Positions 1-64,000 of a DNA stretch of 64,000 nucleotides are shown here, one piece after another; positions within the stretch are counted from its first letter, which is position 1; the number at the start of each line of letters is the position of its first letter. The notes under the pieces are model-generated. The model was not told the DNA's origin and ran no database searches. It was given only the letters and a program-made list of their open reading frames with translations. The stretch is from an uncultured Erythrobacter sp. (lineage in GTDB: Bacteria > Pseudomonadota > Alphaproteobacteria > Sphingomonadales > Sphingomonadaceae): the NCBI RefSeq assembly GCF_947497915.1, contig NZ_CANMIJ010000001.1, positions 597,501-661,500 of the forward strand. The letters run 5' to 3'. A program made the translations under genes and the position numbers.

Positions 1-445
1 GGGCGGGATGCAGGAAGGCGACCGATCCGGCACGCTTTCGCCTGCTTTAGTGGCGGGCATGGGCGCAGCAGCGCATCTCGCGAAAGAACAACGCCAGCGC
101 GATGGCGAGCACATCCTGGACCTATGGAATCGCGCCCGCGAACTGTTCAACGATTGGGAAATCAACGGCAGCGAAGATGCACGTTGGCAGGGCAATCTCA
201 ACATGCGGCGGCACGGTCTCGACGTAAATCGTCTGATGTCTGAATGCCGCAATGTGATGTTTTCAGCAGGCAGTGCGTGCGCCAGTGGGTCTGGCAAGAC
301 CAGCCATGTCCTGAAAGCCATCGGGCTGACAGACGCGCAGGCGAAAAGCTCCATCCGCGTCGGTTTTGGGCGCTACACCACGATGGAGCAGCTCGAAGAA
401 GGCGCGGCTGCGATCAACGCGGCGGTAAAGGATCAAGGACTTTGA
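1..445 (+). CDS. Cysteine desulfurase / class V aminotransferase, C-terminal fragment cut by window edge
   Basis: MSECRNVMFSAGSACASGSGKTSHVLKAIG...SIRVGFGRYTTMEQLE matches the C-terminal catalytic-Cys region of NifS/IscS-like enzymes; 5' end lies outside the window. Confidence 0.85.
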   Translation, partial: GGMQEGDRSGTLSPALVAGMGAAAHLAKEQRQRDGEHILDLWNRARELFNDWEINGSEDARWQGNLNMRRHGLDVNRLMSECRNVMFSAGSACASGSGKTSHVLKAIGLTDAQAKSSIRVGFGRYTTMEQLEEGAAAINAAVKDQGL

Positions 446-789
446 CGAATACCGGCGGTATCGCTGTCACCTTTGTCGATCCGCGCGGAAATGCGGTTGA
501 GGCAAGCGGCGAGACTGGCGACAGCTTGTTGCGCGTCGGTCAGGCTGCGGGTCTGCCGCTGGAGGGGACGTGCGAGGGACAAATGGCATGCTCGACATGC
601 CATGTAATCGTCGCCGCCGAATGGTTCGACAAGCTGACCGAGGCTTCCGAAGAGGAAGAGGACATGCTCGATTTCGCGGCGGGCGCACGACGCACCAGCC
701 GGCTTTCCTGCCAAATCGATCTTACGCCGGAGCTGGACGGCCTAACCGTCAGCGTGCCGCCCGAAAGCAACGATGCCCGAAAAATGTAG
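442..789 (+). CDS. 2Fe-2S ferredoxin
   Basis: CEGQMACSTCHVIV...RLSCQIDLTPELDGLTV is the adrenodoxin-type [2Fe-2S] signature; TTG start at 442 overlaps the upstream stop. Confidence 0.9.
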   Translation: MTNTGGIAVTFVDPRGNAVEASGETGDSLLRVGQAAGLPLEGTCEGQMACSTCHVIVAAEWFDKLTEASEEEEDMLDFAAGARRTSRLSCQIDLTPELDGLTVSVPPESNDARKM

Positions 790-806
790 GCGCAAACTTA
801 GACGCA

Positions 807-3443
807 TTATCGCACCCGGGACGGCGCGATAATCACGGCGTTGGCCAGCATCAAATCCAGCCCGTCGAGAAATGCGCGCGTCGTGGGATCATGCGCAAAG
901 GCAATCGTCATGCCCTGTCCGCTCGGCTGCGCCATCAGATACGGTTTGAACGCCATTTGCCGCCGGTTTTCATCCCAGACATAGCCGCTCGCGATCAAAT
1001 CATCGGCGGCTGCAAATCGCATAACATTGGTGCCGGTGCCGCGATCAAGCGGCGTGAATATCTGCGAACCTTCGGCCAGCACAACCGCGCCTTTGTCATA
1101 CCCCGCGGAAAGGAAGTGATCCTTATCGGCGACTGTGTTTAATAGCGCGCCGGGCAGAGCATCGGGTAGCGCAGACTGGTTCTGAATCGCTTCGCGGTAA
1201 TCGCTTTCGCTTTCAAATTCGCGGCCCTCGGCTAGGGCAGGAGCCTCGCCGCCTTCACCGTCCTTTCCCTCGGCAGGATCAAGACCAAGCGCCGCCTCGC
1301 GCTTGATGGCCAAAAGAGGGCTATCCCCGCTCGCAAAAGCGCCAAGCGAGCCTTCGAATGTGACGAGTACACCGCCGCCTTTGACGAAAGTGTGTATCGT
1401 TTCGATACCGCCTTCGCCGAGTGTGCTGGCGGGATTGCCATGCGGCACAATCACCACGTCATAATCCGACAGATCGGCGCGGGCGAAACGGTTTGTGCGG
1501 ATCGGTACCACCGGCAGTCCAAGGCGCTGCTCCAACACATATCGCGTGGCGCCCGCACTCAATTGAGAAATGCCATCGTCCCATGCAATCGCGACCTTAG
1601 GCAGGGTAAGGCGGACAAAGCTTTCACTGCCAAGGTTCGGCCCGTCCTCGACCCAGCTGGAATCGAGCGCCACAGTATGCGCGCCGATTTCCCGCGCCAG
1701 TTCGCCAAGCCGCGCCATTTTGCCCGCATCATTGGCGGCGTTGGGGAACAGCACCGTGCCGCGCGGATAATCGCGACCATCTTTTGTAAAAGCGGTGTCG
1801 GTGACGCGGCCTTCGATCCCTTCGCGCAAAGCGAGGGTGACGAGGCGCGCTTGCCCGCTATCGGTCCACGGAACGGCCACAGCAAAGCTGCCTGATCCGT
1901 CGGTTTTGGAAGCGATAGGCGCTTCTGCGGAAAGCGCATTGCCGGACACCGCGCCGCTGCAAAGGTTCACGTCGAGGCCAGACATATAGCCGACCGACCA
2001 TGCGGTTACGTCGTAGAGCTCATGCCGCAAATCGCGTGAGCGGCGGGCCTCTTGCTTTTGCAAAAAGTCGCTGGCCAGCGGCGTATCTTTGTCTAACAAG
2101 CTGCGCACAAGCCGCGCGGCTGGCTGAGCCTGCGAGACGGCGAGATAACCATTCGGGTAGCTGCGGCCGCACGCGCTAACCGGCCCGTCGCGGCGCACAA
2201 CAGTGATACCCTGCGCGACAAGTCGGCGGCCCAGCGCCTCTGCATTCCAGCGCCTCTCAGACAGATCAATCACATAGGTTCCGCGTCCGGCCGCGCCGTT
2301 AGCATTGCTGGAACGGTACTGCGCATAATCCGACAAAAAACGATCTGCATTCATCGCCACGGCCTCTGATGTTGAGAAGCTGGCGATGAAGTGATTGCGC
2401 ACGGTGTCCGCGTAAGTCAGCTCTGTTCCATCGCGGCGCTCCCATACGAGGCCGCGCGATGATCCTTGTTCATACGTGCTGCCGATCGCGCCCTGATGCG
2501 CGTTCCATGTGTCGCCATATCCGGGGTAGAATAGGTCATAGACCTCGCGGGTGAAATATGGCTCCCCCATCCGATCAAACCACGCTGCGTTGTTGCGCCC
2601 GATCAGTTCATAGGATTGGCGTTGGCGAGAGGTGATGTTGGGGTTGAGCGGGCGGGCGGCGGGGCTGAAGAAATATGTGTCGTCGCCGTTCATCTCATGG
2701 ATGTCGACCACCACAACAGGGCTCCATTGCCGGATCGCTGCGACTTTGCCGCGCGTTTCCGGCTGGCTCAGCGTGAACCAATCGCGGTTAAGATCGAACA
2801 TGTAGTGATTGACGCGCCCACTCGGCCACGTCTCGTCATGCTCTGCGGCTTGACGGTCGCCCGATGGAGCGATGCCAAGAGCGCCGCGGAAATGGTTCAC
2901 GAACCGCGCGCGGCCATCGGGATTTTGCATCGGATCGAGAACCACGATGGTCTCGCGAAGGATTTGCTGCGCACGCTCGTCACCCTGCGCGGCCAGCAGG
3001 TGATAGGCCATCATCAATGACGCATCGGTGGAGGAAATCTCGTTCCCGTGAACACCATATGTCAGCCACGTCACCGGCAGGGCATCGCCGTTGCTCGTGC
3101 GGCCCGTAGCGATGTTTGCAAGGTCGGCTTTGATCGCATCAATACGCGCCATATTTTCCGGCGCAGTGAGGATCACGTAATTGAGCGAGCGGCCTTCCCA
3201 GCTTTTCGCATATTCGACCATCTTCATCCGGTCAGGAGCGGCTTTGGCCAGAGCCCTAAGGTAAGCGAGCGTTTCATCGGGTGAACTGATCCGAGTGCCG
3301 GGTTCGTGCCCGACAGTCTCCGTCAATGTGGGGATCGCGGGATCAAATTCTCCCTCGAGGAAAGATTGCGCCTGTGCGGTGCTTGCCAGTGCGAGCGCCG
3401 CTGCCAATCCGGCAAGTAACTTTCCCCAAAACGCGCCGCCCAT
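807..3443 (-). CDS. Secreted M14-family zinc carboxypeptidase-like protein
   Basis: Signal peptide MGGAFWGKLLAGLAAALALASTAQAQ; GVHGNEISS and DIHEMNGDDTYFFSP zinc-site motifs; start trimmed from 3497. Confidence 0.85.
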   Translation of the reverse strand: MGGAFWGKLLAGLAAALALASTAQAQSFLEGEFDPAIPTLTETVGHEPGTRISSPDETLAYLRALAKAAPDRMKMVEYAKSWEGRSLNYVILTAPENMARIDAIKADLANIATGRTSNGDALPVTWLTYGVHGNEISSTDASLMMAYHLLAAQGDERAQQILRETIVVLDPMQNPDGRARFVNHFRGALGIAPSGDRQAAEHDETWPSGRVNHYMFDLNRDWFTLSQPETRGKVAAIRQWSPVVVVDIHEMNGDDTYFFSPAARPLNPNITSRQRQSYELIGRNNAAWFDRMGEPYFTREVYDLFYPGYGDTWNAHQGAIGSTYEQGSSRGLVWERRDGTELTYADTVRNHFIASFSTSEAVAMNADRFLSDYAQYRSSNANGAAGRGTYVIDLSERRWNAEALGRRLVAQGITVVRRDGPVSACGRSYPNGYLAVSQAQPAARLVRSLLDKDTPLASDFLQKQEARRSRDLRHELYDVTAWSVGYMSGLDVNLCSGAVSGNALSAEAPIASKTDGSGSFAVAVPWTDSGQARLVTLALREGIEGRVTDTAFTKDGRDYPRGTVLFPNAANDAGKMARLGELAREIGAHTVALDSSWVEDGPNLGSESFVRLTLPKVAIAWDDGISQLSAGATRYVLEQRLGLPVVPIRTNRFARADLSDYDVVIVPHGNPASTLGEGGIETIHTFVKGGGVLVTFEGSLGAFASGDSPLLAIKREAALGLDPAEGKDGEGGEAPALAEGREFESESDYREAIQNQSALPDALPGALLNTVADKDHFLSAGYDKGAVVLAEGSQIFTPLDRGTGTNVMRFAAADDLIASGYVWDENRRQMAFKPYLMAQPSGQGMTIAFAHDPTTRAFLDGLDLMLANAVIIAPSRVR

Positions 3444-3515
3444 AATGTCACCTGTGTTTGAATGTACTGGCGAATGTTCTCCACCAAGCCCCCGCACGGG
3501 TCAACCATAAGAAAA

Positions 3516-3541
3516 CCCCGCCGCGCAGATGCACGGCGGGG
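3516..3541 (-). terminator. Hairpin plus T-run in the leader of the M14 gene (terminator or attenuator-like)
   Basis: CCCCGCCG (3516-3523) pairs with CGGCGGGG (3534-3541); minus strand continues GTTTTC. Confidence 0.5.
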
Positions 3542-3717
3542 CCCTCGAACCAGCCAAATGACGGGAGGCCATGACCGGTTTGATGCAAGATACGCACTCA
3601 GGGGCAGATCGGATGCGTTAGGCAATGGCGGGCGGGGCATTGCAGTGTTAAGGGGTGCCGCACCAGCGGCGGCTATGCATCCGCGATCCTCGGACTTTTT
3701 TAAGGCATGATCCCAAG

Positions 3718-4485
3718 ATGACATTGCAAGACCGCGCAAAGGCGATTGTTAAAGCACGCTGGTTTGAACGTTTTATTGTGACCATCATCGTGATCAACGC
3801 GATTGGCCTTGGTCTGGAAACTTCACCCACGGCAATGGACGCCGCAGGCGGTCTGATCCGTCAGCTTGATAAAGTCGCGATTGCCATTTTCGTGGCGGAG
3901 TTGCTGCTGAAATTCTTCGCCTACAGGCTGGCATTTTTCCGCAATGGCTGGAACGTGTTCGACCTGGCGATTGTCAGCGCGGCCTTGATCCCGGCGGGCG
4001 AGCAATTCTCCGTCTTGCGCGCGCTGCGTATCCTGCGCGCGCTCAGGCTCATCTCTGTCGTGCCCAGCATGCGTAAGGTGATCGTCGGCTTGTTTAGCGC
4101 GATCCCCAGCATCGGTACGGTGATCGTGATGCTGCTGCTGTTGTTTTATATCAGCGCGGTGATGGCGACGAAGCTGTTCGGAGACGCCTTCCCCGAATGG
4201 TTCGGAACGCTGGGCGCATCGCTTTATTCGCTGTTCCAGATCATGACGCTGGAAAGCTGGTCTATGGGCATCGTGCGGCCTGTGATGGAGGTCTATCCGT
4301 ATGCCTGGGCGTTCTTCGTTCCGTTCATCCTCGTCACCAGCTTTATCGTCCTAAACCTGTTTATTGGTGTGATCGTCAACGCCATGGCCGAAGCCACGGA
4401 AGATGACGCTCATGGTGAGCGTGAAATGATAATCGAAGAACTGCGCGCGCTCAGGGGCGAGATTGAGAAAATGCGGGAGCGGTAA
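3718..4485 (+). CDS. Voltage-gated sodium channel, NaChBac/NavAb-like ion transporter
   Basis: S4-like FSVLRALRILRALRLISVVPSMRKV; pore TLESWSMG; C-terminal coiled coil. Confidence 0.92.
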   Translation: MTLQDRAKAIVKARWFERFIVTIIVINAIGLGLETSPTAMDAAGGLIRQLDKVAIAIFVAELLLKFFAYRLAFFRNGWNVFDLAIVSAALIPAGEQFSVLRALRILRALRLISVVPSMRKVIVGLFSAIPSIGTVIVMLLLLFYISAVMATKLFGDAFPEWFGTLGASLYSLFQIMTLESWSMGIVRPVMEVYPYAWAFFVPFILVTSFIVLNLFIGVIVNAMAEATEDDAHGEREMIIEELRALRGEIEKMRER

Positions 4486-4561
4486 GGGGTTAAACGTGGC
4501 TGCGTCCGCTAACGACCCAATTGCGGACATCAGGTTACCAATTCCCTAGACGGCGAATTTT

Positions 4562-5377
4562 TTGTTGCGCTATGTCTGTGTGGCCATGCCATCTGAACTC
4601 ATGTCTTTCTCAATCTACCCAATCAGCCAGGCCACGACGGCTACGTTTGCTGAGCTCTATTTCCGGCTGACATTCTTGTTCTTCGTGGAAACAGGTTCAA
4701 AGCGCGTTCTCACGCATGATGGCAAGGAATTGATCGGTGAAGAGGGGGACGTGTTTGTCTTCCCGCCTGGATCAATTGTGACGATGGAAAATCGCCCACG
4801 ATTAACCGAGAGCTACAGAGCCACGGGCATAAGCTATTCTCAGGAACTGATCGATCTTGCCGCTCAAAGTGTTAACGGTGTCGCGCCCAGTCACGGCCCG
4901 CAATTGCTGAAATCCAATCCGGATGAAAGCAAGCGTATACTGGCCCCCATCAAGGCGGGGATGACACAAGGGAAGCTCCCTCAACCCGTACTCACGCACC
5001 GCCAGTTGGAGCCGATCATTTGGCTGCAAAGCCACGGTATCCAGCTCCAAAAGTCGACCACGCTAGATCCGATTGCATCTGTACGTCAGCTGATCGAAAC
5101 AGACTTGGCGCATCCATGGCAGGCGAGTGAGATTTCGCGAGCGCTTGGCATGTCACAGCCAACTATGCGGCGGCGCTTGAGTGAAGCTGGGCAAGGCTTT
5201 GCGAAAATTCTGCTATTTACACGGTTGGAGCGGGGTTTGACCTTGCTGCAAACATCGAGCAAGCCGATCACGCAGATCGCCTATGAATGCGGTTTTAAAA
5301 CACCAGCGCATTTCTCTGACGCTTTCAAGAAACGCTTTGGTATTCGGCCAAAAGATATCCGAACTCCGGCAAAATGA
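4562..5377 (+). CDS. AraC-family transcriptional regulator
   Basis: C-terminal HTH: ISRALGMSQPTMRRRLSEAG...ITQIAYECGFKTPAHFSDAFKKRFGIRPKDIR; a later start is possible. Confidence 0.88.
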   Translation: MLRYVCVAMPSELMSFSIYPISQATTATFAELYFRLTFLFFVETGSKRVLTHDGKELIGEEGDVFVFPPGSIVTMENRPRLTESYRATGISYSQELIDLAAQSVNGVAPSHGPQLLKSNPDESKRILAPIKAGMTQGKLPQPVLTHRQLEPIIWLQSHGIQLQKSTTLDPIASVRQLIETDLAHPWQASEISRALGMSQPTMRRRLSEAGQGFAKILLFTRLERGLTLLQTSSKPITQIAYECGFKTPAHFSDAFKKRFGIRPKDIRTPAK

Positions 5378-5474
5378 GCGAAATTCGATAGTTTTCGAAC
5401 GTCATCCGGAAGCGGGACCAATCCTGACGAGTAGTTTGCACTCATCGCAATCAGACACTTTGAAAGGATATACA

Positions 5475-6008
5475 ATGAAGACTATCTCAAAAATTGCCGC
5501 AACACTCGCATTGGCCAGCATGACAAGCCCTGCGCTAGCCGACGGGTTCACTCTAACAAGCCCTGACATTGCAGAGGGCGCGCAACTGGATAGCAACCAC
5601 GTGTTCCAAGGCTTTGGCTGTGAGGGCGGAAATGTCGCACCAGCGCTCAATTGGTCAGGCGCGCCAGAAGGCACCAAGAGCTTTGCCGTGACCGTGTACG
5701 ATCCGGATGCTCCAACGGGATCAGGATGGTGGCATTGGTTTGCGATCAATATTCCTGCTGACGCAACAGGCATATCTCCAGCCTCGCCGCTTCACTCATC
5801 TGTCACTGAATTGCGCAACGATTACGGCGCGACCGGGTTTGGCGGAGCCTGCCCACCCGAAGGAGAGGTCCATCGGTATCAGTTCACGGTGCATGCTCTA
5901 TCGACGACCCTCGAACTCGAAGGCAATGTCAGCAACGCCCTTGCAGGCTTTATGGTGAACGCAAACACGATTGCATCGGATACAATTACCGCTGTTTATG
6001 CGCGTTAA
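5475..6008 (+). CDS. YbhB/YbcL (PEBP, Raf kinase inhibitor-like) family protein with signal peptide
   Basis: DPDAPTGSGWWHWFAINIP and GGACPPEGEVHRYQFTVHAL PEBP motifs; signal peptide MKTISKIAATLALASMTSPALA. Confidence 0.9.
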   Translation: MKTISKIAATLALASMTSPALADGFTLTSPDIAEGAQLDSNHVFQGFGCEGGNVAPALNWSGAPEGTKSFAVTVYDPDAPTGSGWWHWFAINIPADATGISPASPLHSSVTELRNDYGATGFGGACPPEGEVHRYQFTVHALSTTLELEGNVSNALAGFMVNANTIASDTITAVYAR

Positions 6009-6027
6009 GTTGCTTGTGATGTTGGAG

Positions 6028-6059
6028 CCGCCAGCGCCAAGATGTGACGGCGCTGGCGG
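6028..6059 (+). terminator. Perfect 11-bp inverted repeat downstream of the PEBP gene, no T-tract
   Basis: CCGCCAGCGCC-N10-GGCGCTGGCGG. Confidence 0.4.
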
Positions 6060-6430
6060 AAACAGATTGGCTAGGGGCAAACTTCTAAGATGCTCAAACG
6101 TCCGCTTTCCACCCCAAACTCAGTCATACAGCCCACATTTCCTACATCGCTGCAGAACGCTACCCAAGCCGCGGCTCTTTCAATTCGTCGATGTTTGTCT
6201 TCACGCCAAAACTGCGCGCGTATGGGTCCGCCAATGTTGGACAAGTGTCGAGCATGCCCAGCCTGGTGATTCTTCAATAAAAACAAAATAGTAACTCCTG
6301 TCCACGCACTTAACATGTTGGGCAATGTGCCAAGTGCTTCCAACGGCGAGGTGAGCGCCCCTTAGCCACCCTCTCCAATCCTGTGGAAACGCCTCTCCCA
6401 TGCTGGGACGCTCGTTGCTAAGCCTGCGCC

Positions 6431-8725
6431 ATGTCCGAGACTGATACTACTGACGATTCTGATCCGTTCGACGCGATTGTTGATGCGCCGTTTGATGCTG
6501 CGCTGTCCGAACGGTATCTCGTTTATGCGCTTTCGACGATCACCGCGCGCTCGTTGCCCGATCTGCGCGACGGGCTGAAACCGGTTCACCGGCGGCTGCT
6601 TTGGACGATGCGCCAGTTAAAGCTGGACCCGTCCAACACATTCAAGAAATCCGCCCGCGTCGTGGGTGAGGTGATCGGTAAATATCACCCGCATGGTGAT
6701 ACCGCGGCGTATGACGCAATGGTCCGCCTCGCTCAGGATTTCTCGCTTCGATACCCTCTGGTCGAGGGGCAGGGGAACTTCGGCAATATCGATGGCGATA
6801 ATGCCGCCGCCTATCGTTACACAGAGGCCCGCCTGACCAAGACGGCAATGCATCTGATGGACGGTCTGGACGCGGGCACGGTTGATTTCATCCCGACCTA
6901 TAATGGTGAGGAAGAAGAGCCCGAATTGATGCCGGGTCTGTTCCCGAACCTGCTTGCCAATGGCGCCAGCGGGATCGCGGTTGGCATGGCGACCAATATC
7001 CCGTCGCACAACGTTGCGGAGATTATCGATTCCACGCTTGAGCTGATCGACAATCCGCATGTCGAACACGAGCGGCTGATGGAGATTTTCCAAGGGCCGG
7101 ACTTTCCCACAGGCGGCCAGATCATCGACAGCAAAGAGGTGGTTTCACAGGCCTATGCCACGGGACGCGGATCATTCAGGGTGCGCGGTGTTTTTGAAGC
7201 GCACGAGGCGGAAAAAGATGACGATAAGGCGGCTGGGATTGAGCGGCTGGGCGGCGGCCAGTGGCAGCTGGTTATCTCCGAAATTCCTTACCAGGTTGCA
7301 AAGGGAAAACTGATCGAACAGATCGCTCAGGCGATTGCAGATAAGAAGCTGCCGATCCTCGAAGATGTGCGCGATGAGAGCGACGAAACGATCCGCATCG
7401 TGCTTGTCCCGAAAAGCCGCAATGTCGATCCGGAATTGCTCAAAGAGAGCATTTTCAAGCTGACCGATATGGAAACGCGCTTTGGCCTGAACCTCAACGT
7501 GCTCGACGCGACGCGTACGCCGATGGTGATGGGGCTGAAAGAGCTGCTGCAGAATTGGACAGCGGCGCAGATCGAGATTTTGCAGCGCCGCACGCAGCAC
7601 CGGCTGGATCAGATTGCGCGGCGGCTGGAACTGGTTGAGGGCTACATCATTGCTTTCCTCAACCTCGACCGGGTGATTGAAATCATCCGTTACGAGGATG
7701 AACCCAAAGCGGTGATGATGGCGGAGTTCAAGCTCACCGATCGTCAGACCGAAGCGATCCTTAACATGCGGCTGCGCTCTCTGCGCAAGCTTGAAGAAAT
7801 GCAGTTGAAGCAGGAGCAGAATGAACTGCTGGCCGAGCAAGATGACCTGCAAAAACTGCTCGAAAGTCCGGCACGTCAGCGGACCCGTTTGAAAAAAGAT
7901 TTACGGGCTTTGCGCAAGGATTACGCCGAAGACACGAAGATTGGCGCGCGCCGTACGCGCATCGAAGAGGCAGAGCCTGCCGTTGAATTCTCTATGGATG
8001 CCATGATCGAGAAAGAGCCGGTCACGATCATTCTCAGCCAAAAAGGCTGGATCCGCGCAGCGAAAGGTCACGTCGATCTGGGCCAGGAATTCAAATATAA
8101 GGAAGGCGACGCGCTCGCCTTTATTTTGCACGCTCAAACGACAGACAAACTGCTGATCGCGGCGGGCAATGGCCGGTTCTACACGCTGGGCTGTGACAAA
8201 TTGCCGGGCGCGCGCGGATTTGGTGAGCCGGTGCGCACCATGATCGACCTTGAAGCGGATACGGGCATCGTTAAAATGCTGGTGCACAAAGCCGGCGGGA
8301 AACTGCTGCTGGCATCGACCATCGGCAAAGGCTTTGTTGCGGAAACGAACGAGCTGCTCGCCGAAACGCGCAAAGGCCGTCAGGTGGTCAACCTTAAAGG
8401 CAATGCCGAACTGCGCGTGATCCGCGAAATCGGAGCAGACGATGATCACGTCGCGTGTGTGGGTGACAACCGCAAACTGATCGTGTTCAACCTCGAAGAA
8501 ATGCCAATTATGGCGCGCGGGCAGGGGGTCATGATGCAGCGATACCGCGATGGCGGGCTGTCCGATGCGACCACGTTCAAGCTCGAAGACGGCCTAAGCT
8601 GGCAAATGGGCGGCGCCGGGGATCGCACCCGTACCGAAAATGAAATCTGGCAATGGAAGGTCGCGCGCAGCGCCGCTGGCCGATTGCCGCCTCAGGGCTT
8701 CCCCAAGAACAACCGTTTCGATTGA
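6431..8725 (+). CDS. parC: DNA topoisomerase IV subunit A
   Basis: [57 protein letters not shown]; full-length GyrA/ParC family. Confidence 0.95.
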
Positions 8726-8735
8726 GGTTGATACA

Positions 8736-8775
8736 AAAAAGGCCGCGGCACCCATCGGTACCGCGGCCTTTTTGG
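8736..8775. terminator. Bidirectional intrinsic terminator between parC and a convergent gene
   Basis: AAAAAGGCCGCGG...CCGCGGCCTTTTT perfect inverted repeat with A/T tails on both sides. Confidence 0.88.
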
Positions 8776-8790
8776 TGTTTTCAGACCCGC

Positions 8791-9372
8791 TTATTCAGCA
8801 GCGTTGTCGGCCGTTTCAGCGGTGGCGGCTTCTTTCGCTGCAGCCTGCGCCGGTGTGAGGATTTCAGCGCCTTCTGGCACTGCGACGGTGTTCGCGGTGA
8901 GCTGTTCCAGCGAATAGAGCGCCATCAACGCGCCGTTGCCGTCCACTGCGAACGTGTCTTTCGTCAGAGTGACAATGCCGCCTTCGCGTTGAAGGATAAC
9001 GGTGCCTTCGCCATCTACGGTGTAGATGGTGCCCGCTGGCATGTTGTCTGCGCTGATCACGGCTGCGCCTGTGACGAGGGCCGCGTCAATTTTCGCGTCG
9101 GCTTCGGCTTTTTGTGCAGCCATCATGCCATCAATCTGCGCTTTGGTCGCATTGACGGTCCATTTGCCTTCGCGCTCAGCCAAAAGGTTGGCGGGCAGCG
9201 GCGCTTTGAATGATCCGGTGTCGACGGTCACGATGCCGCCTTCATTGCTTTCAACGGTGCCGATAGGAGCATCGTCATTGCCGAAAACTGTGGCGCCTGC
9301 GTCTTGCGCGTTGGCGGCAACCGGGGTGGCGGCCATTGCAGATGCGAGGATAGCCAGTTTTGCAAACTTCAT
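8791..9372 (-). CDS. Secreted hypothetical protein
   Basis: Signal peptide MKFAKLAILASAMAATPVAANAQ; duplicated GGIVT(V/L) segments; no family recognised. Confidence 0.75.
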   Translation of the reverse strand: MKFAKLAILASAMAATPVAANAQDAGATVFGNDDAPIGTVESNEGGIVTVDTGSFKAPLPANLLAEREGKWTVNATKAQIDGMMAAQKAEADAKIDAALVTGAAVISADNMPAGTIYTVDGEGTVILQREGGIVTLTKDTFAVDGNGALMALYSLEQLTANTVAVPEGAEILTPAQAAAKEAATAETADNAAE

Positions 9373-9619
9373 GTGATATTCTCTCCGTAACTCATTCTCG
9401 TCAGGTGGCCGCCGCAGAGGAGAGGGCAGCGCACGCATACATGGCGATGCAGCCCGAAAAACGGACCAGCAATGTGACGCCAAAAGCGGTGAATGCGCGC
9501 ACCGAACCAATGTCCGAAGCGCGCGAGGGTTCCCTAAGCAGGGTATGGCTGTGTGACAAGCACCCGGCCATTGATTGCTGTATGAAACACGCCGCGTGAA
9601 GGGAGCCTTAACGCAGGTG

Positions 9620-10813
9620 TCAAGTTTGCGGCAATTCCTCGCGCAGGATTTGCTGCACGCGCGCTTCGTCTGGGAAACCTTCGGCGACCCAGCGTCCCTC
9701 TACCGTCTTTAGGATGCGCGCAACCTCCGGCCCAGCAGCCACGCCGCGTTCAACAATGGCGCCGCCTTTCAAGGGCAACATCGGAGCGTCCCATTCGCGG
9801 ATCACAGTCGCATCGGCGCCTGCAAGCAACAGTCGGTGGGCCGCGATGGTGTTGCCTTCATGATAGGCGAGCGCCTTGGGCGCGTCGGTATCGCTGCCGA
9901 GGCGCGATGCCACACCGATCAGAACTGCGCGTTGGGCGCGCGAAAGGCGCAGTCGCGCTGCGACATCCGCGGCAACGTCGGGGGAGGGCGGCAGCAATGC
10001 AGATAAACGGCGTAAAGGATCGGGCGCGAACCCTTGCGCGGCTTCGCGGTCTATCACTTCGCGCATAATCTCGACATTGCGCAGGCTCGCCTCGGGCAAG
10101 ATTACCCTGAGTACGGCACGGTTGAACATACGTTCAACGGTTGCGCCGGAATCGGGCAGAGAAAGCAGCTTGAGCAGCTCATCCGCCACGCGTTCACGGC
10201 TTAATCCTTTAAGGGTGCTAGCCAGTTCGGTGCAGGCATCCTCTGCCTCGGCATCGAGTTCAGCGCCAAAGCGCGCCTGAAACCGGTAATAACGCAAGAT
10301 ACGAAGGTGATCCTCGGAAATCCGTTCACGGGCATCGCCGATGAAACGAACACGCCGCGCACCGAGATCATCAAGCCCGCCGAAATAGTCCGAAATTTCG
10401 AGTGTTTCTGGATGAGCGTAGAGCGCGTTGATGGTGAAATCGCGCCGTGCTGCATCTTCGCGCCAGTCGTTTGCGAACGAAACGGTAGCGCGGCGTCCAT
10501 CGGTTGAGACATCATGGCGCAGCGTTGTTATCTCGACAGGGCCATCCTCTAGCACGGCGGTGACAGTGCCGTGATCAATGCCGGTCGGAACGGTGCGGAT
10601 GCCCGCCATGGCGCAGCGATCCATCACTTCATCGGGCAAATGGGTCGTCGCGCAATCGACATCATGGACACCGACGCCAAGCAACGTGTCCCGGACAGCG
10701 CCGCCGACCCATCGGATATTCTCTCGGCCCAGTGCGTTTGTGAGCAGCCGCAAGCCTTCGCGGCGCGGCCAGTCCGCGCTTGTCAAAGAGCCGGGAAGTT
10801 CGGGCGCGCTCAT
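9620..10813 (-). CDS. cca: CCA tRNA nucleotidyltransferase / poly(A) polymerase family
   Basis: VGGAVRDTLLGVGVHDVDCAT; RRDFTINALYAHPETLEISDYFGGLDDLGARRVRFIGD. Confidence 0.92.
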   Translation of the reverse strand: MSAPELPGSLTSADWPRREGLRLLTNALGRENIRWVGGAVRDTLLGVGVHDVDCATTHLPDEVMDRCAMAGIRTVPTGIDHGTVTAVLEDGPVEITTLRHDVSTDGRRATVSFANDWREDAARRDFTINALYAHPETLEISDYFGGLDDLGARRVRFIGDARERISEDHLRILRYYRFQARFGAELDAEAEDACTELASTLKGLSRERVADELLKLLSLPDSGATVERMFNRAVLRVILPEASLRNVEIMREVIDREAAQGFAPDPLRRLSALLPPSPDVAADVAARLRLSRAQRAVLIGVASRLGSDTDAPKALAYHEGNTIAAHRLLLAGADATVIREWDAPMLPLKGGAIVERGVAAGPEVARILKTVEGRWVAEGFPDEARVQQILREELPQT

Positions 10814-11406
10814 TTCAGGTGCTCCAGATCAATCCGCCGCGAAAGGTTCGCGAGGATTGCCGCTGTTACACCCCAAATTCTGAAACCTTGGTAATCCATT
10901 TCCAGATAGCGCCGGTTCGCCCCTTTCCAGAACACTTCGTTGACCGTCCAACTACTCTTATCAAGCAGGAGCGCAAGCGGGGCTTCGAACCATGCTTCCA
11001 CTTCGGCGGGGTTGGGCACCAGTTCAAGGTCAGGCGGAACAACGGCCAGAACTGGCGTGACGGCAAAGCCCGTTCCTGTTTGATAAAGGTCGCTGGTGCC
11101 GATCACACGCACAGCATCGCGGGGCAGAGCGAGCTCTTCGTCAGCTTCGCGGATGGCGGCAGTGATAGCGTCTTCACCGGGATCAATTTTGCCGCCGGGA
11201 AAGGCGACTTGGCCGGGGTGATCGCGCATGGCGTTGGGCCGCTGTGTGAGCAACACTCCAGGCGCATCGCGGTCGGTCACGGCTATCAGAACGGCGGCGG
11301 GCGTGGCGCGGCCCTCGGCAAAATGCGCGTCTGACAGCAGATCGGGTATGTCGCGCGCATGCCCTTTTTCATAGGCGCCAGAAAGCTGTTCAAAGAGGGC
11401 AGGCAT
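10810..11406 (-). CDS. NUDIX hydrolase, CoA pyrophosphatase-like
   Basis: GGKIDPGEDAITAAIREADEELAL Nudix box; LLTQRPNAMRDHPGQVAFPGG; 4-nt overlap with cca. Confidence 0.9.
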   Translation of the reverse strand: MPALFEQLSGAYEKGHARDIPDLLSDAHFAEGRATPAAVLIAVTDRDAPGVLLTQRPNAMRDHPGQVAFPGGKIDPGEDAITAAIREADEELALPRDAVRVIGTSDLYQTGTGFAVTPVLAVVPPDLELVPNPAEVEAWFEAPLALLLDKSSWTVNEVFWKGANRRYLEMDYQGFRIWGVTAAILANLSRRIDLEHLK

Positions 11407-11414
11407 CCGCGTGT

Positions 11415-11975
11415 CTATGGCAGCAAAGAGAAGATTGCGCCTTGGCTTGTCACCATCAGGCCTTTGGTCAGATCATCGCCGCTCGTATCAATCGCGATCT
11501 GGATCAACTGCTCATAGGTCGAACGGTTGAGCCTGGCTTCGCAGCCTCTGCGGGCATGGAGGTAGATTGCGGGCGTTTCAGTGTCACCAGCGGCGCGGAT
11601 TGCGTTGTCTGGCCCCGCGACGACCAATTCATCGGTGTTCAAACGGAATGCGATCTCGCCGTCACGCATCACGCAATCCACCGCGATAAATGCGGCATCG
11701 TCCACTTCGATGCTGAGTTTTTCAAAAGGTGTGACGAGCCAATGCTGCGCGGCTTCATCTCGTGTCAGCAGGCCTGAGAATGCGCGCACCATCGCAGGCC
11801 GGCGGATTGGATCGCCTTCGTGAAACCATGTGCCGTCTGCCGCAATGCGCATCTCGCTTTCGCCGATTTGCTGCGGTGCCCACCCTTCGATAGGCGGCAG
11901 TTTGCGCTGCTCAACCTGTTCCGCAATCTGGGCTAGCGTGAGTTCGGCAAGGTAGGGGGGAGGTTCGTAAGGCAT
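11415..11975 (-). CDS. DUF1285-like protein
   Basis: MRIAADGTWFHEGDPIRRPAMVRAFSGLL...RLNTDELVVAG resembles DUF1285; start trimmed from 12023. Confidence 0.7.
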   Translation of the reverse strand: MPYEPPPYLAELTLAQIAEQVEQRKLPPIEGWAPQQIGESEMRIAADGTWFHEGDPIRRPAMVRAFSGLLTRDEAAQHWLVTPFEKLSIEVDDAAFIAVDCVMRDGEIAFRLNTDELVVAGPDNAIRAAGDTETPAIYLHARRGCEARLNRSTYEQLIQIAIDTSGDDLTKGLMVTSQGAIFSLLP

Positions 11976-12028
11976 GTTCGCATAACGCGATGACAGAACA
12001 CCGCGTTCCCGTGAAGGGGGCAAGTCGG

Positions 12029-12586
12029 TTAGTCCTTACCTACAATCCCGCCTTCGGGGTTCCACGGGCCAAGTGATCCGTCGCGCGGCATCGCTGATAG
12101 CGCGGCTCCGCGAGCCAGCAATCGGTGCTGTTCATATGGGCCGGGGCAGCGCCAGCCGCTCGTCGCGTTCGCATTGAAGCCCCAACGGCCGTAATAATCC
12201 TCGTCCCCGATCAGGACCTGCGGGAAGCTGGGAGAGCCATTCGCGGCCATGCGCGCCTCGGCATCCAGCATTGCCGCCATCAACCCCATGCCGAAACCCT
12301 CGCCTTGGCGTTCCGGGACGACTGCGACGGGTCCGACCATGATCATCGGCACAGGCCGCGCGTCATTATCAATCAGCGCGATGGGCGAGCACTGGATTGT
12401 GCCGACCAGCATTTCATCAGCATCAATCGCAGCAAAGCTGAGCGCATCGAGCCATTCCATACCTGCGCGGATACGGTATGCAGTGCGGGCATGACGATCG
12501 GCGCCGAACGCGCGATCGAGCAATTCCTCGATCATCGCAGGTTCGACCGCTGTCAGCGGGATGATTGTAGCAGTGTCGGCGCTCAT
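12029..12586 (-). CDS. GNAT-family N-acetyltransferase
   Basis: GPVAVVPERQGEGFGMGLMAAML acetyl-CoA motif; DEDYYGRWGF typical of YhbS-like GNATs. Confidence 0.88.
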   Translation of the reverse strand: MSADTATIIPLTAVEPAMIEELLDRAFGADRHARTAYRIRAGMEWLDALSFAAIDADEMLVGTIQCSPIALIDNDARPVPMIMVGPVAVVPERQGEGFGMGLMAAMLDAEARMAANGSPSFPQVLIGDEDYYGRWGFNANATSGWRCPGPYEQHRLLARGAALSAMPRDGSLGPWNPEGGIVGKD

Positions 12587-12629
12587 GCCGGGCGCGTTAG
12601 TCGCTTTCGGACGATCTGCCCAACAAGAA

Positions 12630-13790
12630 TTACTGGGCCGACACTTTAAGAATTCTACCCTCTGGCCCGTCTTCGGCGACCCAGATGCTGCCATCTGGGG
12701 CCTGATCGACTGAGCGCAGCCGCCCGCCAAGCTCATACCGGCCCGTCTCAGTCGCGGCTTCACCGTCGATAGTGACGCGAACGAGCGCTTGGCTGCTGAG
12801 GCCTGCGATCAAAGCATCGCCTTTCCAAGCAGTGAACATATCGCCGGTGTAGAAAATCATATCACCCGGCGCGATCACTGGCGTCCAGTGGATTGCTGGT
12901 TTGGTAAAGCCGTCATCTTCGCTGTGATCTTCGATCGGGTTGCCATTGTAATGCTTGCCGTAAGATCGGGTTGGCCAGCCATAGTTGGCTCCGGCTTCGA
13001 CCAAATTCAGCTCATCGCCGCCTGCTGGACCATGCTCGATATCCCAAAGACGTCCGTCCGCATCCCAGTCCATGCCGAGGACATTGCGGTGGCCGTAAGA
13101 CCAGATTTCAGCGGTGACGCCGCCTTTATCCGCCATTGGATTGCCATCCGCTGGTGTACCGTCAAGATTGAGGCGAACGATGCTGCCCAGAGTATTGGAC
13201 GTGTCCTGCGCAGGCTCCAGTTTCTGACGATCCCCGCTCGCGATGAACATGTATGTCTCATCAGGCGAGAAAGTGATGCGATGCGAATAGTGGCCTTTGC
13301 CGGTGACTTTCGGGGCCTGACGCCAGATCACTTCGAGGTCTTGAATGCCGCACTCATCGGTTTCTTCGTTGCAGGTGAGCAATCCGCGCCCGACAACGGC
13401 GCCGCGTGTGTCATCCGCGCCTGCTTCGGCCCAGCTTAGGTAGATAGTCCGGCCATCTGCGCGGTTTGCTTCTGATGGCAGGAACGCGACATCGCCAAAT
13501 CCGCCTTGGCCGCCATAATCAACCTCCGGTACGCCGCTAACGGTGGTAATTTCACCGGTGCCGGTCTTCATCAATTTCAGGGTGCCAGCCTTTTCCGTGA
13601 TGGCGAGAGTGTCGCTCCCCGGAATGAATTCGATAGCCCACGGACGATCAAATTCGCCCATTGCCTCAACAGTGTAGGCGGCCTCTGCGGAAGCGGTTTC
13701 GGCGCTGTCCCCCGTTTCGGCATTGGCGCAGCTTGCGAGCGCGAAGGTGGAAAGCGAAAGTGCGAGCGGAAATTTGGAAATGTTGGTCAT
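12630..13790 (-). CDS. PQQ-dependent sugar dehydrogenase-like (soluble GDH family) lipoprotein
   Basis: Lipobox [59 protein letters not shown]. Confidence 0.88.
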
Positions 13791-14409
13791 GGGTTTGATA
13801 ACTCCCAAAAATGAAATCGGTGCCCGATCATATGTCATCGGAGTGGACGAAGCCGGGCGAGGGCCGCTGGCGGGGCCGGTCGTGGCCGCTGCGGTTGTGC
13901 TGGGTGATAACGTACCCGTTGGCCTGAACGATTCCAAGAAACTATCTGCCAAACGGCGCGCGGTGCTCGACAAAGAGATCCGCCAGACATGCGGTTGGGC
14001 CGTCGCGGTGATTGAACCGGAAGAAATTGACCGGTTGAATATCTTTCAGGCCACGATGGAGGCGATGACGCAATGTGTCGCTGATCTGGCGGGGCAGATG
14101 TCGGGCGAATGTTCGGTCCTGATCGACGGCAATATGACGCCGCAAGGGCGCAGGCCGGGCTGGCGCTGGCCAGCGAGGGCGATTGTAGGCGGCGACGGTA
14201 TCGAGCCTGCGATCAGCGCCGCGTCTATCATCGCCAAAGAATGGCGTGATCGGATGATGATTGAGGCAGCGCAGGCGCATCCACATTATGGGTGGGAACG
14301 TAATAAAGGCTACGGAACGGCCGAGCATATGGAGGCACTGCGTCTTCATGGGCCGACGCCGCTTCACCGCAAAAGCTTCGCGCCGGTTGCGCAAGCCACT
14401 TTGCTATAG
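13789..14409 (+). CDS. rnhB: Ribonuclease HII
   Basis: [42 protein letters not shown]. Confidence 0.95.
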
Positions 14410-14434
14410 AAGCTCATTAGCCTAAGCGCGCTGA

Positions 14435-15358
14435 ATGCTGAATGCGATTCTTCTTAGCCTTGCCGGATTGATCGGCCTTGCCGTTGGCGGCGAACTGCTT
14501 GTGCGCGGGGCCGTGGGCATTGCGCAAAAGCTCGGTGTGTCGACGCTTTTCACAGGCCTTGTGATCGTCGGATTCGCGACCTCGATGCCGGAAATGGTGG
14601 CGAGTGTGCAGGCGGCTCTGGCTGGGTCGCCAGAACTCGCGTGGGGCAATATCGTTGGGTCGAACCTCGCCAACACGCTTCTCATCCTTGGCGTTTCTGC
14701 GCTTGTGATGCCGATTGTGCTGATCGGGACGGGGCGGCGTGACGCTGTTGTCGCGCTCGGCGTAACCTTGCTTTTGTGGGCGATGATCGCTTCGCAACTT
14801 GCAGGGCTCTGGATCGGCTTTGCGTTTCTCGCCGGGATCATAGCCTACATCGTGTGGCGCTATCGCAATCCTGGCTCTGCGCCATTGGACGATGATGAAG
14901 ACGACGCGCCCAGCAATGGATGGGTGGCAAGCGTATTGTTCGTCGCTGGCCTCGCCATTTTGGTGGCGGGAGGCAACGCTCTTGTCACTGGCGCGATCAG
15001 CCTTGCGACGATTTTCAAAGTTCCCGAAACTATCATCGGCCTGACCGTCGTTGCGGTGGGCACGTCTCTGCCCGAACTCGCGGCCTCGATCGCCGCCGCG
15101 TTGCGCGGCAAATCGGCGCTCGCGATTGGCAATGTGGTCGGCTCCAACATCTACAACATTTTGCTGATCGGCGGGGTGACAATGACAATTGCACCGCAAG
15201 CCGCGCCTGTTGAACTGGCAGGTCTGCAGATGGCATTGTTGACGGGCAGCGCACTCATACTGCTGGCGCTTCTGTGGAAGGCGAAGAGTATCGGAAGGCC
15301 GCTTGGCGCGGTTCTTCTGGCGGCGTTTGCTGCCAACGTGGTGCTCGTTTTCAATTAA
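14435..15358 (+). CDS. Calcium/sodium antiporter (CaCA family)
   Basis: Duplicated alpha repeats FATSMPEMVASVQAALAGSPELAWGNIVGSNLANT and VGTSLPELAASIAAALRGKSALAIGNVVGSNIYNI. Confidence 0.93.
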   Translation: MLNAILLSLAGLIGLAVGGELLVRGAVGIAQKLGVSTLFTGLVIVGFATSMPEMVASVQAALAGSPELAWGNIVGSNLANTLLILGVSALVMPIVLIGTGRRDAVVALGVTLLLWAMIASQLAGLWIGFAFLAGIIAYIVWRYRNPGSAPLDDDEDDAPSNGWVASVLFVAGLAILVAGGNALVTGAISLATIFKVPETIIGLTVVAVGTSLPELAASIAAALRGKSALAIGNVVGSNIYNILLIGGVTMTIAPQAAPVELAGLQMALLTGSALILLALLWKAKSIGRPLGAVLLAAFAANVVLVFN

Positions 15359-15369
15359 ATTTGTCCTCC

Positions 15370-15533
15370 GAGTCTTCGGAGTCACACCCCCTGCATATCG
15401 AGTCTGCGCGGCATGCCCGGACTCAACATCTTGTGGCGGTCTCGTTTCGTTCCGCGCAAGATTTGGCCGTCTTTACGGCTCGTTAACCATGATCCTTCAG
15501 AATCTTTGCTTGACGGGGACTCCATCTGGACTC
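15370..15533. promoter_or_regulatory. Cluster of seven GANTC sites upstream of ccrM
   Basis: GAGTC at 15370, 15379, 15400; GACTC at 15420, 15518, 15529; GAATC at 15500. Confidence 0.75.
15472..15490 (+). promoter_or_regulatory. Candidate CtrA box
   Basis: TTTA-N7-TTAACCAT, one mismatch to the TTAA-N7-TTAAC consensus. Confidence 0.5.
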
Positions 15534-15552
15534 ACCCTGTGGATAACTTTGA

Positions 15553-16719
<1,167 letters not shown>

Positions 16720-16756
16720 TCTTGCGCAGCACCTTCCGGCCAAGTGAAGGGCAATC

Positions 16757-17872
16757 ATGACCGCTTCCCTCTATCTCCACCCGATTGGTTTCGCGTCCGG
16801 CCCTCAGGTCGAAGATGGCGCGGCAATCCGGGTTGCGGGGACGATGGTGTACGCCAGCCGATTTGCGTTGGTCGTGCGGGAAAACGGGGCTGCGAAAGAT
16901 CGCCGCCTGTTTGGTGCGCGCGGATTTGAAGGCGCGATTAGGGGGTTGGACGAGAGCCTTTCTGCTGAGGCGCAGCGCCAGTGGGCGAACCTGCAAAAGG
17001 TTCACGCGCCGATTGCGCTGGGCGAACGCACAATCCGCCTTGATCAGCCGCAAATCATGGGCGTGCTGAACGTCACACCCGACAGTTTCAGCGATGGCGG
17101 CGAGTTTCTTGAAAAGCCTGATATTGGCCGCGCGCATGCCGCGGCGATGTTGGAATCTGGTGCAGCAATCATAGACATTGGCGGCGAAAGTACGCGTCCC
17201 GGTGCCGCCGCGACATGGGAAGGCGACGAGAAAGACCGCGTTCTTCCTGCTGTGGAATATTGCAAAAGCATGGGCGCCGCGATCAGTGTCGATACCCGCC
17301 GCGCAGGCGTGCTGGAAGCCGCATTGGAGGCGGGCGCGCATATCGCGAATGATGTCTCAGCATTGCGGTACGATCCGCGCATGGCCGAACTCGCTGCAAA
17401 TTCTCAGTGCCCTGTGATCCTGATGCATGCACCGGGAAGCGGCGAAGATCTGCATGAGGGCGGCGATTACAGCGATGTGGTCAGCGACGTATTCGATTTT
17501 CTGAAACATGCCCGCGAGCGCGCTATTGCAGCCGGTATCGCTGAAGACCGCATTATGCTCGATCCCGGTATCGGGTTTGGCAAAACGCTCGCTGACAACT
17601 TGTCATTGATAAATGCTCTGCCGCTTTTCCATGCGCTGGGATCGCCGCTGTTGCTGGGTGTGAGCCGGAAGCGGATGATTGGCGCATTGTCGAACGAAGA
17701 GGCCGCGCATGAACGGCTCGGCGGATCGCTCGCGCTGGCGATGAAGGGCATGGATGCAGGCATTCACATGCTACGCGTGCACGATGTGAAAGAGACCGTT
17801 CAGGCGCGCAATATCTGGCGCGGAATGCGCGATGCGGCGCTGACGGATTTTGCACAATTGCCGATGGACTAG
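16757..17872 (+). CDS. folP: Dihydropteroate synthase with ~95 aa N-terminal extension
   Basis: MGVLNVTPDSFSDGGEF; DIGGESTRPGA; LDPGIGFGKTLADN; LLGVSRKRMIG. Confidence 0.93.
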   Translation: MTASLYLHPIGFASGPQVEDGAAIRVAGTMVYASRFALVVRENGAAKDRRLFGARGFEGAIRGLDESLSAEAQRQWANLQKVHAPIALGERTIRLDQPQIMGVLNVTPDSFSDGGEFLEKPDIGRAHAAAMLESGAAIIDIGGESTRPGAAATWEGDEKDRVLPAVEYCKSMGAAISVDTRRAGVLEAALEAGAHIANDVSALRYDPRMAELAANSQCPVILMHAPGSGEDLHEGGDYSDVVSDVFDFLKHARERAIAAGIAEDRIMLDPGIGFGKTLADNLSLINALPLFHALGSPLLLGVSRKRMIGALSNEEAAHERLGGSLALAMKGMDAGIHMLRVHDVKETVQARNIWRGMRDAALTDFAQLPMD

Positions 17873-17947
17873 ACGCGCCAGTCGCAATACCGTCATCTGG
17901 AATGGGCAGTAACTGGCTCGAATTCTACATTACAGGGAACGCTTCTT

Positions 17948-19156
17948 ATGCGCCGTCTTTCGCTTCTCACACTTTCCGCTGCCGCAATTGGCCTATTCGC
18001 TGCGCCGTTGATGGCGGACGATCACGGCAAGCATAAACATAAGCATGAACATAAGCATGAGCATGGCGACGGCCATGTGCCGATGTATGCAGAGGATCTG
18101 CTGGATGCGTATTACGCCAAGCTAGAAAAGCGGATTGATTTGCCGGTTGCTCCTGCGAATGTCTCGATCGCGCCCGAAACCACTATCACACGCCTTGCCT
18201 TTGGCAGCTGCAATCACCAATCGCGCAGCCAGCATATGTGGGCACAGATTGCGGCAACCAATCCCGACCTGTTCCTGTTTATTGGCGACAACAATTACGG
18301 CGATCAATTCTGGAAAGGTGACGCAACGCTGGATACCTTGCGCGCGGCCTACAAAAAGCAGGCGGAAACGCCCGAGCTGACTGATTTCCGCAGCAAAGTC
18401 CCGATGATGATCACTTGGGATGATCACGATTTCGGCTTTAATGATGGCGGCGCGACTTTCGCGTTTCGCAAATGGTCAGAGACGATATTCGAGACATTCT
18501 GGGGTTCGACTGACGAGGTGAAATCCCGCCCCGGCATCTATGAAAGCCGCATGTTTGGCGAAGAGGGCAAGGTCACTCAGGTGATCATGCTGGACACCCG
18601 CTTTTTCCGCTCTGACCTTGAAGCGATGGGGTACACCCCCGAGCGTCCGCCGCTTGGCCCGTATGTGCCAAGCGAGGATGCGTCCAAAACGATGTTGGGC
18701 GACGCGCAGTGGAAATGGCTGGAGCAGGAACTGGCCAAGCCAGCCGATCTTCGCATCCTTGTCTCGTCTATTCAGGTGATCACGGACGCGCATGATTATG
18801 AAAGCTGGGAGGCGCTGCCCCTGCAACGTGACAAGCTGTATGCGATGATCGCAGAGCGCGAAGAAAGCGGTTTAGTGATGCTGTCGGGTGATCGCCACGC
18901 AGGCGGCATTTATGGTGACACTCCGCAGGCGGCTGGTGGTGAACAATTGTGGGAGCTGACCAGCTCCTCGCTCAACTATTCATTCGCTTCGACAGAGCGC
19001 AACACCGCGCGTGAGCCCGATCCAAAGCGGCTGACGGACTTTATCTCGGAAGAAAACTTTGGATTGGTCGAGATCGACTGGGCTGCGAAGAACTTCACCA
19101 TGTCGATGCGCGGCAGCCAAGGCGAAACCCGCGTCACCAAGACGGTGAGCTTTTAA
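17948..19156 (+). CDS. PhoD-like alkaline phosphatase family protein
   Basis: FGSCNHQSRSQHMWAQIA; FIGDNNYGDQ; MMITWDDHDFGFNDGG; LSGDRHAGGIY; N-terminal His-rich stretch. Confidence 0.9.
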   Translation: MRRLSLLTLSAAAIGLFAAPLMADDHGKHKHKHEHKHEHGDGHVPMYAEDLLDAYYAKLEKRIDLPVAPANVSIAPETTITRLAFGSCNHQSRSQHMWAQIAATNPDLFLFIGDNNYGDQFWKGDATLDTLRAAYKKQAETPELTDFRSKVPMMITWDDHDFGFNDGGATFAFRKWSETIFETFWGSTDEVKSRPGIYESRMFGEEGKVTQVIMLDTRFFRSDLEAMGYTPERPPLGPYVPSEDASKTMLGDAQWKWLEQELAKPADLRILVSSIQVITDAHDYESWEALPLQRDKLYAMIAEREESGLVMLSGDRHAGGIYGDTPQAAGGEQLWELTSSSLNYSFASTERNTAREPDPKRLTDFISEENFGLVEIDWAAKNFTMSMRGSQGETRVTKTVSF

Positions 19157-19911
19157 AGCGTAAAGCCGCCGTCTGACACCATGACATGTCCGGTCAGGTT
19201 CGCGCCTGCATCGGAAAGCATGTAAAGGATATTGTCCGCGATCTCTTCGCTGGTGGCGAACCGCGCAAGCGGAGTGGTGCCGGCCATCGTCTTGATCGTG
19301 GCTTCGCGTCCTTGCGCCTCGACCGAGCGTTTGAAGTCGTCCGAGCTTTCCCAGATCGCGGTGTCCACGCCGCCGGGCGCGATTGCGTTCACGCGGATAT
19401 TGTTCGGCGCGCCTTCAAGGGCGGCAATGCGGGTCAGGTGCGATACGGCGGCTTTTGCCACGCCGTACGGGCCGATGCCTGCAATGGGTTTAAGGCCGGT
19501 TGAACTGGACGTGATCACTGCGCTGCCGCCTTTATCCTGCATCGCCCGCATGGACGATCGCATCGTCAGGAAAACCCCGTCGAGATTGATATCCATGACG
19601 CGGCGCCACTCTGCGAATTCGAGTGCGGCAACCTGTCCGTGCCCGCCAACGCCGGCATTGGCTATCGCATGGTCGAGACCGGCGAGACGCGGCTCCAGAT
19701 CGTGCCAGAGCGCTTCGTCAGCGACGCTGCCGATGACATGTTCGACTTCGCAATCGAGATTGAGCGCGGCAAGGCCCGCTTCGTTCACGTCGAGAAGGAT
19801 GAGCTTGCCCGCGCCGCGCGCAGCAAGAGCTTTCGCGCACGCAGCGCCGATGCCGGAACCTGCGCCTGTGACAAGCGCGGTGCGGTCTTTGAAATCTTGA
19901 ATATCAGCCAT
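19153..19911 (-). CDS. SDR-family oxidoreductase
   Basis: ALVTGAGSGIGAACAKALAARGA; YGVAKAAVSHL; C-terminal LTGHVMVSDGGFTL. Confidence 0.92.
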   Translation of the reverse strand: MADIQDFKDRTALVTGAGSGIGAACAKALAARGAGKLILLDVNEAGLAALNLDCEVEHVIGSVADEALWHDLEPRLAGLDHAIANAGVGGHGQVAALEFAEWRRVMDINLDGVFLTMRSSMRAMQDKGGSAVITSSSTGLKPIAGIGPYGVAKAAVSHLTRIAALEGAPNNIRVNAIAPGGVDTAIWESSDDFKRSVEAQGREATIKTMAGTTPLARFATSEEIADNILYMLSDAGANLTGHVMVSDGGFTL

Positions 19912-19942
19912 GCCGCCGCGCTAGGCGGTTCGTGCAAACCGA

Positions 19943-21400
19943 TCAAGCAGCGTTGTCGATGCCGAGGTCTGATAGCTTACGATAAAGGGTCGAGCGTCCG
20001 ATACCCAGACGGCGCGCCACTTCTGTCATCCGGCCGCGATAATGGCCGATAGCGAGGCGGATAACGTCCGCCTCAATCTCTTCGAGCGGGCGCAGATTGC
20101 CATCTTCAGTGTAGAGCATAACGCCAACGCCCTCATGCGAGATTGACAGCGGATCCCCTTCAATTTCGCCGAGCATTTCGGAAAGCTGGGGGAAGCTGTC
20201 GGCGGAAAGCGTCTGGCCCTCGCAATAGACAGCGGCGCGGAACAATACCGATTGCAGCTGGCGGACATTGCCCGGCCATTCATACGCGCCGAGCAGCGCC
20301 AAAGCGCTTTCAGAGACGGAAAGATGGCGCAGGCCCGGTTGATCTCCGATCCGGCCAAGGAAATGGCGGGTGAGGGCGGGGATATCGCCAGTACGGTCGC
20401 GCAGCGGCGGCAGTGAAATGCGCGTTGCGGCAAGCTTCTCAGCCAGAGCGGCTTGGAAATGTCCCGCATCGACGAGAGCTTTCAAGCCGATATTGCTTGC
20501 GCACAGAATACGCACATCGACGCGGAAACCATGTGTCGCGCCGACAGGGCGGACAATGCCGCTATCGAAGACTTCGAGCAGCCGCGTTTGCAAGTCTGCC
20601 GACAGTCGATCGACTTCATCCAAGACAAGCGTGCCGCCATCGGAATGCTGGAGCGCGCCAATCTGACGGTCAAATGCACCGGGGAATGCGTTGGGTTCAT
20701 GCCCGAACAGCACCGATTCAATCGAATTGTGTGGGACGCTGGCGACATTGATAATGCGCAGCGTTTCTTTTGCGCGCGGCGATGCGGCATGCATGGCACG
20801 CATAAGCATCTCTTTGCCGGTTCCCGGTTCGCCTTCGATCACCGCATGGCCATGACCGCGGGCAGCCTTGGCTGCTTGGGCGAGGGCTGTACGGAATTTC
20901 GGCGCGGTGCCGATCATCGCATCGAAATCGAGGCTCGCAGACATCTTCTCGGTCAGCGGGGCCAATTCGTCTTTCGGCGATTCGTGGGTTGTGACAGAGC
21001 GCAGGGCCTCCATCAGGCGATCCGGCGAAACAGGTTTTACCAAATAATCGCTGGCGCCCGCGCGCATCGCCTCAACGGCGAGCAGCGGAGAGGCGCTGGT
21101 TGTAAGCATAAGGATCGGCAAAGCAGGGCGGCGTTCTTTCAGCTCGGCGATAAGCGAGCAGGCATCATCGCCCGGAACCCATTGATCGAGCAGGATCGCG
21201 GAAAGCTGCATGCCTTCGCGTGTGCCTAGCATGGCAATGGCGGTTTCTGGGTCGCTGGCCACAATCGTGCGCCAGCCATCGCGCGCCGCGATGGCCGAGA
21301 TTAAGCGGCTTTGCGCAGGCTCATCATCGATGAGCATGATCAGGCGCGTTTCGCCCTGATCTTCAGGCGCTGCTTCAAGGCGCGAATCCATGTCCGACAT
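19943..21400 (-). CDS. NtrC-family response regulator (REC-AAA-FIS) with degenerate GAFTGA motif
   Basis: REC domain; GEPGTGKEMLMRAMH; LFGHEPNAFPGAFDRQIGALQHSDGGTLVLDEVDRL; FIS HTH EVARRLGIGRSTLYRKL. Confidence 0.9.
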   Translation of the reverse strand: MSDMDSRLEAAPEDQGETRLIMLIDDEPAQSRLISAIAARDGWRTIVASDPETAIAMLGTREGMQLSAILLDQWVPGDDACSLIAELKERRPALPILMLTTSASPLLAVEAMRAGASDYLVKPVSPDRLMEALRSVTTHESPKDELAPLTEKMSASLDFDAMIGTAPKFRTALAQAAKAARGHGHAVIEGEPGTGKEMLMRAMHAASPRAKETLRIINVASVPHNSIESVLFGHEPNAFPGAFDRQIGALQHSDGGTLVLDEVDRLSADLQTRLLEVFDSGIVRPVGATHGFRVDVRILCASNIGLKALVDAGHFQAALAEKLAATRISLPPLRDRTGDIPALTRHFLGRIGDQPGLRHLSVSESALALLGAYEWPGNVRQLQSVLFRAAVYCEGQTLSADSFPQLSEMLGEIEGDPLSISHEGVGVMLYTEDGNLRPLEEIEADVIRLAIGHYRGRMTEVARRLGIGRSTLYRKLSDLGIDNAA

Positions 21401-21655
21401 TGGTCTGGCGCTGCGTCCTTTACCCTCCCTGGCAATCGTCCCAGGGTGAAACGTGCCACTCTCTTACGGAGCGGGGGTAAAGACGATGTTAAGGCTGATC
21501 CGGCGCAGACGCGTTTTTTGTACGAAATGTCTATCGACACCGGATTTTTCGGCGGGCTTGAGTGAAGGCGCAGTCCGCGATACGGCGTCAAAATTAAGTT
21601 TCCGGCAACTTTTTGTCCGGTTCAACGTTAGGGTTCAAACGGGAGTACTTCATCG

Positions 21656-21778
21656 ATGGCTACGAACGATATCGACAGCGCAAACCAGACCTACAGCGGT
21701 TTTATTGCATCGCTGAAATGGGCGGTGCCGCTCATCGCGATTATTACGCTTTTTGTAATTATGCTGATCGCTGAATAG
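21656..21778 (+). CDS. aa3-type cytochrome c oxidase subunit IV-like small membrane protein (40 aa)
   Basis: Not in the ORF track; MATNDIDSANQTYSGFIASLKWAVPLIAIITLFVIMLIAE resembles short alphaproteobacterial COX4 (bacterial aa3 type); GGGAG SD. Confidence 0.72.
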   Translation: MATNDIDSANQTYSGFIASLKWAVPLIAIITLFVIMLIAE

Positions 21779-21794
21779 AGGCAGAAGAAACCAC

Positions 21795-22916
21795 GTGAAA
21801 ATTGCTGTCCTGAAAGAACGCGCCGCGGGCGAAACGCGGGTTGCTGCGTCGCCCGAAACGGTCAAGAAATTCATCGCCTTGGGCAATGAATTCGCAGTCG
21901 AAGCGGGGGCAGGTGCACACGCAGCGATCTCCGATGAAGCGTATGCTGAGGCAGGTGCAACGATTGGTACGGCCGCTGCGACGGTAAAAGGGGCAGACAT
22001 TGTTCTGGGCATCCAAGCTCCCGAAGTCGCGCTGTTAAAAGGCGCCGCAAAAGGCGCATGGGTTGCCGCCCTGTTCGACCCTTTCGGCAATAAAGAGCTG
22101 CTTGAAGCATACGCGAAAGCGGGTTTTGAGGCGCTTTCGATGGAATTCATGCCGCGCATCACTCGCGCGCAATCCATGGATGTGTTGTCCAGCCAGTCGA
22201 ACCTTTCAGGCTACAAAGCGGTTATCCATTCGGCAGACGTATATGGCCGCGCATTTCCGATGATGATGACGGCAGCGGGCACGGTTCAGGCCGCGCGCTG
22301 CTTTATCATGGGCGTCGGCGTTGCCGGACTTCAGGCGATTGCCACAGCCAAACGCCTCGGCGCTCAGGTTTCCGCGACCGATGTTCGCTCCGCCACGAAA
22401 GAACAAATCCAAAGCCTCGGCGCAAAAGCGATCTTTGTTGAGGATGTCGCTGGCATCGAAGGCGAAGGTTCGGGCGGCTATGCCACCGAAATGAGCGACG
22501 AATACAAGGCTGCGCAGGCCAAGCTGGTTTCCGAACATATCGCCAAACAGGATATCGTGATTACCACCGCGCTTATCCCGGGCCGCGCCGCGCCGGTTCT
22601 TATCACAGACGCACAAATCGCGACGATGAAAGAGGGCAGCGTGATTTTTGACCTTGCAACAGCGCAAGGCGGCAATGTCGAAGGATCAAAGCCTGACGAA
22701 GTCGTCGAGAAACACGGCGTCAAAATCATCGGCTATGCCAACACACCCGCGCATCTTTCCGCCGACGCATCGGCCCTGTTCGCGCGCAACCACTTCAACT
22801 TCCTCAGCGCTTTCTGGGACAAGGAAGCCGGCAAGCCCGAACTCGACGAAGAAATCGGCGATGCCATCCGCCTGACAAAGGATGGGGAAGTTGTGAATGA
22901 ACGGCTGAAGAGATGA
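21795..22916 (+). CDS. pntAA: NAD(P) transhydrogenase subunit alpha part 1
   Basis: MKIAVLKERAAGETRVAASPETVKKF; SMEFMPRITRAQSMDVLSSQSNLSGYKAV; VGVAGLQAIATAKRLGAQVSATDVR. Confidence 0.95.
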   Translation: MKIAVLKERAAGETRVAASPETVKKFIALGNEFAVEAGAGAHAAISDEAYAEAGATIGTAAATVKGADIVLGIQAPEVALLKGAAKGAWVAALFDPFGNKELLEAYAKAGFEALSMEFMPRITRAQSMDVLSSQSNLSGYKAVIHSADVYGRAFPMMMTAAGTVQAARCFIMGVGVAGLQAIATAKRLGAQVSATDVRSATKEQIQSLGAKAIFVEDVAGIEGEGSGGYATEMSDEYKAAQAKLVSEHIAKQDIVITTALIPGRAAPVLITDAQIATMKEGSVIFDLATAQGGNVEGSKPDEVVEKHGVKIIGYANTPAHLSADASALFARNHFNFLSAFWDKEAGKPELDEEIGDAIRLTKDGEVVNERLKR

Positions 22917-23290
22917 GGATGGCGGTTGCGGCCCCATGTATGGTTGGAGCGGTCCTGTCTCTCTCATCCTGTGAGCGAGATGCGCTTTTTGAACAATATT
23001 TTGTAATGCGACACGCGGCGGATTGCGCAAGCGTCGATCCGAGAACTGATCTCAGTGCATTCGAGCGCGAGAACGCCCGCACGAATGCGATGCTGGATAT
23101 GGGCAGGGTAAATGGCGTTGGGCACGACATTGAAGCTGCAGAGCGGCATTGGGTCGAAACTGACGGTTATGGCGACATGGCATGCGAGTTTCAGCTCGTC
23201 GACGACATCAGCGAAACTCAGCCAAGCCTCGACAAGTATCGGGCGGCCAATAACGCTTTGAAAGCTGCGATCGCAGCGGAGGCAAACTAA
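22913..23290 (+). CDS. Putative lipoprotein inside the pnt operon
   Basis: Hydrophobic N-terminus with LSSC lipobox; overlaps pntAA at 5' end and the next ORF at 3' end. Confidence 0.72.
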   Translation: MRMAVAAPCMVGAVLSLSSCERDALFEQYFVMRHAADCASVDPRTDLSAFERENARTNAMLDMGRVNGVGHDIEAAERHWVETDGYGDMACEFQLVDDISETQPSLDKYRAANNALKAAIAAEAN

Positions 23291-23571
23291 TGGACTTCAT
23301 TTCAATCCTATCGATCTTCGTGCTGGCGTGTTTCGTCGGCTATTATGTGGTGTGGTCGGTTACGCCTGCGTTGCACACGCCTTTGATGGCTGTGACCAAC
23401 GCGATTTCCTCTGTGATTATTGTCGGCGCGCTGATTGCGGCGGCTGAGGCGGGCAGTCCGGCTGCCAAATATCTTGGGCTGTTCGGGGTTGTTCTCGCCA
23501 GCGTGAACATCTTTGGCGGCTTTGCCGTGACGGAGCGTATGCTCGCCATGTACAAGAAAAAGGAGAAGTAA
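23290..23571 (+). CDS. pntAB: NAD(P) transhydrogenase subunit alpha part 2
   Basis: YYVVWSVTPALHTPLMAVTNAISSVIIVGALI; NIFGGFAVTERMLAMYKKKEK. Confidence 0.94.
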   Translation: MDFISILSIFVLACFVGYYVVWSVTPALHTPLMAVTNAISSVIIVGALIAAAEAGSPAAKYLGLFGVVLASVNIFGGFAVTERMLAMYKKKEK

Positions 23572-23574
23572 GAG

Positions 23575-25032
23575 ATGACCTTCTCCATCCTTGCAGGCGC
23601 CGCAGACAGCGCATCCGGAACACCGTCATGGGCGATGCTCGCCTATCTCGTTTCCGGCGTATTCTTCATCCTCGCGCTGCGCGGGCTTTCATCGCCAGCG
23701 ACGAGCCGTGCGGGCAACCGCAATGGCATTATCGGAATGCTCATCGCGGTCGCCACGACCCTGATCACGCATGACATCGCGAACATTGTCGAGATTGCGA
23801 TTGCGATCTTCATCGGCGCGCTAATCGGCGTGACGGTCGCGCGCAAAATCGCGATGACATCTATGCCGGAACTGGTCGCGGGCTTTCACTCACTTGTTGG
23901 TTTGGCCGCTGTCGTGGTGGGCCTCGCCGCATGGCTTGACCCGGCGAGCTTTGGCATCACAGATGCGAATGACCAGATCCTGTTGGTCAGCCGGATCGAG
24001 CTTGGCCTTGGCATCGCGATTGGTGCGATCACCTTCTCCGGTTCGATTATCGCGTTCCTGAAATTGTCGGGCAAGATGGGCGGATCGCCGATCCTCTTGC
24101 CGATGCGCCACGTCATCAATCTGGGCACACTCACCGCAATCCTGGCAATGATCGGTATCTACGCAGTGTCGCCAGATGGCGGCGCGGGCGAAGGCTATCT
24201 GATCATCGGGATCACGGTGCTTGCCTTCATCATCGGCTTCCTGCTGATCATCCCGATCGGCGGCGCGGATATGCCGGTGGTTGTGTCGATGCTGAACTCG
24301 TATTCGGGTTGGGCCGCGGCTGCAATGGGCTTCACGCTGGGCAACAGCGCGATGATCATCACAGGCGCGTTGGTCGGCTCATCCGGCGCAATCCTGTCTT
24401 ACATCATGTGTAGGGCGATGAACCGCAGCTTCATCAGCGTGATCGCAGGCGGCTTTGGCGCGGATGCAGGCGGCGCCGGAGACGGCGAAGCGCGCGAACA
24501 GCGTCCCTACAAACAAGGCAGCGCAGACGATGCGGCGTTCATGCTGGAACAGGCAGAGAAGGTCATCATCATCCCGGGCTACGGCATGGCTGTTGCTCAG
24601 GCGCAGCATGCTCTGCGCGAGATGGCGGATCTGCTCGAAGCGAAAGGCGTCGAAGTCAAATACGCCATTCACCCTGTTGCGGGCCGGATGCCGGGGCACA
24701 TGAACGTGCTGCTTGCCGAGGCCAGCGTTGAATATGACAAGGTGTTCGAGCTGGAAGATATCAATTCCGAATTCGCGCAGGCCGATGTGGCATTCATCAT
24801 CGGCGCGAACGACGTGGTGAACCCGGCGGCGAAAACCGACAAAACCTCGCCGATCTACGGCATGCCTGTGTTTGACGTGGACAAGGCCAAGCAGGTGTTC
24901 TTCATCAAACGCTCCATGGGCGGCGTCGGCTATGCCGGTGTCGACAACGATGTGTTTTACATGGATCAAACCATGATGCTGCTTTCTGACGCCAAGAAGA
25001 TGGTTGAAGAGATCAACAAGGCGTTGGATTAA
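23575..25032 (+). CDS. pntB: NAD(P) transhydrogenase subunit beta
   Basis: ADMPVVVSMLNSYSGWAAAAMGFTLGN; VIIIPGYGMAVAQAQHALREMADLLE; IGANDVVNPAAKTD. Confidence 0.96.
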   Translation: MTFSILAGAADSASGTPSWAMLAYLVSGVFFILALRGLSSPATSRAGNRNGIIGMLIAVATTLITHDIANIVEIAIAIFIGALIGVTVARKIAMTSMPELVAGFHSLVGLAAVVVGLAAWLDPASFGITDANDQILLVSRIELGLGIAIGAITFSGSIIAFLKLSGKMGGSPILLPMRHVINLGTLTAILAMIGIYAVSPDGGAGEGYLIIGITVLAFIIGFLLIIPIGGADMPVVVSMLNSYSGWAAAAMGFTLGNSAMIITGALVGSSGAILSYIMCRAMNRSFISVIAGGFGADAGGAGDGEAREQRPYKQGSADDAAFMLEQAEKVIIIPGYGMAVAQAQHALREMADLLEAKGVEVKYAIHPVAGRMPGHMNVLLAEASVEYDKVFELEDINSEFAQADVAFIIGANDVVNPAAKTDKTSPIYGMPVFDVDKAKQVFFIKRSMGGVGYAGVDNDVFYMDQTMMLLSDAKKMVEEINKALD

Positions 25033-25037
25033 TTACC

Positions 25038-25430
25038 GTGGCGGAGGCGACAAAGACACATCCTGTGCGTTTGACCGTTATCCTTTTGGCGATTGTCCTT
25101 ATCGCGTTTGCCGGTTGGCTGACGTTTCGCGATGGCGGCTGGCTTAATCAGGTGACCGAAGACCGGGTTGAGGATGCATTGATACTCAACGGAGTGCCGC
25201 TGTCTATGGCCGAGTGCATGGCGCCAAAGCTGACCGAACGGCTTTCGATTGGTCAGCTGCGCTCGCTAGAAAACCTCGCGCCTGCCGAGGGTGAAGAGCG
25301 CGTGCCCACCAGCCTTTCGGGCGCGCTGGACCGCTTGAAACGTGTTGAGGATAACGAAGCCGTCAGACAGCTTGCGGTTGTAGGTGCGCGGTGCGGTTCG
25401 GAAAGTCTCCTTCGCGGACTTTCTCTCTAA
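25038..25430 (+). CDS. Hypothetical single-TM protein
   Basis: GTG start 6 nt after pntB; N-terminal TM VILLAIVLIAFAGWLTF; no family recognised. Confidence 0.6.
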   Translation: MAEATKTHPVRLTVILLAIVLIAFAGWLTFRDGGWLNQVTEDRVEDALILNGVPLSMAECMAPKLTERLSIGQLRSLENLAPAEGEERVPTSLSGALDRLKRVEDNEAVRQLAVVGARCGSESLLRGLSL

Positions 25431-25505
25431 CGTCTCGCGTTCCAGCGGGCTTGCCAATTCCCATGCCTTTGCGCAGAGTGCGTAAGAGGGATGGGAGACA
25501 CTTAC

Positions 25506-26696
25506 ATGATCAGATTGACCGTAGCCGCGCTTGCCCTTTGCAGCGCCGCACCGTTGCTTGCCGATACGCACACAATTTCGCCGGGTGAAGGCGCGCAGGA
25601 GCGTTTGCAAGAGGCTCTGATCCTTGCTGAGCCGGGTGATGAGGTTGTGCTGGAGGCGGGGCGTTACACGCTTTCCGACGGGCTTAGCCTAGATGTTGAC
25701 GGCGTGACGTTGCGCGGGGCGGGTATGAACGCCTCCATCCTCGATTTCACCAATCAAGCCGGATCGGGCGAGGGGCTGCTCGTAACCTCGGACAACGTCA
25801 CCTTGCGCGACTTCGCGGTTGAAAATGCCAAGGGTGACGGGATCAAATCAAAAGGCGCGGATCAGATCGTCTATCACGCGCTCCGCGTTGAATGGACGGG
25901 AGGCCCCAAAGCGTCCAACGGCGCCTATGGCATCTATCCGGTCGAGGCATCGAACATCCTCGTACAGGACAGCTATGTGCGCGGCGCATCTGACGCGGGC
26001 ATCTATGTTGGCCAATCGGAAAATATCATCGTTCGCCGCAACAGTGTCGTTGAGAATGTGGCCGGGATCGAGATTGAGAACAGCAACCATGCCGAGGTGA
26101 CAGAAAACCTCGCGACCAAGAATACAGGCGGAATTCTGGTGTTCGATTTGCCGGGCTTGCCCAAAGTCGGCGGCGGCGATGTGCTCGTCGCGCGCAACGC
26201 TGTGATCGACAACAACACCGATAACTTTGCGCCTGAAGGCAACATCGTCGCCAGTGTTCCATCGGGAACCGGCGTGATGATTATGGCCAATACGAAAGTT
26301 CAGGTGCTCGACAATGCGCTGATCAACAATTCGACATCGCACGTGATGATGATTGCCTATACCCAGCCTTACACGGATGAGCGTTTTCAGCCGCGCCCGG
26401 TGCAGGTTGAAGTGCGCGGCAACGTCTACGGTTCGGGCGGCAATGCGCCGGACTTTGCCGGTGGTGATGTGATCGCGTCTATGATGGGCGGAAGCTTGCC
26501 TCCTATTCTCACCGACGGGCTGCACGAGAATTTGGGTCGCGGCGACAATGTGCCAATCCTGACCCTTGGCCTGACCGAAGTGGGGCAGCCCTTTACTGAG
26601 GCACAGCCGAGCCTACTCCGAGCCGCTCCGATCACCTCGACATGGACAAATGATCCGGTCGAATTGCCCGCTGAAATGGAAGCTCGCATCCGGTGA
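25506..26696 (+). CDS. Secreted parallel beta-helix repeat protein
   Basis: Signal peptide MIRLTVAALALCSAAPLLA; repeats ASNILVQDSYVRGASDAGIYVGQSENIIVRRNSVVENVAGIEIENSNHAEVTENLATKNTGG. Confidence 0.87.
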   Translation: MIRLTVAALALCSAAPLLADTHTISPGEGAQERLQEALILAEPGDEVVLEAGRYTLSDGLSLDVDGVTLRGAGMNASILDFTNQAGSGEGLLVTSDNVTLRDFAVENAKGDGIKSKGADQIVYHALRVEWTGGPKASNGAYGIYPVEASNILVQDSYVRGASDAGIYVGQSENIIVRRNSVVENVAGIEIENSNHAEVTENLATKNTGGILVFDLPGLPKVGGGDVLVARNAVIDNNTDNFAPEGNIVASVPSGTGVMIMANTKVQVLDNALINNSTSHVMMIAYTQPYTDERFQPRPVQVEVRGNVYGSGGNAPDFAGGDVIASMMGGSLPPILTDGLHENLGRGDNVPILTLGLTEVGQPFTEAQPSLLRAAPITSTWTNDPVELPAEMEARIR

Positions 26697-27712
26697 GAAT
26701 GCCGCTGCTGATCCTATCGGCTGCTGCGGCGGCACTGGCCGGCTCTATCACCGTCAACGCGACGGTGGTTGAGGAGGCAGTGGTCAACGATGTGGCCGTG
26801 ATGGAGGGCATGCCGCGAACGCTTTCTGAATATGGCTTCTTTTGGGATGCGGCGGAGCAAAATCCCGCCCACAATGTACTCAATTATGAACTGAACACAC
26901 CGCTCTATTCCGATGGTGCGGATAAGCTGCGCTTTATCTATCTGCCTGAGGGCGAGAAGCTTGGCGCACATGGCGAAGGGTTACTCGAATTTCCTGTCGG
27001 CAGCGCGATTATCAAGACTTTTACCTTTGGCGAGGGTGATGATCGCCGTTTGATCGAAACGCGCGTGTTGCTGCACCGCGCCGATGGCTGGACGGCGCTG
27101 CCATACCGCTGGAACGAAGAGCAGACCGATGCAAAGCTGGCTCTGGCTGGTGCCCGCATTCCGATGACACGGCCCGACGGGGAAGAGATCAGCTACCGCA
27201 TTCCGAACAAGAACCAGTGCAAGACGTGTCACAGCAAAGATGGCGAGGTCATTCCGATTGGGCCGAAAGCGCGCAACCTCTCTGGCGAATGGCTCGCACA
27301 GACAGTCAGCGAAGGTCTGTTGGACGTTATGCCGGCGGGCGCCGATGCGCTGCCGCATTGGGATGAGCGTGATGGAGCGGAAACATCCAGCCTCGCGCGC
27401 GCGTATCTCGATGTGAATTGTGCGCACTGCCATCAGCCGGGCGGCGGCGCGTCAAATTCGGGCCTTGATCTGCGATGGGAACAGGACGATTTGGCCAAGC
27501 TCGGCATTCGCAAACCACCTGTTGCTGCAGGTCGCGGAGCAGGCGGGCACAAAGTGTCCATCGCACCCGGAGCCCCTGATACCTCCATCTTGGTCTACCG
27601 CATGAGCTCAACCGAAGCAGGCGTTGCCATGCCGGAACTTGGCCGTTCTACGAATGATGATGATGGCATCGCCGTCGTCCGCAAATGGATTGAGGAGATG
27701 CCTGCATCATGA
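26693..27712 (+). CDS. SO2930/HNE_0200-like diheme c-type cytochrome
   Basis: Two CxxCH sites: CKTCHSK and CAHCHQPGG; signal-like N-terminus; overlaps the beta-helix gene. Confidence 0.85.
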   Translation: MRMPLLILSAAAAALAGSITVNATVVEEAVVNDVAVMEGMPRTLSEYGFFWDAAEQNPAHNVLNYELNTPLYSDGADKLRFIYLPEGEKLGAHGEGLLEFPVGSAIIKTFTFGEGDDRRLIETRVLLHRADGWTALPYRWNEEQTDAKLALAGARIPMTRPDGEEISYRIPNKNQCKTCHSKDGEVIPIGPKARNLSGEWLAQTVSEGLLDVMPAGADALPHWDERDGAETSSLARAYLDVNCAHCHQPGGGASNSGLDLRWEQDDLAKLGIRKPPVAAGRGAGGHKVSIAPGAPDTSILVYRMSSTEAGVAMPELGRSTNDDDGIAVVRKWIEEMPAS

Positions 27713-28686
27713 AATGGTTCTTACGCATCCTCGGCGTCCTCGTCGCAGTTCTCGTGATATTGTTTCTGGCGTTCCGCACACCGGATACCGATGCGGCGGA
27801 GATGCGCGTCAAGTATGGCGGTGAACCTTCGCAATTTGTCGAGATTGGTGACGGTGTGACGGTCCATCTGCGCGATGAAGGTCCGCGTGATGCGCCTGCG
27901 ATCCTGCTCCTTCACGGCTCGAATTCCGATCTTCACACATGGGACGAATGGGCCGACGGGTTGAAAGATGCATACCGCGTAGTCCGCTTTGATCAGGTTG
28001 GGCACGGCCTTACTGGTCCGGATGCAGGCGATGATTATAGCCGCGCGAATTACATCGCGGATATTCGCGAGGTCGCAGATGCGCTTGAGCTTGAAACCTT
28101 CGTCTTGGGTGGCAATTCGATGGGCGGGAAGCACGCTCTTGCCTTTGCTGCCACCTATCCAGATCGTCTGACAGGCCTTGTTTTGGTCGATTCCAGCGGG
28201 ATGCCCATGGATGCGCAGGTTCAGGCGGATGATGAGGACGAGGATAGCGGCAATATCGGCTTCACCATCGCCAAGACACCCGGCATCAACAAAATTGCAG
28301 AGCAGATCACCCCGCGATCCCTGATCCGGCAAAGCCTTGAGCAAAGCGTCTCCGTCCAATCCGTTGTGACGGAGGAAGCGGTTGACCGGTATTGGGAATT
28401 GCTACGCTATCCGGGCAACCGCGCTGCCACCATGGCGCGCTTTACCACCGAATATGATCCGCTGTCCGAGGAAGAGATCGCCGCGATCACCCTGCCAGTG
28501 CTGATCCAATGGGGCGACGAAGATCGCCTGATCCCGCTTTCCGCCGGACAGTGGCTGGACAAAACACTCACATCGAGCCGTTTGGTGATTTACGAAGGGA
28601 TCGGGCACCTTCCGCAGAAAGAAGCGCCCGAGGCGACGATTGGCGATGTCAAAGCGTGGCTGGGCGGGCTAGAGCCATCAACTTAG
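27709..28686 (+). CDS. Alpha/beta hydrolase, membrane anchored
   Basis: LLLHGSNSDLHTWDEWADGL; GGNSMGGKHALAFA nucleophile elbow; 4-nt overlap with upstream cytochrome gene. Confidence 0.9.
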   Translation: MKWFLRILGVLVAVLVILFLAFRTPDTDAAEMRVKYGGEPSQFVEIGDGVTVHLRDEGPRDAPAILLLHGSNSDLHTWDEWADGLKDAYRVVRFDQVGHGLTGPDAGDDYSRANYIADIREVADALELETFVLGGNSMGGKHALAFAATYPDRLTGLVLVDSSGMPMDAQVQADDEDEDSGNIGFTIAKTPGINKIAEQITPRSLIRQSLEQSVSVQSVVTEEAVDRYWELLRYPGNRAATMARFTTEYDPLSEEEIAAITLPVLIQWGDEDRLIPLSAGQWLDKTLTSSRLVIYEGIGHLPQKEAPEATIGDVKAWLGGLEPST

Positions 28687-28793
28687 CCCGCGTCACGACC
28701 GCTTGGCGCAGCGCGCTATGGACGCGGCGCTCGCTTCGTCGCTAAAGCGCCACAACACGGCTATGAGACTGTAAGGAATTGCCTTTGCGCAAA

Positions 28794-29489
28794 ATGGGTT
28801 TGATCGGCGGCATGAGCTGGGTGTCGACCGGTATTTACTACGACCGGATCAACCGGATCGTTCAAAAGCGCGCGGCCCCGATGGCCAGCGCCCCGTTGCT
28901 CATTGAAAGCCTCGATTTTTGCCAGCTCTATGCATTGCGCGAGGACAAGGACTGGAAACGTGCCTCCGAAGTTTTGTGCGAAAGCGCAAAACGGCTCGAA
29001 GGGGCTGGCGCAGAAGCATTGATCATCGGCGCCAACTCCATGCATAAGTTGTACGATGATGTGGCTGCGTCGGTGGATATTCCGATCCTTCATATTGCGG
29101 ATCATGTCGCACTTTCGATCAAGCGTGCGGGCCACAAGACTGCCGCGCTTATTGGAACCCGCAATGTGATGACGGAAAGCTTTTACCGGAAACGGCTCGT
29201 CGCGCACGGCATCGACTTGCTGCCGCCGGACATGGTGAATGTCGAAATGCTGGACGGCATTATCTACGATCAGTTGATGGTCGGCAAAGCGACCCGCGAT
29301 GCCGAGCGTAAGCTGAAGACAATTATCATGAATAAAGCGCAGGAAGGGGCCGATGCCATCGTTCTTGCCTGTACCGAGCTGAACCTGATTGTCGATGTAA
29401 ATGCCAACGTCCTGCCAGTGTTCGACTCCACCCGGACGCATTGCGAGGCGGCAGCTGACTGGCTCCTGCAACAAGAAGTTGCGGACTAA
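28794..29489 (+). CDS. Aspartate/glutamate racemase-family protein
   Basis: MGLIGGMSWVSTGIYYDRIN; IIGANSMHKLYDDV; IVLACTELNLIV; alternative start at 28779. Confidence 0.85.
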   Translation: MGLIGGMSWVSTGIYYDRINRIVQKRAAPMASAPLLIESLDFCQLYALREDKDWKRASEVLCESAKRLEGAGAEALIIGANSMHKLYDDVAASVDIPILHIADHVALSIKRAGHKTAALIGTRNVMTESFYRKRLVAHGIDLLPPDMVNVEMLDGIIYDQLMVGKATRDAERKLKTIIMNKAQEGADAIVLACTELNLIVDVNANVLPVFDSTRTHCEAAADWLLQQEVAD

Positions 29490-29575
29490 TCACCGCTTCA
29501 CCTCTTGGTGAAAACGCCCTGCCGTGTTGCAACATTTTACTTGGTGCAAACATGGGCTGCCAGTATTAGCGCGGA

Positions 29576-29697
29576 CAAGGATTTGGCATCTCGATGTACA
29601 AAATCCGGGTCCTCGGGTCGCAAAGCCGGAGGCCCTGGGACCGTCTTCCAACCCCCCAATGCACCCGGAAGACGGTCCCGCTTTCTTTCCCTTTTCT
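29576..29697 (+). ncRNA. Candidate small RNA with two hairpins and terminator
   Basis: TTGGTG-N17-TATTAG upstream; hairpin 29605-29614/29629-29638; perfect 13-bp stem 29637-29649/29667-29679 then pyrimidine tract CTTTCTTTCCCTTTTCTC. Confidence 0.42.
29637..29697 (+). terminator. Strong intrinsic terminator-like hairpin
   Basis: GGGACCGTCTTCC-N17-GGAAGACGGTCCC followed by T-rich tract. Confidence 0.7.
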
Positions 29698-29820
29698 CGA
29701 AAAATTGATGCACCGTGTCGGCGACGCATGTCGGTAGGACGGGCACTGTCCACGGCAATCCCACCACGTTGCCCATCTGTTCCCGTTGAGCGGTGCGGCT
29801 GTGTAACCTAATCGAAGAGT

Positions 29821-31008
29821 GTGATGAACCGCGCACCCTATGCCGCCGACCCCGCCAATCATGGCGGTCGTGAATTCGGCCCTCAAATCCGCGCAGGTGA
29901 GGTGCGAAAAGACGGCGAGACCCGCGGCCCGCGTAGCGATTTTCAACGCGACCGTGATCGGATCATCCATTCAATGAGCTTTCGTAGGCTCAAATCCAAA
30001 ACGCAGGTCTTTATTGCGCCTGATGGCGATCACTACCGCACCCGTCTGACGCACAGTCTGGAAGTGGCGCAGATTGGCCGTGTTCTGGCGCGGGCTTTGG
30101 GGCTGGATGAAGACCTGACAGAGGCGCTTTGTTTGGCGCACGACATGGGACATCCGCCGTTCGGCCATGCCGGGGAAGCGGCCTTGTCCGATGCGATGCA
30201 GCGACATGGCGGGTTTTGCCACAACGCGCAGGCGCTGCGCACGGTGATGCGGAATGAAAGTCCTTATCCCGAAAATGACGGCCTGAACCTGACTTGGGAC
30301 CTGCTCGAAGGGTTGGCCAAGCATAATGGGCCGGTTGGCGCGCCGAATTGGGCGCTGGCTGAACTGGATGAGGCGTTTCCGCTGGATCTGGGCAGCTACG
30401 CATCGCTCGAAGCGCAAATTGCCGCCGTTTCCGACGATATCGCTTATGATAATCACGACATTGATGACGGTCTGCGCGCAGGCTTTCTTGACCTTGATGA
30501 CTTGATGGCACTGCCATTTTTGAAAGACCAATGGCGCGCGGTTGAAAATCGCTATCCCAATGCCCCGCGCGACAGATTGCTTAGGGAATTGGTGCGCGAT
30601 CAAATTGGGTTAATGGTGAATGATGTGATCGAGCACACTGCGGAGCAAGTAAAGGGCATTGGCTCCGTTGCTGAAATACGCGGTGCCAATCGGCAGCTTG
30701 GCGGGTTTTCGCCGGCGATGGCTCAGCATGAGCGGACGCTCAAAAAATTCATGTACGACAAGCTTTATTACCACCCGGATCAGGTAAGCGCTGCTGAGAA
30801 AGCGCGCGATGTGATTGCTCGGCTCTTTGCCGCTTATTCGCAAGACGCGCGGCTGATGCCTGAGGATTGGCAAGCGCGGCTGCCTGAGGATGATCCCTAT
30901 CGTTCACGCGTTATTGCAGACTTTATCGCTGGGATGAGTGATCGTTTTGCGATGCAGGCATGCGAAAAAATCTACGGCGAGCGGCCACAGGGGCTGAGCA
31001 ATGTCTAA
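29821..31008 (+). CDS. dgt: Deoxyguanosinetriphosphate triphosphohydrolase-like HD protein
   Basis: SFRRLKSKTQVF; HSLEVAQIGR; LAHDMGHPPFGHAGE; SDDIAYDNHDIDDGLRAG. Confidence 0.94.
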   Translation: MMNRAPYAADPANHGGREFGPQIRAGEVRKDGETRGPRSDFQRDRDRIIHSMSFRRLKSKTQVFIAPDGDHYRTRLTHSLEVAQIGRVLARALGLDEDLTEALCLAHDMGHPPFGHAGEAALSDAMQRHGGFCHNAQALRTVMRNESPYPENDGLNLTWDLLEGLAKHNGPVGAPNWALAELDEAFPLDLGSYASLEAQIAAVSDDIAYDNHDIDDGLRAGFLDLDDLMALPFLKDQWRAVENRYPNAPRDRLLRELVRDQIGLMVNDVIEHTAEQVKGIGSVAEIRGANRQLGGFSPAMAQHERTLKKFMYDKLYYHPDQVSAAEKARDVIARLFAAYSQDARLMPEDWQARLPEDDPYRSRVIADFIAGMSDRFAMQACEKIYGERPQGLSNV

Positions 31009-31753
31009 TCTGCGGCGCAGGCAGCCTGAACGGCGTACGATGGGTCATAAGACGCCCGAACGCATCGGCATGGTCGGTGCGACCGGCCTGATCGGCAGAC
31101 GCGTGATCGAAATATCCAGCGCCGGTGATCAGGCACGGATTGTCGGCATTGCGCGGCGCGAGTCCACTTTGCCCGAAGGCGCGCGCATGGAAATGTTCGT
31201 CGCCGAACCTGCAAAATGGGGCGAGGTGATGGAGGCGGTTAAGCCGCGTGCACTCATTTGCGCGCTTGGTACGACATGGAAGAAAGCCGGGCGCGACGAG
31301 GCGGCATTTCGCGCGGTCGATCAAGACCTGATCCTGCAAACCGCCGAAGCTGCAAAAGCCGCCGGTATCGCCAACATGGTTTTGATAAGTGCCGCCGGAG
31401 CGGATGCGGCGTCAAAAACGCTCTATATGAAGGTGAAAGGCGAGACCGAAAATCTCGTTTCCAAAGTGGGGTTCAAACGCCTCGATATCCTCCGTCCGGG
31501 CCTGCTGCGCGGGGCACGGGAAGGTGATTTCCGCTTTGCGGAAAAGGTCGGGATGACATTTGCGCCTCTGGTCGAGCCGCTTTTGCCATCGCGGTATGAA
31601 ATGTATCATTCGATAGGTGCCGATATCGTCGCGGAGGCTGCGCTGGGCCTTGCCATGCGGCGCGCCGCTGGCCGCTTTACCCATGATAACGAAGCCATGA
31701 AACGCGCCGCGCGCGAATGGCGGGCCAAAGCGGAAAAAGACGAGGAAGACTGA
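31001..31753 (+). CDS. NAD(P)-binding Rossmann-fold oxidoreductase
   Basis: GMVGATGLIGRRVIE; NMVLISAAGADAAS; RLDILRPGLLRG; start may be 31040. Confidence 0.82.
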   Translation: MSNLRRRQPERRTMGHKTPERIGMVGATGLIGRRVIEISSAGDQARIVGIARRESTLPEGARMEMFVAEPAKWGEVMEAVKPRALICALGTTWKKAGRDEAAFRAVDQDLILQTAEAAKAAGIANMVLISAAGADAASKTLYMKVKGETENLVSKVGFKRLDILRPGLLRGAREGDFRFAEKVGMTFAPLVEPLLPSRYEMYHSIGADIVAEAALGLAMRRAAGRFTHDNEAMKRAAREWRAKAEKDEED

Positions 31754-32199
31754 TGGATTGGAGCATTGTCTTTAACGCGGTGAACATCACCGCGCTGATC
31801 GCATGGATCTGCCTTATCGCGCTGCCGCGCTGGCCCGCTTTGCTATCCGCGGTCTTGTATCTCGGCGTGGGTCTGCTGTGCTTTGTTTATTCGGTATTGC
31901 TTATCAGTGTGCTGGGCGGCTTTATTCCTGCTGGCGAGGGCGGGGCGGACTTCACCACCATCGAAGGCGTGCGCTCGATTTTCTCCAGCGATGTCGGCGT
32001 GACGATAGGCTGGACGCATTATCTGGCGTTCGATTTGTTTGTCGGCATCTGGATAGCGCGCGATGCCGATGCGAAATTCTTCTCCCGCTGGTTTCAGGCT
32101 CCCATCCTGCTCGCGACGTTTATGGCAGGCCCGCTGGGGCTTTTCATTTGGCTGATCGTAAGAGAGCCGCGTTCGCGCGTATCGGGCCGCTTTTCTTAG
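31753..32199 (+). CDS. ABA4-like (DUF4281) membrane protein
   Basis: SDVGVTIGWTHYLAFDLFVGIWIARDA...GPLGLFIWLIVR is characteristic of ABA4-like proteins; TGATG coupling to upstream ORF. Confidence 0.82.
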   Translation: MDWSIVFNAVNITALIAWICLIALPRWPALLSAVLYLGVGLLCFVYSVLLISVLGGFIPAGEGGADFTTIEGVRSIFSSDVGVTIGWTHYLAFDLFVGIWIARDADAKFFSRWFQAPILLATFMAGPLGLFIWLIVREPRSRVSGRFS

Positions 32200-32283
32200 G
32201 GCGCAGCGCGCGGCTCAACGATTGCTAGACTGACAGCGCAAAACACGTATTCTCTCAGTCAAGGGCTTGGAGAGAGAATTCAC

Positions 32284-33849
32284 ATGAGCAATCCGTTTCA
32301 TCACGACTACACGCATTTCGATGATGTCCTGAAATATTGGGCGGAAAAACGGCCTGATCAAACCGCGCTCGATCAGGAAGGGCGCACAACAAACTACCGC
32401 GATTTGGAAGAGAACACGCGCCGGATTGTCGCCGTGTTTGCAGCGCATGACATCGGCAAGGGTGACAGGGTCGCATGGCTTGGCAAGAACAGCGATCTCT
32501 ACTGCCAGATATATATGGCCTGCGCGCGGATTGGCGCGGTGGTTGCGCCCGTCGGCTGGCGTCTCGCTCCGCCAGAGATTGGCTATATCCTGACAGATAC
32601 CGGTGCAAAGCTGGTGGTGGCGGGCGAAGAGTTCCTCGAAACTGCGAAGACAGTTGCGCACGGGCTGGAGACAAAACCGATTGTGATCGGTGAGATGGAA
32701 ATGCGCGGCGCTATCGCCTCGACCGCGCCTGCTGAGGGTTTTGCCAAGGCTGAGCCAGCTGATCCCGTGCTGCAGCTTTATACGTCGGGCACTACGGGCA
32801 ATCCGAAAGGCGTGATGCTTTCCAACGCGAACCTATTTGCGCTGAGAAACCCCGGCAATGAAGCAGATTTGCCGTGGAATTATTACGAGACCGATGATTG
32901 TATGCTCGCAGCGATGCCTTGCGCGCATATCGGCGGCACCGGCTTGATCAATATCGCGGTTGCCAACGGCATTCGTTGCCGCGTCGAGGCGGAGTTTACC
33001 CCGCTGGGCGTGCTCGAAGCCATCGAAGAAGGCGCGACGCATATGTTCATCGTGCCTGCCGCATTGCAGATGGTGGTTCAGCACCCGCGCGCCGCAGAGA
33101 CCGATTTTTCGCGGATGCGCTATATGCTGTACGGCGCAGCGCCGATGCCGCTTGAATTGCTGAAAGAAGTGGTGCGCACCATGCCGCAAACCGGCGTGAT
33201 GCAGGTGTACGGTATGACAGAGACGACGGGCACCGTAACGCACTTGCCGCCCGATGATCACACCATCGAAGGCAATGAGCGTATGCGTTCCGCCGGTAAA
33301 GCCGTGCCGGGCGTGGAAGTCGAAGTGCGCGGGCCGGATAACAAGCCTTTGCCGGTCGGTGAGATTGGCGAGATTTGCGTGCGCTCACCCACAAACATGT
33401 CGGGTTACTGGAACCTGCCCGAAGCCACCCAAAGCACCATAGATGCAGAGGGCTGGGTGCACACGGGCGATGCGGCGATTATGGATGATGACGGCTACGT
33501 CTATATCCAAGACCGGATCAAAGACATGATCATATCGGGCGGCGAAAACGTCTATCCTGCCGAAGTGGAAAGCGCGATTTACGGCCATCCTGCCATCGCA
33601 GAGGTCGCAGTGATCGGCATCCCGAGCGAAAAGTGGGGCGAGGAAGTGAAGGCCTGCGTCGTTTGCAAGCCGGGTCACGATCTCGATGTGAATGATGTTA
33701 TTGCTTATGCGCGCGAGCGGGTTGCTCCGTTTAAAGCGCCCAAAACCGTTGATGTCATTCCCGAAATGCCGCGCAATCCATCGGGCAAAATCCTGCGCCG
33801 TCAATTGCGCGCACCATATTGGGAAGGGCAGGAGCGGCAGGTCAGCTAG
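32284..33849 (+). CDS. Fatty acyl-CoA ligase / AMP-dependent synthetase
   Basis: LYTSGTTGNPKGVMLSN; QVYGMTETTG; GWVHTGDAAIMDDDGYVYIQDRIKDMIISGGENVYPAEVE; NPSGKILRR. Confidence 0.95.
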   Translation: MSNPFHHDYTHFDDVLKYWAEKRPDQTALDQEGRTTNYRDLEENTRRIVAVFAAHDIGKGDRVAWLGKNSDLYCQIYMACARIGAVVAPVGWRLAPPEIGYILTDTGAKLVVAGEEFLETAKTVAHGLETKPIVIGEMEMRGAIASTAPAEGFAKAEPADPVLQLYTSGTTGNPKGVMLSNANLFALRNPGNEADLPWNYYETDDCMLAAMPCAHIGGTGLINIAVANGIRCRVEAEFTPLGVLEAIEEGATHMFIVPAALQMVVQHPRAAETDFSRMRYMLYGAAPMPLELLKEVVRTMPQTGVMQVYGMTETTGTVTHLPPDDHTIEGNERMRSAGKAVPGVEVEVRGPDNKPLPVGEIGEICVRSPTNMSGYWNLPEATQSTIDAEGWVHTGDAAIMDDDGYVYIQDRIKDMIISGGENVYPAEVESAIYGHPAIAEVAVIGIPSEKWGEEVKACVVCKPGHDLDVNDVIAYARERVAPFKAPKTVDVIPEMPRNPSGKILRRQLRAPYWEGQERQVS

Positions 33850-33862
33850 AGCGCTCCACCCG

Positions 33863-34459
33863 ATGAAAAAGCACGCACCCGCGACCGAGCGGAACCGGGA
33901 CGCCATCGCCGCTGTTCTCTCCGAAGAATTGCCATCGTCCGGCCTTGTGCTCGAAGTGGCAAGCGGATCAGGCGAGCATGTGGTCTATTTTGCGGAGCGT
34001 TTCCCGCACCTCGATTGGCAGCCGAGTGATTTTGAGAGAGATGCGCTGGCCTCAATCATCGCGTGGCAAGACGAAGCCAGCGCGGGCAATCTGCGGTTTC
34101 CGACTGTGATCGACGCTTCCAATCCGGATGGTTGGGAAGTTAGACAAGCGGACGCGGTGCTGTGCAGCAATATGGTGCATATCAGCCCGTGGGAGGCGAC
34201 GCAGGGGCTGTTTGCTGGCGCTGCTCGAGTGCTCGGCCATGCTGCGCCGCTGATCCTATACGGCCCGTATTTTGAGGACAGCGGTGAGGCGGCGCCTTCA
34301 AACGTCCAATTCGACGCGGGTCTGCGAGAGCGCGACGCGCGCTGGGGCATTCGCAAACTCGCCGATATGGACGATTTGGCCGCGAAGCACGGTTTTAGCC
34401 GGGTTGCGCGCCATGAAATGCCGGCCAATAATCTGACGTTGGTTTACCGTCAGATATAA
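33863..34459 (+). CDS. DUF938-like SAM-dependent methyltransferase
   Basis: ATERNRDAIAAVL...VLEVASGSGEHVVYFAERFPHLDWQPSD; start trimmed from 33692. Confidence 0.86.
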   Translation: MKKHAPATERNRDAIAAVLSEELPSSGLVLEVASGSGEHVVYFAERFPHLDWQPSDFERDALASIIAWQDEASAGNLRFPTVIDASNPDGWEVRQADAVLCSNMVHISPWEATQGLFAGAARVLGHAAPLILYGPYFEDSGEAAPSNVQFDAGLRERDARWGIRKLADMDDLAAKHGFSRVARHEMPANNLTLVYRQI

Positions 34460-34467
34460 ACCTTGTT

Positions 34468-34599
34468 TCAGTCGATAGCTTTTTCGCCAGCTTCGCCGAC
34501 GGATTTGATGTCTTCGCCAAGGCCTTTGACGGTGTTGCAGGCGCTCGCGCCCAGTGCGAGCGCGGCGACGGCGGCGGTCAGGATTGTCTTGCGGATCAT
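34468..34599 (-). CDS. Entericidin A/B-like small lipoprotein (43 aa)
   Basis: MIRKTILTAAVAALALGASACNTVKGLGEDIKSVGEAGEKAID; lipobox and CNTVKGLGEDIKSVG motif. Confidence 0.88.
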   Translation of the reverse strand: MIRKTILTAAVAALALGASACNTVKGLGEDIKSVGEAGEKAID

Positions 34600-34667
34600 G
34601 GTCGTCCTCTCGATTCGATTGCGTGGCTCTCTATGCAGTCTTCTATGCACGCATTCTTGACGGGTTC

Positions 34668-35579
34668 CTAATCTGCGGCAGTCTGTGCCTTGGCACGGGC
34701 GAGTTGCCTCTCTCGCCATGCGATCAGCAAACCCGCTCCGATAATCAGCGGAGCGCCGAGCCACAAAGTCGTTGGCGGCGCGCGGTCGAATATTGTGTAT
34801 CCGTACCATGTTGCCCAGAGCAGCGACGTATAATCGATCAGCAGAATAACCCCGGCAGAGCCAAAGCGGAGCGAGCTTGTCAGCAGGACCTGCGCAAGCG
34901 CACCCGAAAGCGCCATCGCAACGATGATGCCCCATGTTTCGGCATCATGCGTGCTGGCAAAGAACGGGAGCGCAATGAAAAAGAACGGGGTCGAAATGGC
35001 CGTGAACCAGAAAATGATGCTCCACGGGCTTTCGGTTTTGTTGAGGTCTTGAATTTGGAAGCTGATCATCGCGACCATAGCGGCCGCGGCGAGCGCGACG
35101 ACCACACCGAACAGGGTGATTTCATCGCCCATGCTGGCAGGTTGCATGATGATTATGACGCCGCAAAACCCGGTAAGGACGGCTGCGGATCGGTATAGCC
35201 CGACCCGTTCTCCAAACATGGTCACGGCGATTACGACGGCAAAGAACGGGGCGGTGTAGGAAAGCGTAGTTGCCTCGGCCAGCGGCAATAGCAGGACCGC
35301 GCCATAGACAAAGAACATGCAAAAACCGCCTAGAGCGGCGCGGGCGGCATGGCTCTTTATCCGCTTCGTTCGCAATGTTGCGAGTTTTCCAAACAGCACC
35401 AACCCTCCGGCAATCAGCACAAAGGTGATAAATTGCCGCCAGAACAGCATCTCGACCAGATGGACACCGCGCGTCCCGCCAAGTTTCACGAGCATTCCCA
35501 TGGTCGCGAACACGACAGCCGTCATCAGCCGCAATCCGATAGCGAGCAAAGGGCGGGGCCGGGCGACTGATCCATCCAT
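34668..35579 (-). CDS. DMT-family (EamA) transporter
   Basis: Multiple TM segments, EamA repeats; start trimmed from 35780 to MDGSVARPRP. Confidence 0.88.
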   Translation of the reverse strand: MDGSVARPRPLLAIGLRLMTAVVFATMGMLVKLGGTRGVHLVEMLFWRQFITFVLIAGGLVLFGKLATLRTKRIKSHAARAALGGFCMFFVYGAVLLLPLAEATTLSYTAPFFAVVIAVTMFGERVGLYRSAAVLTGFCGVIIIMQPASMGDEITLFGVVVALAAAAMVAMISFQIQDLNKTESPWSIIFWFTAISTPFFFIALPFFASTHDAETWGIIVAMALSGALAQVLLTSSLRFGSAGVILLIDYTSLLWATWYGYTIFDRAPPTTLWLGAPLIIGAGLLIAWRERQLARAKAQTAAD

Positions 35580-35664
35580 GAGCAGCGGAGCTTTAAGGCG
35601 CACCGTTGATTGCGCAAGCACAGTAAATGTTGCGTGCGCGCGATGCGTAGCTACATCCGAACCT

Positions 35665-35913
35665 ATGCCGAGCCTTTGGACACAATTTGAATTGTTAAGC
35701 GATGCAGCGCAGCTGGCCTTTGCGGGCGGCGGGTTCTGGCTGCTTGCAGGCTTCTGCGCTCTGATGGAGCGCCGCCGCAATAAGGGCCGCGATGTCAGTA
35801 GGCTTGAGAAAGTCGGCTTTATGCCTTGGACGACCTTATTCGTGCTGGGCGCGATTATCGGCGGCGGCTGCCTTGCGATGAGCCTGCCCGTGGTGCTGGG
35901 AAGCTTGGTCTAA
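35665..35913 (+). CDS. Small two-TM membrane protein (82 aa)
   Basis: MPSLWTQFELLSDAAQLAFAGGGFWLLAGFCALMERRRNKGRD...; two hydrophobic segments; start trimmed from 35317. Confidence 0.55.
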   Translation: MPSLWTQFELLSDAAQLAFAGGGFWLLAGFCALMERRRNKGRDVSRLEKVGFMPWTTLFVLGAIIGGGCLAMSLPVVLGSLV

Positions 35914-35964
35914 GGGCAGGCCGCGCGCATGCACTGCGCCCCCAGGGAATGAAGAGCTTGTCCG

Positions 35965-37497
35965 TTAGAGACAAGCCTCCAAGTAAGCCTGGTCGAACCC
36001 GTACTGACGCGCTTTTTCCAGTGTGTAAGGCCGCAGACCCGATGCGCGGAATTCGCCGAGGATCTTACCGTCTTCGCTCTCGTCCAGATATTCGAACTTG
36101 AACAGGTTCTGGGTTACGATCACGTCGCCTTCCATCCCGATCACCTCGGTAATGTCAGTGGTGCGGCGCGAGCCATCACGCAGACGTTTAACCTGAACAA
36201 TAATATCAACCGATTCAGCGATTTGCGTCGAGATCGCCTGTTTCGGAATTTTGATGTCGCCCATCAAAATCATGTTTTCCATACGGCCAAGGCATTCGCG
36301 CGGGCTGTTGGCGTGAAGCGTACACATCGAACCATCGTGGCCCGTGTTCATGGCGGCGAGAAGATCGAAACATTCTGCACCACGAATCTCACCGAGAATA
36401 ATCCGGTCAGGACGCATACGAAGGGCGTTTTTAACAAGGTCGCCAATCGTAATCGCGCCTTGCCCTTCAAGGTTAGGCGGACGCGTTTCCAGCGGCAGCC
36501 AGTGCGGCTGTTGCAGACGAAGTTCGGCGGCGTCCTCAATCGTGAGAACGCGCTCACCCGGGTCGATCATTTTCGACAGAGCGTTGAGCATGGTCGTTTT
36601 ACCCGAACCCGTACCGCCGGAAATCACGATATTCATGCGCGATGCGCCGGCGATTTTCAGGGCCGTACACATCTTGTCGCTCATCGAACCGAAGTCTTTC
36701 AGCATGTCGAGCGTAATCGGTTTTTCGGAGAATTTACGAATTGAGATCGCGGTGCCGCGCAGTGACAGCGGCGGAACGATGACGTTCACACGTGAGCCGT
36801 CTTTCAAACGGGCATCGGCCAGCGGCGTGGTTTGGTCAACACGGCGGCCGACCTGGTTCACGATGCGCTGCGCGATTTGGAAAAGGTGCTGCTCGTCGCG
36901 GAATTTGATCGGCGCGATTGTCAGCTTACCCTTCTTCTCGATGTATGTCTGATCAGGGCCGTTGACCATGATGTCGGACACGTCCGGATCGTTCAGCAGC
37001 TCTTCGAGAGGACCGAAACCCAGCAGTTCATCGATAAGAACTTTTTCAAGCGCGAATTGCTCACGGCGATTCAACGTGACCTTAAGTTCGGCCAGCACTT
37101 CCATGATAATCGGGCGGAATTCTTCGGAAAGCTCTTCTTTCGAAAGCGTCGCTGCGGCCTCGGGATCGACCCGTTCAAGCAAGCGCGGCAGCACCTGTTC
37201 TTTAATCTTGTGGACGCTGGCTTCGAACCCGCCTTGCTCTTCCTGAACATGGGTTGCGTTCATCCGTTCGGTCAGGCGGTCCATCGCCTCCGCGGTGGTT
37301 TTCGGCTTTCCATTGCCAGACGACTTTGCCGCCGCAGGTTCAGCGCTAGGTATGCCGTCTTCGCCGGGCAGGGGCGGGAATTGCTCGCCGCCTTTTTCCT
37401 CACCGCCAGAGCCGCCGCTCTTCATCGGGCGCGCTACACCGAATGCCGGACGTCCGCCCGACTTCATGCTGCCACCTTTTTTACCGAATGCGCTCAT
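35965..37497 (-). CDS. cpaF: CpaF/TadA-family type II/IV secretion ATPase
   Basis: ISGGTGSGKTTMLNALSKMIDPGERVLTIEDAAELRLQQPHWLPLETRPPN; LRMRPDRIILGEIRGAECFDLLAAMNTGHDGSMCTLHANSPRE. Confidence 0.93.
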   Translation of the reverse strand: MSAFGKKGGSMKSGGRPAFGVARPMKSGGSGGEEKGGEQFPPLPGEDGIPSAEPAAAKSSGNGKPKTTAEAMDRLTERMNATHVQEEQGGFEASVHKIKEQVLPRLLERVDPEAAATLSKEELSEEFRPIIMEVLAELKVTLNRREQFALEKVLIDELLGFGPLEELLNDPDVSDIMVNGPDQTYIEKKGKLTIAPIKFRDEQHLFQIAQRIVNQVGRRVDQTTPLADARLKDGSRVNVIVPPLSLRGTAISIRKFSEKPITLDMLKDFGSMSDKMCTALKIAGASRMNIVISGGTGSGKTTMLNALSKMIDPGERVLTIEDAAELRLQQPHWLPLETRPPNLEGQGAITIGDLVKNALRMRPDRIILGEIRGAECFDLLAAMNTGHDGSMCTLHANSPRECLGRMENMILMGDIKIPKQAISTQIAESVDIIVQVKRLRDGSRRTTDITEVIGMEGDVIVTQNLFKFEYLDESEDGKILGEFRASGLRPYTLEKARQYGFDQAYLEACL

Positions 37498-37781
37498 TCC
37501 TGGCCCCCGAGGACAAAATTCTTAGTGTGTGCACTGCCCAATTAAGACGAACGGTGCCTCTCGAAGTTTGGTGAATAGATCGGAAACCTTATTTTTTCCC
37601 TAAATTTGGCGACAAAGTTATTGGTTAACGGCGTTGGCCGCTGCGACAGGCAAATTTGCTTGCCTAGCGCAGGCTACAATTGGGTTGCCCACGATCCATT
37701 TGAGCTGAGCAATTGCGCGCGCGTCTGCTTGACCACTAGGGTTAGTCCAACGCTCCTTTCATTCGGGTTTCGAAAACGACC

Positions 37782-38918
37782 ATGACAGCAAAAATCATCG
37801 CATTCGGAGGCTATGATAAGCGCAAGCCGCGCGTGCGCTTGCTGATCGAAGCGTTGCGGCGGCAAGGTGGGCTGGCGGAGGAAATTCACGTTTCTGCGTG
37901 GGAGGATGTGCCGCAGACCAATATCCCTTCGCGCATGGCGCTGGTGAAGGTGCTGGCAAAGCTTGTCTTTGGATATCCGCGCGCGCTTTGGCGGTTGTTT
38001 CGCAGTCCAAAGGGCGCGGCTCTGCTGCTGCCTTATCCCGGCATCATAGAGATTTTGCTGGTCGGGCCGATTGCTCGCCTGATGGGCCGCGACGTCGTGC
38101 TTGATGCGTTTCTGCCAATCTATGACACAATTGTCGTCGACCGGGCATTGGTTAACGCGGACGGCCTGATCGCAAAGCTGATCTGGCGGTTTGAGCGCAG
38201 CGCTCTTGAGCAAGCCGACGTTATCCTTGTCGATACGGACAGCCACGGCGATTATTTTTCGCGGGAATTCGGCCTGAGGCGTGCCCGGTTCGAGACTGTG
38301 CTTGTCGGGGCGGAAGAGCACTTTGCACCCGATGCGGCGCAAGACAAAGCAGAAGACATCCTCGGCCCGCAGGACGACGAGCGGCCTATTGTGCTGTTTT
38401 ATGGGCAATTGATCCCGCTGCACGGTGTGCCGACCATCATTGAGGCTGCAAAGCTATCGCAAGGGAAAAGCGCGCGCTGGGTCATGATCGGGCGCGGCCA
38501 GTTGGAGCCGGTGATGCGCGAAACCATCGGCAGCGAAAGCGGCTCTGCCATCGAATGGATTGAATGGGTCGATTATGAACGCCTGCCCGCTGTGATTGCA
38601 CGGGCGGATATCTGCCTTGGCGTGTTCAGCGCATCGGATAAGGCCGCGCGGGTTATCCCGAACAAGCTGTTTCAGCAGTTAGCCGTTGGAAAGCCTGTGA
38701 TTACGCGGGAAAGCCCAGCGGTTGATACCTTAGCCCGCGAATTTCCCGCGACATTGCGCACCGTGCCTGCGGACGATCCCAATGCACTTGCCGAAGCGGT
38801 TGAGCATGCACTGGCGGATCGCGGTGGTATGGCCGCGCTGCCGCAAGCATCCCTAAGGAAGCTTAGCCCTGATGCGGGTGCTGCGCGTTTGCTTGTGCGG
38901 CTTGATCCGGGTTCATAG
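37782..38918 (+). CDS. Glycosyltransferase, GT4-like
   Basis: IVLFYGQLIPLHGVPTIIEAAKLSQGKSARWVMIGRG; ADICLGVFSASDKAARVIPNKLFQQLAVGKPVITRESPA. Confidence 0.88.
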   Translation: MTAKIIAFGGYDKRKPRVRLLIEALRRQGGLAEEIHVSAWEDVPQTNIPSRMALVKVLAKLVFGYPRALWRLFRSPKGAALLLPYPGIIEILLVGPIARLMGRDVVLDAFLPIYDTIVVDRALVNADGLIAKLIWRFERSALEQADVILVDTDSHGDYFSREFGLRRARFETVLVGAEEHFAPDAAQDKAEDILGPQDDERPIVLFYGQLIPLHGVPTIIEAAKLSQGKSARWVMIGRGQLEPVMRETIGSESGSAIEWIEWVDYERLPAVIARADICLGVFSASDKAARVIPNKLFQQLAVGKPVITRESPAVDTLAREFPATLRTVPADDPNALAEAVEHALADRGGMAALPQASLRKLSPDAGAARLLVRLDPGS

Positions 38919-39819
38919 CTGCGGCGATTCCGGCGCAGGCGAAGTCTGCCGCTGTCACGACAAGGCGCGAAAGCAAGACGATAGCCGATGCCTCGACGAG
39001 GCCCATGCTGAGCGAAAGTGCAGCAATTAATCCGCCTTCCCGCGCACCAAGACCAGCCGGAGCAATGATGACAAGAAATCCGGCGACCCACGCAAAAGCG
39101 TAGGCACCGATCGCTTGCGGCAGATCAGACCATCCAAGTGCGCCATCGATCGCTTGAGATAACAAAACGATTTGCGCGCCTGCAAAAATCCAGGCGATCA
39201 ATGCCAAGGCCATCGACAAGGCCAGCGTGCCGACCGTCACCGGGAAATCGATGCGCGCCAGCCTGAGCAGATATGCGCGCACTTTCGGCAATGCCAAAGG
39301 CAGAGCCGCCGCTGCGCCGATCACCCATACAATCCAGCTTTCCGGCAAATATCCCAGCGTCTGAGGCACCAGTAAGAGAGCGATTATCACGCCCGACCCG
39401 ACACCAATCAAGAGCGCGAGGAGCAGGCTGGACATCGCTGCTGCGCGTGGAAAACCGGTCCGCTTTGCGAGCTCACCAGAGGCAAGGAAAGACCACACCG
39501 TTCCGGGAAGGTACTTCCCGATCTGGCCAAGGAAAAAGACATAGGCTGATCGGCGTAGCGAGAGGTTTACAGGCGCGCGCGCAAGCAATGCACGCCAGGA
39601 TAGCCCAGTCAGAACGATGTTTATCATCGCGGCAAGAAACGCGAGGGCGATCAGTCCATAGTCGGCCTTTGCAAGAGCCGTTGAAATGCCATCCCATTCG
39701 CTGGCTAGCAGGACCCCTGCTGCTGCCAAAGCCGCGATGCAAAACGCTGCGCGGGCGTAAGACTTCCACGCTGCGCCGCCATTGATTGGCGCGACCTCGG
39801 AAGTCTCAGGGTGTGTCAT
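38863..39819 (-). CDS. Lysylphosphatidylglycerol synthase TM / UPF0104-like flippase-domain protein
   Basis: Multi-TM; FFLGQIGKYLPGTVWSFLASGELAKRTGFPRAAAMSS; IIAPAGLGAREGGLIAAL. Confidence 0.85.
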   Translation of the reverse strand: MTHPETSEVAPINGGAAWKSYARAAFCIAALAAAGVLLASEWDGISTALAKADYGLIALAFLAAMINIVLTGLSWRALLARAPVNLSLRRSAYVFFLGQIGKYLPGTVWSFLASGELAKRTGFPRAAAMSSLLLALLIGVGSGVIIALLLVPQTLGYLPESWIVWVIGAAAALPLALPKVRAYLLRLARIDFPVTVGTLALSMALALIAWIFAGAQIVLLSQAIDGALGWSDLPQAIGAYAFAWVAGFLVIIAPAGLGAREGGLIAALSLSMGLVEASAIVLLSRLVVTAADFACAGIAAAMNPDQAAQANAQHPHQG

Positions 39820-40607
39820 TCGGGCAAGCGCGCATACGCAACCAAACCAACACCGCGGCCTTTAAACAGGCGCTGCATCCAAACCATAGGACGGGCAGCG
39901 ATTGTTGTGAGCAATCCGCTCAGTCCGTTGTCAGGTTGCATCAAGCGTCCCGAACCGGCGGTGCGATCTGCGAAGTCGATGTCTTTGCCGCCGTCCGCAA
40001 GCATTCTGCGGCCGCTGAAGTTTCGAAATGCTTCTAACAAGTATCCGGCCGGTGCGCCGTAGGCCTCAACGCGCACATCCTCAAAACCAGAAGCCTCTAA
40101 AAGAGCCTTTAACTGTTGTGGATCATACCGACGAAAATGCCCCGCAATTTCATCCCATGCGCCCATTTTATCAGACCATGCGGGCACGCTTAGAATGAGA
40201 TTGCCACCTTGTTTGAGCTTACCGCGCCATTCCAAAAGCGCACTTCGATCATCCTCAATATGTTCCAGCACTTCGAATGCGCAGATTGTATTGTAGGTTT
40301 GCGCATCAGGTAGGTCGTAACTCATACAATTGTGCAGTTCGGCAATATGGCCAATATTTGATTTGGCGAGAGCGAAACTCACAGGATCGGGTTCGATCGC
40401 CGTCAGGCCTGTTGTCTTATCAGCAATTCGGGCGGTCACTCCGCCGCGACCACAGCCGATTTCTAGTGTATTGCCGAGATTTTCCGGCAACATCCGCGAA
40501 ATCGCGTCCCAGCGAAGCGAGGCGTTCAAGGTGAGAGGGGGAAGGCCGCGTTTCGGCTCTCGCGCCGCTGTGCTGGTGTCTAGCGTATCCATGGGTTTGC
40601 TGGTCAT
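39816..40607 (-). CDS. Class I SAM-dependent methyltransferase
   Basis: GNTLEIGCGRGGVTARIA; NTICAFEVLEHIEDDRSAL; GGNLILSVPAW. Confidence 0.88.
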   Translation of the reverse strand: MTSKPMDTLDTSTAAREPKRGLPPLTLNASLRWDAISRMLPENLGNTLEIGCGRGGVTARIADKTTGLTAIEPDPVSFALAKSNIGHIAELHNCMSYDLPDAQTYNTICAFEVLEHIEDDRSALLEWRGKLKQGGNLILSVPAWSDKMGAWDEIAGHFRRYDPQQLKALLEASGFEDVRVEAYGAPAGYLLEAFRNFSGRRMLADGGKDIDFADRTAGSGRLMQPDNGLSGLLTTIAARPMVWMQRLFKGRGVGLVAYARLPE

Positions 40608-40616
40608 GGTCTATCC

Positions 40617-42290
40617 TTAAAAGGCGGTCCAATATTTTTCTGGTGGAGCCACTGCGGGCCGCGGCGGATTGTCGCCCCAGATCAACCGCAATTCGGTTTC
40701 CGCGGGGTTGGTGAGAGAGACAGGTCCCCGCTTCAGTGTGACTGTATCGCCTGCTTTTACGCGCACTCCCGCAACCAAAAGCTCGCCGCCTGTGACGGTG
40801 TATGTTCCGGGGACAAGCACATCCCATTGCAGGGCTTCTTTCGCGGCCAGCACTCGCCCCGCGATGAAAATGTCGCCCCAATGGCGGATAAAGGTGTCTT
40901 GCAAGGCGGCGAAATCGTCCGGGTGATAAGTGTCGGTGCGGATGCCCATCAGCGCGCTGGTATATTCGCGATTGTTATCGAGCAGCAGCGGCACAGTGTG
41001 CTGGCGCATCGATTCCAGCATGAGCGGGCGGTTAGCCTGACGGTAAAGTGCAACGCCCCATTGGGTGCGGAAATGGTTTTGCTTCGCGAACGGCGCGATC
41101 ATGCCGCAGCAGTCGAAATAGTTGACCGGCTGGGGGAACACTTCGTGCACTGCGGTGACGAGCGTGTCCTGTTTTGCGGTCACACCGCGCGCGTCGACAA
41201 TCCAGATCGCCGCTGCGCTAAGAAGGATAGCGGCGGCCACGATCACTTGCCCGTATCGGCGCGTGATCACCGGCACGGTGAAGGCGCAGGCGATGGCCAC
41301 TGGCGGCAGGATAAAGACGTAAAAGTAGGGGAAGGAATTGTAGTAAAAGACCGGCGTTAGCAGCGGAAACCACATGGCGATGATGGCAATGCGCCGCGTC
41401 CATGCTGCGTCGAGGGTAAGCGCGCGCCACGGCACCAGCGCCGCAGCAATCGCCAGCGGCAATGCGCCGCCAGCTGCTTTCAAAGCGATGTCCAGATGCG
41501 GGCTATGGAGAAAACCGAACATCCGGCCCGCCGAACTGCCCAATGTGCCTGTTGCAGAGGAGCTTGCTTGTTCACCAAGGCCCGCTGCGTGCAGCAAATA
41601 TAGACCGCCAAACGTCAAACCGGCGACTGCTCCGGCAGCGATCCAGCGTAGCGGATAGCGCCAGTCAAAGCCCTCTTCTTCCCAGCGATAGAGCGCGATG
41701 CCGGCAAAGGCAGGTGCCCACAAAACAAACTTGATCGTGACCATACCCGCCAGCCCGATCAACGCGCCTATGACGACGATTGAGAGGGCATCCATCCGCG
41801 AACGGACCGCAATGACAAACGCCGACGTCAGCAGCGCAGCAACAATCGCATCGACGCGAAATGCAGAGCCGTGTTGCAGCACAAAGCCCGCGCCCAGATA
41901 AAGCGCCGCGACGATCAGAGCCGTCTGGCGATCAGCGAATTTCTCCGCCGCCAACATGATACCTCCCGCGGTCACCGCCATGCAGCCGAACATAAACAGC
42001 CGCGCAGTGATGATATGGTCGATGGAATTGCCGGGCATTGCCGGTAGCCACCAGCTGAATGCGCGGGTGTGGATCGTTTGGAGCGGCTGGATAAATTCAC
42101 CGCGCGCAACCACTTCAACCTGCGAATAGAACCAAAACTCGTCCCAGCTGATCGAGCGGCCGAACACCATTGATAGGTGCATCGCCGCGAGGCCTGCGAT
42201 CAGGGCGTAGAGCCACACAGCCGAATTCGCCGCCGGAAAGGCAAAGCCCGGGCGTGACGTAATGGAAGCAGAGGCGGTGGTCGCCGTCAT
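40617..42290 (-). CDS. GT39/PMT-like polytopic membrane glycosyltransferase
   Basis: SISWDEFWFYSQVE acidic luminal-loop motif after TM1; ~10 TM segments. Confidence 0.68.
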   Translation of the reverse strand: MTATTASASITSRPGFAFPAANSAVWLYALIAGLAAMHLSMVFGRSISWDEFWFYSQVEVVARGEFIQPLQTIHTRAFSWWLPAMPGNSIDHIITARLFMFGCMAVTAGGIMLAAEKFADRQTALIVAALYLGAGFVLQHGSAFRVDAIVAALLTSAFVIAVRSRMDALSIVVIGALIGLAGMVTIKFVLWAPAFAGIALYRWEEEGFDWRYPLRWIAAGAVAGLTFGGLYLLHAAGLGEQASSSATGTLGSSAGRMFGFLHSPHLDIALKAAGGALPLAIAAALVPWRALTLDAAWTRRIAIIAMWFPLLTPVFYYNSFPYFYVFILPPVAIACAFTVPVITRRYGQVIVAAAILLSAAAIWIVDARGVTAKQDTLVTAVHEVFPQPVNYFDCCGMIAPFAKQNHFRTQWGVALYRQANRPLMLESMRQHTVPLLLDNNREYTSALMGIRTDTYHPDDFAALQDTFIRHWGDIFIAGRVLAAKEALQWDVLVPGTYTVTGGELLVAGVRVKAGDTVTLKRGPVSLTNPAETELRLIWGDNPPRPAVAPPEKYWTAF

Positions 42291-42292
42291 GT

Positions 42293-43312
42293 TCAGGAAG
42301 CTTTGCGAGCCGCAGGAATGGTGTGGTCAGCGCTGCTCACGTCCTGCTTGCGCTCCGCTTCAACCGCCTCAAGCTTTTCCTCGATACGGCGCAGTTTGAG
42401 AATGCTCGCTTCCATCAGCTTACGGTTTGTAGCGATCAAATCGGCAAGAATACCAAGCGTTGCGACCAATACGCCGACGGTTAGCAAAGCGCCGCCAATG
42501 ACAAGCGATTGGATATGTCCTGCGCCTTCGCCGTTGATGAAGAACCACAGGAAACGCGCCATCGGCATCAGGCCAACAAATGTCAGCGCCGCGCCGAGCA
42601 GGGTGAAAACCCGTAGCGCGTTGAATGTCGTGTAAGCGCGCGTGATTGTCATTCCCTGCGACATGATGAAGCGGGGGATCGATTTGAATAGGCGCGAGGG
42701 GCGTGTCGCGCTGTTGGTGCGAATGGGCACTGATTTGATCGAAAGACGCTTACGGCCCGCTTGGATCAGCATGTCCGTCGTATAGCTAAATTCGGTGGTG
42801 ATATTGATCCGCTGCACGGCATCGCGGGTCATGGCGCGAAAACCGCTTACGGCATCGGTAATGTCAGTCGCACTAAGCGTACGCACCACATAAGAGCCAA
42901 GGCGCTGGAGCAGCCGTTTGAAAGGTGAGAAATGCGCGTTTTCGGCAACCGAGCGATCACCGATCACGATGTCCGCTTCGCCTGCGACAACGGGCGCAAC
43001 AATCGTGGCGATGTCTTCGCCCGCATATTGCCCGTCTGCATCGGTGTTGACGATGATATCAGCGCCCTCAGCGAGGCATTTGTCGATCCCGTTGCGAAAA
43101 GCCTCGGCTAGGCCGCGATTGCGGCGGTGGCGCACAATGTGATGCACACCCCAACGCCGCGCGATGCCCGATGTGTCGTCGGACGAACCGTCATCGATGA
43201 TAAGATATTCGATCACGTCAACGCCTGGCAGGCTGCGCGGCAGCTTTGCGAGCGTTTCCGGCAGCACCTCGGCCTCGTTAAGGCACGGGATCTGGATGAT
43301 CAGCTTTGTCAT
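42293..43312 (-). CDS. Family 2 glycosyltransferase (dolichol-phosphate-mannose/undecaprenyl-phosphate sugar synthase-like)
   Basis: IQIPCLNEAEVLPETLAKLP; EYLIIDDGSSDDTSGIA; IVNTDADGQYAGEDI; C-terminal TMs. Confidence 0.92.
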   Translation of the reverse strand: MTKLIIQIPCLNEAEVLPETLAKLPRSLPGVDVIEYLIIDDGSSDDTSGIARRWGVHHIVRHRRNRGLAEAFRNGIDKCLAEGADIIVNTDADGQYAGEDIATIVAPVVAGEADIVIGDRSVAENAHFSPFKRLLQRLGSYVVRTLSATDITDAVSGFRAMTRDAVQRINITTEFSYTTDMLIQAGRKRLSIKSVPIRTNSATRPSRLFKSIPRFIMSQGMTITRAYTTFNALRVFTLLGAALTFVGLMPMARFLWFFINGEGAGHIQSLVIGGALLTVGVLVATLGILADLIATNRKLMEASILKLRRIEEKLEAVEAERKQDVSSADHTIPAARKAS

Positions 43313-43493
43313 TACGGTCGGTTTGCCCCCGATTTGCGCGGTAAAAGCGCCCAAATTTCGTCTGTCTCATGCCTCGATACCGTGATGGGTTTAATCAAAC
43401 GTAAACCATGAACCTTTGGATTTGAGCGCGGCCTTGCGTTTCTTGCATTGCGGGTTCACGGCGCGGAATGGATTTGCGGGATGGGATTAAGCA

Positions 43494-44408
43494 ATGACGG
43501 GTGAAGAGCGCGCAGGTTTGGCCTATGCCGTTGCTGGCTTTGCCACGCTTTCCGTTGGTGATGCGGTGGTGAAGAGCATGGCGGGCGATTGGCCGCCATA
43601 TGCGGTTGCCGCGCTGCGGTTTGCATTTGGCGCGATTGCACTTTCCGCACTTCTGCTAAGGAGCGAGGGTGCAAAAGCGTTCAAGCCGACAAATCCGTGG
43701 TTACAAATTGCGCGCGGCTTCTGTCTTGCGGCTGCATCAACATGCTTCTTCTCCGCAATCTACCTGATGCCGCTGGCTGAGGCGATGGCGATCGGATTTC
43801 TCGCGCCAGTGCTGACACAGCTTCTCGCGGGCCCATTGCTGGGCGAAAAAGTCAGGCGAGCGGTATGGGGCGTATCTCTCGTGGCCTTAACCGGGGTGGC
43901 GATCATTCTGCGTCCGAATTTGGCAGAGCTGGGCTGGGCGGCGTTTCTACCGCTTATCTCGGCGTGCTTCTTTGCATTGATGATGATCGCGAACCGCGCG
44001 AGCGCGGGGCAGGGCAGCGCTTTGTCGATGCAAGTATTTATCGCTGCGGTTTGCGCGCCTCTCCTGATAATTCTGTGCTTAGGGATCAAGGCAACCGGCA
44101 TACCCGAGCTCGATTTCGGCTGGCCAAGCTGGGACGTGGTCGGCCGCTGTGCGGTTGTCGCGTTCACGGCCAGCACCGCGCATTGGCTTGCCTATATCGG
44201 CACATCTAAAGCGGGCGCAGCGCAGGTTGCCCCCGCAATCTACGTCCAAATTCTGATTGCGATTGTGCTGGGCTGGTGGTGGTTTGGGGATCGCCCTGAC
44301 CTGCTCACACTTGGCGGTGCGGGCCTGATCATTGCGGCGGGCCTTTATCTTTGGCGCGACGGATTGAAGGCGTCCCAGCCGGTTAAATCGGGGCCGACTA
44401 CACGTTAA
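43494..44408 (+). CDS. DMT-family (EamA) transporter
   Basis: Two EamA repeats; YLMPLAEAMAIGFLAPVLTQLLAGPLLGEKVRR. Confidence 0.9.
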   Translation: MTGEERAGLAYAVAGFATLSVGDAVVKSMAGDWPPYAVAALRFAFGAIALSALLLRSEGAKAFKPTNPWLQIARGFCLAAASTCFFSAIYLMPLAEAMAIGFLAPVLTQLLAGPLLGEKVRRAVWGVSLVALTGVAIILRPNLAELGWAAFLPLISACFFALMMIANRASAGQGSALSMQVFIAAVCAPLLIILCLGIKATGIPELDFGWPSWDVVGRCAVVAFTASTAHWLAYIGTSKAGAAQVAPAIYVQILIAIVLGWWWFGDRPDLLTLGGAGLIIAAGLYLWRDGLKASQPVKSGPTTR

Positions 44409-44520
44409 GGCAGAAAAAAATAGACTTGCCTCAAGCCTCTGTTCACCAGACATGCTTAAGGGGGCGGCAATCATACCGGCCACCGGGCTGGTCACAGACC
44501 ACTAGGGGAAGCATTCGAGC

Positions 44521-46356
44521 ATGTGCGGCATTATCGGAATTGTAGGCAGCGAAGCAGTATCAGACCGTTTGGTGGATGGCCTGAAACGGATGGAATATCG
44601 CGGCTATGACAGCTCGGGCATCTGCACATTGCATGACGGCCAATTGGTGCGCCGCCGCGCCAAGGGTAAACTCGCCAATCTCGTGAATGTCCTGCGTGAA
44701 AGTGATGCGCCAGGCAATGTTGGCATCGCACACACACGATGGGCCACGCACGGCGCGCCGACGGCAGAAAACGCGCATCCACATGCCACCGGCGAAGTCG
44801 CCATCGTGCACAACGGCATCATCGAAAATTTCAAAGAACTGCGCGCTGAACTCGCCGCAGAAGGCCGCACTTTTGAAAGCGAAACCGACAGTGAAGTCGT
44901 AGCGCATATGGTCTCGCATCAGATCGAGGCGGGGCTTGATCCGGTTGCAGCCGTGCGCGAAGTTCTGCCGCGACTTCGCGGTGCATTCGCCCTGGCGATT
45001 GCGTTTCGCGAGTATCCAGACCTGTTGATCGGTGCGCGCCTTGGCTCGCCCCTCGTCGTTGGATACGGCCCTGAAGGCGACGATGCCGAGATGTATCTCG
45101 GCTCTGATGCTCTTGCATTGGCACCGCTGACCCAGCGTATCGCCTATCTCGAAGAAGGCGATTGGGTCGTCGTCGGACGGTCTGGCGCGCAGGTTTACGA
45201 TTCAGAGAACAACGAGGTCACCCGCGAAGTTCAGGCATCCGGCGCATCTGCGGCAGCAGTTGAAAAAGGCAATTATCGCCACTTCATGCAGAAAGAGATC
45301 TTTGAGCAGCCAACCGTGGTCGCGCAAACGCTCAGCAGCTATCTGCGCCGCGACAACAATTCGGTCGCTTTGCCGCAATTCGATTTCGACCTGTCAGCAG
45401 TCAAACGTCTCACCATCGTCGCCTGCGGAACGTCATTTTACGCCGGGATGGTCGCGAAATACTGGTTTGAGCAGTTCGCCCGCGTCCCTGTCGACATCGA
45501 TGTGGCGTCAGAATTCCGTTACCGCGACCCTGTTTTGGAAGAGGGCGGTCTTGCGCTGTTCATCTCGCAAAGCGGCGAGACAGCCGACACGCTGGCTGCC
45601 CTTCGCCATTGTAAGGCTGAGGGACAAACCATTGGCGTGGTCGTCAACGTGCCCACCAGTTCAATGGCGCGAGAGGCCGATTTGCTCCTGCCGACCCACG
45701 CAGGCCCAGAGATTGGCGTGGCATCCACCAAGGCATTTACCTGCCAACTCGCAGTCCTTGCCGCTCTGGCGGCCAATATGGCGGTCAAAAAAGGTCTCGT
45801 GTCGCGCGAAGAGGAGGCAGAGATTGTCCGCCACTTGCTCGAAGCGCCGGCGGCCCTGAACGCAGCGCTGGATCACGATGATGACATCGCCGCGATGGCG
45901 CACTTGATCGCGCCAGCTCGTGATGTGCTGTATCTGGGCCGGGGTCAGGATTATCCGCTTGCTCTCGAAGGCGCGTTAAAACTCAAAGAAATCAGTTATA
46001 TCCATGCCGAAGGCTATGCCAGCGGAGAGATGAAGCACGGACCCATCGCGCTTATCGATGATGATGTGCCTGTGGTGGTCATCGCGCCGTCTGGCCCGCT
46101 GTTTGAAAAGACCGTTTCCAACATGGAAGAGGTGCGGGCCCGCGGCGGACAGGTTGTGCTGATCTCTGATGCACAGGGCATTTCAGAGGCAGGCGAAGGC
46201 TGCATTGCGACAATCGAAATGCCGGTGGTTCACCCGCTGATCGCGCCGCTCGTCTACGCCATTCCGGTGCAATTGCTCGCCTATCACGTCGCGGTTGTTA
46301 AAGGCACAGACGTCGATCAGCCGCGCAATTTGGCGAAATCCGTCACGGTTGAATGA
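44521..46356 (+). CDS. glmS: Glutamine-fructose-6-phosphate aminotransferase (isomerizing)
   Basis: MCGIIGIVGSEAVSDRLVDGLKRMEYRGYDSSGI; C-terminal DQPRNLAKSVTVE. Confidence 0.97.
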   Translation: MCGIIGIVGSEAVSDRLVDGLKRMEYRGYDSSGICTLHDGQLVRRRAKGKLANLVNVLRESDAPGNVGIAHTRWATHGAPTAENAHPHATGEVAIVHNGIIENFKELRAELAAEGRTFESETDSEVVAHMVSHQIEAGLDPVAAVREVLPRLRGAFALAIAFREYPDLLIGARLGSPLVVGYGPEGDDAEMYLGSDALALAPLTQRIAYLEEGDWVVVGRSGAQVYDSENNEVTREVQASGASAAAVEKGNYRHFMQKEIFEQPTVVAQTLSSYLRRDNNSVALPQFDFDLSAVKRLTIVACGTSFYAGMVAKYWFEQFARVPVDIDVASEFRYRDPVLEEGGLALFISQSGETADTLAALRHCKAEGQTIGVVVNVPTSSMAREADLLLPTHAGPEIGVASTKAFTCQLAVLAALAANMAVKKGLVSREEEAEIVRHLLEAPAALNAALDHDDDIAAMAHLIAPARDVLYLGRGQDYPLALEGALKLKEISYIHAEGYASGEMKHGPIALIDDDVPVVVIAPSGPLFEKTVSNMEEVRARGGQVVLISDAQGISEAGEGCIATIEMPVVHPLIAPLVYAIPVQLLAYHVAVVKGTDVDQPRNLAKSVTVE

Positions 46357-46424
46357 GGCGGCCAGTTAAGGTTTTTTCAAATATAGCTGTTTCACCGGTC
46401 TAAGCTTTACCGCGCTCTAACCTT

Positions 46425-48806
46425 TTGCCGTTAATTCGCGTGATTGTGACTGATCAAGACACATCCCCAGCGCAGGTCGATACTTCAAACCTGTCCGCTT
46501 CTGCCGTGCTCGGTTTTAAAAACCGAGGCGATGCGGAATGGAAACGGCTGCGTGGTCTGCAATATTCTGCGCTTGCGGGGCAAACGCTTCGGAGGGTCTA
46601 TGCACACGCGATGATGGCGATCATCGTCGCGCACATCTATTTTCAGCACGTGTCTACGATCGCATTGGCCGGATGGCTGATTGCGCTGACGTTGATCAAC
46701 CTTCGCGGAACTGTGTTCGATCGCTCATTGATCAACACAGACCGGAGGTTGGTCGAAGTCGCAGAATTTGACCGGCAGACAATCACTTCGGTCGTCTCCG
46801 GCATGCTGTGGTCTGTCCCAATCCTGTTCTTTGCACCGCATGGCAGCGCGATGGATTTGTCGGCGCTGATCATAATCACCGGAATGTTGATGATGGGGGC
46901 GGTCGTATTCTACCCCGCGGCACCGGCCAGCGTTGCGGCATCGGTAATCATTTTGGGTCTTGCCACGGTTACGCATCTCGCACTGGCAGAATTGTGGACA
47001 TTGGTGTTGGTCAGCGCGCTATTTACGTTCACCGCATTCGCCGGTTGTATCACGGTCGGGCGTACATTCCTTCTGACGCGGATTGCTCAAAGCAGCCTCG
47101 CCGAAAAGGAGCAGGTCGTGTCCCTTCTGCTGCGCGAGTTTGAGGAGAACGAGGCCGATTGGCTTTGGGAAGTCGACACGTCGCGTAAAGTGCGCTCGGT
47201 AAGCCCGCGCTTCGCATTCGCGCTTGGGCAAAGACAGGGTGAGATCGAAGGCCAGCCCCTAATTGAACTGATCGCGACCAAGAACTGCAATCCGCGTCAC
47301 TACGCGCCAAGCCTGCGTGAATTGGCTGACAAGCTGAAAAACCGTGAGAATTTTGCGAACCTGCTTGTCCATGTTTCGATCAAAGGCGAAGAGCGTTGGT
47401 GGGAGCTATCGGGTACGCCAATGCGCGATGAACGGGGCCGATTTGTCGGTTTTCGCGGGGTTGGCTCTGACGTCACCGAGCAACGCGAGTCGAGCGAGAA
47501 GATCGCGTACCTTGCGCGGTTTGACACACTCACATCACTGCCAAACCGCTTGCAAGTGCATGAGGCCATGGCCGAGGCGCTTGAGTATGCTGAGAAGTGG
47601 AAGACGCGCTGCGCGTTGTTGATGGTCGATCTTGACCGCTTCAAATCGGTAAACGATTCCCTTGGCCATATGACCGGCGACAAATTGTTGGCGCAGGTAT
47701 CTTACCGCCTCCGTACTGCTCTGGGCGATCACCAGATGTGCGGACGTTTGGGCGGGGATGAATTTGCGATCGTTATTCGCGATGCCAGCGACGGTGACCG
47801 GCTGGATGAAATTGCCCGACGCGTGATCGATGCGTTGTCCGAACCCTACGATGTTGAACATCAAACGCTCTATGTCGGCGCCAGCGTAGGTTCGGCTTTC
47901 GGCCCGCGTGACGGCACCACAGTCGAAGAACTGATGCGCAATGCCGATCTCGCACTTTACCAAGCAAAAGACGCCGGCGGCGGCGAGCATCGACGTTTTG
48001 AGCCCGCCCTGCATGCGTCGGCCGAAGAGCGAATGAAGTTAGAGGCGTCCTTGCGCAAAGCCATTTTGGATGATGAGTTCGTGCTGCATTATCAGCCTGT
48101 GGTTGACGCCAACAGCGAACAGGTCGTGAGCTTTGAGGCGCTGGTGCGTTGGAACAGCCCGACGCATGGCTTTGTCAGTCCGGGCAAGTTTATCCCGCTT
48201 GCCGAGGACACGCGACTGATCGTGCCGATTGGCAAATGGGTGTTGCAGCAGGCCTGTCTCGAAGCGCGCAATTGGCCTGATCACATCATGGTCAATGTCA
48301 ACGTGTCGCCAGAACAGCTCCTTGAGCCGGAATTCTATGACGATGTTGTGCAGGCGCTCGCCGCAAGCGGTCTGCGTCCGGAACGGCTTGAGGTTGAAGT
48401 GACCGAGAGCATCTTTGTCCGCGATGCCGACACGGCGCGTAATTCGCTTGAGCGGATTATGTCGCTTGGGTGTTCGGTCGCGCTTGACGATTTTGGCACC
48501 GGATATTCATCGCTTGGTTATCTGCGCACATTGCGTTTCTCGACCATCAAAGTTGACCGGACATTTGTTCAAGGCGCAGGGCAGAACAGCAATGAAAGCC
48601 TCGCAATCATCAACGCAGTGGTCGCGATGGCGCGCAGCCTCGAGATGACGACCACGGCAGAAGGTGTCGAGACATCCGAAGAAGCTGCCCTAATCCGCAG
48701 TTTGGGATGCGATAAAATTCAGGGTTATCATTTTGGCCGCCCGATGCCGAAAGACGAAGCGCGCAAATTGTTCAAGACCGCTCCGGACCAATTGCAGGTC
48801 GGGTGA
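46425..48806 (+). CDS. Membrane GGDEF-EAL bifunctional protein with PAS domain
   Basis: GRLGGDEFAIVIRD; SFEALVRW; LDDFGTGYSSLGYLRTL; N-terminal TM segments. Confidence 0.95.
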   Translation: MPLIRVIVTDQDTSPAQVDTSNLSASAVLGFKNRGDAEWKRLRGLQYSALAGQTLRRVYAHAMMAIIVAHIYFQHVSTIALAGWLIALTLINLRGTVFDRSLINTDRRLVEVAEFDRQTITSVVSGMLWSVPILFFAPHGSAMDLSALIIITGMLMMGAVVFYPAAPASVAASVIILGLATVTHLALAELWTLVLVSALFTFTAFAGCITVGRTFLLTRIAQSSLAEKEQVVSLLLREFEENEADWLWEVDTSRKVRSVSPRFAFALGQRQGEIEGQPLIELIATKNCNPRHYAPSLRELADKLKNRENFANLLVHVSIKGEERWWELSGTPMRDERGRFVGFRGVGSDVTEQRESSEKIAYLARFDTLTSLPNRLQVHEAMAEALEYAEKWKTRCALLMVDLDRFKSVNDSLGHMTGDKLLAQVSYRLRTALGDHQMCGRLGGDEFAIVIRDASDGDRLDEIARRVIDALSEPYDVEHQTLYVGASVGSAFGPRDGTTVEELMRNADLALYQAKDAGGGEHRRFEPALHASAEERMKLEASLRKAILDDEFVLHYQPVVDANSEQVVSFEALVRWNSPTHGFVSPGKFIPLAEDTRLIVPIGKWVLQQACLEARNWPDHIMVNVNVSPEQLLEPEFYDDVVQALAASGLRPERLEVEVTESIFVRDADTARNSLERIMSLGCSVALDDFGTGYSSLGYLRTLRFSTIKVDRTFVQGAGQNSNESLAIINAVVAMARSLEMTTTAEGVETSEEAALIRSLGCDKIQGYHFGRPMPKDEARKLFKTAPDQLQVG

Positions 48807-48816
48807 TCGCAGCGGT

Positions 48817-49506
48817 TTACGCGCTGACCAGCGATCCGATCACGCTTTCAAACAGCCGCTTTCCATCTTCACCGCCCAGCGAAGGATGCGCAGCAGGCGC
48901 AATCGCTCGCTCTGGGTGCGGCATCATGCCAAGCACGCGGCCATTTTCGCTGAGGATACCGGCGATGTCGCGGCGCGAACCATTCACTGGCTCCGCATAT
49001 CGAAATGCCACGCGGCCTTCGCCTTCCAGCGTATCCAAAGTCGCTTCGTCGGCAAAATAGTTGCCATCGTGGTGAGCGACTGGGACGCGCACGGTTTCAC
49101 CTTGCGCGAATGACTGGGTGAAGAGCGAGGATGCATTCTCCACGCTCAACGGCACGGTGCGGCAAACAAAGGTCTGCCCTGCATTGCGCATCAAAGCGCC
49201 CGGCAAAAGGCCGCTTTCCGTGAGAACCTGAAATCCGTTGCACACGCCCAAAACGGGCACGCCGCGATCTGCCGCGGCCACTACAGCGCGCATAATCGGG
49301 CTGTTCGCGGCCATCGCGCCAGAGCGCAAGTAATCGCCGTAGGAAAATCCGCCGGGAAGGGCGATAAAATCGAGCCCGTCCGGCAAATCGGCATCGCCGT
49401 GCCAGATGCGGATGGCCTTCTCACCAGACACCGCTTCGAGAGCCACCGCCATGTCGCGGTCACAATTTGATCCGGGAAAGGTGATGACGCCCGCTTTGAA
49501 AGCCAT
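48817..49506 (-). CDS. purQ: Phosphoribosylformylglycinamidine synthase subunit PurQ
   Basis: [47 protein letters not shown]. Confidence 0.96.
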
Positions 49507-49757
49507 CAGGCGGGTGCCTTTTCGTTGTCGAGTTTTTCGATCGCGAAATCTTCAATCACCATATTGGCGAGCAGTTTCTCGCACATCGTGTTGAGCGCTT
49601 CGTCGGTGGTGTCATCCGCGACATCCATCTCGATCATGCGGCCAATGCGTACATCGTCCACGCCGTCAAAGCCCATACCTTCCAGCGAATGGTGCACGGC
49701 GCGGCCTTGCGGGTCGAGCACACCGGGTTTGAGGCGGACGAGGATGCGAACTTTCAT
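49506..49757 (-). CDS. purS: Phosphoribosylformylglycinamidine synthase subunit PurS
   Basis: [46 protein letters not shown]; start trimmed from 49844. Confidence 0.95.
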
Positions 49758-49901
49758 GGGCGATTCCTGAAGCGAGGTTTGGCGTTGAGCCACGCTATAG
49801 CGTCGATGCAGTGAGGCGCAATCTCCCCGCGGGCGCTTGTTCACTGCGCTATGCAGATTGCGAGCCTTGACCAGGGGATCAACGCGTCATGCATTTGCAC
49901 C

Positions 49902-50068
49902 AAAACGGGGTAAGCGACGAAAGAATGATGGTGATTGCGCGAGGAATTGCTTGATGGAACGCCGCGCTTTCGATTAACGCCGGCGCGTTTTCGAAGCTGG
50001 TTTCGCATCTGCGACAATCGGGACTGAAAATTTGGGGCTGGCAGGGGGCGACCTGCCAGTCCCTTTTT
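49902..50068 (+). ncRNA. Candidate structured small RNA
   Basis: TTGACC-N17-TGCATT promoter-like element at 49867-49895; hairpin 49966-49997; terminator 50034-50068; no plus-strand gene in the gap. Confidence 0.35.
50034..50068 (+). terminator. Intrinsic terminator on plus strand
   Basis: GGGGCTGGCAGG-GGGCGA-CCTGCCAGTCCC (12-bp stem, one G-U) followed by TTTTT. Confidence 0.72.
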
Positions 50069-50080
50069 CGTGAGGTGCGT

Positions 50081-52960
50081 CTATTCGGTCTCACCTACGG
50101 CGCGTGCGTTCTCGCCCGGTAGAACTTGCACTTCGACAGCGTCAGCGGGATCAAGATATTGCAGCGCTTCGGCCTGAATATCCTCGGGTGTGATCGCTTT
50201 CAGCAGGTCTGGCGCGGCAAACCAACGCTCGATCCGCTCAGGATCGCTTTGCGCGCGCGCCGTCAGGCTCATCCAGCCGCCAAGACCTTTCAGGGCATTC
50301 GCGTAGGATTCTAGTAGAGGTTTGCGCGCCCGTTCGATCACGTCCTGATCAAGCGGGGCTCCGCGCAGGTCATCAATCAGTTCGAGCACAGCTTTGCGCG
50401 TGGCCTCGATTTCGGTGACATCAACGGATGACGAGATCGAGAATGTGCCATAGCCATCATAGATGCGGCTGGTCGAACTGCCCGCGGACGGGGAATAGGT
50501 CTGGCCCAGCTCCTCGCGCAGGCGGTCTGTCAGCTCCAGCCTGACAACGCGGGCTAATATCGACAGACGCATGGCCTCTGCGAAATCTGTGTCGTCTGTT
50601 GTCGGCCAGATCATGCGGAACAGCGCCTGATCGGCTTCGCCTTCATGCTCCAATGTCACCAGCCCGCGCGTTTCGGTAAAGCTGCGTTGACGGGCTTCTT
50701 CGCGTGGATGGAAATCGGCTTCGCGTGCTGGCAGCGCGGCCAGCGTCGCTGCGACCGCCGCTATCGAAGCGTCCTCGTCAATATCGCCGACCATAGCGAC
50801 TTCAATCGCGCCATTGGTAAGCCTGTCTGAAATCGCGGCTTTCAACTTGTCATAATCGAGAGCGTGATAGGCCTCTTTCGATTGAAGCGTAAAACGCGGA
50901 TCATCGTCTGAAAGGCGGGCGCCCATCGCACTGCTATAGGCGCGGCCCGGCGTGGAATTCAGCGTTTCAAAGAAGTTGTCGATCCCTTTTCGGAACCGTT
51001 CGACGCCTTCGGAGCGGTAGCCGGGATCCGTCAGGGTCGCGGCGAAGACCTTCATTTGCAATTCGAGATCGCGCGGCGTTGTCGTGCTGCCCATGGTAAA
51101 GCCGTCAGCAGAGCTGCCGAAGCTTGATGATACGCTGCGTCCGGCCAGCACAGTTTGAAGTTCATCGACACTATGCGCCCCAAGGCCGCCTGCTGTCAGT
51201 GAACTCGCCAGATAGACGCGCAAAGGTTCATCCTTGCTCTGCATCAGATTGCCGCCGTCAACGCGGACAGACACGCGGATACGGTCTTCGCGGATGTCGG
51301 TTTGCTTCAGGTTTAAGCGCACACCATTGGCAAAGGTGATTTTGCGAATGCCGAGCTCTTCGTGAAGTTCGTCGGACACGATGCTGCCAGGCTCACCAAA
51401 GCTGTCATAGGCAAATTCGGCAATGCCATTGTCCTCGGGTGCTTCGATGGGCAGAGCCATGCCGTCGGCAAAGGCCTGACGCAGTCCCGCTTCACCGCCT
51501 TCCGGGGCGGTCCGACCGGTAAAACGGATCATCGGCTCATCCAGAGGGATAGCGTGATCCAGAATGGCTTTGTGCACCAATTCTGGCGTGATTGACGGTG
51601 CCAATGCCTCAAATTGCGCAAGCGAATAGGCCGGTGTTACAGGCACACGATCATTCGCGATCAAGCTAAGCGCGCGGCCCATGAAATAGCCGTTGGTGTA
51701 GGTGCTGTATCCTGACACAGCATTTTCGGCGGAGGTGCGCCGGCGTTTCAGCTGCTCGTCCACCTCTGCGGCGGTAAAGCCGTGTGTCAGCGCTTCATTC
51801 ACGATCCTAACGGCGGCAAGCATGCCCTTGCGCCATTCGCCGTCGACACTGCTCAGGCCGATGCCTGTGCTGCGCGCGTCTTCAAAGACTGTGCCAGTGC
51901 CATAGCTAGCCCCGCGATACGGCGCGTCAGCTTCAAGAGCGAGGCGGGCAAGGCGGCGGTTTATGATGGCATAGCCGATGCCCCGAATTACATTCAGGTT
52001 TCGGTTTGCGACTGTATCCGGTTCATCGACCCACGGACCCTGTCGGAACAATTGCACGCTCTCTGACAAGGCCGGATCGATGTAGATGTCGGTCAAACCT
52101 TTGCGGGTGACGTCAATCGGGCCTGCTTCTGGCTCAACTGGAGCAGGCGCGGCTTTCCAGTCGGAAAATTTGGCCTGAATGGCCTTTTCCACCACTTCAG
52201 GGGCGTAGTCGCCAACGATCACGAGGACAGTGTTGGAAGGGGTGTAGGTCCGTTCATACAGACTGCGCATTTGCTCGGCTGTGGCCGTTTCCAGACTTTC
52301 TATCGTGCCGATGGGCATGCGATCGATAAAGCGCGCGCCCGGGCTGGTGAATTCGTAGCTATCTTCGCGGTTGCGCTGCGCAAAACCCGCACGGTCGCGC
52401 CGTTCCGCCAGCACCACACCGCGTTCGCGGTCCACTGCGTCCGGCGCAATCGTCAGCTCGCTTGCGGTTTCCCGCATCAGCATCAGCGCGGTATCCAGCA
52501 GATCATCATCGGCGCGCGGGAGATTCAGGATATAGGTGATGGCATTTAAGCCGGTGGTCGCGTTGGTGTCCGCGCCGAAAGCGAGCCCTTTGCGCTCTAA
52601 CAGCTTGATCATTTCGCCTTCGGGAATGCCCTTGGACCCGTTGAACGCCATATGTTCGAGAAAATGCGAAAGACCGCGCTCGTCTTCGTTTTCGTCGAGC
52701 GATCCGGAATCGATCCGCATTCTGACAACGGCGGTACCCTCGGGTGTGCCGTTCTGGCGGATAATGTACCGCATGCCGTTATCAAGCTGGCCAAAGACAT
52801 AGCCCGGTGCCAGCTCAACATCGCTTTCCTCGAACGCCCACAAGGGCTCTTCGGCGGTCTCGGCCGTCTCAGCCTCCTGCGCGGCGAGCGCGGTGGACAA
52901 GGCGAAATTGGGCAGGGCAAACAGCGCCCCGATAGCGAAAAAGCGCGAACTGGATTTCAT
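50081..52960 (-). CDS. M16-family (insulinase-like) zinc metallopeptidase, secreted
   Basis: HFLEHMAFNGS HxxEH motif; signal peptide MKSSSRFFAIGALFALPNFALSTALAA; two M16 halves. Confidence 0.95.
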   Translation of the reverse strand: MKSSSRFFAIGALFALPNFALSTALAAQEAETAETAEEPLWAFEESDVELAPGYVFGQLDNGMRYIIRQNGTPEGTAVVRMRIDSGSLDENEDERGLSHFLEHMAFNGSKGIPEGEMIKLLERKGLAFGADTNATTGLNAITYILNLPRADDDLLDTALMLMRETASELTIAPDAVDRERGVVLAERRDRAGFAQRNREDSYEFTSPGARFIDRMPIGTIESLETATAEQMRSLYERTYTPSNTVLVIVGDYAPEVVEKAIQAKFSDWKAAPAPVEPEAGPIDVTRKGLTDIYIDPALSESVQLFRQGPWVDEPDTVANRNLNVIRGIGYAIINRRLARLALEADAPYRGASYGTGTVFEDARSTGIGLSSVDGEWRKGMLAAVRIVNEALTHGFTAAEVDEQLKRRRTSAENAVSGYSTYTNGYFMGRALSLIANDRVPVTPAYSLAQFEALAPSITPELVHKAILDHAIPLDEPMIRFTGRTAPEGGEAGLRQAFADGMALPIEAPEDNGIAEFAYDSFGEPGSIVSDELHEELGIRKITFANGVRLNLKQTDIREDRIRVSVRVDGGNLMQSKDEPLRVYLASSLTAGGLGAHSVDELQTVLAGRSVSSSFGSSADGFTMGSTTTPRDLELQMKVFAATLTDPGYRSEGVERFRKGIDNFFETLNSTPGRAYSSAMGARLSDDDPRFTLQSKEAYHALDYDKLKAAISDRLTNGAIEVAMVGDIDEDASIAAVAATLAALPAREADFHPREEARQRSFTETRGLVTLEHEGEADQALFRMIWPTTDDTDFAEAMRLSILARVVRLELTDRLREELGQTYSPSAGSSTSRIYDGYGTFSISSSVDVTEIEATRKAVLELIDDLRGAPLDQDVIERARKPLLESYANALKGLGGWMSLTARAQSDPERIERWFAAPDLLKAITPEDIQAEALQYLDPADAVEVQVLPGENARAVGETE

Positions 52961-53111
52961 ATTGTGCGGTAATACCTTCTCATTCCCGAAAAGGTATGCA
53001 GCTTAACGCCTTAATCTACGCTGTCATTCTAGTTTTCGCCGTCAAGTGACAGGCGCGGGCCGGAGGCGCGAAGACATCGCGGCGCCAGATGGGCGCGGCG
53101 CACGTAAATCT

Positions 53112-53927
53112 CTATTTTTTAGGCGTAGGAGTGGGCGCCGGCGCTCCGCGTAGACGTCTGCGGTGGCTCGACAGATCGAGCACTTCGCCAGGATTGCTGT
53201 CTTCATCCTGCAGCAGGCCAAGACGCCGCGCGACTTCGCGGTAGGCGTCTTCTTCGCCGCCCAGATCGCGTCGGAAACGGTCTTTATCGAGTTTTTCGCC
53301 CGATTTCATATCCCACAAGCGGCAGCCATCAGGGCTGATCTCGTCAGCAAGAATGACGCGGCTGTAATCACCATCATAAAGCCGGCCAAACTCAAGTTTG
53401 AAATCGACCAGACGGATGTCGATGGCAGCAAACATTCCGCACATGAAATCGTTGATGCGGATTGCCATCGAAGAAATGTCCTGCATCTCTTCGTTGCTGG
53501 CCCATTGGAAACACGCAATGTGCTCCTCAGAGACGAGCGGATCGCCCAGCGCATCATCTTTGTAGCAATATTCGATCAAGGTGTGCGGCAACGGCTCGCC
53601 TTCTTCAAGGCCAAGCCGTTTGCAGATCGAACCGGCGGCGACATTGCGCACGATCACTTCGATCGGAATAATTTCGACCTGACGCACCAATTGTTCGCGC
53701 ATGTTGAGGCGGCGGATAAAGTGCGTCGGGATGCCGATATGCGAGAGGCGGCTGAACACATGTTCGCTGATGCGATTGTTGATCACACCTTTGCCGTTGA
53801 TCGTGCCCTTTTTCTCGGCGTTAAAGGCGGTGGCGTCATCCTTGAAATATTGGATGATCGTGCCAGGCTCAGGACCCTCATAAAGGATCTTGGCTTTGCC
53901 TTCGTAAATTTGGCGGCGACGGGACAT
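53112..53927 (-). CDS. purC: Phosphoribosylaminoimidazole-succinocarboxamide synthase
   Basis: [59 protein letters not shown]. Confidence 0.96.
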
Positions 53928-53950
53928 GTGTGAACCCCCTATTCAGCGAA

Positions 53951-54025
53951 TGGTGCCCGGGGGCGGATTTGAACCACCGACACGCGGATTTTCAATCCGC
54001 TGCTCTACCCCTGAGCTACCCGGGC
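53951..54025 (-). tRNA. tRNA-Phe (GAA)
   Basis: Minus strand GCCCGGGTAGCTCAGGGGTAGAGCAGCGGATTGAAAATCCGCGTGTCGGTGGTTCAAATCCGCCCCCGGGCACCA; cloverleaf, anticodon loop TTGAAAA, encoded CCA. Confidence 0.97.
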
Positions 54026-54168
54026 ATTCGCTGCGGCGACGATCTATCCTGAATCGGCCAGACCGGCGAGCAAATGAGAGCGGGCCTATGAAGCGTGCGC
54101 GCGCGCTTGGCAAGAGGAAATGGGCATAATTTGCGCCCTTACGCCGGTTCTTTTTGCCGAGTTCGCGT

Positions 54169-54357
54169 TTAGTCCTGCTTGTCCCAATCGCTTGTTGCGA
54201 TTTCCTCTGGCGAGGCAGGGCGTCCTGGCACGGCATAACCATCGCCAAACCACCGGGCGAGATCGCGGTCTTTGCACCGCTTTGAACAGAACGGCGTGAA
54301 TTCTTCGGCGCGCGGTTTTCTGCAAATCGGGCAGGGTTTTTGGGGCTTTGTCGTCAT
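54169..54357 (-). CDS. yacG: DNA gyrase inhibitor YacG, zinc-binding
   Basis: CPICRKP...FCSKRCKDRDLARWFGDGYAVPG. Confidence 0.93.
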   Translation of the reverse strand: MTTKPQKPCPICRKPRAEEFTPFCSKRCKDRDLARWFGDGYAVPGRPASPEEIATSDWDKQD

Positions 54358-55316
54358 TGTGCGATTATTTGGGCCTGAGCCGCTTCGAGTGCAAGAGAGG
54401 GACTTGTTTCAATTCGCACTTCTTTGCCGGTTCGTTGAGCCAGTTCGACTAGCCATTCTTCCTTGAGCTTTGCTTTAAGCGCCGGGTGCACGGTGAGCAG
54501 CAGGATACGTCCTGCTCCCTCGGCCATTTCACCCCGACGCAAAGCCATGCGCGCGCAGGCCCCGACCCGGGAGGTGGCGAAACGTTGAAGCAAAGACGGC
54601 CCCTCAAGCCGAGCAACCAATTGCACGAAACCAAATCCGTTTATGGCGGTGCGTTCATGCGGCCAGTTCGCCAGCGCCGCTTCGAGCGCAGCATCAACTT
54701 GCTTGCGGCCCAATTTGTCCTGAATGGTCGGGAAATCGATCCCGACAGAGCCGCCAATGTCGAACCATTGCACTGCCTGAGCGATGGCGGGAACAGCTGC
54801 CAAGGCAAGTTCGCGCGGGCTGCCATCACCGTCGATGTCGATAAGGGTCATGGCCGGCGTAGTGCTGATCAACAGCGATCCGCCCGGGAAATCAATTTGG
54901 GCAGAGGAGGCCGCATCCCACACGTCTTCCCAAAGTCCCGCAGGGAATCGCGTCACGAGATCGCCGCTCGCAAATATCGAAGCAGGTGGGATATTCGGAT
55001 TGTCATCGCCGAAATAGCGCGCTTGTGCGCGTTTCAACCGGCCGCGCTCGGCAATGGCCTCACGCGTTATGATGAGACGCACATCGCTGCCTTCGGTCGC
55101 ATCGCGCGGCAGGCCGCTGGCATTGATTTCGGTACCGCAGGGGCTGAGACATAACCCGCGCGATGATCCCGCTTGGCGAGATACAATCTTGGCCATTAAA
55201 ATTGTCCGTGCGCAATCTTTGCTTAGCCAAAAGAGTTTGGCGCCGATGATCTGATCATTCTCGATAAGCAAAGCGCGGCTTTCGCCAATGCCTTCTTCGA
55301 TCTGCCAATTAGCCAA
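54354..55316 (-). CDS. Ribonuclease E/G-family protein (short form)
   Basis: FGFVQLVARLEGPSLLQRFATS; DIDGDGSPRELALAAVPAIAQAVQWFDIGGSVGIDF; resembles RNase G catalytic region. Confidence 0.78.
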   Translation of the reverse strand: MANWQIEEGIGESRALLIENDQIIGAKLFWLSKDCARTILMAKIVSRQAGSSRGLCLSPCGTEINASGLPRDATEGSDVRLIITREAIAERGRLKRAQARYFGDDNPNIPPASIFASGDLVTRFPAGLWEDVWDAASSAQIDFPGGSLLISTTPAMTLIDIDGDGSPRELALAAVPAIAQAVQWFDIGGSVGIDFPTIQDKLGRKQVDAALEAALANWPHERTAINGFGFVQLVARLEGPSLLQRFATSRVGACARMALRRGEMAEGAGRILLLTVHPALKAKLKEEWLVELAQRTGKEVRIETSPSLALEAAQAQIIAQ

Positions 55317-55893
55317 TAGGAAAACCCGCCGATTTCAGCAAAGCGCGCGTTTCATATAGCGGCAAGCCCATCACGCTTGAATGGCTGCCTCTGATCCATT
55401 GGATCAGGCCCTCGGCCGCGCCTTGAATGGCATAGCCGCCCGCTTTGCCGCGCCATTCTTCACTCGCGAGATAGGCGCTAATCTCTTCGCCGCTTAAGGA
55501 TTTGAACCGGACAGTGTTCTCGCTGAGCCTTGATTTCAAAGTACCGTCGGGCGCTTTCAACACTACGCTGGAAAGCACGGTGTGCCGCCTGCCGGATAGC
55601 AGTTCTAGGCATGCCCGCGCTTCGTCCTTGTCTTCGGTCTTGGGCAAGATACGTCGTCCTGCGGCCACCACGGTGTCGCCAGCGAGCACAAAGCCAGCCG
55701 CATCAATTGCAGCGGCTTTTTCTTCACCCATGCGCAGCGCATAATCGCGCGGACGCTCAGCAGGGCGGGGCGTTTCGTCGATGTCGGCAGGCGAAATTGC
55801 GTCCGCAGACAGCCCAAGCCGCGCGAGCAAATCGCGCCTACGCGGGCTGGCAGAAGCCAGCGTCAAACGCGGTGTCAGGTGAGGGGCGCTCAT
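55309..55893 (-). CDS. Maf-like nucleoside triphosphate pyrophosphatase
   Basis: LTLASASPRRRDLLARLGL; VLAGDTVVAAGRRILPKTEDKDEARACLELLSGRRH; GGYAIQGAAEGLIQWIRGSHSSVMGLPL. Confidence 0.94.
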   Translation of the reverse strand: MSAPHLTPRLTLASASPRRRDLLARLGLSADAISPADIDETPRPAERPRDYALRMGEEKAAAIDAAGFVLAGDTVVAAGRRILPKTEDKDEARACLELLSGRRHTVLSSVVLKAPDGTLKSRLSENTVRFKSLSGEEISAYLASEEWRGKAGGYAIQGAAEGLIQWIRGSHSSVMGLPLYETRALLKSAGFPIG

Positions 55894-55908
55894 TGGCGCG
55901 CCTGCATC

Positions 55909-56169
55909 TTACGGTGTCGGGCCGGGGCCCTGACCGGGGCCGCCGCGACCGGGCATAAAGCGATAAGTGATGCGCGCCTTCGTCAAATCGTACGGTGTCA
56001 GCTCGCACAGCACTTCGTCACCCACGAGAACGCGAATGCGGTTTTTGCGCATTTTACCTGCGGTGTGTCCGAGCACTTCATGGCCGTTTTCAAGCTCCAC
56101 CCGGAACATCGCATTGGGCAGCAGCTCGACGACGCGCCCGCGCATTTCGAGGAGTTCTTCCTTGGCCAT
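55909..56169 (-). CDS. infA: Translation initiation factor IF-1 with short C-terminal Gly/Pro extension
   Basis: [53 protein letters not shown]; tail [17 protein letters not shown]. Confidence 0.96.
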
Positions 56170-56389
56170 GTAATCCCTTCACATTTCAGCGCTGATGATC
56201 GGCGCCGTTTGATATAGGCGCGCCATTTAGCGATGACCTAAGCAAAAGGGAAGCCTTGTGCGACAATTCGCGGGGTAACGCGGAACCAGCCGCGATGCCG
56301 GGGGTTCATCTTTCAAATCGTAACAAGCGGTGCAATTCGATACAATTCAGGCGCTTGTTTAAGCCAAGTGTTTCCTCAAAAGGGCAACC

Positions 56390-59300
56390 ATGATCCTCCC
56401 CGTCTCTCCCCGTGCGAAGTTACGCAGCACTGTATGTGCAGCGTCCGTTTGGATCGGCATTGCCGCTGTGCCTGCCTTTGCGCAGTCACAAGAGGGGGAG
56501 GCTCAACAGGAAAATACTCGCGAAGAGCCAGCCAATGAAATCGGCACAGGCTCCGGAGAAATCGTTGTCCGGGCAGAGCGGCTTCGCGGGCAATTGGATG
56601 TCGAACAAGAGCCCTTGCTCGAACTGGGTGAGGCGGAAATCGCGGCAGAGGGCGTGACCTCTATTGCTGATCTGGTGACGCAAATTAGCAACCAGACCGG
56701 TTCTGCGCGTGGCCGTGGCGGCGGCGGGCGGCCTGTGATCTTGATCAATGGCATTCGAGTCGGATCATTTCGCGAGTTTTCTAACTACCCGCCAGAAGCT
56801 TTGGCGCGGGTCGAGGTGTTTCCAGAAGAGACCGCGCAGCGTTTCGGATTTCCGCCTGATCGCCGCGTAATCAATCTGATCCTCAAAGAAAGCTACCGCA
56901 ACGCCGAAGTCGAATTCGAATTTGAAGGGCCATCGCGCGGCGGATATCATCGGCGCGAACAGGAACTGGGCTTCCTCCAGATTGCCGATGGCGGGCGTAT
57001 CAACGTCAATTTCGAAGCAAACGACACGTCATTTCTGACCGAAGACGAGCGCGGCATAATCCAAACGCCAACGTCGATCTCGGATGTCGCAGGCGATCCC
57101 GATCAGGCCGCATTTCGCAGTCTGGTATCGGACAGCCGCTCTCTTGAGGGGAATATCAGCTGGGCCAAGGCCTACATCGATAGCGGCACTTCGGTCAGCG
57201 CGAATATCAATTACACTCGCAGCGATTCCCTTTCACTTCAGGGGCTTAACACGGTTTCGCTCACCGATCCGTCAGGCGACAGCGCCCTACGGACGTTTGG
57301 TGTGGATACTCCGATCCAGCAGGCGTTCTCCAGTGACACGCTTTCCAGTTCGGGGTCACTGACCAAGCGCGTGAACGCATTCCGCCTGACGAGTTCGTTC
57401 AATGCAAGCCTGACCGAAACCGAGCAAGAGATTGATCGACGCTTTGATACGAGCGGGTTTGAGGCTGATGCATTAGCAGGGACATTCGCTCTTGATGGCG
57501 CGTTGCCGACCAGCGTGGATTCCGGCTTCGATACGGCGAATTCGCGCACCATTACGGGCAACACTCTCACCACATTGCGCGGGCCGATTGTAAACCTGCC
57601 GGGCGGGGAGCTACTGGCGACATTTGATGCGGGCTACACTTGGACCAATCTAGAGACGTCCGACACGCGCAACGTGCAAGAGACCGATCTAACGCGCGGG
57701 CAATTTTCAACCGGCGTGAACCTTGTCATTCCGATCACCAGCCGCCGCACGGGCTTTGCCGATGCACTGGGCAGTTTCACGCTGAACGTTCAGGCTGGGC
57801 TGGATGAGCTTTCCGATTTTGGCACTTTGGGTGATTACACAGTCGGCCTGACTTGGGCGCCGACGGATAAGCTGAACCTGTCGGCGACCTATATCCAACG
57901 GGAGGTTGCCCCGGCGCTTTCATCACTTGGCAATCCAGAAGTCACATTCCTCAATGTGCCCGTGTTCGATTTCACCAATGGTGAGACGGTGCTTGCTACG
58001 GTCACGACGGGCGGCAATCCTGATTTGCTCGCGGAAACGCAGCGCGACTGGAAATTCGCGGCAAACTGGCAATTACCTTTCTGGGAAAACACCCGCTTTA
58101 CGGTCGAGTATATCCGCAACCGTTCGGATGATGTGACGCGCGGCTTTCCGGTCATCTCGCCAGAGATTGAAGCAGCCTTTCCTGACCGGATTACCAGAGA
58201 TGCAGGCGGAACTCTGACCGCGATTGATCGCCGTTTCGTGACATTTGCCGAAACACGCGCAGACCGGCTTCAATTCAGCCTGTTTACGCGCGGCAGTATC
58301 GGTGCAGGCCAGCGCGGGGCCCAAGGTGGCGGGCGTCCCAGTGGCGGCGGAAGGCCGCAGGGCGCTGCATCGGGCGGCGGTGATAGCAGCACGACAGCCG
58401 CGCAATCCGGCGCAAGGCCGCAAGCGTCAGGCCGTCCTCAGGGCCAGGGCAGGCCGGCAAACGGTCGCCCCGGCGGCCCGCCCAGCGCAGAGCAGCGCGC
58501 GGCCTTCATGGAGTTTCGCACCCGCATCTGCGCCGATGATGGTCTTGATGTGCTCACCCGCCTCGTCGAAGCGGCGGAAAATGGCGAAGACTTATCTGCG
58601 ACCATCCCCGGCTTTGACGCGCAGCGATTTGAACGGCTTTTGTCGCGCGTGCGCGATGACAATGGCGATGTCGATCCAGAACGCCTCGCCGCCGTGCGGG
58701 AGCGGATTTGCAGCTTTGATCCGGCCAGCATGGGCGGACGGGGTCCCAGAGGCGAACGCGGCGGATCGCCAACAGGCGGTGAAAACGAAGCACCCGAAGG
58801 CGAGCGTCCGCAAGGCTTTGCCGCATTCCGCGCGATTGCCTGCGCAGATGACGGTGCGGCGCGTATCCGCGCTCTGATCACACGTATCGAGGCAGGTGAA
58901 GACGTGTCTGACGAGCTTCCGGGCTTCGATCCTGCGATGGCGGGTATGATGCTGGGCCGTTTGCGCGATGAGAACGGCAATATCACGGATGAACGCATTG
59001 CGGGTTTGCGCGAACGCTTTTGCTCAAGCGAGCAGGGTGCGGGCGGCCAGAATGGCCAGTCCGGCAGTCAGGCGCGCGGCGGCGGCGGGCCTCCGGGCGG
59101 CTTTAATCCGCTTGCGCGGCGTTCCTTCCAGGGGTTCCGTTACTTCCTCTCGCTCAATCACACAGTTGAGCTTGAGAATGAGATCCTGATCGCGCCGGGT
59201 TTGGCGCCGCTTGATCAGCTGAGCGGCGATGCCACCGGTGCATTTGGCTTCCCGCGCCACAGCACGCGGCTGGAGGGCGGCATTTTCGGCTCTGGCGTCG

Positions 59301-59608
59301 GAATGCGGGTGTCTGGCCGCTACACGGGCGAAACCCGCCTCAATGGCTCTGGCCTCGCAGGCAGCAGCGATCTGTTTTTTGAAGACCTGATCCGTTTTGA
59401 CCTACGCGTCTTCTCCAATGTGGGCGAGCTCGTTGGCAAGAATGACGGCGCGCTCAAAAACCTGCGCATCAGCCTGCGCGCAGACAATATCTTCGACGCG
59501 CGCCGTGATGTCACAGACGAAAGCGGCAACACGCCAATCAATTACCAACCGTTCCTGATCGACCCAACGGGCCGATATATCGGAATCGATATCAGAAAAT
59601 TGTTTTAG
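56390..59608 (+). CDS. TonB-dependent-receptor-like outer membrane protein with large inserted repeat domain
   Basis: Signal-like N-terminus; plug-like EIVVRAERLRGQ...VILINGIRVGSFREFSNYPPEALARVEVFPEETAQRFGFPPDRRVINLILK; barrel strands; terminal F. Confidence 0.85.
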   Translation: MILPVSPRAKLRSTVCAASVWIGIAAVPAFAQSQEGEAQQENTREEPANEIGTGSGEIVVRAERLRGQLDVEQEPLLELGEAEIAAEGVTSIADLVTQISNQTGSARGRGGGGRPVILINGIRVGSFREFSNYPPEALARVEVFPEETAQRFGFPPDRRVINLILKESYRNAEVEFEFEGPSRGGYHRREQELGFLQIADGGRINVNFEANDTSFLTEDERGIIQTPTSISDVAGDPDQAAFRSLVSDSRSLEGNISWAKAYIDSGTSVSANINYTRSDSLSLQGLNTVSLTDPSGDSALRTFGVDTPIQQAFSSDTLSSSGSLTKRVNAFRLTSSFNASLTETEQEIDRRFDTSGFEADALAGTFALDGALPTSVDSGFDTANSRTITGNTLTTLRGPIVNLPGGELLATFDAGYTWTNLETSDTRNVQETDLTRGQFSTGVNLVIPITSRRTGFADALGSFTLNVQAGLDELSDFGTLGDYTVGLTWAPTDKLNLSATYIQREVAPALSSLGNPEVTFLNVPVFDFTNGETVLATVTTGGNPDLLAETQRDWKFAANWQLPFWENTRFTVEYIRNRSDDVTRGFPVISPEIEAAFPDRITRDAGGTLTAIDRRFVTFAETRADRLQFSLFTRGSIGAGQRGAQGGGRPSGGGRPQGAASGGGDSSTTAAQSGARPQASGRPQGQGRPANGRPGGPPSAEQRAAFMEFRTRICADDGLDVLTRLVEAAENGEDLSATIPGFDAQRFERLLSRVRDDNGDVDPERLAAVRERICSFDPASMGGRGPRGERGGSPTGGENEAPEGERPQGFAAFRAIACADDGAARIRALITRIEAGEDVSDELPGFDPAMAGMMLGRLRDENGNITDERIAGLRERFCSSEQGAGGQNGQSGSQARGGGGPPGGFNPLARRSFQGFRYFLSLNHTVELENEILIAPGLAPLDQLSGDATGAFGFPRHSTRLEGGIFGSGVGMRVSGRYTGETRLNGSGLAGSSDLFFEDLIRFDLRVFSNVGELVGKNDGALKNLRISLRADNIFDARRDVTDESGNTPINYQPFLIDPTGRYIGIDIRKLF
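58301..59130 (+). other. Gly/Arg/Gln-rich insertion in the barrel with two 76-aa Cys-paired repeats
   Basis: Repeat 1 at 58487-58714, repeat 2 at 58799-59026, gapless alignment with 33/76 identical residues counted by eye. Confidence 0.85.
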
Positions 59609-60423
59609 TCGAGGCTAACCTTCGGAAACAGAATGCGCTGATGACGCTTCGCTTCGAATGGCATCCACTCGCCTTCTTTCTGTGAAAGACGATCCGCGAG
59701 AGCCATCATAACCGATGGGTTCACGCCCAGACCGCAATGGCTCGCATACACTTCGATGTTCTCAAACGGCTGCGTCTCGTGGCCTTTGTGCGCGTGCTGC
59801 ACACTACCGCGCCAGTGAACAACGCCGTCGGTCTTGGTCCAGATTGATGTGGTCGGCACAGGCGGTGCGATGTCGAGCCCTTCGAACTGGCCGCCGCGCA
59901 GCTTCTCTGGCTCGTCGCCGTTAAACAGCTTGAACAGGCGCGCTGCATTGGTGTGGTTGCGATCATCGGAGATCGGACTGCCGAGGCTGATAACCTGACG
60001 CACTTTGTCCGGATGCAATTTCGCCAGCTCGCGTGCGAGCACGCCGCCAAGGCTCCAACCGATCAGCGATACTGCGCGTCCGCTCTCTTTGTGCTGGCGG
60101 GTCAATTGATGTTCGAGTTTCGACAGGAGCTCTTCGTTCACGCGAAGATTGCGTCCCGCGTCCCAGCCATGCGCGTCATAGTTCAGCCGTTTAAGCAGAC
60201 GGCGCATCGGCACGGTGGAACTGTTTGTCGCCATAAAGCCCGGCAGCGCCATGACAGGATGACCATCGCCTTTTGGCAAAGTCGCGAGCAACGGCATCAT
60301 TGCGTAAAGCGCGCCGAGTTCGAAGAAGGCGCGGCCTTCGGCGAGAGTCCAGAACCGGTTGGGCGGAACTGCTGCGGGCAGTTCTAGTCCACCGGCATGC
60401 GGGCTGGGTGCCATGCTTGCCAT
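59605..60423 (-). CDS. Alpha/beta hydrolase / lipase-like
   Basis: VSLIGWSLGGVLARELAKLHPDKVRQVISLGSPI; VMALPGFMATNSST. Confidence 0.85.
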   Translation of the reverse strand: MASMAPSPHAGGLELPAAVPPNRFWTLAEGRAFFELGALYAMMPLLATLPKGDGHPVMALPGFMATNSSTVPMRRLLKRLNYDAHGWDAGRNLRVNEELLSKLEHQLTRQHKESGRAVSLIGWSLGGVLARELAKLHPDKVRQVISLGSPISDDRNHTNAARLFKLFNGDEPEKLRGGQFEGLDIAPPVPTTSIWTKTDGVVHWRGSVQHAHKGHETQPFENIEVYASHCGLGVNPSVMMALADRLSQKEGEWMPFEAKRHQRILFPKVSLD

Positions 60424-62036
60424 TATTTCGTCTCCTTCGACTTGCGACCGATAGTTGTTGTTGGTTTGCGCTTTGCAGGCTTTTTGCGCGCCGTACTTGT
60501 CTTTGCTGGCGCCGCCTTTTTCGCAGGTGTTGTTTTTCTAGCAGGGGCTTTCTTAGCCCGCGCTGTACGCGCCGCAGGCTTGGCTGCAGCGGGCGTTGAC
60601 TCAGGCTTCGCATCCACCGCTTTTGCCGCAGCGAGCAGCTCGTCAAAGCTTTCCTGCAGGCATTCCGAATAAAACTCGGGATCAGGCATAATGTCGCGGC
60701 AGGCGGTGAAGCTTATATAGGCCTCATCAACGTAACTTTGCACGACGTGCGCGAGGCCCAGTCCGTCCGTCAGACAGATCAGTGAGAGTGCCATGCTCTC
60801 CATGCGCGCGCCAGACGAATAGATGTGAACCGGCGGGCCGGGCACATTCGTCACAACCGTGTTGAACGGCATGGCGAGTTTGTGCGCGATGCTGACCCGG
60901 CTGAACAATTGCGCGCCCAGAGCCATATAGAGCAGCGGGTTGACCTTGCTGACTTCCGTCATTGTCCGCGCGCCCAGAGCGTTCGTCATGGCTTTGGAAT
61001 TGCTGGTCTGGCCAAAGACGTATTCGAGCCGTTCTTTTGGATCGGAAAGGTGCGTGCCGAGCGGCGCAACCATTGCTGCGACCTGATTGCCCATATCGCC
61101 TTTCTCTTCCTTACCGCGGACAGAGATTGGCGCCATGGCTGTCATGGTCGTTTTGGGCAGATCGCCCTTTGATGTGAGATATTTGTTCAGCGCCCCGCCA
61201 ATAATCGCGATGGCGACATCGTTGACCTTGGCATCAGGCAGCAGCGCGCGGATCGCCTTTACATCTGCGAGCGGGAAACTTGCCCCTTCGACAACGCGGT
61301 GGGCCGAAATTGAGCGGTTAAAACGGGTGCGCGGTGGCACCATGTCCGTGCTCAGTTTGAACTCGCGCGTTACCAGCCCTTTGATCGCGCTCGCGACACC
61401 GGGAACAGCCTGAGCTGCGACTTGCGCCTGCTTGAATGGGTTCAGGATCGCATTGACGTAGGATTTGCCCAGCAATTCGACGGGGCCAGGCACTTTTTCC
61501 GGCTTCCACTCATCGGGGGTGTTCGGCGCGGCGGTGCTGGGCGTGACTGTATGGAGAGCCTCCATCAGATCGATCCCGCTCATCCCGTCAATCGCGGCGT
61601 GGTGAACTTTTGTTACGAAGGCAAAACAGCCCGGCGGGTAATCGCGGACGTTGTCGAGTCCCTCGATCACCGTGAATTCCCAAGGCGGGCGGTTCAGATC
61701 GAGCGGGCGGGCGTGGATACGCGCCGCCTGAATGCACAACTGACGCCAATCGCCCGGTTTGGGCAGCGCGACGTGGCGGACATGATATTCTAGGTCGAAA
61801 TCAGGATCCTCGATCCAATAAGGATAATCGAGGTCAAACGGCACCCGTACAAGGCGTTGGCGCATCGTCTTGGAAAGCTGCATCCGGCTTTCGATGAAGC
61901 CAAGAATGTCTTTAAACCGAACGAAGCCGCCCGGGGCGGTTTCCGGATTGTAAATCAAGACGCTGCCGATATGCATCGGCGAATTTGGCGATTCCATCGC
62001 TACAAACGATGAATCCATGCCCTGCAATTGGCGCAA
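60423..62036 (-). CDS. Wax ester synthase / diacylglycerol acyltransferase (WS/DGAT) with Lys/Ala-rich C-terminal tail
   Basis: MRQLQGMDSSFVAMESPNSPMHIGSVLIY; KVHHAAIDGMSGIDLM (HHxxxDG); VVTNVPGPPVHIYSSGARM. Confidence 0.93.
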   Translation of the reverse strand: MRQLQGMDSSFVAMESPNSPMHIGSVLIYNPETAPGGFVRFKDILGFIESRMQLSKTMRQRLVRVPFDLDYPYWIEDPDFDLEYHVRHVALPKPGDWRQLCIQAARIHARPLDLNRPPWEFTVIEGLDNVRDYPPGCFAFVTKVHHAAIDGMSGIDLMEALHTVTPSTAAPNTPDEWKPEKVPGPVELLGKSYVNAILNPFKQAQVAAQAVPGVASAIKGLVTREFKLSTDMVPPRTRFNRSISAHRVVEGASFPLADVKAIRALLPDAKVNDVAIAIIGGALNKYLTSKGDLPKTTMTAMAPISVRGKEEKGDMGNQVAAMVAPLGTHLSDPKERLEYVFGQTSNSKAMTNALGARTMTEVSKVNPLLYMALGAQLFSRVSIAHKLAMPFNTVVTNVPGPPVHIYSSGARMESMALSLICLTDGLGLAHVVQSYVDEAYISFTACRDIMPDPEFYSECLQESFDELLAAAKAVDAKPESTPAAAKPAARTARAKKAPARKTTPAKKAAPAKTSTARKKPAKRKPTTTIGRKSKETK

Positions 62037-62173
62037 GGGTCTCTCCTACTGGGCCGCCGCAGATACGACGGCTACGGCCTTTTAGGCTCTATGACCGTTG
62101 GGTAAGCGTGTTTCATTCGTGTGACAACCTTACGCAAGCGTTAGTGTTGCGATTGTCACAATCTGTGTGAAAT

Positions 62174-63391
62174 TTAATTGCTTAGGCCGCTTTCGGCCAT
62201 CGCTTCGGCTGCGGCGACCCCGCTCGACCATGCCCATTGGAAGTTATATCCGCCCAGCCAGCCTGTGACATCAACCGCTTCACCAATTGCATAGAGGCCT
62301 GGGACGTGTTTTGCCTCCATCGTTCGTGACGATAATTCAGCGGTCGAAATGCCGCCGATGGTCACTTCGGCTTTGGCAAAGCCCTCTGTCCCGTTGGGTG
62401 AGAAGCGCCAATTGCCCAGCTGTTCACCCGCGCTACGCAGCGCTTTATCAGGGACATTGCTAAATTCTGTTTCAATGCCGATCCGGTCTGCCAAGGCATT
62501 GGCCAATCGATCCGGCAGGTGATGCCGCAAGACGGTGCGCAGATTTGCGCGGGGATAGTCCTTCTTCAAACCGATAAGCCATTCTGCATCCGCTTCGGGC
62601 AGGAAAGTGATCCCGATCTCTTCGCCACTGCGCCAGTATGACGAGATTTGCAGGATCGCGGGGCCAGATAGCCCTTTATGCGTGAACAAAGCCGCCTCTT
62701 CGAACTCGGCCTTTTTCTTGCCGCTGCCTGCGCGGGCTTTCACCGGAGCAGAGACGCCGGACAGCTCGCGGAACAACACATCGTCGCCGCCCAGCGTGAG
62801 CGGGACGAGCGCCGGACGCGGCTCCACCACTTTCAACCCGAACTGCCGCGCCAGATCATAGGCGAACCCTGTGGCGCCCATTTTCGGGATAGAAGGCCCG
62901 CCCGTCCCAATTACGAGATTGGGCGCGGTGTAAATCTGTCCGTTCGCCATGACGGCAAAACGGCCCGCATCATGCTCAACGGCGGTTACTTCCGCTTCGC
63001 ACAGCACATTGACTTTATCTTTGGGGCATTCATCGAGCAGCATCTGCACGATCTGGCTTGCCGAACCGTCACAGAACAGCTGGCCCAGCGTTTTTTCGTG
63101 AAATTCGATTTCGTGCCGTTTCACAAGGTCGATAAAATCCTGCGCGGTGTAGCGGGCAAGGGCGGATTTCGCGAAGTGGGGGTTGTCCGACAGGAAATTG
63201 CCCGGCCCGGCATTCACATTGGTGAAGTTGCAGCGCCCGCCGCCTGAAATCAGGATTTTCTTGCCCGGCTTATCCGCCTTTTCCAGAACGGCGACGCGCA
63301 AACCCTTTTGGCCCGCGCGCGCGGCGCACATCAGGCCAGCGGCCCCTGCGCCAAGGACAATGACATCGTAGCTGTTTGGATTGGCTGACAT
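62174..63391 (-). CDS. HI0933/BaiN-family NAD(P)/FAD-dependent oxidoreductase
   Basis: VIVLGAGAAGLMCAARAGQKGLRVAVLEKADKPGKKILISGGGRCNFTN; LYAIGEAVDVTGWLGGYNFQWAWSSG. Confidence 0.94.
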   Translation of the reverse strand: MSANPNSYDVIVLGAGAAGLMCAARAGQKGLRVAVLEKADKPGKKILISGGGRCNFTNVNAGPGNFLSDNPHFAKSALARYTAQDFIDLVKRHEIEFHEKTLGQLFCDGSASQIVQMLLDECPKDKVNVLCEAEVTAVEHDAGRFAVMANGQIYTAPNLVIGTGGPSIPKMGATGFAYDLARQFGLKVVEPRPALVPLTLGGDDVLFRELSGVSAPVKARAGSGKKKAEFEEAALFTHKGLSGPAILQISSYWRSGEEIGITFLPEADAEWLIGLKKDYPRANLRTVLRHHLPDRLANALADRIGIETEFSNVPDKALRSAGEQLGNWRFSPNGTEGFAKAEVTIGGISTAELSSRTMEAKHVPGLYAIGEAVDVTGWLGGYNFQWAWSSGVAAAEAMAESGLSN

Positions 63392-63444
63392 TCAGGCGCG
63401 ATAGGCGCGCTATGCAGGAAAGCCAATCATACTGATACAAAAAG

Positions 63445-63490
63445 GCGGAGCGGAACCTGCCGGGGCAGGGCAAGTTTCCGCTCCGCTTTC
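63445..63490. terminator. Bidirectional-type intrinsic terminator
   Basis: AAAAAGGCGGAGCGGAA...TTCCGCTCCGCTTTC, 11-bp stem. Confidence 0.75.
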
Positions 63491-63506
63491 GCGTGATGAC
63501 GGCCGG

Positions 63507-64000
63507 TTAGGGCTGGGCCGCCGTCACAAGCTTGCCGAGAGTGTTCCACTCCTCTCGCGGTGACCAATTGCGATTTGCGCCAAGATAGGCGTGATCATCG
63601 AGCTCGAGCAGCCCGATGATGACCTCAGCGACGATGGTTGCGCCGACGGGGCCAAGACCTTCGCCTTTCGTGGTGCTGCCACCGGGCTCTGCGCGGCCGA
63701 TAACTTCGGCTTCGGCCAAGATGTACAGCCAAAGAGGGATGCCCTCATCACCGAAATCGGCGTTGATCTTGTTGGCTTTCTTGATGACTTTGTCGATGTC
63801 GGTCTGATCGCAGCACATTGCCTCGGCCACTTTCTCACCGGCGGGCAGCAGGAATGTGTTGCCGCGCAGCAGATTGCGCGTGGCAAGCGATTTTTCTGCT
63901 GCGCTGCCCGTGACGAATGGCAGATCAAGCAGATCACCCGCGAGCAGGGTGTCCATTTTCTGCGCGCGTTCGACAATGCGGTTTTCCGGCGTGAACAGCA
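63507..64000 (-). CDS. Animal-type haem peroxidase-like protein, C-terminal part (cut by window edge)
   Basis: LFTPENRIVERAQKMDTLLAGDLLDLPFV...ATRNLLRGNTFLLPAGEKVAEAM...GPVGATIVAEVIIGLL...NWSP. Confidence 0.65.
   Translation of the reverse strand, partial: LFTPENRIVERAQKMDTLLAGDLLDLPFVTGSAAEKSLATRNLLRGNTFLLPAGEKVAEAMCCDQTDIDKVIKKANKINADFGDEGIPLWLYILAEAEVIGRAEPGGSTTKGEGLGPVGATIVAEVIIGLLELDDHAYLGANRNWSPREEWNTLGKLVTAAQP

Follow-up and report, generated by a model that had tools for sequence, protein, structure and literature searches.

A putatively disulfide-stapled repeat domain, present in zero to two copies, in a predicted periplasmic turn of a TonB-dependent receptor from Erythrobacter

Where TonB-dependent receptors have an extra periplasmic domain, it is known as an N-terminal, signal-carrying one, and the turns that join barrel strands 16 and 17 of these receptors are normally short. 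The window analysed here, a stretch of 64,000 nucleotides from an uncultured Erythrobacter sp., encodes a receptor in which this connection holds an insertion of 278 residues (638-915), made up of low-complexity linkers and two repeats. An earlier note on this DNA had read the insertion as a surface-exposed module within an extracellular loop, possibly for ligand capture or adhesion. On which side of the outer membrane does the insertion lie, what kind of domain is the repeat, and what could it do there? In this study, we addressed these questions by computation, through the fold of the receptor and the repeat, the side of the membrane, the pairing of cysteines, purifying selection and the modularity of the insertion across related genomes.

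The receptor itself is of a known kind (Table 1). Its full-length AlphaFold2 (AF2) model, based on an alignment of 32 orthologs, comprises a plug and 22 strands and ends in Phe; the quality of the model is moderate (mean pLDDT 69, pTM 0.55), with most of the strands used for topology above 70. Foldseek assigned the model a PfeA/FepA-like fold (E 2e-18), the best solved relatives being PfeA, FepA, Cir and BtuB. The top matches are TonB-dependent receptors, in agreement with the barrel recognized earlier. The Pfam Plug profile (PF07715) gave a sub-threshold match (21.6 bits, with the cut-off at 23.9; E 3e-4), and I58, V60 and R64 of the TonB-box-like stretch, which was picked by eye, are invariant in the 32 orthologs. 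The FepA/PfeA transporters (PDB 6i2j, 1fep) share with this receptor the 22-strand barrel and plug and the C-terminal Phe and, as judged by eye, a TonB-box-like N-terminus. They differ in sequence, with an identity of about 10%, and in the strand 16-17 turn, which across the family of this receptor has about 24-281 residues and often carries a folded module.

Table 1. Position of the TonB-dependent receptor gene and its parts in the window
Feature	Position	Strand	Basis
TonB-dependent receptor gene, 1072 aa	56390..59608	+	ORF
Signal peptide, residues 1-31, end AFA/Q	56390..56482	+	sequence reading; helix 6-24 in model
TonB-box-like stretch EIVVRAER, residues 57-64	56558..56581	+	sequence reading
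Plug domain, residues 62-165	56573..56884	+	AF2 model; sub-threshold Pfam match
Barrel strand 16, residues 617-637, toward periplasm	58238..58300	+	AF2 model
Linker 1, residues 638-698, Gly/Arg/Gln/Pro-rich, predicted disordered	58301..58483	+	AF2 model and composition
Repeat 1, residues 699-777, four-helix domain, Cys714 and Cys774	58484..58720	+	alignment, AF2 models
Linker 2, residues 778-802	58721..58795	+	AF2 model and composition
Repeat 2, residues 803-881, same domain, Cys818 and Cys878	58796..59032	+	alignment, AF2 model
Linker 3, residues 882-915	59033..59134	+	AF2 model and composition
Barrel strand 17, residues 916-933, outward	59135..59188	+	AF2 model

The composition of the insertion agrees with the earlier note. 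Positions 58301-59130 translate in frame, and the two repeats align without gaps, with 33 identical residues over the 76 amino acids first noticed (43%) or over the 79 used here (42%); for the 79, the maximum reached in 20,000 shuffles was 21 identities. The linkers, described as rich in Gly, Arg, Gln and Pro, consist of G, P, S, Q, A and N to 68-84%, and pLDDT stays below 50 across residues 640-697 of linker 1. Mean net charge is -3.2 for the repeats and +3.4 for the linkers. A single repeat, modelled with AF2 from an alignment of 63 repeats, is predicted with pLDDT 90.0 and pTM 0.76 to form four helices (2-15, 20-32, 46-56 and 65-77).

Two cysteines, at positions 16 and 76 of the repeat model, lie at the ends of helix 1 and the last helix. 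The sole Cys outside the repeats of the window receptor is Cys16 in the signal peptide, and the mature protein contains only Cys714/774 and Cys818/878, both pairs exactly 60 residues apart. The pairing proposed from these two repeats extends to the family: each of the 92 repeats examined has exactly two Cys, none occurs in the turn of copy-free orthologs, and cysteines of the turn thus occur in pairs only. Each repeat is likely to be held by one disulfide, which would be made by the periplasmic oxidation machinery. The distance between the two Cys is exactly 60 in every repeat read from the genus and ranges from 37 to 64 amino acids across the family; the short form of the repeat retains the helix-Cys, LPxxhxxRL, xDGxhD and the Cys-ending helix. 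Of 80 orthologs, 78 have no Cys beyond residue 40 other than those of the repeats. The remaining two (L136 and L137) are the only ones with an additional Cys pair, located in the plug/barrel and again even in number.

The repeat matches no described domain, as the earlier note had supposed. Profile searches against Pfam, NCBIfam and PDB sequences gave no consistent relative; isolated Pfam E-values reached 3e-4, but none of these matches involved more than 3 of the 41 members, the families were unrelated, and they were read as chance. Foldseek comparison of the repeat fold with the PDB gave nothing better than E 1.2 (prob 0.13), and the best value against viral models was 0.87. Neither by sequence nor by fold does the repeat fall into a known domain family of Pfam, NCBIfam or the PDB, and a search of the open-access literature brought up no account of a module of this kind, by which the domain in the periplasmic turn counts as undescribed. 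It makes a clean candidate both for founding a new domain family and for solving a structure.

Several weak, non-significant matches of the repeat were EF-hands (calmodulin, calpain), and the earlier note had compared its D-x-N-G-x-(V/I) segment loosely with a Ca-binding loop. The motif is real. In the loop before the last helix, the Gly at EF position 6 is invariant (92/92), the preceding residue (position 5) is D/N in 98%, position 8 is I/V, and position 9 is mostly D and in most repeats D/N. With the EF-hands of calmodulin, centrin and calpain the repeat shares a helix-loop-helix with a D/N-G-x-I/V-D loop; unlike them, it is predicted to be disulfide-stapled and lacks the ligand positions 1 and 12. 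None of the 92 repeats has D, E or N at position 1, and 1% have an acidic residue at position 12; because of these two positions the repeat was not classed as an EF-hand. A periplasmic EF-hand-like Ca2+ sensor would agree with the helix-loop-helix, the motif and the weak matches; in view of the missing ligand positions, the Pfam searches without an EF-hand match and the poor Foldseek values, we consider it highly improbable, and calcium binding by an EF-hand loop was set aside.

The side of the membrane was read from the barrel model. As its barrel-like flanks had suggested, the insertion joins strand 16 to strand 17, which is an even-to-odd connection. Since even-to-odd connections are periplasmic, the model places the insertion in the periplasmic turn T8 and not in an extracellular loop. 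The nine other even-to-odd connections of the model have 2-14 residues, and the odd-to-even connections mostly have 20-42, with three of 3-6. A count that starts at the C-terminal Phe and uses only the six strands downstream of the insertion leads to the same side, so that strand parity agrees from both ends of the barrel. Because the full-length model is of moderate quality and the linkers are disordered, no packing of the repeats on the barrel can be read from it. The full-length structure prediction that the earlier note had itself proposed as a test therefore points away from its extracellular location, and surface ligand capture or adhesion loses its support along with that location.

Selection separates the repeats from the linkers. 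Against the closest relative, identity is 96% and 94% in the repeats, 84% in the barrel plus plug and 67% in the linkers; the corresponding dN/dS values are 0.015 and 0.014, 0.054, and 0.205, which are rough because dS is near saturation, while their ranking among close relatives is clear. This contrast in conservation fades with distance, and in the comparison with L006 it is the barrel that is better conserved. We take the repeats to be folded units with a function and the linkers to be spacers. A functionless low-complexity expansion that happens to contain duplicated sequence would account for linkers that vary freely and for copies that come and go; however, the dN/dS contrast with the linkers, strong purifying selection on the repeats, their better conservation than the barrel among the closest relatives, the invariant Cys pair and the confident fold make it extremely improbable. 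The same conservation bears on the idea of a surface loop whose module would bind ligands or mediate adhesion outside the cell. Such receptors do have long extracellular loops, and stapled helical domains of varying copy number would suit the outside, but most surface-exposed variable loops are not better conserved than the barrel, as the repeats are among the closest relatives, and strand parity from either barrel end indicates the periplasmic side. We regard a surface module as very unlikely.

The repeat is restricted to one lineage and varies in copy number, two features that the earlier note had raised. In a sample of the host's GTDB family, the repeat profile matches 91 of 301 genomes and 29 of 96 genera. 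Across a sample of the order, the matches listed come from 79 genomes, every one of them in this family. A class-wide sample gave two weak matches outside it, which lie, by sequence reading, inside a GlnE-like adenylyltransferase and an iron-sulfur oxidoreductase; being at chance level and in unrelated proteins, they were rejected as signs of a wider spread. A search of plasmids with the repeat gave no match. Full-strength matches sit in receptor-sized open frames or in contig-cut pieces of such frames, and the domain therefore appears to be confined to this receptor.

Eighty orthologs, picked to span the family and not drawn at random, carry two copies (34/80), one copy (24/80) or none (22/80), always at T8, and the strand 16-17 connection ranges from about 24 to 281 residues across the family. 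In copy-free orthologs it is a Gly/Arg-rich turn of 24-109 residues without Cys. A tree of the plug and barrel of the 80 orthologs requires at least 19 changes in copy number and at least 9 in presence or absence; because of these frequent changes, the module is dispensable for the core function of the receptor. Parsimony with three distant paralogs as outgroup puts absence at the root, on a tree in which several deep branches are weakly supported, and the module was therefore probably gained and then often lost. The repeat alignment is not deep. A tree of the repeats alone was poorly resolved. In the clade of the window receptor, each copy is most like its counterpart in other species, the first like their first and the second like their second. 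An origin of the second copy as a recent duplicate in this clade was rejected on this grouping. The single repeat of one relative (L028) is copy-2-like. Since nature offers zero, one and two copies at the same genomic locus, what the domain does can be tested by removing the gene in environmental bacteria. Four orthologs from the same genus (L125, L126, L033 and L034) lack repeats and have as their turn a Gly/Arg/Pro-rich linker of 30-67 residues; they are natural controls.

The C-terminal domain of TonB docks on the periplasmic face of the receptor. In FhuA, a figure of the FhuA-TonB structure marks turns T8 and T9 next to TonB (review PMC11658791). From the long disordered leashes, the small acidic domains beside basic linkers, the tandem copies and the position of T8 near TonB, we infer docking, and on balance we lean towards a lineage-restricted, disulfide-stapled periplasmic docking module that hangs below the receptor near its TonB side. 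Turn T8 of this single-locus receptor would have acquired one or two stapled helical domains on flexible linkers. At the periplasmic mouth, these tethered, mostly acidic domains would dock a periplasmic partner by fly-casting and so hold or recruit it; the partner would be either TonB or another protein, and orthologs that lack the domains would do without it. It is possible, though doubtful, that the stapled domain, which would have a fold without a representative in the PDB and would fit interchangeably into T8 in zero, one or two copies, goes further and controls energy coupling or the choice of partner from the periplasmic side. If true, this would be a modulation of TonB-dependent receptors distinct from that by the N-terminal signalling domain.

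The STN domain lies N-terminal to the plug. In FecA- and HasR-type receptors, this STN/secretin-like signalling domain is an extra periplasmic domain that docks a periplasmic partner (see PMC3984077). The Erythrobacter repeat differs from the STN of FecA and HasR in that it sits in a barrel turn, is all-helical and has a Cys pair. A conserved modular domain on a barrel turn would be another regulatory entry point, at the TonB-docking face.

Periplasmic elements with a function are found at the same barrel face in AlgE, whose turn is also numbered T8 (PMC4118822), and in the 18-strand barrel Wzi, which has a helical bundle there (PMC3791409). By analogy with the AlgE T8 P-loop or the Wzi bundle, the Erythrobacter domains might close the barrel at its periplasmic mouth and act as a gate or second plug. 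AlgE is an alginate-export porin whose T8 is a gate loop and not a tethered stapled domain, and the Wzi bundle is N-terminal and folded into the barrel, whereas the Erythrobacter repeats form an insertion within a turn and are held by loose tethers. The lumen of the receptor already holds the N-terminal plug domain, disordered linkers of 25-61 residues fit a tether better than a gate, and the domain is absent from many orthologs, all of which makes a gate unlikely. The long flexible linkers could also reach the cell wall, where the tethered domains would bind peptidoglycan and fix the receptor; no partner gene would be needed for this, which would explain gain and loss. Against such an anchor, the repeats have no OmpA, LysM, SPOR or other Pfam match, and since they are net acidic, their binding to peptidoglycan would need to be specific. 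We consider a wall anchor quite unlikely and retain the docking module as the preferred reading.

The receptor gene is a syntenic ortholog at a fixed locus across the family of the host. In the genus Erythrobacter, it has on one side an rng-like gene (read by eye), maf (Pfam) and infA (by eye), and on the other side usually genes for a WS/DGAT acyltransferase, an HI0933-like flavoprotein and an alpha/beta hydrolase; none of these neighbours points to a partner. The maf neighbour is kept in most other genera sampled, whether the domain is present or absent, and full-strength repeat matches adjoin maf and the rng-like gene wherever the flank was read. The rng-like protein beside maf (54354-55316, minus strand) has 320 amino acids, is syntenic across the family and reads like a short relative of ribonuclease E/G, with no Pfam match at E 1e-5. 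The WS/DGAT acyltransferase (60423-62036, minus strand) carries, past its Pfam domains, a histone-H1-like tail of about 60 residues rich in Lys, Ala, Pro and Thr, and this tail is present in the Erythrobacter orthologs at lengths of about 7-80 amino acids.
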